A stretch of 24,734 nucleotides of DNA from a virus: positions 1 to 24,734 of IMG/VR virus record IMGVR_UViG_3300027710_000128; one strand, written 5' to 3'. The notes under the pieces are model-generated. The model worked only from the letters and a program-made list of their open reading frames with translations, had not been told where the DNA came from and did not search any database. Of this stretch, positions 1 through 24,734 are shown in pieces. The position numbers were made by a program, and so were the translations under genes. Each line of letters starts with the position of its first letter. The stretch's first letter is position 1.

Positions 1-606
1 AGCAAATCTATTATTTTATCAAAGGCAATGCGTAAAGTTACCAATTGGATTGCACGAGAAAGAATTTGCTTGATATTTACCAATCAATTACGTGTCAAAA
101 TGGGCGTATCATTTGGTGATGCATGGACAACTTCGGGCGGTAAAGCAATTCCATTCCACGCATCGGTTCGTCTTCGTCTTAAAAATACGGGACAAATCAA
201 AGCAAAGGTAAACGGAGCTGAACAAATTGTAGGAAGCAAAACAAATGTGCAAGTAGTTAAAAACCGAATGGGACCTCCACATCGTAAAATAGATTATGAA
301 ATTTACTATGATAGTGGAATTGATAATTGGGGCGGATGGCTAGGTGTAATGAAATCATTTGATTTAGTCGGACAGTCAGGTGCATGGTATACAATGGAAG
401 ATGTAGATCATGAAACTGGAGAAACCTTTGGAGAAATTAAATTCCAAAGCAAAGATTTCGTTGAAAAGGTAATCAACAACCCGGAAATGAAAGACAGGTT
501 ATATAAAAGAATTTGCGATGCTTACATATTCAAATATCAAGCAGGTATTGATGGTGGAATTGATGATGTTATTATTGTCAATGAAGTAATTGATGAAGAA
601 GGATAA
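1..606 (+). CDS. uvsX: UvsX/RecA-like recombinase, C-terminal part (5' end outside window)
   Basis: The reading frame is open from base 1, so the start lies upstream. The visible part reads like the second half of a T4 UvsX-type strand-exchange protein, which coats single-stranded DNA and drives homologous pairing in recombination-dependent replication. Seen: an I-F-T-N-Q-L-R strand followed by a G-G-x-A-I-P-F-H-A-S segment, as in RecA/UvsX cores around the L2 region, then a C-terminal domain ending in an acidic tail (D-E-E-G). The Walker A region is not in the window. An HNH endonuclease gene follows after 18 bases, then exonuclease and helicase, a recombination/replication cluster typical of T4-like phages. 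Family assignment rests on motif recognition and context. The ATG at 28 is internal, not the start. Confidence 0.85.
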   Translation, partial: SKSIILSKAMRKVTNWIARERICLIFTNQLRVKMGVSFGDAWTTSGGKAIPFHASVRLRLKNTGQIKAKVNGAEQIVGSKTNVQVVKNRMGPPHRKIDYEIYYDSGIDNWGGWLGVMKSFDLVGQSGAWYTMEDVDHETGETFGEIKFQSKDFVEKVINNPEMKDRLYKRICDAYIFKYQAGIDGGIDDVIIVNEVIDEEG

Positions 607-624
607 CAAGCAAATTAATAAGTT

Positions 625-1260
625 ATGAATTACCAAAGAATACATGATGCTATAATTGATAGAGCTCGCAATAGAACATTGCAAGGTTATCGTGAAAAGC
701 ATCATGTTATTCCTAGGTGTTTAGGTGGAACTAATCAAAATACTAATTTAGTAAATTTAACAGCACGAGAACATTTTATTGTTCATAAGCTCTTATGTGA
801 AATTTATCCGAATGAATCAAAATTAGTTTATGCATACTGGATGATGTCGAGGCGTGTTTCAAATTTAAAATATACTAGATCATATCAAGTATCATCCGCC
901 GAGTATGATAGAGCTCGTCAATTATTTTCGAAAACATCTAGTATTAATCAAAAAGGCAAAACACTTACAGACGAACACAAACAAAAATTAAGTATTGCTG
1001 CAAAAACTAGAAAAACACGAATACCAATAAAACACTCTGAAGAAACTAAAGCTAGGCTTAGTATGTTATATAAAGGCACTACTAGAAATTTAGAAATTAG
1101 AAAAAAAATATCAGCCGCGCAACGAGGAACTAAACGAGGTCCATACGTTATAAAAAATAAACCAATCGCAGTTCAATGTACATATTGCGGTAAAATTGGA
1201 AGTCCACGCGGAACTAAGCGTTGGCACTTTGAAAATTGTAAAAATAAAAAACATGAATAG
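625..1260 (+). CDS. HNH homing endonuclease with C-terminal zinc-finger module
   Basis: A 211-residue free-standing homing endonuclease. The N-terminal third carries an HNH core: a His-His-Val-Ile-Pro-Arg segment with a Gly-Gly turn near residues 26-35, then N-L-V-N-L-T-A-R-E-H-F with the distal Asn and His. The middle has short basic repeats of the NUMOD type (G-K-x-x-x-x-E-H-K-Q-K-L-S; H-S-E-E-T-K-A-R-L-S), usually DNA-binding modules. The C-terminus has C-x2-C, then R-W-H-F-E-N-C, a probable zinc finger also found in the GIY-YIG enzyme at 11206. The gene lies between uvsX and the exonuclease; its TAG stop overlaps the exonuclease start by 8 bases, so it probably inserted there. Start ATG follows AAGTT with no Shine-Dalgarno. 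The DNA target is unknown; the neighbouring exonuclease gene is the obvious candidate. Confidence 0.88.
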   Translation: MNYQRIHDAIIDRARNRTLQGYREKHHVIPRCLGGTNQNTNLVNLTAREHFIVHKLLCEIYPNESKLVYAYWMMSRRVSNLKYTRSYQVSSAEYDRARQLFSKTSSINQKGKTLTDEHKQKLSIAAKTRKTRIPIKHSEETKARLSMLYKGTTRNLEIRKKISAAQRGTKRGPYVIKNKPIAVQCTYCGKIGSPRGTKRWHFENCKNKKHE

Positions 1261-2314
1261 ATATCAAAAATTATTTAATGAATTAAAGCAAGAAAATGCC
1301 GTCAATACCGAGGTGAATGATCATCTTATGGTATTTGACGGCCTTTAGCTTAACACTTTTATTAGAAGTTTCGGCGCCACTCCGGCATATAATGAAGATG
1401 GCGATCATATTGGCGGAATAACTGGATTCTTATATTCAGTTGGCAAAACAATTAGAGACTTTAAACCTACTCGATGCATCATTGTATTTGATGGTAGAGG
1501 CGGCTCGGCAAAAAGAAAACGAATTTATAAAGATTATAAAGGAAACCGAGCAAACAAAACTAAATTGCGCAGACACGATCATCATGATTCTACATTGGAA
1601 CAAGAACAAGAATCAATGCGACATCAATTTAGTCGTTTAATTTCATATCTAGATAATTTGCCTGTTACATTTATTTCGATGGATGGAATTGAAGCAGATG
1701 ACACAATTGCATATATTGCTCAAATGTATGAAGACACTTGCAAAAAAATGACAATTGTTTCTACGGATAGAGATTTCTATCAATTAATAAGTCCTACATT
1801 GCAAGTTTGGTCACCAATCAAAAAGAAAATGTATAATGAAGAAACATTGATTGAGGAGTTTGGTGTTCATCCTGCAAATTATGTTGTATATCGTACATTT
1901 ACAGGAGATGCGTCAGACAATATTCCAGGAGTAGATGGATTTGGTCCAAAGACAATTTTAAAAACATTTCCAGAGCTTGTTACTAACATAGAATTTACCT
2001 TAACGGATTTACAAGAAAAATGTAACACCGAAATCCAATTGAATGAATCTAAAAATTATCAAAAAGTAATGAATAATTATGATACAATTGATAAAAATTA
2101 TAGATTAATGAACATAAAGCTTTTGGATATTCCTGCGCAGACCGCAACAAAAATACGAGGAATAATGGAACAACCAGTGCCTGAATTAAATAGGGCAGAA
2201 TTCCAACGTTTGTTTTATGAAGATAAAATGTGGGCAATAATGAGGAACTTGCCGGAATGGTTAACTAATACCTGGTTATCATTAAATGCATTTGCAAAAC
2301 AAACGCATAAATAA
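1253..2314 (+). CDS. 5'-3' exonuclease (T4 RNase H / FEN family), interrupted by an in-frame TAG at 1346-1348
   Basis: T4 RNase H-type flap exonuclease, which removes RNA primers during lagging-strand synthesis. The frame from ATG 1253 reads through M-V-F-D-G-L, hits TAG at codon 32, then continues in the same frame as L-N-T-F-I-R-S-F to TAA 2314. Family motifs: the first metal-binding Asp (residue 29, V-F-D-G), I-I-V-F-D-G-R-G-G-S, E-A-D-D-T-I, S-T-D-R-D-F-Y-Q-L, and G-D-A-S-D-N-I-P-G of the helix-hairpin-helix region. If one of the two CTT codons flanking the TAG is skipped together with the stop, the product is 351 residues and the conserved D-G-L-N-T-F is exact. Without this, a 31-residue peptide is made and no ATG-started product retains the first catalytic Asp. 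The rest of the gene has no other damage, arguing against an old pseudogene. A point mutant, readthrough or assembly error remain possible. Confidence 0.85.
1298..1351 (+). promoter_or_regulatory. Candidate translational hop site: stem-loop followed by CTT-TAG-CTT
   Basis: Bases 1298-1309 (GCCGTCAATACC) and 1330-1342 (GGTATTTGACGGC) are inverted complements: twelve pairs with one bulged T and a 20-base loop. The 3' arm ends directly before codon 31 of the exonuclease. Then come CTT (1343-1345), TAG (1346-1348) and CTT (1349-1351), all in frame. Identical codons on both sides of a stop, with structure behind the take-off codon, are what peptidyl-tRNA hopping needs. No T-run follows the stem, so it is not a terminator. 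Function is inferred. Confidence 0.55.
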
Positions 2315-2336
2315 ATTTGAATTTACAGTAATTTTA

Positions 2337-2350
2337 CTTATAATTGTTAT
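2337..2350 (+). promoter_or_regulatory. Possible -10-like element abutting the helicase start
   Basis: TATAAT at 2339-2344 lies seven bases before the helicase ATG, so transcription from it would start at or beside the ATG. There is no Shine-Dalgarno. No clear -35 box is seen in this AT-rich stretch, so the call is weak and rests on similarity to the placements at 16000 and 22885. Confidence 0.3.
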
Positions 2351-3706
2351 ATGACAGATAAATTAAGTGACTACGGTTGGGGCTTTCAAGTTAAAGTTCT
2401 TGCTGCCATGTTTACAGATAGGTTATTTTTACAGCAAATATCAGATATTATACGAGCCGAATATTTTGACTCTGATGCAAATAGTTGGTTATTAGATGTT
2501 ATATTAACACATTTTCGAGAATATAAAACACCCCCTAGCAAAGATGTTTTAAAAGTAAAAATAACGGAAATTGAAAATGACATATTAAAGGCAACCATAT
2601 TAGAACAATTAAAAGATGTGTTCAGATTTATGGAGTCGGATGACTTGACATTTGTAAAAGATGAAATTTTAAAATTTTGCAAGAATCAGGAAATTAAACA
2701 AGCTATAATGGATTCGGTTAGTTTGTTAAAACATGGAAATTTTGACGAAATAAAAACCAAAATTGACAGCGCCATGAAAGCCGGAGCAGATACTAATATT
2801 GGATTAGAATATGTAACGGATGTGGCAGCACGATACAATGAAGCAGCACGACATACAATAACGACGGGTTGGGATGTAATTGATGATTTGATGGACGGCG
2901 GATTAGCCCCGGGAGAATTAGGAGTTGTAATGGCACCTGCAGGTATTGGAAAATCATGGCTTCTTATCAATATTGGAGCACATGCAGTAAAAGCCGGTAA
3001 AACAGTTATACATTATACATTGGAACTTAATGAAAATTATGTTGGACAACGATATGATTCAGTATTAACAGGTATCCCGGCACAAAATTTAAAAAATTAT
3101 CGCGAAGACATCGAAGCTAAGATGCTAACACTTAAAGGCGATTTAATTGTAAAATATTATCCTACCAAATCAGTAGGAGTTATGGGTTTAAAAGCTCATA
3201 TAGAAAAAACAATAATGCTAGGCAAAAAACCAGACCTAGTAATTGTTGATTACGGCGATTTGCTTAAAGTTAACATTAAAAAGGACAAACACGAAGCCTT
3301 AGAGGACTTGTACGAAGAGTTACGCGGTATGGCAGGAGAATATGCCATACCAGTATGGACCGCGTCACAAGCAGGAAGAAGTGCCTTAGAAGATGATATT
3401 ATTGAAGCAGATAAAATTGCATCATCATATGGAAAAGTAATGGTTGCTGACTTTTTAATGTCGCTTTCTAGAAAGGTAGAAGATAAAATGTCAGGAACAG
3501 GAAGAGGACATGTTATTAAGAATAGGTTCGGCCCAGATGGCATAACATTACCTAGTAAAATTAATACAAATAATGGACAATTCCAATTCTTTGAACCACA
3601 AACTCAACAAGGAAAACAGACTACACAAATAATGAAAACCGGTGAGAATATGGTCAAGAAAAATTTAGCACAAAAGTTTAAAGATTTAGGCGGATCTTTA
3701 GGATAA
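2351..3706 (+). CDS. Replicative DNA helicase, DnaB/T4 gp41 type
   Basis: A 451-residue hexameric 5'-3' helicase of the DnaB/gp41 family, which unwinds the fork and recruits the primase. An N-terminal helical domain (about residues 1-170) precedes the RecA-type motor: G-W-D-V-I-D-D-L-M-D-G-G-L, Walker A A-P-A-G-I-G-K-S near residues 196-203, then L-E-L-N-E with the family's catalytic Glu, and Walker B D-L-V-I-V-D-Y-G-D near residue 298. The later G-R-S and R-F-G-P-D-G segments fit the DNA-binding and arginine-finger regions. Length is close to T4 gp41. The gene follows the exonuclease by 36 bases and is followed by a terminator at 3726, so it probably ends a transcription unit. Confidence 0.9.
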   Translation: MTDKLSDYGWGFQVKVLAAMFTDRLFLQQISDIIRAEYFDSDANSWLLDVILTHFREYKTPPSKDVLKVKITEIENDILKATILEQLKDVFRFMESDDLTFVKDEILKFCKNQEIKQAIMDSVSLLKHGNFDEIKTKIDSAMKAGADTNIGLEYVTDVAARYNEAARHTITTGWDVIDDLMDGGLAPGELGVVMAPAGIGKSWLLINIGAHAVKAGKTVIHYTLELNENYVGQRYDSVLTGIPAQNLKNYREDIEAKMLTLKGDLIVKYYPTKSVGVMGLKAHIEKTIMLGKKPDLVIVDYGDLLKVNIKKDKHEALEDLYEELRGMAGEYAIPVWTASQAGRSALEDDIIEADKIASSYGKVMVADFLMSLSRKVEDKMSGTGRGHVIKNRFGPDGITLPSKINTNNGQFQFFEPQTQQGKQTTQIMKTGENMVKKNLAQKFKDLGGSLG

Positions 3707-3725
3707 AAACATATTTATATAAAAT

Positions 3726-3757
3726 GGGTTAGGAAAGTAATTTCCGCCCTTTTTTTA
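3726..3757 (+). terminator. Rho-independent terminator after the helicase gene
   Basis: GGG and GGAAA on the left pair with TTTCC and CCC on the right, with unpaired TTA and G between the two stem segments and GTAA as the loop. Seven Ts follow (3750-3756). It sits 20 bases beyond the helicase stop and separates the recombination/replication genes from the reductase gene. Confidence 0.8.
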
Positions 3758-3798
3758 TCTAAAATTATTTACATACACAAACAAAGAGATTACAACCA

Positions 3799-5655
3799 AT
3801 GGACATTTCAAACAAAATTTTAAGTGAAATTACCGTATACATGAAGTATGCGAAATATCTTCCGGAACTCAATAGAAGAGAATCTTGGGAAGAACTAGTT
3901 ACAAGAAACAAACAAATGCATATAAAAAAATATCCGGCGTTGGTTGACGAAATTGATGCTGCATACGAATTTGTATATGCAAAAAAAGTATTACCATCGA
4001 TGCGTAGTTTGCAATTTGGTGGAAAATCAATTGATATATCGCCTAACCGCATTTACAATTGTGCATATCTTCCAATTGATGACCATCGTGCATTTGGAGA
4101 AGCAATGTTTCTTCTATTGGGTGGTACAGGTGTTGGGTATTCAGTTCAAAAACATCATGTAGAATTATTACCAGAAATACATAAACCAAATCCAAAAAAG
4201 ATGCGTCGTTATTTGATTGCAGATTCAATTGAAGGATGGGCTGATGCAGTTAAGATGCTTGTTAAGTCGTATTTTGTAGGAGGATCATCTTATGCTTTCG
4301 ACTTTTCAGATATTCGTGCCAAAGGTGCAAGACTTGTTACTTCGGGCGGTAAAGCTCCGGGACCACAACCATTAAAAGAATGTTTGATCAAATTGCAAGG
4401 AATTTTAGATGCAAAAGAAGATGGCGACAAATTATCTCCAATTGAAGTTCATGATATGGTTTGCCATGTTGCAGATGCAGTGTTAGCAGGTGGTATTCGT
4501 AGAGCAGCGCTTATAGCATTATTTTCAGCAGACGATGAAGAAATGATTGCATGCAAATCAGGGAATTGGTGGGAAATTAATCCACAAAGAGGTCGTGCTA
4601 ATAATTCAGCGGCATTAATGAGACACAAACTAACAAAAGAATTCTTTATGGATCTTTGGAAACGTGTTGAATTATCTGGAGCAGGAGAGCCTGGTATATA
4701 TCTTACAAATGATAAAGATTGGGGAACTAATCCATGTTGTGAAATTGCTCTAAGACCATTTCAATTTTGTAACCTATGTGAAGTAAATGCATCTGACATA
4801 GAATCTCAAGAAGATTTTGAAAATCGAGTTAGAGCAGCAGCATTTATTGGAACATTGCAAGCAGGATATACTAACTTTCATTACCTACGTCCAATTTGGC
4901 AACGTACAACTGAAAAAGATGCACTTATTGGTGTATCAATGACAGGTATTGGTTCAGGAACGGTATTGGGATATGATATGAAAGCAGCTGCAAAAGTTGT
5001 TAAAACGGAAAATGAAAGAGTTGCTGCAATTATTGGTATTAATAGATCCGCTCGAACAACCACAGTAAAGCCTGCAGGAACAACATCATTGACATTAGGT
5101 ACTAGTTCAGGAATACATGCTTGGCACAATGATTATTATGTTCGTAGAATCCGTGTCGGGAAGAATGAAGCAATTTATACATATTTAGCAGCAAATCATC
5201 CCGAGTTAATTGAAGATGAATATTTTCGACCACACGATACAGCAGTAATTTCTATACCACAACATGCACCAGAAGGCGCAATTATGAGATTCGAGTCACC
5301 ATTTCAATTATTGGATCGAATCAAAAAAGTTCATTTAGAATGGGTGAAGCCAGGTCATAGATCAGGAAATAACACACACAATGTATCAGCAACAGTATCA
5401 TTACGAGATGATGAATGGGAAATGGCCGGCGAATGGATGTGGAATAACAGAGATCATTATAACGGCCTATCAGTTTTACCATATAATGGCGGAACATACA
5501 CTCAAGCACCATTTGAAGATTGTACCAAAGAAACATATGACGCAATGATGAAATCTTTGAAGGGTATTGATTTGAGTCAAGTAATTGAATTGGATGATAA
5601 CACAGACCTATCAGGCGAATTAGCTTGTGCAGGTGGCGCGTGCGAGATTAAATAA
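3799..5655 (+). CDS. nrdJ: Class II (adenosylcobalamin-dependent) ribonucleotide reductase, monomeric RTPR type
   Basis: A 618-residue reductase making deoxyribonucleotides with a B12-generated thiyl radical, so it needs no small subunit and works with or without oxygen. Seen: L-P-S-M-R-S-L-Q-F-G-G; the redox Cys in Y-N-C-A-Y (C88); N-P-C-C-E-I at 311-316, giving the catalytic Asn, radical Cys (C313) and Glu; a second redox Cys eleven residues later (C324); and the C-terminal shuttle pair C-A-G-G-A-C at 610-615. These residues and spacings match the Lactobacillus leichmannii RTPR pattern. It is shorter than that enzyme (about 740 residues). The thioredoxin at 9897 is a plausible electron donor. 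A terminator lies just upstream, so the gene probably has its own promoter in 3758-3798. The upstream AGAG is a weak ribosome-binding site. Confidence 0.92.
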   Translation: MDISNKILSEITVYMKYAKYLPELNRRESWEELVTRNKQMHIKKYPALVDEIDAAYEFVYAKKVLPSMRSLQFGGKSIDISPNRIYNCAYLPIDDHRAFGEAMFLLLGGTGVGYSVQKHHVELLPEIHKPNPKKMRRYLIADSIEGWADAVKMLVKSYFVGGSSYAFDFSDIRAKGARLVTSGGKAPGPQPLKECLIKLQGILDAKEDGDKLSPIEVHDMVCHVADAVLAGGIRRAALIALFSADDEEMIACKSGNWWEINPQRGRANNSAALMRHKLTKEFFMDLWKRVELSGAGEPGIYLTNDKDWGTNPCCEIALRPFQFCNLCEVNASDIESQEDFENRVRAAAFIGTLQAGYTNFHYLRPIWQRTTEKDALIGVSMTGIGSGTVLGYDMKAAAKVVKTENERVAAIIGINRSARTTTVKPAGTTSLTLGTSSGIHAWHNDYYVRRIRVGKNEAIYTYLAANHPELIEDEYFRPHDTAVISIPQHAPEGAIMRFESPFQLLDRIKKVHLEWVKPGHRSGNNTHNVSATVSLRDDEWEMAGEWMWNNRDHYNGLSVLPYNGGTYTQAPFEDCTKETYDAMMKSLKGIDLSQVIELDDNTDLSGELACAGGACEIK

Positions 5656-5661
5656 TATTTA

Positions 5662-5674
5662 GATATTTATTAAT
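5662..5674 (+). promoter_or_regulatory. TATTTAT late-promoter-like motif before a capsid-targeting-type gene
   Basis: GATATTTATTAAT lies directly before ATG 5675, and the same 19 bases (including ATGATA) recur at 6219-6237 before the next gene of this class. TATTTAT motifs also precede 11206, 14347, 15483 and 24527. It may be the -10-like element of a T4-type late promoter (T4 consensus TATAAATA), but it is very close to the start codon. Confidence 0.4.
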
Positions 5675-6004
5675 ATGATACGGTTAAAAAATTTATTATT
5701 AGAAACATCAAATATTAATAAAATTGAGGAAATAGGACCTCAAAATTTTATTGAGCTATATTTGGATTGGTTAGAAGAGCTATTAAATGATTTAGAAGAT
5801 TCTAATGATATTGAGAATATCACAAGATACGATACAGTATTAAATGCTAGGTTTGCATTAGACGATGCTGATTCTACGGAAATTATACAATATCTACAAC
5901 GAAAATATGGTAATGATGTTAATCGGATAATATTAAGAATAATCGGCGATACAACAAAATATGATGCATCTGGTATAGATACACCAGGTGATCCAACCAT
6001 GTAA
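5675..6004 (+). CDS. Small acidic protein with capsid-targeting-type N-terminus, unknown function
   Basis: A 109-residue protein I do not recognise beyond its start. It opens M-I-R-L-K-N-L-L-L-E, nearly the same as the leaders at 6232 and 14347. The leader is a short amphipathic segment ending L-x-E, the cleavage pattern of the T4 prohead protease gp21, and it resembles the leaders that send T4 internal proteins into the head. The remainder is acidic and helical (L-D-W-L-E-E-L-L-N-D-L-E-D) with no catalytic motif I can name. It begins 20 bases after the reductase gene with no Shine-Dalgarno. Packaging in the capsid is inferred from the leader only. Confidence 0.75.
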   Translation: MIRLKNLLLETSNINKIEEIGPQNFIELYLDWLEELLNDLEDSNDIENITRYDTVLNARFALDDADSTEIIQYLQRKYGNDVNRIILRIIGDTTKYDASGIDTPGDPTM

Positions 6005-6008
6005 TATT

Positions 6009-6230
6009 ATGATACAACCAGCATCAAAAGATTGGATACAACAAGCCTTTGTAAGGGAGTTTGGAAACAAGCTCCTTCCTACGGACTTTTACTACAATGA
6101 AAACGGATATCGTGTAATGACTGAATCATATCATGTACGACGAGGTACATGCTGCGGAAATGGTTGTTTGCATTGTCCATACGATCCAAAACATGAAACA
6201 GGTAATACTATCCTAAACGATATTTATTAA
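6009..6230 (+). CDS. Small Cys-rich protein resembling the DUF5522 family
   Basis: A 73-residue protein starting at ATG 6009, four bases past the previous stop; an in-frame GTG at 5988 would overlap the upstream gene and is less likely. The C-terminal half has V-M-T-E-S-Y-H-V-R-R-G-T-C-C-G-N-G-C-L-H-C-P-Y, matching the small bacterial DUF5522 family as I recall it (T-x-x-Y-H-x-x-R-G-x-C-C-x-x-x-C-x-H-C-P-Y). The C-C-x3-C-x2-C cluster with His probably binds a metal. Function unknown. It is sandwiched between two capsid-targeting-type genes, and its last codons contain the upstream motif of the next gene. Confidence 0.75.
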   Translation: MIQPASKDWIQQAFVREFGNKLLPTDFYYNENGYRVMTESYHVRRGTCCGNGCLHCPYDPKHETGNTILNDIY

Positions 6231-6231
6231 T
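6219..6231 (+). promoter_or_regulatory. TATTTAT late-promoter-like motif, second copy
   Basis: GATATTTATTAAT overlaps the end of the preceding reading frame (its last codons and TAA) and abuts ATG 6232. It is identical through ATGATA to the copy at 5662-5680. Confidence 0.4.
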
Positions 6232-6975
6232 ATGATAAAATTAAAAAACATATTATTAGAGGCTAATAAAATACCAATTGGAACTGCATTTACATTATCA
6301 AGTACAGATCCATATGAGTATAAAAATTTAGACGGCACATGGTATACTAAATTAAAGTCTAAAGATTCTTGGTTAAACATGAAATCTAGTTTAAGTACTG
6401 CTAACTATAATGATGCAATCAAGTTATTAATAAAAAAATCTAGTGGTATCACTATCGATAAACCCGTAGAAAAAAAGAAAGACGACCAAAAACCTACAAC
6501 TAAATCAGATAAATCAGCCGCATCTATCAATATCATAATAGGTGATTCACAAACGCCATATGTTGATAGACAATCTTCTAAAGTACAATTAGTTGACGAA
6601 TTGCAAGAAGGCGGGAAAGGCGTAGGATGGCTGCGAGATCAGGTTGCTGCATATCCTGTTAGTCCCAAGGTAAAGAATGTTGTATTATGTATTGGAACAA
6701 ATGGCGGATATCGTAGTAAAGGTAGTTCCGAAGCAGGATTATTTACAGCATTACGTAAAACTTTTCCAAATGCTAAAGTATATGCAGTACAAGGTTCTTG
6801 GGGTTGGGGTGGTATAAAAGATATTACAGAAAAACAGGTTAGAGCATATTATATAAATCAATATCAAAATCGAGGTGCAATTCTAATTGAGCCACCAATT
6901 GGCACCGGCGATCCACACGGAAATAAACCCGTATATGCCAAGATTGGTGCGGCAATTGATGCTAACCTCAATTAA
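6232..6975 (+). CDS. Capsid-targeting-type protein with SGNH/GDSL-hydrolase-like domain
   Basis: A 247-residue protein in three parts. Residues 1-10 are the leader M-I-K-L-K-N-I-L-L-E. A small domain and a Lys/Asp/Thr-rich linker follow (about 75-95). Then a domain with the SGNH pattern: I-I-I-G-D-S (Ser106), C-I-G-T-N-G-G (Asn157, Gly158) and G-D-P-H-G (Asp227, His229), the expected order of nucleophile, oxyanion residues and Asp/His pair. Such enzymes remove acyl groups from polysaccharides, lipids or peptidoglycan. If the leader directs it into the head, it could act on the envelope during entry or inside the cell after injection. Substrate unknown. Start chosen because it gives the shared leader. 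No Shine-Dalgarno. Confidence 0.78.
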   Translation: MIKLKNILLEANKIPIGTAFTLSSTDPYEYKNLDGTWYTKLKSKDSWLNMKSSLSTANYNDAIKLLIKKSSGITIDKPVEKKKDDQKPTTKSDKSAASINIIIGDSQTPYVDRQSSKVQLVDELQEGGKGVGWLRDQVAAYPVSPKVKNVVLCIGTNGGYRSKGSSEAGLFTALRKTFPNAKVYAVQGSWGWGGIKDITEKQVRAYYINQYQNRGAILIEPPIGTGDPHGNKPVYAKIGAAIDANLN

Positions 6976-7033
6976 GTTACTATAAAACTTTGATAATGTA
7001 ATAAAATATATTATATTAATATAAGAACAAGTT

Positions 7034-7732
7034 ATGACGAAAAAACAAAGAAAACATCTAGAAACAGTTGCCCCTGGATATGCGAACGGTATATCAATGC
7101 AATTAGCAGTAAAGCAAACTTTGGAAGGTCCTGATGCTCAACTAACTCAACAAGAAAAACAACAAATAATTGATAACGCAGCATATCATTATGGATTGTT
7201 TTTAACGGCGTTAGGAGTATCTTGGGAATCAGATCCAAATTCATCTAATACACCTAACCGAGTTGCAAAAGCATATGTGACCGATTTATGGAAAGGTAGA
7301 TATGAACCAATGTCAGACATTACTTCATTTCCAAGTGATGGGTATGATGGAATTGTATTTGAAGGCGGTATTCCTTTAACTTCAATGTGTTCACATCATC
7401 ATCAAACCATTAGCGGAAAAGTCCATGTTGCATATATTCCAGCAGAAAATGGAAATGTAGTTGGATTAAGTAAAATTAATCGAGTAGTAGAACATTTCGG
7501 CAGACGCGGAGCTATACAAGAACAATTAACTGTAGCAATACAACATGCAATCGATGAACTTATAGAAGATAACAAAGGCGTTGCTGTAATGATTGAAGCA
7601 ACTCATAATTGTGTATCTTGTAGGGGTGTAAAACATATAGGTGCTTCAATGAAGACCGCAAAATTATCCGGAGCTTTTTTAGATGACGGAAATGCAAGAT
7701 CAGAATTTTATCAATTTGTAAAAGGTTATTAA
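7034..7732 (+). CDS. folE: GTP cyclohydrolase I
   Basis: A 232-residue FolE, converting GTP to dihydroneopterin triphosphate, the first step to both folate and 7-deazaguanines. Seen: N-R-V-A-K-A near residue 75, zinc site C-S-H-H-H (C119, H121-H123), K-I-N-R-V-V-E-H-F-G-R-R near 147-158, and H-N-C-V-S-C-R-G (H191, C193, C196). The catalytic core is complete. queD begins on its stop codon and queE follows downstream, so the pathway here is deazaguanine synthesis. The start follows AAGAACAAGTT, a 15-base context (through ATGA) shared with the GroES-like gene at 10165; the region 6976-7033 is AT-rich and may hold a promoter. Confidence 0.93.
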   Translation: MTKKQRKHLETVAPGYANGISMQLAVKQTLEGPDAQLTQQEKQQIIDNAAYHYGLFLTALGVSWESDPNSSNTPNRVAKAYVTDLWKGRYEPMSDITSFPSDGYDGIVFEGGIPLTSMCSHHHQTISGKVHVAYIPAENGNVVGLSKINRVVEHFGRRGAIQEQLTVAIQHAIDELIEDNKGVAVMIEATHNCVSCRGVKHIGASMKTAKLSGAFLDDGNARSEFYQFVKGY

Positions 7733-8208
7733 TGGGAAGATACATTAGCACAAAGCTATTTGAAAACTATTCAGTAGCATTAAGACAATGGCGAGCATCA
7801 CATTCGCATTGCGAGTTATTACATGGTTATGCTTTAAAATTTAAAGTATGGTTTGCATCAAATGAACCAATTGAAGAAAATCAATTAGACGATATGAATT
7901 GGATTGTTGATTATGGAGGATTCAAAGATGCACCAAAAGGAAATGGTATGAAATCTTGGATGAACCATATGTGGGATCATACCTTACTAATTGAAAAAGA
8001 TGATCCATATTTAGATTTCTTTGAATCCGCGGCAATGGAAGGCCTATGTGCACTTCGAGTAATGGATAAAATGGGAGCTGAGTCTTGTGCTAAGTTAGTG
8101 TTTGACAAGTTTAATGAAGTGTTAGCTAAAACGGATGCCGGACGATGCAAGTGCATCAAAGTAGAATGTTTTGAAAACGATAACAACTCAAGTATATATG
8201 AACAGTAA
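7732..8208 (+). CDS. queD: 6-carboxy-tetrahydropterin synthase (QueD-like)
   Basis: A 158-residue T-fold enzyme converting dihydroneopterin triphosphate to 6-carboxytetrahydropterin. Seen: R-A-S-H-S-H-C-E-L-L-H-G-Y near residues 21-33, with the zinc His (H24 or H26), catalytic Cys27 and zinc His31; N-W-I-V-D-Y-G-G; W-D-H-T-L-L-I, matching the L-D-H-x-x-L-N catalytic motif; and K-V-E-C-F-E near the end for the pterin-anchoring Glu. The usual H-G-H is H-G-Y here (Tyr33), so one expected zinc ligand is replaced. The ATG overlaps the folE stop by one base, implying coupled translation. Role in the pathway is well supported by folE and queE on either side. Confidence 0.88.
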   Translation: MGRYISTKLFENYSVALRQWRASHSHCELLHGYALKFKVWFASNEPIEENQLDDMNWIVDYGGFKDAPKGNGMKSWMNHMWDHTLLIEKDDPYLDFFESAAMEGLCALRVMDKMGAESCAKLVFDKFNEVLAKTDAGRCKCIKVECFENDNNSSIYEQ

Positions 8209-8461
8209 AGACCAAACAATGTTTGCTAATGAATTTGATGAAGCTATTATAGGATTAGACACATCGGCTGAGATCTTTCGAGTAGTTTACGATATCGATA
8301 AGATTATAGAAATCCTAATGGAGCGAGACGAAATGACTGAGGAAGATGCACAAGAGCATTTCAGTTATAACATTCAAGGTAGCTACGTAGGCAAAGGAAC
8401 ACCAATTTACGTTAACGGTGGTGGACATGAAAGAGTTTTAGAATTAATGAGTAATTTATAA
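8198..8461 (+). CDS. Small acidic protein, unknown
   Basis: An 87-residue protein not recognised. It is acidic and probably mostly helical: D-I-D-K-I-I-E-I-L-M-E-R-D-E-M-T-E-E-D-A-Q-E-H-F, then a Gly-rich stretch (Y-V-N-G-G-G-H-E-R). The middle segment looks like a helix pair rather than an enzyme site. ATG 8198 overlaps the end of queD by 11 bases; a TTG at 8171 and a second ATG at 8219 are alternatives. Its place between queD and queE suggests only co-expression. Confidence 0.6.
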   Translation: MNSKDQTMFANEFDEAIIGLDTSAEIFRVVYDIDKIIEILMERDEMTEEDAQEHFSYNIQGSYVGKGTPIYVNGGGHERVLELMSNL

Positions 8462-8464
8462 GTT

Positions 8465-8866
8465 ATGACAAAGGACGAACCAGCGCAAGCTACAGCAAAT
8501 AATGATACATATATGTCACTGTATGAATATTTAGGTAAAGGGTCTAGAGCCACCGGAACTGGGAAACTAGTATCAGCTGAAGCTATAAAACGTGGTATTA
8601 CAGTTCAAACTAGATTGCTACCTAAAGAAATGCAAAGGCCAGAATTTAACACAGTACAAGCATATCCGTTATCATTTTTAGATGAATACTTTGCTAATAA
8701 TGTAGAATATGATATGACGCCATTTGTACGAAGATCTGCATTAATTATGTTACAATCAAGAATAGATACCCTAGAAAAAAATTATGCGGAGCTAATTAAA
8801 TTATTGCCAACACCGACAATTGAATTAGCACCAAAAAATACAGAAGACGACGATTTACCATTTTAA
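8465..8866 (+). CDS. Unknown protein ending in an SSB-like acidic tip
   Basis: A 133-residue protein with no enzyme motif that I recognise. Residues 1-15 are polar, the centre is mixed, and a helical segment (R-I-D-T-L-E-K-N-Y-A-E-L-I-K-L-L) precedes a short tail ending E-D-D-D-L-P-F. That C-terminus matches the conserved tip of bacterial single-stranded DNA-binding proteins (D-D-D-I-P-F), which docks many repair and replication partners. No OB-fold pattern is evident, so it may be a mimic rather than an SSB. Start context AAGTT-ATG; three bases after the preceding gene and two before queE. Partner binding is inference. Confidence 0.7.
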   Translation: MTKDEPAQATANNDTYMSLYEYLGKGSRATGTGKLVSAEAIKRGITVQTRLLPKEMQRPEFNTVQAYPLSFLDEYFANNVEYDMTPFVRRSALIMLQSRIDTLEKNYAELIKLLPTPTIELAPKNTEDDDLPF

Positions 8867-8868
8867 TT

Positions 8869-9642
8869 ATGAGAAAAAGAATAGAAGATTACAATAAAAC
8901 ACTTCCAATTGTAGAATTGTACCGTTGTGTGCAAAGTGAAGGAAGTCGATTTGGCCGGCCAACAATTGCAGTAAGGACTACCGGATGTACGCATCGATGC
9001 TATTTTGGCGAAGGTGGTTGGTGCGATTCATGGTACACAAGTATTCACCCAGAAAAAGGAACATTTTGTTTTAATGACATCATTAAAATTTATGATGAAA
9101 ATCCGCATATTAAAGAAATGATGCTGACAGGAGGCTCACCAACAATGCATCCTGCACTAGTAAATGAATTAACACACTTTGCCCATGAAAGAGACATTCT
9201 TATCACTATTGAAACTGAAGGTTCACATTATGTTGAAACTGATTATCCTATTGGGCTACTTAGTATTAGTCCTAAGTTTGGTAATAGTGTTCCCGTTTTG
9301 GGTGTTGCTACGCCGCAGGGTACGATCACGGATCAAAAGATGGTAGATCAACACAACAAGTTCCGATTAAATTTTCATGGAATGCGACAAATGATTGACT
9401 TTCACACTGACTATCATTATAAGCCAGTATGGGACGGAACAGATAAAAGTCTAGAAGAAATTGAATCATTCCGCGTTGGATTAGATATTCCAAAAGATAA
9501 AACATATATTATGCCAGCAGGCGACACAAGAGATGAATTGGTTAAAATGTATCCAATTGTATTTGATATGTGTGCTGAGAAAGGATATAACATGACAGGC
9601 AGAGACCATATAATTGCATTTGACACTAAACGAGGAGTATAA
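8869..9642 (+). CDS. queE: 7-carboxy-7-deazaguanine synthase (radical SAM, QueE)
   Basis: A 257-residue radical SAM enzyme that contracts 6-carboxytetrahydropterin to 7-carboxy-7-deazaguanine. Seen: E-L-Y-R-C-V-Q-S-E-G-S-R-F-G-R-P (the QueE substrate-binding start), the cluster Cys at 40, 44 and 52, M-L-T-G-G-S-P near residue 88 (SAM-binding G-G motif), and M-P-A-G-D-T-R-D-E late. The cluster spacing is C-x3-C-x7-C rather than C-x3-C-x2-C, through a small Gly-rich insert; marine phage QueE proteins of this type are familiar to me, so it is probably active. With folE and queD it makes CDG; QueC, which would convert CDG to preQ0, is absent from the window. Confidence 0.9.
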   Translation: MRKRIEDYNKTLPIVELYRCVQSEGSRFGRPTIAVRTTGCTHRCYFGEGGWCDSWYTSIHPEKGTFCFNDIIKIYDENPHIKEMMLTGGSPTMHPALVNELTHFAHERDILITIETEGSHYVETDYPIGLLSISPKFGNSVPVLGVATPQGTITDQKMVDQHNKFRLNFHGMRQMIDFHTDYHYKPVWDGTDKSLEEIESFRVGLDIPKDKTYIMPAGDTRDELVKMYPIVFDMCAEKGYNMTGRDHIIAFDTKRGV

Positions 9643-9643
9643 C

Positions 9644-9841
9644 ATGAAACGAGAAATACCAATAAAACGCCCAAGGCGTAAGAAAAATTACCTTCACATA
9701 AATACATGGAATGGAACTTCATATGAAGCTATCAATATGCCAGCATATTTAGCAGATGATTTTATACGAGAATTTGTAGTAACAGAAGTGCCGGGTACTG
9801 ATGAATTAAAAACATGGCTAGACAAAAAAATCATAAAATGA
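9644..9841 (+). CDS. Small basic protein, unknown
   Basis: A 65-residue protein starting at ATG 9644 behind a good AGGAG, one base after the queE stop. The first third is strongly basic (I-K-R-P-R-R-K-K), the rest neutral, ending D-K-K-I-I-K. It might bind nucleic acid, but there is no recognised domain. The Shine-Dalgarno is stronger than for most genes in this window. Its TGA overlaps the ATG of a 20-residue frame. Confidence 0.6.
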   Translation: MKREIPIKRPRRKKNYLHINTWNGTSYEAINMPAYLADDFIREFVVTEVPGTDELKTWLDKKIIK

Positions 9842-9900
9842 ATTACACAGTAACAACGACATTTGGTAATAATGTAAAAATTACATATATTATAGTATGA
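9838..9900 (+). CDS. Possible 20-residue ORF linking its neighbours
   Basis: ATG 9838 overlaps the preceding TGA, and its own TGA overlaps the thioredoxin ATG at 9897, giving ATGA junctions at both ends. The peptide is M-N-Y-T-V-T-T-T-F-G, then N-N-V-K-I-T-Y-I-I-V. It may carry ribosomes to the next start or be a chance frame; it also overlaps a -10-like element. Weak. Confidence 0.25.
   Translation: MNYTVTTTFGNNVKITYIIV
9884..9896 (+). promoter_or_regulatory. Possible -10-like element abutting the thioredoxin start
   Basis: CATATATTATAGT precedes ATGA at 9897, close to the TATAATATAGTATGA found at 16000 and 22885. If used, the transcript would begin at about the start codon. Confidence 0.35.
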
Positions 9901-10148
9901 AAAAGATACTTTATTTCACAGCAGATTGGTGTGGTCCTTGCAAAATGATTAAGCCCCAATTATTGGAAACGGCAAAGCAAATACCAATTACATTTATTGA
10001 TGTAGATACAAATGCACACACAGCAGAACGATACAATGTTAAAAATATACCATGTGCAATATTAATTGATGCAAGTGGTAATACATTAGGTAAATTAACA
10101 GGTACGTCAGTATCTAAACAATCAGTAATAAATTTATATAATAATTAA
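9897..10148 (+). CDS. Thioredoxin-like protein
   Basis: An 83-residue thioredoxin fold with W-C-G-P-C at 11-15 after a short beta strand (K-K-I-L-Y-F-T-A-D), V-D-T-N near residue 36 and the cis-Pro loop N-I-P-C-A at about 50-54. It is shorter than host thioredoxins (about 105 residues), as usual for phage forms. It could re-reduce the class II reductase encoded at 3799. No Shine-Dalgarno; start defined by the homologous fold. Confidence 0.88.
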   Translation: MKKILYFTADWCGPCKMIKPQLLETAKQIPITFIDVDTNAHTAERYNVKNIPCAILIDASGNTLGKLTGTSVSKQSVINLYNN

Positions 10149-10164
10149 AAAAAAAGAACAAGTT

Positions 10165-10464
10165 ATGAATTGGAAACCAATTGGAGATCAAGTACTCCTT
10201 AAACAACTAGAAAAACAAGATAAAACACAAAGTGGTATCATTATAATGAATTCATTGGATGATTATATTGAATGCGATGTAATGGCAATCGGAGGCGGGT
10301 TATTTACACAAACAGGTAATAAAATTCCAATGACTGTTACGGTTGGCGATCGCATAAAAATATATTCAGGTAATTTAGGATCACAAAAGAAAGTGCAACT
10401 AGAAAATAACGATTTTATTTTGGTTAGAGAACATGAAATTGCAATGATAAATACAAAACCATGA
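10165..10464 (+). CDS. GroES-like co-chaperonin
   Basis: A 99-residue Cpn10-type protein. It begins with the GroES pattern W-K-P-I-G-D-Q-V-L-L-K and contains T-Q-S-G-I-I-I (mobile-loop end with the Ile-rich GroEL contact), V-M-A-I-G-G-G and V-G-D-R-I-K-I-Y, ending in a strand like I-L-V-R-E-H-E. In T4, gp31 serves this role, letting the host chaperonin fold the capsid protein; a similar function is inferred. The start has the AAGAACAAGTTATGA context also seen at folE. It overlaps the next gene by four bases. Confidence 0.85.
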   Translation: MNWKPIGDQVLLKQLEKQDKTQSGIIIMNSLDDYIECDVMAIGGGLFTQTGNKIPMTVTVGDRIKIYSGNLGSQKKVQLENNDFILVREHEIAMINTKP

Positions 10465-10697
10465 TTGAAATATTAGGATGGTTTAGTACAGCCTTAGTTT
10501 TAGCTGGGTATGTATCAAATGCTAAAGGTTGGACCAAAGCAGCAATGATTACTTGGATTATAGGAGATACTGGATGGATTACATATGACTTTTTTATTGA
10601 TAATTTTAGTCATCTTGTATTAAGTTTAGTTATTATAGCAATTAATATTTACGGAATTAATAGATTATGGAAAAGCTCATTAGCCAAGCAAAAATAG
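10461..10697 (+). CDS. Small membrane protein, YgjV-like
   Basis: A 78-residue protein with two or three hydrophobic segments (L-G-W-F-S-T-A-L-V-L-A-G-Y; A-A-M-I-T-W-I-I-G-D-T-G-W-I; H-L-V-L-S-L-V-I-I-A-I-N-I-Y-G) and a basic C-terminus. The G-D-x-x-W and I-N-I-Y-G elements recall small YgjV-type inner-membrane proteins common in bacteria and phages. Function unknown. It begins on the co-chaperonin stop (ATGA) and ends in TAG, overlapping the phosphoribosyltransferase by 31 bases. Confidence 0.7.
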   Translation: MIEILGWFSTALVLAGYVSNAKGWTKAAMITWIIGDTGWITYDFFIDNFSHLVLSLVIIAINIYGINRLWKSSLAKQK

Positions 10698-11170
10698 CAC
10701 ACCGAGTAAAGAAGTTAGCAAAAGCTATTTCGCAAGACCACAAATTAAGCGGTAATACGTTACCACCAGTAATGATTTGCATTTTAAATGGTTCCGTACA
10801 TTTCTTTTCGGATTTAACTAGGGCAATGAAAATTGATTGCGAAATTGATTTTATTCGATTAAAATCTTATGAAGGACAAGATAATTCAGCAGGTATACAA
10901 TGTATCAAAGGATTAGAATTAGAACTTAAAGGAAAGCGGGCTTATATCGTTGATGACATTTGTGATTCGGGTGGAACTATATTAGAAGCACTTTTTATGT
11001 GTAATAGTAAATTAGCACAAGAAGTAAGAGTTGTTACCTTGTTGAAACGCAAAGGAGGAGTCGATATGACTGATTTTTGTGGTTTTACTATTGATAAAGA
11101 GTTTGTATACGGATATGGACTAGATAATAATGGAATACAACGAGAATTGCCGCATATTTACGTTGTTTAG
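10667..11170 (+). CDS. hpt: Hypoxanthine/guanine phosphoribosyltransferase
   Basis: A 167-residue type I phosphoribosyltransferase, joining a purine base to PRPP. Seen: C-I-L-N-G-S near residues 38-43 (PPi loop), I-R-L-K-S-Y-E-G, the PRPP loop V-D-D-I-C-D-S-G-G-T at 95-104, and F-V-Y-G-Y-G-L-D-N-N near the end, where HPRT contacts the base. Length is normal. Likely purine salvage for nucleotide supply; given the neighbouring deazaguanine genes, an unusual base as substrate is conceivable but unsupported. ATG 10667 lies inside the preceding gene; the TAG stop shows that TAG is used normally here. Confidence 0.88.
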   Translation: MEKLISQAKIAHRVKKLAKAISQDHKLSGNTLPPVMICILNGSVHFFSDLTRAMKIDCEIDFIRLKSYEGQDNSAGIQCIKGLELELKGKRAYIVDDICDSGGTILEALFMCNSKLAQEVRVVTLLKRKGGVDMTDFCGFTIDKEFVYGYGLDNNGIQRELPHIYVV

Positions 11171-11181
11171 GATACGGGTTA

Positions 11182-11200
11182 GATATTTATAATAAAGGAG
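11182..11200 (+). promoter_or_regulatory. TATTTATA motif and strong Shine-Dalgarno before the GIY-YIG gene
   Basis: GATATTTATAAT (11182-11193) is followed by AAGGAG (11195-11200), five bases before ATG 11206. This is one of very few strong ribosome-binding sites in the window. It gives the endonuclease its own possible late-type expression signal. Confidence 0.45.
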
Positions 11201-11205
11201 TTATT

Positions 11206-11799
11206 ATGATTATCTATAAAACTACAAATTTAATTAATGGCAAATTTTATATTGGACAAGATTCAAAAAATAATCCAAATTATTTAGGAAGTGGTATGTT
11301 ATTAAATTCAGCAATTAAAAAATATGGACGATTGAATTTTCATAAAGATATTATTGAATATTGTGCTACTAAACAAATATTAAATGAACGAGAGATATTT
11401 TGGATAACAAAATTAAATCCTGTATATAATATAGCTAAAGGTGGTAATGGTGGCGATACATTAACAAATCATCCTAATTATGATTTAATTATTGAAAAGT
11501 TAAAACTTCGACCAATTCGAGTTTGGACAGAAAAACAAAAAGACCGTCAACGAGGAAATAATAACCCAGCAAAACGAATAGATGTACGAAATAAAATTAG
11601 TAAATCAAAATTAGGTAAACCTAGACCAGATCAATTAGGCGACTTAAATTCAGCAAAACGTCTAGATGTTAGGCAAAAAATTAGTTTAAAACTAAAAGGC
11701 GTAACTAAAAAGAAAATAAAATGTCCAACATGTAACACAGAAGGACAACCGTCAAATATGCACCGATGGCATTTTGACAATTGTAAATTTAAAAAATAA
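11206..11799 (+). CDS. GIY-YIG homing endonuclease
   Basis: A 197-residue free-standing homing endonuclease. The N-terminal catalytic domain has I-Y-K-T-T-N and F-Y-I-G-Q-D (the two GIY-YIG strands), L-G-S-G, K-Y-G-R-x-x-F and the metal-binding Glu in N-E-R-E-I-F-W-I (about 64-71). Two NUMOD-like DNA-binding repeats follow (N-P-A-K-R-I-D-V-R-N-K-I-S; N-S-A-K-R-L-D-V-R-Q-K-I-S). The C-terminus is a C-x2-C...R-W-H-F-D-N-C zinc finger, nearly the same as in the HNH enzyme at 625. It ends five bases before the DNA polymerase start, a typical insertion next to a conserved replication gene. It has its own upstream motif and ribosome-binding site. Confidence 0.9.
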   Translation: MIIYKTTNLINGKFYIGQDSKNNPNYLGSGMLLNSAIKKYGRLNFHKDIIEYCATKQILNEREIFWITKLNPVYNIAKGGNGGDTLTNHPNYDLIIEKLKLRPIRVWTEKQKDRQRGNNNPAKRIDVRNKISKSKLGKPRPDQLGDLNSAKRLDVRQKISLKLKGVTKKKIKCPTCNTEGQPSNMHRWHFDNCKFKK

Positions 11800-11804
11800 A
11801 ATAT

Positions 11805-14312
11805 ATGTATCAGGCAATAGGTTACGACAAGAAAGCGGGTATCATGCACGTTTGGGACGATGAATTAGGACATCGCAAATTTCCTTTTCAAGCATATGGA
11901 TATTTACCAAATTCTACGGGAATGTATCAAGCGCTTGATGGTACACGATTAAATCAAGTACCTGGCAATCATCGAGATAATCCTAAATCATATGAATCTG
12001 ACTTAAATGAAGAAGTTAGGACATTGATTGATTTATATTATGAATCAGATGAACCATCTAAAGGACATAAAGATTTCTTTTTCGATATTGAAACGGCAAA
12101 GGATGAAAATGGGTTTAGTACAATACAAGATGTTCGTACCGCAATTACTTCGATTGCATATTATGATAAAGCAGGAAAGGATCGACGAGTATTAATTTTA
12201 GATGAACAAGGTCGCATTAAAGAACATGAAATACAAGGCGATGGCTATGCAATTGAAATATTCCGCAATGAAAAAGATCTATTAACTAGATTTATTAATA
12301 TATTTGCACAAATACAACCAACCGTTATAACAGGATGGAATACGGACGGATATGATGTTCCTTATTTGATGGGACGATGCAAAAAAGTATTAGGTGCACA
12401 AGCAATCAGGAAATTTTCTCCTGCCGGCATAGTAGAACAAAGCAAAACCGGTAAATGGAAGATATTAGGAGTTTCTAGTTTAGATTACATTAAATTGTAT
12501 AAAAACTTTACATATACCGAACTACCTAATTATCGATTAGACACAGTTGCTAAAAAAGAATTGGATCGAGGCAAAGTTGAATATGATGGAGACTTGGATA
12601 CATTGTTTACTCAGGATATTCATAAATTTGCATATTATAATATGACCGATGTTGATCTTGTTTATGAAATGGATGAAAAGCTTCAACTTTTGAATTTAGC
12701 AAGATCAATTTGTCACAAAGGACATGTCCCATATGAAGATGTATATTACGCATCTAAATATTTGGATGGTGCTGCTATTGTTGATTTAAAACGCAATGGA
12801 TTTGTTGCCCCTAACAAGCAATTTAGATTTATTGAAGAAGAAACAATAGCAGATGCATTAGCAGGAGCATATGTAATGGCACCTGTACCAGGCCTGTATA
12901 AATGGATATATGATTTAGATTTAACTTCATTGTATCCTAGCATCATTATGACTGCAAACATATCTCCAGAAACTAAGGTAGCAGTAATAGAAAATTGGAA
13001 TCAAGAATGCTTATTGAAACAAGAACCACAACAAGTACAATTTATTGATGGAACTTTTGCGCAAGATGTTAAACAATGGCTAATCGACAAAAATTATTCA
13101 GTTGCTAGCAATGGCGCTGTGTATAGAAATGATCAGCGAGGATTCTTACCAACTATTCTAGAAAAATGGTTTAATGAGCGTGTTATCTTTAAAGATAAGC
13201 GTGACACATTCAAATTTGGTACAGAAGAATATAAATTTTATGATGCATTGCAATTAACACAAAAAGTATTGCTTAATTCATTTTATGGAGTATTAGGACT
13301 TAAAACGTTTCGTTTCTATGATTTGGATAATGCAGGTGCAATTACAGCGGTTGGTCAAAGTGTAATAAAATTTTCAGCTAAGGTTATTAATAACTATTAC
13401 AAAAAAGAGTTAGGCGTTGACCACTTTATTAATGCGAGTGGAGACAAAGCAGAATTTGCATTTTACACTGATACGGATTCAACCTTTTGTAGCAGTTTGC
13501 CATTAATTGAACATAGATTTCCTGGATGTGACATTAATGATGAAACATTTATGATTGAACAAACCAATGCAATTGCATCTGAAATACAAACAACGGTTAA
13601 TACAATGTATGACCAATATGCAAAAGTATTTCATAATACAGATACACATCGATTTCAAATTAAACAGGAATATATTGCAAAATCTGGTTTATGGATTGCC
13701 AAGAAAAGATATGCCCAATGGGTTATTTTTAAAGAAGGCAAATCTACGGATAAATTGGATGTAAAAGGATTGGATGTTGTTAGATCTAGTTTCCCGGAAG
13801 ATTTCAAAAAGATAATGAAAGAAACATTGTGGTATATCCTTAAAGGAAGAAACAAGCAAGATACCTCGACATTGATACATAACTTTAAAAATAACATTAA
13901 AAGTTCCAAAGTATTGAATGTAATGAAGAATTCAAGTGTTAAAGAATTATCTAAATATATCAAAGGAAGAAAACCATTTACAGGTTACATTAAAGGATCA
14001 ACAGCACACGTAAAAGCCGCAATTAATTTTAATGATTTATTGAGTACATTGACAACGGATATTTTACCTATATCTGACGGAGAAAAGGTAAAATGGGGTT
14101 ATCTAGTAGGTAATCCGTATGGGTTTGAAACTATTGCATTACGAGGATATTTAGATCCACCTGAAATAGTTGCATTTGCAGAACAATACATTGATCACAA
14201 TAAAATGTTCACAGCAGACCTAAGCAACAAGTTCAATGATTTCTATGCAGCAATGAGTTGGGGTGCATTACCAGAAAATAACAATGCAAAAAAGTTTTTT
14301 AACTTTGGATAA
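11805..14312 (+). CDS. DNA polymerase, family B (T4 gp43 type)
   Basis: An 835-residue replicative polymerase with proofreading. Exonuclease motifs: F-F-D-I-E-T near residue 94, G-W-N-T-D-G-Y-D-V-P-Y, and Y-N-M-T-D-V-D-L-V. Polymerase motifs: A, D-L-T-S-L-Y-P-S near 372; B, K-V-L-L-N-S-F-Y-G near 488; C, Y-T-D-T-D-S near 555; then K-K-R-Y-A, which contacts the primer. All catalytic acids are present and the frame is intact. Slightly shorter than T4 gp43 (898). It acts with the clamp at 19489 and clamp loader at 20808/22164. No Shine-Dalgarno precedes the ATG. Confidence 0.95.
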   Translation: MYQAIGYDKKAGIMHVWDDELGHRKFPFQAYGYLPNSTGMYQALDGTRLNQVPGNHRDNPKSYESDLNEEVRTLIDLYYESDEPSKGHKDFFFDIETAKDENGFSTIQDVRTAITSIAYYDKAGKDRRVLILDEQGRIKEHEIQGDGYAIEIFRNEKDLLTRFINIFAQIQPTVITGWNTDGYDVPYLMGRCKKVLGAQAIRKFSPAGIVEQSKTGKWKILGVSSLDYIKLYKNFTYTELPNYRLDTVAKKELDRGKVEYDGDLDTLFTQDIHKFAYYNMTDVDLVYEMDEKLQLLNLARSICHKGHVPYEDVYYASKYLDGAAIVDLKRNGFVAPNKQFRFIEEETIADALAGAYVMAPVPGLYKWIYDLDLTSLYPSIIMTANISPETKVAVIENWNQECLLKQEPQQVQFIDGTFAQDVKQWLIDKNYSVASNGAVYRNDQRGFLPTILEKWFNERVIFKDKRDTFKFGTEEYKFYDALQLTQKVLLNSFYGVLGLKTFRFYDLDNAGAITAVGQSVIKFSAKVINNYYKKELGVDHFINASGDKAEFAFYTDTDSTFCSSLPLIEHRFPGCDINDETFMIEQTNAIASEIQTTVNTMYDQYAKVFHNTDTHRFQIKQEYIAKSGLWIAKKRYAQWVIFKEGKSTDKLDVKGLDVVRSSFPEDFKKIMKETLWYILKGRNKQDTSTLIHNFKNNIKSSKVLNVMKNSSVKELSKYIKGRKPFTGYIKGSTAHVKAAINFNDLLSTLTTDILPISDGEKVKWGYLVGNPYGFETIALRGYLDPPEIVAFAEQYIDHNKMFTADLSNKFNDFYAAMSWGALPENNNAKKFFNFG

Positions 14313-14313
14313 T

Positions 14314-14345
14314 TAATTGTTTTTTTTTGTGTTATATTTATATGT
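14314..14345 (+). repeat. 32-bp exact repeat, copy 1: T9 tract plus TATATTTATATG (candidate late promoter)
   Basis: Identical over 32 bases to 15437-15468. It consists of TAATTG, nine Ts, GTGT and TATATTTATATG. The copy ends one base before ATG 14347. No other copy was noticed. Both copies precede genes with a capsid-targeting-type leader, so a shared late promoter is the best guess; a terminator role for the T-tract is possible but lacks a GC stem. Confidence 0.7.
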
Positions 14346-14346
14346 G

Positions 14347-15432
14347 ATGATAAAATTAAAACATTTACTATTAGAAGTTTCATTAGATCAACTAAAAACA
14401 CAATTTGTTGATACCGGTAAAATTACTGATAGTGAATTTACTGAAATTATTGATTCATCGGGCGGCAAATCTGCATATGCTACTTGGCTAACCAAACAAG
14501 TAGTAAATAAACTTATTAAACCAGAAGATTTATATAAATACAATGCATATTTTAAAGTATTCGATCGCCGTAAACGAGAATATGTATTTAACGACATCAA
14601 TCAATATAAAACGCAACAAGACTTAAATTCGTTTATTGTAAAATCAATTGAATTAGCATCACAAGAACAAAAAGATCCATCTCAACAAAAAGGTATTGCA
14701 AAATTTGATAAGTATAAAGAGTTTTTAATAGGATCAGTAGATGGATTCAATGTATACAAGTTACCTAAAAGACGTAAAGATTTATATGGGACGTCGTGTG
14801 AATTAGGCGCAGGAACTGAATGGTGCACTGCTTCTGGTAACACACAAAAGTACTTTAATTCCTATATTCGGAAAGGACCTTTATTTATTTTTATCAATCC
14901 GAGCTCTAATGAAAAATATCAATTTTCATATGAAACAAATTCGTTTATGGATAAAAACGATATGACTGTCAGTACAAACATAAATAATTTATTCAAATTT
15001 ATAGAAAATCAAGAATCACAATATACAGCGCCACTGCAATATAAACTTATATATGATTATAGCGCTATAACAGCAGATGATTTAACAGTGGATGGAGATC
15101 TAAATTTAACTGGCACACAAATAACATCACTGCCTGATAATTTAACAGTACATGGAAATTTTATTTTGCAGAACACACAAATAACATCACTGCCTGATAA
15201 TTTAACAGTGCATGGACTTCTAAGTTTATATAACACCCCAATAACATCACTGCCTGATAATTTAACAGTAAACGGCGATCTAGATTTAGACAATACACAA
15301 ATAACATCACTGCCTGATAATTTAACAGTTAAGGGTTATCTAGTTTTATATAACACCCCAGTATCTAAAAAATACACATTAGATCAACTTAATAAATTGC
15401 TGCCAGGCCTTAAAGGCCGAATACAAATATAA
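14347..15432 (+). CDS. Capsid-targeting-type protein with leucine-rich-repeat-like C-terminus
   Basis: A 361-residue protein starting at ATG 14347, giving the leader M-I-K-L-K-H-L-L-L-E; an in-frame start at 14317 would add a hydrophobic stretch encoded by the T-tract and is unlikely. The central part (about residues 115-220) has G-T-E-W-C-T-A-S, then G-P-L-F-I-F-I and K-Y-Q-F-S-Y-E-T-N-S-F-M-D, a domain I recall from many phage proteins of unknown role. Residues 239-338 hold five 20-residue repeats of the form I-T-S-L-P-D-N-L-T-V-x-G-x-L-x-L-x-x-T, leucine-rich-repeat-like. Such repeats usually bind proteins. Head packaging and injection are inferred from the leader alone. Confidence 0.8.
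   Translation: MIKLKHLLLEVSLDQLKTQFVDTGKITDSEFTEIIDSSGGKSAYATWLTKQVVNKLIKPEDLYKYNAYFKVFDRRKREYVFNDINQYKTQQDLNSFIVKSIELASQEQKDPSQQKGIAKFDKYKEFLIGSVDGFNVYKLPKRRKDLYGTSCELGAGTEWCTASGNTQKYFNSYIRKGPLFIFINPSSNEKYQFSYETNSFMDKNDMTVSTNINNLFKFIENQESQYTAPLQYKLIYDYSAITADDLTVDGDLNLTGTQITSLPDNLTVHGNFILQNTQITSLPDNLTVHGLLSLYNTPITSLPDNLTVNGDLDLDNTQITSLPDNLTVKGYLVLYNTPVSKKYTLDQLNKLLPGLKGRIQI
15061..15360 (+). repeat. Five tandem 60-bp coding repeats
   Basis: Units begin at 15061 (degenerate), 15121, 15181, 15241 and 15301. The last four share the first 29 bases exactly (ATAACATCACTGCCTGATAA continuing through TTTAACAGT), while the second half varies. Each unit is 20 codons, so gain or loss of units stays in frame. 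Confidence 0.92.
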
Positions 15433-15436
15433 AAAA

Positions 15437-15468
15437 TAATTGTTTTTTTTTGTGTTATATTTATATGT
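15437..15468 (+). repeat. 32-bp exact repeat, copy 2 (candidate late promoter)
   Basis: Same 32 bases as 14314-14345. Here it is followed by AATAAAGGAACTA and ATG 15483, so the TATATTTATATG lies about 15-25 bases upstream with AAAGGA as ribosome-binding site, a normal promoter-leader layout. Confidence 0.7.
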
Positions 15469-15482
15469 AAATAAAGGAACTA

Positions 15483-15917
15483 ATGGCAAAATTAAAAAAT
15501 ATTCTTGCAGAAAATATGCGTAGATTCGGAACTAAGAATTTAAGTGAAGACCATATGGGCGATAGCCATTTGCAATTTGCCAAAAAGCAAACATATAATA
15601 ATGTACGTAATGATATTGCGAGTGCAGCTGAAGATTTAGCAGAAGCATTAGATCAACCAAAAATGGAAGACCTTCCGGTTGTACAACATGCTATTCAACA
15701 ATTGAAGCGTTGGACAGATGCAAAGAAGCCAGCACCATATTCGGTATACGCACTAGTTGCTGAAGCTCCTGCATTGTTAGATAAAATGCAAGCTAAAAGT
15801 AAAAATGCGTGGGATGAAATGCGCTCGCATTGGGGTGGTATTATAGATGCAATATCCGACGAAGCTGAAGATGAGTATGTTACCGATTTTGCGCCAAGTA
15901 ATGATGATATGATTTAA
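15483..15917 (+). CDS. Probable internal head protein with variant capsid-targeting leader
   Basis: A 144-residue protein starting M-A-K-L-K-N-I-L-A-E-N-M, then R-R-F-G-T-K-N-L-S-E. Both L-A-E and L-S-E fit the prohead-protease cleavage pattern. I recall similar N-termini in marine T4-like phage proteins of unknown function. The rest is helical, with A-A-E-D-L-A-E-A-L and an acidic tail (S-D-E-A-E-D-E-Y), and no enzyme motif. It has the 32-bp repeat and AAAGGA upstream and a strong terminator downstream, so it can be a single-gene late transcript. Packaging is inferred. Confidence 0.75.
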   Translation: MAKLKNILAENMRRFGTKNLSEDHMGDSHLQFAKKQTYNNVRNDIASAAEDLAEALDQPKMEDLPVVQHAIQQLKRWTDAKKPAPYSVYALVAEAPALLDKMQAKSKNAWDEMRSHWGGIIDAISDEAEDEYVTDFAPSNDDMI

Positions 15918-15933
15918 TTAACAATACATATAC

Positions 15934-15963
15934 AAGTGCTAGCAGAAATGTTAGCACTTTTTT
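15934..15963 (+). terminator. Rho-independent terminator
   Basis: AAGTGCTAGC pairs with GTTAGCACTT (one G-T pair) around the loop AGAAAT, and a run of Ts follows to 15963. It lies 17 bases past the stop of the preceding gene and separates the capsid-targeting-type genes from the modification cassette. Confidence 0.88.
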
Positions 15964-15995
15964 ACTGTTATAAAGGTTGGATAATATAGATAAAT

Positions 15996-16010
15996 TTATT
16001 ATAATATAGT
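15996..16010 (+). promoter_or_regulatory. -10-like element abutting the start of the modification cassette
   Basis: TATAATATAGTATGA at 16000-16014 includes the start codon and is identical to 22885-22899. It sits just past a terminator, where a promoter is expected. TATAAT begins 11 bases before the ATG, so the RNA would start close to it, with little or no leader. Confidence 0.5.
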
Positions 16011-16442
16011 ATGATTGGTTATAAAACACATTGGTACGGCAAAGAAATAGAAGGCCGATACACTGATATCGAAACATTGTTTATTGCAGATATCAAAGGA
16101 CTTGACAAAATTGTCAAAGGAAACATTGCTCACATTTATTTTTGTTCTGGGGCAACTCAACAATTAATAGACTATGAACAGTTAGATATGATATTCGGAA
16201 TGATTTCTGATACTAGTTTTGTAACAATTGAAGTTACTCCTGGTATGTTAGAAAAAATACCTCCGATGATTCGAATTCGTGCACACATCTTATTAATGTT
16301 AAATTGTACGGATGCTGCATTGTTAAAACAAACAGATAGCATTAAAGTTGTATATGCAGATTATTCTTTGTATTGCACAACGGTGCATAATATGCAACAA
16401 GTAACTCCGGATATGTATAAATTTGATAGAGATAAACAATGA
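16011..16442 (+). CDS. Unknown protein, first gene of the modification cassette
   Basis: A 143-residue protein that I do not recognise. It has alternating strands and helices (A-H-I-Y-F-C-S-G-A; T-S-F-V-T-I-E-V-T-P-G; A-H-I-L-L-M-L-N-C-T-D; I-K-V-V-Y-A-D-Y), suggesting a small alpha/beta fold, but no nucleotide-binding or catalytic motif is clear. It ends in an ATGA overlap with a nucleotidyltransferase-like gene, so the two are probably co-translated. The start is set by the adjacent -10-like element and the terminator upstream. Confidence 0.65.
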   Translation: MIGYKTHWYGKEIEGRYTDIETLFIADIKGLDKIVKGNIAHIYFCSGATQQLIDYEQLDMIFGMISDTSFVTIEVTPGMLEKIPPMIRIRAHILLMLNCTDAALLKQTDSIKVVYADYSLYCTTVHNMQQVTPDMYKFDRDKQ

Positions 16443-16840
16443 TAAGAGGAATTATAGCAGGAAACTTTGATGTAATACATCCAGGGTACATTGCAATGTT
16501 TAATGAATGCAAAAAGCACTGCGATAGATTAATAGTATGTCTACATGAAGATCCATCCATTGAACGACCAGAAAAACTTAAACCAATTTTACATTGGAGC
16601 GATCGAGTAAAGATACTTGATTCACTTGTACAAGTTGATTTTGTATTTCTATATCAAACAGAAGCTGATTTATATGAAGCTCTAGTTAAAGGAGAATTTG
16701 ATGTTAGGTTCTTGGGCGATGATTATGTAGGAAAAACTTATACCGGTTATGAACTAAACATTCCAATTCATTACCTTAATAGAGACCATGGATGGTCAAC
16801 AACTAAATACAAACAATTAATAGCAAACTCATTAAAATGA
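16439..16840 (+). CDS. Cytidylyltransferase-like nucleotidyltransferase
   Basis: A 133-residue protein of the TagD/glycerol-3-phosphate cytidylyltransferase fold. The first strand G-I-I-A-G-N-F-D-V-I-H-P-G-Y (residues 4-17) matches the G-x-F-D-x-x-H-x-G-H signature except that the second His is Tyr17. D-R-V-K-I-L-D-S-L near 55-63 and G-W-S-T-T-K-Y at 118-124 match the later R-x-x-x-L and I-S-T-T-x-I elements. The family activates small phosphates as CDP or ADP derivatives. With a glycosyltransferase two genes on, it might make a donor for modifying DNA or surface sugars. Loss of the HxGH His may lower or alter activity. ATGA overlaps at both ends. Confidence 0.75.
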   Translation: MIRGIIAGNFDVIHPGYIAMFNECKKHCDRLIVCLHEDPSIERPEKLKPILHWSDRVKILDSLVQVDFVFLYQTEADLYEALVKGEFDVRFLGDDYVGKTYTGYELNIPIHYLNRDHGWSTTKYKQLIANSLK

Positions 16841-17187
16841 AATACAGCGTAGTAGTAACATTTAGCATTGAAGGATTTCATTGCTGGCCTGATGCAAAAG
16901 AAATATTTCCAGAAGTAGCATTCTTATCAGATAGACATAGACACATGTTTGGATTCCGTTGTTATGCAAAAGTAACGCATACGGATAGAGATGAAGAATT
17001 TATCATGTTAAATAGAAAGATCCAAAAATTACTTAGAATTGAATTTAGTCGAGAAGAAACGAATGTATTAGAATTTGATTCAATGTCGTGTGAAATGATT
17101 GGAGAATGGCTATTAGTAGCAGTTCCATCTCTTTATAAAGTAGAGGTTTGGGAAGATTGGGAAAATGGTTGTGTTATTAAACGATAA
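16837..17187 (+). CDS. Unknown protein, possibly QueD-like T-fold
   Basis: A 116-residue protein. A first strand V-V-V-T-F-S-I-E-G-F-H-C-W, then D-R-H-R-H-M-F-G-F-R-C-Y-A-K-V (about 31-45), then S-C-E-M-I-G-E-W-L and a final strand K-V-E-V-W-E-D. These parallel the order in QueD/PTPS enzymes: F-x-A-A-H, H-G-H followed by a strand, P-T-x-E-N-x-A, and V-x-V-x-E. The resemblance is by eye and the catalytic Cys is not obvious. If right, this is a second T-fold protein beside dpdA, separate from the QueD at 7732. It overlaps the gene before by ATGA; the next starts 11 bases on. Confidence 0.55.
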   Translation: MKYSVVVTFSIEGFHCWPDAKEIFPEVAFLSDRHRHMFGFRCYAKVTHTDRDEEFIMLNRKIQKLLRIEFSREETNVLEFDSMSCEMIGEWLLVAVPSLYKVEVWEDWENGCVIKR

Positions 17188-17198
17188 TTGTAAAAGTT

Positions 17199-18230
17199 AT
17201 GAAAATATTTTTAGTAGACCTAGAATCAATACCGACTCGGTATACTTGTGAATGGAAGGCACACGTACCACAACTATTGCGTGACAATGGATTTGATGTT
17301 CAAGTTATAGAAGGCGAACATACGATCCCAGAAGCCGTCACTCCAGGTGCATTTTTGAACTTCGGTGGTACTAACATGTACAAAGCAACACAGCTTCATA
17401 AGTTAGCAGAATTGTTTACGAAGGGCGGTATTGAATCAGGAGACCAAATTGTATTTACAGATGCGTGGCATCCTGCAATTATCAATGTAAAATACATGAG
17501 TGAACTTCTAAATATTCCTGTTGTAATGCACGGACTTTGGCACGCGGGTTCATATGACCCAAATGATTTTTTAGGTCGGCTCGTAGGAGATAAACCATGG
17601 ATTAGACACGCTGAACAATCCTTTATTGGAGCACTAGATCATAATTGGTTAGCAACTCAAGCACATTTTGATTTAATGCGTAAAACATATGATATCTATT
17701 TGGATCAATCATTTGATTGCACCGGGTGGCCAATGGAATATACCCGCAATGTAATTGCAACGGAATTGTTTGTTAAAAAAGAAAACATCATAGTATTTCC
17801 ACATAGAATAGCTCCTGAAAAGCGTTTGGATTTATTTGAAGAATTAGCTGCACGACCAGAATTAGCACACTATCAATTTTGTGTAGCAATGGATATGAAT
17901 TTAACCAAAGCAGAATATCACAAATTGCTTCAACGATCCAAATTTGCAGTATCATTTGCAGATCAGGAAACATTGGGAATTTCAATGTATGAATCAGCGT
18001 GTGCAGGAGCATGCCCTTTAGTACCTGATCGGTTATCATATACAGAAATGTATGATCCAATGTTTAAATGTGCTGACAGTGTTGATGACGCTGTTACGGC
18101 AATATTAAAATATGAACAACTCGATTTAACGGAAAATGTTGCACAACTAGCAACCAAATTACATAATAAATATTTTTCAGCAACTAGATTAATTAATAAA
18201 CTAAAAGAATACAATGAACGAACAAGATAA
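17199..18230 (+). CDS. Glycosyltransferase, GT-B fold (GT4-like)
   Basis: A 343-residue glycosyltransferase. The N-terminal half reads as a Rossmann-like acceptor domain (M-K-I-F-L-V-D-L-E; I-V-F-T-D-A-W-H-P-A; I-P-V-V-M-H-G-L-W-H-A). The C-terminal donor domain has F-P-H-R-I-A-P-E-K-R-L-D near residue 201 (the R/K phosphate contacts of GT4 enzymes) and T-L-G-I-S-M-Y-E-S-A-C-A-G-A-C-P-L-V near 257-274, the E-x7-E-like donor-binding region. It overlaps dpdA by 17 bases, implying tight co-expression, so sugar addition to DNA or to a modified base is a fair hypothesis. A role on host surface sugars cannot be excluded. Confidence 0.8.
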   Translation: MKIFLVDLESIPTRYTCEWKAHVPQLLRDNGFDVQVIEGEHTIPEAVTPGAFLNFGGTNMYKATQLHKLAELFTKGGIESGDQIVFTDAWHPAIINVKYMSELLNIPVVMHGLWHAGSYDPNDFLGRLVGDKPWIRHAEQSFIGALDHNWLATQAHFDLMRKTYDIYLDQSFDCTGWPMEYTRNVIATELFVKKENIIVFPHRIAPEKRLDLFEELAARPELAHYQFCVAMDMNLTKAEYHKLLQRSKFAVSFADQETLGISMYESACAGACPLVPDRLSYTEMYDPMFKCADSVDDAVTAILKYEQLDLTENVAQLATKLHNKYFSATRLINKLKEYNERTR

Positions 18231-19476
18231 ACGGTTCATATACTTTCCGTCGTTGTCTGCAGGCTCAATGGTCTCGGCATTCAAGAAAGATATGAAATTT
18301 GATAATGGAGACCCGGTAAAGTTCTTCGACTCGAGGTATCCCGATAAGTGGCGGCACCCATATTTTCTAATCACAGCAGGACACCATTACAAGAAAATGG
18401 ATTTCCGCAATGAAATAGGCTTAGAAAAAGATGTTCTAGTATTTGGCGATTCAGGAGGATATCAGATTGCAACAGGTGCATTACCATATAGCAATGAATT
18501 GCGTGAAAAGATATTTCATTGGTTAGAAGCTAATAGTGATGTAGCCGCAAACTTAGATATTCCACCTAAAACAATGTATAGAAATAAATTTGCAGAATGT
18601 GCTGACATTAGTTATGACAATTTTGCTTATTTTGAAAAACATCAAAGCGGCAAGACAAAATATCTTAACATGTTGCAAGGATCTAACACTGATGAATATA
18701 CTTGGTGGTATCACAAATTTAAGCATTTTGATTTTCAAGGATGGGCGATTGGAGGTCCACAAAAATTAGTAGACTTCATGTTTGCGGTTGCATTAATGCT
18801 CAAAGAAAAAACATTTGAAAATCCTAGATTAGAATATTTGCACTTATTGGGTATTAGTAAAATATCCGACTTTTTTATTCTAGCAACATTGCAAAAGTTA
18901 ATGAATAAGAATTATGGCAATAGAATCTATGTAACAACGGATTCATCATCGCCAGGACAATATCCAGTATATGGAACATATCTTCATTCTGCAAATTATA
19001 AAACACAAACCTTTTCGGAATTGTATTTTCCTAAAAATGCTGAATATAGAAGACAGGCACATATCCGACAAGGAAAGACGGGCGATGTAGCCGTCGATTT
19101 AACAAAACATGTACCATGTGCATTACATTGCCCAGCGTGTGCCGATTTTACCTATGATTTCTTAGGAGGAAAAACACCTGCAGGATTGGATCGTTATTCA
19201 CAAGAAGCTATGCCAAGAATGGTTGTTCACAATGTGCATTTGTATGTGCAATGTGCAGAAGAAATCAATCAATTAGTAGACAGTCATGTAGAATTGCTAG
19301 AAACAGTAATACCTAGAGATTTATATGATGTTATTTTGTCACTACATGAAATGTTTGCAGATCCAGACGCAGCATTACAAACATATGAAAAATATATTAA
19401 AACATATAAAAAGTTTGGTGGAAGTAGTATATCTACCACCGATGCCGAAAATTTCAATAAATACTTTACCTTTTAA
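18214..19476 (+). CDS. dpdA: DpdA-like DNA (tRNA-guanine-type) transglycosylase
   Basis: A 420-residue TIM-barrel protein of the TGT superfamily. Seen: V-F-G-D-S-G-G-Y-Q at 76-84 (TGT Asp, D79, and substrate loop), N-L-D-I-P-P, G-W-A-I-G-G-P-Q (phosphate-binding Gly loop), V-T-T-D-S-S-S-P-G with the likely nucleophile D243, and a zinc site C302-x3-C306-x2-C309 with a later His (339 or 342). Phage members of this family (DpdA) exchange guanine in DNA for a 7-deazaguanine, protecting the genome from restriction. folE, queD and queE are in the same window, which supports DNA rather than tRNA as substrate. The exact base (preQ0 or a derivative) cannot be told here. The ATG lies inside the glycosyltransferase gene. 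Confidence 0.87.
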   Translation: MNEQDKRFIYFPSLSAGSMVSAFKKDMKFDNGDPVKFFDSRYPDKWRHPYFLITAGHHYKKMDFRNEIGLEKDVLVFGDSGGYQIATGALPYSNELREKIFHWLEANSDVAANLDIPPKTMYRNKFAECADISYDNFAYFEKHQSGKTKYLNMLQGSNTDEYTWWYHKFKHFDFQGWAIGGPQKLVDFMFAVALMLKEKTFENPRLEYLHLLGISKISDFFILATLQKLMNKNYGNRIYVTTDSSSPGQYPVYGTYLHSANYKTQTFSELYFPKNAEYRRQAHIRQGKTGDVAVDLTKHVPCALHCPACADFTYDFLGGKTPAGLDRYSQEAMPRMVVHNVHLYVQCAEEINQLVDSHVELLETVIPRDLYDVILSLHEMFADPDAALQTYEKYIKTYKKFGGSSISTTDAENFNKYFTF

Positions 19477-19488
19477 AAACAAATAACA

Positions 19489-20199
19489 ATGGAAAAAAGC
19501 AAATTACAATCATTTATTAATCGTTATTATTTAGCAGGAAATTGCGAGGCAGTTATCCTTAAAGAAAACGAAACAGGTGTCGGCTGTGAATTAATCGACA
19601 TGGATCAAACCGTAGTTGGTAAGATTCAATGGAATACAACCCCTTTTATGAAAGGTATGTTGGGTATTAATCATACTGGTGCATTAACTAAGATGTTAAG
19701 TGCATTAGGTGAAAAAATTGAAATTGAAGTTAAAGATGCAGCAGGTAAGAATTATGCAATGTGTATTTCGGAAGGAAGTACCCGCGCGACATTCATGTTA
19801 GCAGATACGACAGTTATTCCAGCAGTTCCTAGCATCAATGCAGAACCGGAGTATGTTGTACAAGTTGCAGTTAACGAAGAGTTTATTAATAAATTTATTA
19901 AAGCAAAAAATGCATTACCAGACGCAAAGAATTTTGCAGTACAAGTAAAAGCGGGAGTAGTTAAATTTATTATCAATTATACAACAGTTAATTCCGATAA
20001 CATTACTTTTGAAGTAGGAACAACTACAGGAGCAGATATGGAACCTGTATGTTTTTCGGCAGACAAATTAAAAGAAGTACTTGTTGCAAATAAAGGCGAT
20101 GTAGGTCAATTACATGTATCTCCTGATGGATTATCTAGAATAGACTTCGTTGGAACTGATTTTGAATCAAGTTATTGGTTAGTAATGCTTCAAAATTAA
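19489..20199 (+). CDS. Sliding clamp, T4 gp45 type
   Basis: A 236-residue protein matching gp45-type trimeric clamps in length and pattern: two similar halves, a first with L-Q-S-F-I-N-R-Y-Y-L-A-G-N and M-L-S-A-L-G, a second from about residue 120, with the final strand S-Y-W-L-V-M-L. It tethers the polymerase at 11805 and, in T4, also activates late transcription. The latter would fit the candidate late promoters in this window but is not shown. Twelve bases after dpdA, seven before a small gene. Confidence 0.8.
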   Translation: MEKSKLQSFINRYYLAGNCEAVILKENETGVGCELIDMDQTVVGKIQWNTTPFMKGMLGINHTGALTKMLSALGEKIEIEVKDAAGKNYAMCISEGSTRATFMLADTTVIPAVPSINAEPEYVVQVAVNEEFINKFIKAKNALPDAKNFAVQVKAGVVKFIINYTTVNSDNITFEVGTTTGADMEPVCFSADKLKEVLVANKGDVGQLHVSPDGLSRIDFVGTDFESSYWLVMLQN

Positions 20200-20205
20200 T
20201 TAATA

Positions 20206-20376
20206 ATGTCATCTAAATCTAAAGACGAAATACTTAAAATAATTGATGCTGAGCTCGAAGGGAATCTTAGGATTTTATTAGATCCTAAACAGAAAGACAG
20301 TTTTTCTAGATCTAGAATCGATATATGGAAAGAAACAGTAAGCAATCGATTATACAGATACTTAATAGAAAAATAA
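20206..20376 (+). CDS. Small basic protein, unknown
   Basis: A 56-residue frame (ATG 20206 to TAA 20374-20376) filling the gap between clamp and dUTPase. It reads M-S-S-K-S-K-D-E-I-L-K-I-I-D-A-E-L, then a helix with W-K-E-T-V-S-N-R-L-Y-R-Y-L, probably all helical. Position, spacing (two bases before the next ATG) and codon use like its neighbours favour a real gene. No known domain. Confidence 0.55.
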   Translation: MSSKSKDEILKIIDAELEGNLRILLDPKQKDSFSRSRIDIWKETVSNRLYRYLIEK

Positions 20377-20378
20377 AA

Positions 20379-20804
20379 ATGATAGTAAACATAATAAATA
20401 AATCAACCAATGCGTTGCCGGAATACGAAACACCTGGCAGCGCAGGCCTGGATGTGAGATGCACAGAACAGATTATACTAAACCCAGGAGAACGAATATT
20501 AGCTAAAACAGGATTATTTATAGAAATTCCACTTGGATATGAAATACAAGTAAGACCTAGAAGTGGATTAGCATTAAAACAAGGAATTACAGTATTAAAT
20601 ACTCCTGGAACAATCGATGCTGACTATCGAGGAGAGATCGGCGTAATATTAATGAATCATGGACTAACAGTTGTTGAGTTTAAACCTGCGGATCGTATTG
20701 CACAACTAGTATTAAATAAAGTTGAAAGAATACAATGGTTACAAACAGAGGCATTAACAGGAACTAAACGCGGTCAAGGCGGATTTGGCTCAACAGGAAA
20801 TTAA
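20379..20804 (+). CDS. dut: dUTPase (trimeric)
   Basis: A 141-residue dUTP diphosphatase, which removes dUTP and provides dUMP. All five trimeric motifs are present: P-G-S-A-G-L-D-V, R-P-R-S-G-L-A-L, G-T-I-D-A-D-Y-R-G-E, D-R-I-A-Q-L-V, and the C-terminal R-G-Q-G-G-F-G-S-T-G arm. ATG 20379 gives the normal length; an upstream in-frame ATG at 20325 would overlap the preceding small gene and adds no family sequence. The presence of dUTPase argues that the phage DNA does not contain uracil in place of thymine. Confidence 0.94.
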   Translation: MIVNIINKSTNALPEYETPGSAGLDVRCTEQIILNPGERILAKTGLFIEIPLGYEIQVRPRSGLALKQGITVLNTPGTIDADYRGEIGVILMNHGLTVVEFKPADRIAQLVLNKVERIQWLQTEALTGTKRGQGGFGSTGN

Positions 20805-20807
20805 CAT

Positions 20808-21734
20808 ATGTACGGACAACAAGAAAATACACTTTGGACAGAAGCATTCCGTCCAGACACATTAGAAGGATATATTGGTAATGAACATATTATCGAAAAA
20901 GTTAAAATTTTTATTAGCAATGGCGACGTGCCGCATCTATTATTTTATGGGTCGGCAGGAACCGGTAAAACTACATTGGCAAAGATTATTGCAAATAGCG
21001 TGGATGCTGATTTAATGTATATTAATGCATCAGATGAAAACTCGGTAGATGCTGTTCGCGATAAAATTAAACGCTATGCATCAACAGTAGGATTTAAGCG
21101 TTGGAAAATTATTATTTTAGATGAAGCAGATTATTTAACACCAAATGCACAAGCTGCTCTTCGTAACTTGATGGAAACATATAGCAAAACAACACGTTTC
21201 ATTTTAACATGTAATTATGTTGAAAAGATTATTGATCCAATTCAATCACGTTGTCAGACATTTGCGATTATGCCTCCTAACAAAACAGATGTAGCAAAAC
21301 GCTTAGTATCAGTTTTAGAAGAAAAACAAGTACAATATGACATTAGAGATATTGCAGCAATCATTAACTCATCATATCCGGATATTCGAAGAGCAATTAA
21401 TACGGCTCAAAGTTGTGTAATTGAAAATCGATTAACATTAGATAAGGCAAGTGCAATTCAGGCAAATTATATGACCGAGGTACTAGAAATGCTTAAAGAT
21501 GCTAAAGATAAAAAAGCAGCATTTAATAAAATTAGACAATGCATTGCTGATAGTAAGGTTAGAGACTTTACTCCAATGTATACGTTCTTATATGATAACT
21601 TGGATGAGTTTGCACATGGACATATTGCACCATGCATTTTGATTATTGCAGAATCGCAATTTAAAGATGCTAGTGTGGTTGATAAAGAAATTAATATAAT
21701 GGCAATGTTCGTAAATATATTAGGAGAAATATGA
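20808..21734 (+). CDS. Clamp-loader ATPase large subunit, T4 gp44 type
   Basis: A 308-residue AAA+ protein of the replication factor C / gp44 family, which opens the clamp and loads it at primer ends. Seen: W-T-E-A-F-R-P-D-T-L at the start, Walker A G-S-A-G-T-G-K-T at 48-55, Walker B L-D-E-A-D at 104-108, sensor 1 T-C-N-Y near 134-137, the Arg finger S-R-C at 147-149, and sensor 2 D-I-R-R-A-I. The C-terminal helical collar follows. Two genes separate it from its probable gp62 partner at 22164. It overlaps the next gene by ATGA. Confidence 0.92.
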   Translation: MYGQQENTLWTEAFRPDTLEGYIGNEHIIEKVKIFISNGDVPHLLFYGSAGTGKTTLAKIIANSVDADLMYINASDENSVDAVRDKIKRYASTVGFKRWKIIILDEADYLTPNAQAALRNLMETYSKTTRFILTCNYVEKIIDPIQSRCQTFAIMPPNKTDVAKRLVSVLEEKQVQYDIRDIAAIINSSYPDIRRAINTAQSCVIENRLTLDKASAIQANYMTEVLEMLKDAKDKKAAFNKIRQCIADSKVRDFTPMYTFLYDNLDEFAHGHIAPCILIIAESQFKDASVVDKEINIMAMFVNILGEI

Positions 21735-21949
21735 GTAAATTAAATGTAAATATCGGTCCAAATGATATGCAACCGATTCAATGTAAAGAATGTGACGGAA
21801 TGTATTTTCGTCAAGTAGTAGCAATCAACAAAGTATCAAAATTCTTAACAGGGTCAGATAAAGATACAATGGTGCCGGTACCGGTATTTCGTTGTGATGA
21901 CTGCGGAGCAATACCTGAAGAGTTTCAGCCAATTAAACTGAAAAAGTAA
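21731..21949 (+). CDS. Small zinc-ribbon protein
   Basis: A 72-residue protein with C-K-E-C near 18-21 and C-D-D-C near 55-58, a probable four-Cys zinc ribbon, and a basic end. Similar small proteins sit between clamp-loader genes in other T4-like phages as I recall. Role unknown; it could assist the clamp loader or act in transcription. One-base overlap with the next start. Confidence 0.7.
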   Translation: MSKLNVNIGPNDMQPIQCKECDGMYFRQVVAINKVSKFLTGSDKDTMVPVPVFRCDDCGAIPEEFQPIKLKK

Positions 21950-22164
21950 TGTCAATACCATATCACAAAAGCACAGTAACTGTTGTATTTAAAACATCTA
22001 ATAGATCTAATGCTAAAACAAAAATAAAAACGTTTCGCAATAAATCAATTGACGATATTTTATCAGCTAAAAGAATTATAGGAATTCCGGAGACTTCAAT
22101 TATTTTAGAATTGGGTATAGGTAAAGAATTAGAATATCAATACAAAAAACGATATAAATTATAA
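21949..22164 (+). CDS. Small basic protein, unknown
   Basis: A 71-residue protein, rich in Lys and Arg, with strand-like V-T-V-V-F-K-T-S and I-I-L-E-L-G-I-G segments, perhaps a small beta-alpha fold. No recognised domain. It is coupled to both neighbours by TAATG junctions within the clamp-loader operon, which supports it being real. Confidence 0.6.
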   Translation: MSIPYHKSTVTVVFKTSNRSNAKTKIKTFRNKSIDDILSAKRIIGIPETSIILELGIGKELEYQYKKRYKL

Positions 22165-22643
22165 TGGCAAAACAAAAAGTTATTAAACCTGTAAAAGTTG
22201 CTGCGCCAAAAGGTGCAACAATATTTGATTTCATTGATGGACTAACTCATAAAAAGAAAGAGTGGGATCAATGGTCGGAAACTGATCAAAAAAAGTTTAC
22301 TGTGTTTATTGTTAATCGATGGTTAAGTATGCGAATGGAATTTACAGAATTAATTAATGAATTTCAAACATATACTATAGGATTGTTACGCCCACAAGAA
22401 ACGTATCGATTGTATCATGAATTTCTTCCTGCATCAAAAGGATTTTCAAAATATATAAAAGGCAAATCCGAAGACAAATACGATAAAGCATTGATTGTTC
22501 AAATTGCAGAGCATTACCAGATAGGTTGTTCAGAAGCTGCAGATTATATTGAATTAATGGATATGGCTGAATGCGAACGAATCTTAACGTTATATGGATA
22601 TAGTGATGGCGACAAGAAAAAATTATTAAAAGGAATTAAATGA
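22164..22643 (+). CDS. Probable clamp-loader small subunit, T4 gp62-like
   Basis: A 159-residue helical protein. F-D-F-I-D-G-L-T-H-K-K-K, then F-I-V-N-R-W-L-S-M near 48-56 and F-L-P-A-S-K-G-F-S-K-Y-I-K near 88-100 match the pattern of gp62 homologues in marine T4-like phages (V-N-R-x-L-S, then P-K-x-x-R-x-x-K-W). gp62 links gp44 subunits in the loader and has no ATPase site, as here. Position behind gp44 supports this. Its stop overlaps the next start (ATGA). Confidence 0.75.
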   Translation: MAKQKVIKPVKVAAPKGATIFDFIDGLTHKKKEWDQWSETDQKKFTVFIVNRWLSMRMEFTELINEFQTYTIGLLRPQETYRLYHEFLPASKGFSKYIKGKSEDKYDKALIVQIAEHYQIGCSEAADYIELMDMAECERILTLYGYSDGDKKKLLKGIK

Positions 22644-22879
22644 GCAACATAAATACACAATCACATTACAAAGGTAACGATAGCCTTTATAAGTTTGCTG
22701 AAGAGTGGGCATTGAACTCGTACGAATTCGATATCATTAAACGCATTGTAAGATGCCGGCACAAAGGATCCTTTCATCAAGATTTAATAAAGACCCAAGA
22801 TTTAATTGGTATTTATCTTCACGAGCAACAACATAATTATATACAAATTGCTCCAGATTACTTGGATATAAGTAAATAG
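22640..22879 (+). CDS. Small conserved phage protein, DUF3310-like
   Basis: A 79-residue protein with H-Y-K-G-N-D-S-L-Y-K-F-A-E-E-W, Y-E-F-D-I-I-K-R-I-V-R-C-R-H-K-G-S-F, then D-L-I-K-T-Q-D-L-I and a helical end. This recalls the DUF3310 group, which is widespread in phages and of unknown function; I am moderately sure. It ends in TAG and closes the clamp-loader run; the next gene has its own upstream element. Confidence 0.6.
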   Translation: MSNINTQSHYKGNDSLYKFAEEWALNSYEFDIIKRIVRCRHKGSFHQDLIKTQDLIGIYLHEQQHNYIQIAPDYLDISK

Positions 22880-22880
22880 T

Positions 22881-22895
22881 TTCATATAATATAGT
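22881..22895 (+). promoter_or_regulatory. -10-like element abutting the nuclease start
   Basis: TATAATATAGTATGA at 22885-22899 is identical to the element at 16000-16014, again ending in the start codon. It lies in the short gap after a TAG stop. Confidence 0.5.
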
Positions 22896-23852
22896 ATGAA
22901 ATCAGGAAATTATTTAGCACCTATATATCGTTTATCAATCCGCGATGCGGCAACCGTACCTAGAAAGATATCATATTCTCAATGGTCCATGTATGAACGA
23001 TGTCCATTATCTTGGAAGTTAGCATACATTGATGGGTTAGCCCCATTCCAAGCATCAATTGACACATGTTTTGGAACAGCATTTCACGAAACATTCCAAC
23101 ACTTCTTAACGGTATTGTATACAGATTCAGTAAAGCGTGCCGAAAACATAAATTTTCGAGAAGTATTAACAAATAAACTTCGTGAAGAATATGCACGATG
23201 TGTTGCCGAATCAGGAGGAGTTCATTTTTCAAATGCTTTGCAAATGGCAGAATATTTAGAAGATGGCGTTGCTATTTTTGATTGGTTTGCAAAAAGACGA
23301 TCACAATATTTTTCTAGCAAAAATTATGAACTAGTAGCAATTGAAATGGAACTATGTACTCCCGCATCCAAAGCAAACCCATCTGTATTTTGGTATGGGT
23401 TTATTGATGTTGTTATTAGACACGTGCCTTCCGGAAACATAGAAATATATGATATAAAAACATCCCGACAAGGTTGGAACAAATATCAAAAAGCAGACAA
23501 TTTAAAAGCAGCACAACTAATTGCATATAAAAATTACTTTGCACAACAATTTGGTACACCTGTAGAAAAAATTGATGTTGAATTCTTTATTGTGAAACGA
23601 AAGATGATTGAAGAATCAATGTTTCCACAAAAGCGAGTGCAAAACTTTAAGCCGGCGTCAGGGACAGTAACTCAACGCAAAGTACAAAAACAAATTGATG
23701 CATTCGTTGAAGCATGTTTTGATTTAGAAGGAAATCGTAATGATGCCAGAAAATACATGGCAATATCAGGTAAAGGTGATAAAAATTGTAAGTATTGTCC
23801 ATTTAAAACAGATTATGAAAATTGTCCTAAAGAAGCTAGGATTCGCGAATAA
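22896..23852 (+). CDS. PD-(D/E)XK nuclease, Cas4/RecB-like
   Basis: A 318-residue nuclease. Residues 25-50 have I-S-Y-S-Q-W-S-M-Y-E-R-C-P-L-S-W-K, the usual opening of RecB/Cas4-type nucleases; G-T-A-F-H-E at 60-65 supplies the motif His; G-F-I-D-V-V supplies the first Asp near 171, and I-Y-D-I-K-T-S the D-x-K near 185-187. C36 with C298-x2-C301-x8-C310 forms a likely 4Fe-4S site, as in Cas4 and AddB. It probably trims or processes DNA ends in recombination or host DNA breakdown. A CRISPR role is not suggested, since there are no cas genes or arrays here. Confidence 0.88.
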   Translation: MKSGNYLAPIYRLSIRDAATVPRKISYSQWSMYERCPLSWKLAYIDGLAPFQASIDTCFGTAFHETFQHFLTVLYTDSVKRAENINFREVLTNKLREEYARCVAESGGVHFSNALQMAEYLEDGVAIFDWFAKRRSQYFSSKNYELVAIEMELCTPASKANPSVFWYGFIDVVIRHVPSGNIEIYDIKTSRQGWNKYQKADNLKAAQLIAYKNYFAQQFGTPVEKIDVEFFIVKRKMIEESMFPQKRVQNFKPASGTVTQRKVQKQIDAFVEACFDLEGNRNDARKYMAISGKGDKNCKYCPFKTDYENCPKEARIRE

Positions 23853-23870
23853 AATTTATTATATTAAGTT

Positions 23871-24083
23871 ATGCACAAACATCAACATGTATACATTTAT
23901 CAATTTGAGATGAAAAATCATTCTACGTGGAGAGGTATGCATACGTGCACAATGGAATATTCTTTATGTACAGATATTACCGGGCCAACTCATAAACAAA
24001 ATCAATTGTTATTAGAACAAATGTTACGGACTGTATATGGGCATATGCCTAAAAGTGTTAAATTTTTACAAGAAAAAATATAA
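23871..24083 (+). CDS. Small His-rich protein, unknown
   Basis: A 70-residue protein beginning M-H-K-H-Q-H-V-Y-I-Y, with W-R-G-M-H-T-C-T-M-E-Y and a C-terminal helix (L-L-L-E-Q-M-L-R-T-V-Y-G). Many His and two Cys might bind a metal, but no known motif is complete. Start has the AAGTT-ATG context; the stop overlaps the next start by one base. Confidence 0.55.
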   Translation: MHKHQHVYIYQFEMKNHSTWRGMHTCTMEYSLCTDITGPTHKQNQLLLEQMLRTVYGHMPKSVKFLQEKI

Positions 24084-24484
24084 TGAAACTAGTAGCAATA
24101 ATTGGCAATACCAATTGGCAAAGTCGTAGAAAGATTCAAGAAATATTATTTAACTTGAAATCTCAATTTAATGATGATGTTAAAATTGTCGGAGCTGGAG
24201 GTGAAGGGGCTAATCATATGATTCGAAAAGCTGCCTTAGAGTTCGGAATGCAGTATGAAGAATATAATCCATCATTTTCAGGACGCAACATTTATTCAGC
24301 AATGCCTGATTCATATTATGGTAAGCCATATCATTTTTCACAGTTACATCATCGCATGAAATTAATTGCACAACGGTGTGATCATATGTTGATACTAACA
24401 AATGAAGATACATTAGACCCAGTATTAAAAACAGCATATAACAACATAAACAAGCTTAAAAAACCGGTTGTTATATTAGGTTGA
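24083..24484 (+). CDS. SLOG-fold (DprA/YspA-like) nucleotide-binding protein
   Basis: A 133-residue Rossmann-like protein. The first strand V-A-I-I-G-N-T-N-W is followed by R-R-K-I-Q-E-I-L, then V-K-I-V-G-A-G-G-E-G-A-N-H-M-I-R-K-A-A near residues 33-51, a Gly-rich ligand loop of the SLOG type, and C-D-H-M-L-I-L-T-N near 93-101 with a final P-V-V-I-L-G strand. Relatives bind nucleotides or nucleotide-derived signals; some act in anti-phage defence and others in DNA handling. The precise role here is unknown. Confidence 0.65.
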   Translation: MKLVAIIGNTNWQSRRKIQEILFNLKSQFNDDVKIVGAGGEGANHMIRKAALEFGMQYEEYNPSFSGRNIYSAMPDSYYGKPYHFSQLHHRMKLIAQRCDHMLILTNEDTLDPVLKTAYNNINKLKKPVVILG

Positions 24485-24497
24485 TATATTTATATAA
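24483..24497 (+). promoter_or_regulatory. TATATTTATATA late-promoter-like motif
   Basis: GATATATTTATATAA lies about 30 bases before ATG 24527, with AAAAAGGA at 24510-24517 as ribosome-binding site. It matches the TATTTATA motif before 11206, 14347 and 15483 and is spaced like a conventional promoter plus leader. Confidence 0.45.
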
Positions 24498-24526
24498 AAG
24501 TTATAATAAAAAAGGAATAGTTATAA

Positions 24527-24734
24527 ATGGAATTACCAAAATTACAAGAAATCGATACAAACAAACCTAGAAAAAAGAAAATTCTTTTATTAGGCGATGA
24601 TTTTCGTTTACCATCAGGAATTGGGACGATCTGCCGTGAAATTATAATGAATACAGTTCAGCATTATGATTGGATTCAGTTAGGCGCTGCATTACAACAT
24701 CCAGAAGCAGGCAAAGGGTTTGATTTGTCACAAG
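24527..24734 (+). CDS. Glycosyltransferase-like protein, N-terminal part (runs off window)
   Basis: ATG 24527 opens a frame that continues to the window end (69 codons seen). After a short basic segment comes I-L-L-L-G-D-D-F-R-L-P-S-G-I-G-T-I-C-R-E-I-I, the start of phage GT4-like glycosyltransferases as I recall them (first strand, then G-I-G-T for the phosphate-binding loop), and W-I-Q-L-G-A-A-L-Q-H-P-E-A-G-K. It would be a second glycosyltransferase in the region, with its own upstream motif. The donor domain is outside the window. Confidence 0.7.
   Translation, partial: MELPKLQEIDTNKPRKKKILLLGDDFRLPSGIGTICREIIMNTVQHYDWIQLGAALQHPEAGKGFDLSQ

Follow-up and report, generated by a model that had tools for sequence, protein, structure and literature searches.

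Efficient programmed bypassing by the ribosome has so far been studied essentially on one gene, gene 60 of bacteriophage T4, in which a 50-nt gap between two GGA codons is bypassed, a stop codon follows the take-off codon, and the mobA endonuclease gene, now defective, is found nearby. The bypassing of gene 60 was reported to be unique to T4 (PMC3014915), its 5' stem has been proposed as the motor, and protection from the mobA nuclease has been suggested as a role of its insert (PMC5009743). Synthetic in-frame hops over a stop flanked by matched codons work in E. coli (Weiss et al. 1987, cited in PMC5009743), and a 2016 review of recoding lists this kind of hop as one without known natural occurrence (PMC5009743). 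A paper from 2024 cites such bypassing only for gene 60 and the yeast mitochondrial cases (PMC11194080).

The 24,734-nt stretch of viral DNA analyzed here (IMG/VR record IMGVR_UViG_3300027710_000128, referred to below as the window) includes a 5'-3' exonuclease gene with an in-frame stop codon that we propose to be hopped. The element resembles the gene 60/mobA system in having a take-off codon directly before a stop (UAG), a matched landing codon, a 5' stem-loop and an adjoining homing endonuclease gene and, in the proposed reading, in the restoration of an intact protein. On the other hand, the gene 60 gap has 50 nt and its bypassing changes the frame, while the exonuclease gap has 6 nt and is in frame, and the exonuclease element, unlike gene 60 bypassing, occurs in many divergent phages. 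The synthetic stop hops, which share with it the matched codons around the stop, are reporter constructs that yield a single amino acid from nine nucleotides; in the natural form there is in addition a dedicated hairpin. The byp elements of Magnusiomyces mitochondria are also short bypassed coding inserts, possibly mobile, but they are organellar, are present in many genes and have been described as apparently independent of mRNA context; to our knowledge they do not show a stop-plus-CUN signature. The prfB +1 frameshift (CUU UGA C) also has a CUU take-off codon preceding a stop, but it shifts one nucleotide under the action of a Shine-Dalgarno sequence located 3 nt upstream, while the exonuclease element keeps the frame.

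No description of such an element was found in the literature searched, which covered few subscription journals or preprints, and a natural in-frame stop hop appears not to have been described before. A preliminary description of the window, made from the sequence alone, had suggested a minimal natural hop that was possibly undescribed, and the absence of any account in that literature, including the 2016 review (PMC5009743), supports this suggestion. A natural family composed of CUN, stop, CUN and a single hairpin, with about 20 distinct hairpin sequences and matched stop-free relatives, would make the requirements for release and re-gripping by the ribosome directly testable. The pairing of a ribosome-bypass insert and a homing endonuclease is apparently not confined to T4, and gene finders will miss or truncate stop-hop genes.

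The interrupted exonuclease gene

The features of the region are as follows.

1-606, + strand: UvsX/RecA-like recombinase gene, 3' part (Pfam RecA, E 4e-27; PHROG 97)
607-1430, + strand: transferred tract, recognized by a drop in identity, consisting of the endonuclease insertion (607-1252) and a foreign flank (1253 to about 1430) that includes the hairpin and the stop
625-1260, + strand: gene for a free-standing homing endonuclease (PHROG 655, NUMOD3), between uvsX and the exonuclease gene
1253-2314, + strand: 5'-3' exonuclease gene of the T4 RNase H/Pol I 5'-nuclease type (Pfam, PHROG 107), with the in-frame TAG inside
1298-1342, + strand: 5' stem-loop of 19 bp, -23 kcal/mol (RNAfold, z -6.6, covariation)
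1298-1316 and 1321-1342, + strand: 5' and 3' arms of the stem-loop, with two small bulges
1343-1345, + strand: take-off codon CTT (Leu), CTN in every carrier
1346-1348, + strand: stop codon TAG, proposed to be hopped (a stop in 35/35 viral matches when the middle codon is free)
1349-1351, + strand: landing codon CTT, which with the TAG makes up the six extra nucleotides (alignment to the stop-free locus L004)

Read from the ATG at 1253, the exonuclease frame codes for MNRYQKLFNELKQENAVNTEVNDHLMVFDG, which ends in VFDG and is followed by CTT, TAG, CTT and then NTFIRSFG; after the TAG it stays open through 2311, with a TAA at 2312-2314. The part after the stop matches the Pfam families 5_3_exonuc_N (PF02739, E 3e-30) and 5_3_exonuc (PF01367, E 6e-10), the product was assigned to the PHROG 107 exonucleases, and its PDB matches include Taq Pol I, ExoIX/Xni, T5 exonuclease and T4 RNase H. 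The N-terminal nuclease domain with acidic metal ligands expected of the 5'-3' exonuclease/FEN family is present. In an alignment of a stop-free relative the DG preceding the stop site is aligned with VLLVDG of Taq polymerase, the Asp of which we take to be the first catalytic Asp; the catalytic role of this residue is established for the family. Taking out TAGCTT gives back the exact family sequence DGLNTF.

Among carriers of the element the dN/dS values after the stop were 0.01-0.20, including those of pairs only 68-75% identical, and in stop-free relatives they were 0.07-0.09; the post-stop part is under strong purifying selection. The frames of the carriers are intact, without other stops or frameshifts. 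A sequencing error is excluded because near-identical carriers come from separate metagenome assemblies, and the element is found in identical form in independent assemblies as well as in divergent phages. The interruption is therefore neither a sequencing error nor the mark of a decayed gene. The preliminary description had located CTT-TAG-CTT at 1343-1351 in the exonuclease gene, beside the first catalytic Asp, which held exactly; its statement that the rest of the gene is undamaged also held, as shown by the open frame and the selection after the stop.

The exact sequence CTTTAGCTT is found once in the window when both strands are counted. A stop triplet lies between identical codons by chance in 82 of 3128 cases (2.6%), so that the codon-triplet match is weak evidence on its own; the case rests on the comparison with other loci.

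TAG terminates four genes of the window, at 1260, 10697, 11170 and 22879, and is therefore a normal stop there; TAG, TGA and TAA all act as normal stops in the window. The earlier claims that TAG ends at least four genes and that genome-wide recoding is unlikely both held, the positions then cited (625, 10461, 10667 and 22640) being those of the gene starts. Genome-wide recoding of TAG was ruled out, as TAG ends genes of the window and the stops vary between carriers. No tRNA genes were found in the window or in 21 carrier loci (loci and not whole genomes), which together with the use of all three stops is evidence against a suppressor; given also the normal stops of the window, neither a suppressor tRNA nor a reassigned codon is supported within these loci. 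Frameshifts at CTT-T were rejected as well, since a shift to +1 meets a stop after about 25 codons and a shift to -1 does so nearly immediately. AlphaFold models of the readthrough and stop-free forms had mean pLDDT values of 46.6 and 43.1, respectively, too low to use.

Recurrence of the insertion and codons flanking the stop

The exact CTTTAGCTT is present in four of the 80 nearest exonuclease loci of IMG/VR, while the other 76 have an uninterrupted DGLN, and alignment of the window to the stop-free locus L004 shows a clean 6-nt insertion. The check proposed beforehand, a clean insertion of six nucleotides absent from otherwise conserved relatives, was thus positive. An exact search for the element gave 12 contigs, in which a core of about 55 nt (hairpin, CTT, TAG, CTTAA) is nearly invariant and the flanks come from different alleles. 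The exonuclease is uninterrupted in the cultured relatives Microcystis phage Mel-JY01 and the Flavobacterium immuto phages, and likewise in the uncultured LR756508.

Far carriers were sought with the degenerate pattern DG-[Leu]-TRR-[Leu]-NTFI, which was found in 35 contigs, 23 of them new (L172-L194). One of the new contigs, L190, falls in the window's own clade; the other 22 show the same arrangement, with TAG, TGA or TAA as the stop, in exonucleases about 40% identical to that of the window, and their usual gene order is single-strand-binding protein, uvsX/recA, exonuclease. When any flanking codon was allowed two further carriers were obtained, with CTT-TGA-CGA and CTT-TGA-GTA (L201 and L203), and the total came to 27 distinct sequence contexts. 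On a tree of 164 exonucleases the stop character changes 14 times, at least 6 of which are forced by well-supported branches; gain, loss or transfer of the element has therefore occurred repeatedly. A search for the signature in other genes of the retrieved loci gave 22 matches in the exonuclease and, elsewhere, scattered chance matches, mostly in genome contigs.

Maintenance of the stop was assessed with the pattern DG-CTN-NNN-CTN-NTFI, in which the middle codon is free, on 2.9 million viral contigs. The middle codon was a stop in all 35 contigs that matched (TAG 20, TGA 12, TAA 3), and no sense-codon version of the insertion was found among them (0/35). In 257 Gb of bacterial and archaeal genomes the same pattern was matched ten times by chance; the middle codon was a sense codon in each case, and no match lay in an exonuclease. 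The stop is therefore an integral part of the element, and nothing speaks more strongly against readthrough and chance than the 35/35 count.

The codons flanking the stop are also restricted. The take-off codon is CTT, CTC or CTG in all 27 distinct contexts, even though CTN makes up just 12-48% of the Leu codons after the stop in most carriers and 27.6% of those across the genes of the window, these phages using mostly TTR for Leu. Stop-free relatives mostly have TTG or TTA at the take-off position, and a scan that allowed TTN found no TTN codon on either flank. A rough estimate for the take-off codon alone, obtained as the product of the CTN fractions in about nine lineages, is of the order of 1e-4. 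Both flanks are CTN in all but two distinct contexts, the exceptions having CGA and GTA as landing triplets; re-pairing in these two would rest on 2 of 3 bases. Take-off and landing codons often differ, and then usually at the wobble base (CTC/CTT, CTT/CTG, CTT/CTA), which fits the re-pairing of one tRNA-Leu and not slippage on a DNA or RNA repeat. Strictly identical flanking codons are not required, and the earlier emphasis on identity held only in part: the codons are identical in the window, differ at the wobble base in many carriers, and are replaced by CGA or GTA at landing in two.

The 5' hairpin and the homing endonuclease

The 3' arm of the window's hairpin stops right at the take-off codon, and its z-score of -6.6 was obtained against synonymous-codon shuffles. 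A stem of 15-24 bp was predicted in 20/20 distinct upstream regions, with the 3' arm ending 0-1 nt before take-off. The carrier hairpins had a mean z of -5.4 (range -2.9 to -7.8, protein-preserving shuffles) vs a mean of -0.87 for 164 stop-free regions (Mann-Whitney p 2e-12). The base pairs show compensatory changes, covarying between carriers, and the pair that involves the Asp codon's third base is G-C in 9/20 carriers and A-U in 11/20. In one clade the pair count was 95.0% vs 91.6% in shuffles, and the covariation score was 0.233 vs 0.166, a value reached by 2/500 shuffles; slid versions of the hairpin alignment paired at 24-77%. This strong 5' hairpin abutting the take-off codon of every carrier was absent from the preliminary description, as were the finding that the window copy is a homing-endonuclease cassette and the wide distribution of the element with all three stop codons.

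Folding of T4 gene 60 as a control gave a 5' stem of -12 kcal/mol ending 9 nt before take-off and a second stem-loop that includes and follows the take-off codon. The stem of the exonuclease element, by comparison, abuts take-off and has about twice this stability, and no second (A-site) stem was seen. A take-off stem-loop formed in the A site by gap RNA is ruled out here because a 6-nt gap cannot contain one, and folding of the distinct carriers predicted no consistent structure 3' of take-off. An advance of 6 nt would permit several further base pairs in the 5' hairpin, worth about 5-6 kcal/mol in most carriers and little in a few, if one assumes that the ribosome covers about 13 nt of the 3' arm at the moment of take-off.

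The hairpin is a constant companion of the stop and is not exclusive to carriers, which makes its presence alone a weak argument. Among stop-free rows of the tree an abutting hairpin was found in 25/142 at z<-2 and in 5/142 at z<-3.7, and stop-free mates from the window's population have one of -18.7 kcal/mol. It may therefore have another function or be older than the stop, and it is possible that it persists when the stop is lost through deletion of 6 nt between the CTN repeats. In six stop-free loci of the window's clade (L002, L004, L005, L008, L029 and L071) a strong hairpin ends at the same Asp-Gly codons, and its role there is unexplained. Six stop-free loci of other clades (L213, L218, L226, L231, L288 and L362) retain a CTN codon together with the abutting hairpin, which is what a precise deletion of the stop and one CTN, between the CTN repeats, would leave.

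The window is 98.2% identical up to position 606 to stop-free L002, L004 and L005, which belong to the same phage population. Identity falls to 63-83% in 1253-1432, the tract with the hairpin and the stop, and between about 1433 and 2750 it is 93-100% in 60-nt blocks compared with L004 (mean about 96% by blastn), being slightly lower beyond. An endonuclease insertion and a divergent tract between near-identical flanks are the pattern expected of homing with co-conversion, and the tract was transferred together with the endonuclease gene. In stop-free relatives the uvsX stop overlaps the exonuclease start (TAATG); in the window it is the end of the endonuclease gene (1260) that overlaps this start (1253).

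Within the window's clade the endonuclease lies immediately upstream in 12/12 distinct stop-bearing alleles, while among the stop-free alleles with enough sequence it is present in 7/61 and absent in 54/61 (Fisher p 3e-9). Some loci were found via the endonuclease, which inflates the carrier count. Outside this clade a related endonuclease was absent from 20 far carriers, 2 others having too little upstream sequence; the linkage is limited to one clade. The endonuclease gene is broken in L086 (2501-3133) by a Trp codon changed to TAG and in L190 by a frameshift, and both still have the exonuclease stop element. A different NUMOD/HNH-like ORF, at L172:1794-2798, occupies the uvsX-exonuclease junction and adjoins a CTT-TAA-CTG element; possibly it is a second type of endonuclease linked to the same site. 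The window also includes a second homing endonuclease gene (GIY-YIG/SegE-like, PHROG 314), at 11206-11799, directly before the DNA polymerase gene (11805-14312), and no stop element was seen in this polymerase ORF.

Proposed decoding event and rival explanations

The best explanation, to which we assign a probability of about 0.8 in the absence of protein data, is in our view that peptidyl-tRNA-Leu makes a programmed in-frame hop of +6 across the stop, driven by the 5' hairpin. As a ribosome decodes the CUN that directly follows the Asp-Gly of the first metal-binding motif, the hairpin would re-form in the mRNA behind it. Once the stop codon occupies the A site, the peptidyl-tRNA-Leu would release the CUN, completion of the hairpin would pull the mRNA backwards through the ribosome, and the tRNA would re-pair six nucleotides on, usually at another CUN, translation restarting at AAY (Asn). 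The predicted product, DGLNTF..., is the same as in uninterrupted relatives. The element travels with the upstream homing endonuclease in the window's clade and probably makes the carrier's own target uncleavable, a role also suggested for T4 mobA and gene 60. The insertion, its recurrence, the maintenance of the stop, the CUN restriction, the conserved and covarying hairpin, the selection downstream and the co-transferred tract are shown by the comparisons above; it is an inference that decoding proceeds by hopping, that the hairpin is its motor and that the insert protects from the endonuclease, and the same holds for any role in regulation. Without proteomic or ribosome-profiling data, a full-length product lacking the gap-encoded residues is at most an inference, and so is any nascent-peptide signal; the peptides upstream of the stop have about 31-41 residues and vary between carriers. 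The six-nucleotide hop claimed in the preliminary description is supported by stop maintenance, CUN flanks and downstream selection, its distinction from readthrough being inferred without protein evidence. Points that count against the proposal are the lack of an A-site stem-loop, the CGA and GTA landings, the hairpins of stop-free relatives and the restriction of the endonuclease link to one clade.

The main rival, which we consider unlikely, is programmed readthrough, in which a near-cognate tRNA would decode the stop, X-Leu would be added after Asp-Gly-Leu, and expression would be low-level or regulated. It is also compatible with an in-frame stop that is conserved and has an intact gene behind it, and the products of a 9-nt stop hop and of readthrough differ by two amino acids only (PMC5009743). 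Readthrough is disfavored because two of its predictions fail: sense codons should be tolerated, but two extra residues at the stop site are never seen (sense codon 0/35), and there should be no CUN rule, but CUN is present at both flanks, for which readthrough gives no reason. Further points against it are the use of all three stop codons, a stimulatory structure located 5' with no consistent one predicted 3', and the Arg or Val at the landing position in two carriers.

The remaining alternatives seem to us very unlikely. The insertion could merely inactivate a dispensable exonuclease while the endonuclease cassette spreads regardless; T4 RNase H is dispensable, and homing endonucleases are able to spread without benefit to the host. 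Against this stand the low dN/dS after the stop, also for carriers only 68-75% identical, the lack of further stops or frameshifts, the fact that sense and stop variants are not interchangeable, and the persistence of the element where the endonuclease is gone. A protein in two pieces, made by termination and re-initiation at a non-AUG codon and then assembled, would have a parallel in the split NrdA of phage Aeh1, and split phage enzymes beside homing endonucleases are known (PMC2988022). However, the first piece would be only the short upstream peptide with one catalytic Asp, the window junction (CTT, AAC, ACT, TTT, ATT) has no ATG, GTG or TTG start, and the exact 6-nt spacing and the CUN codons would be left unexplained. 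Loss of the six nucleotides at the RNA level, by polymerase slippage between the CTN repeats or by processing at the hairpin, could be favored in the window by the direct CTT repeats and the adjoining hairpin, but third-base differences break a nucleic-acid repeat and not codon-anticodon pairing, and such a loss would not require a stop. No mechanism is known to us that removes 6 nt in this way.

Returning to the hop, a bolder reading is that in-frame stop hops of six nucleotides form a natural class widespread among phages. Such hops would be driven by a single abutting hairpin without an A-site stem-loop, would have been repeatedly gained and lost, would be moved by homing endonucleases in some lineages and kept without them in others, and might serve as a switch that senses termination capacity and controls a replication nuclease. 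We consider this reading likely.

Elsewhere in the window, an ORF at 14317-15432 without a Pfam match contains a leucine-rich-repeat-like unit of about 20 residues (ITSLPDNLTV...) in at least four near-identical copies. The regions 7034-9642 and 18214-19476 include GTP cyclohydrolase I and 6-pyruvoyl-tetrahydropterin-synthase-like genes, a radical-SAM-looking ORF and a TGT-like ORF without a Pfam match, which may point to a 7-deazaguanine DNA modification pathway.
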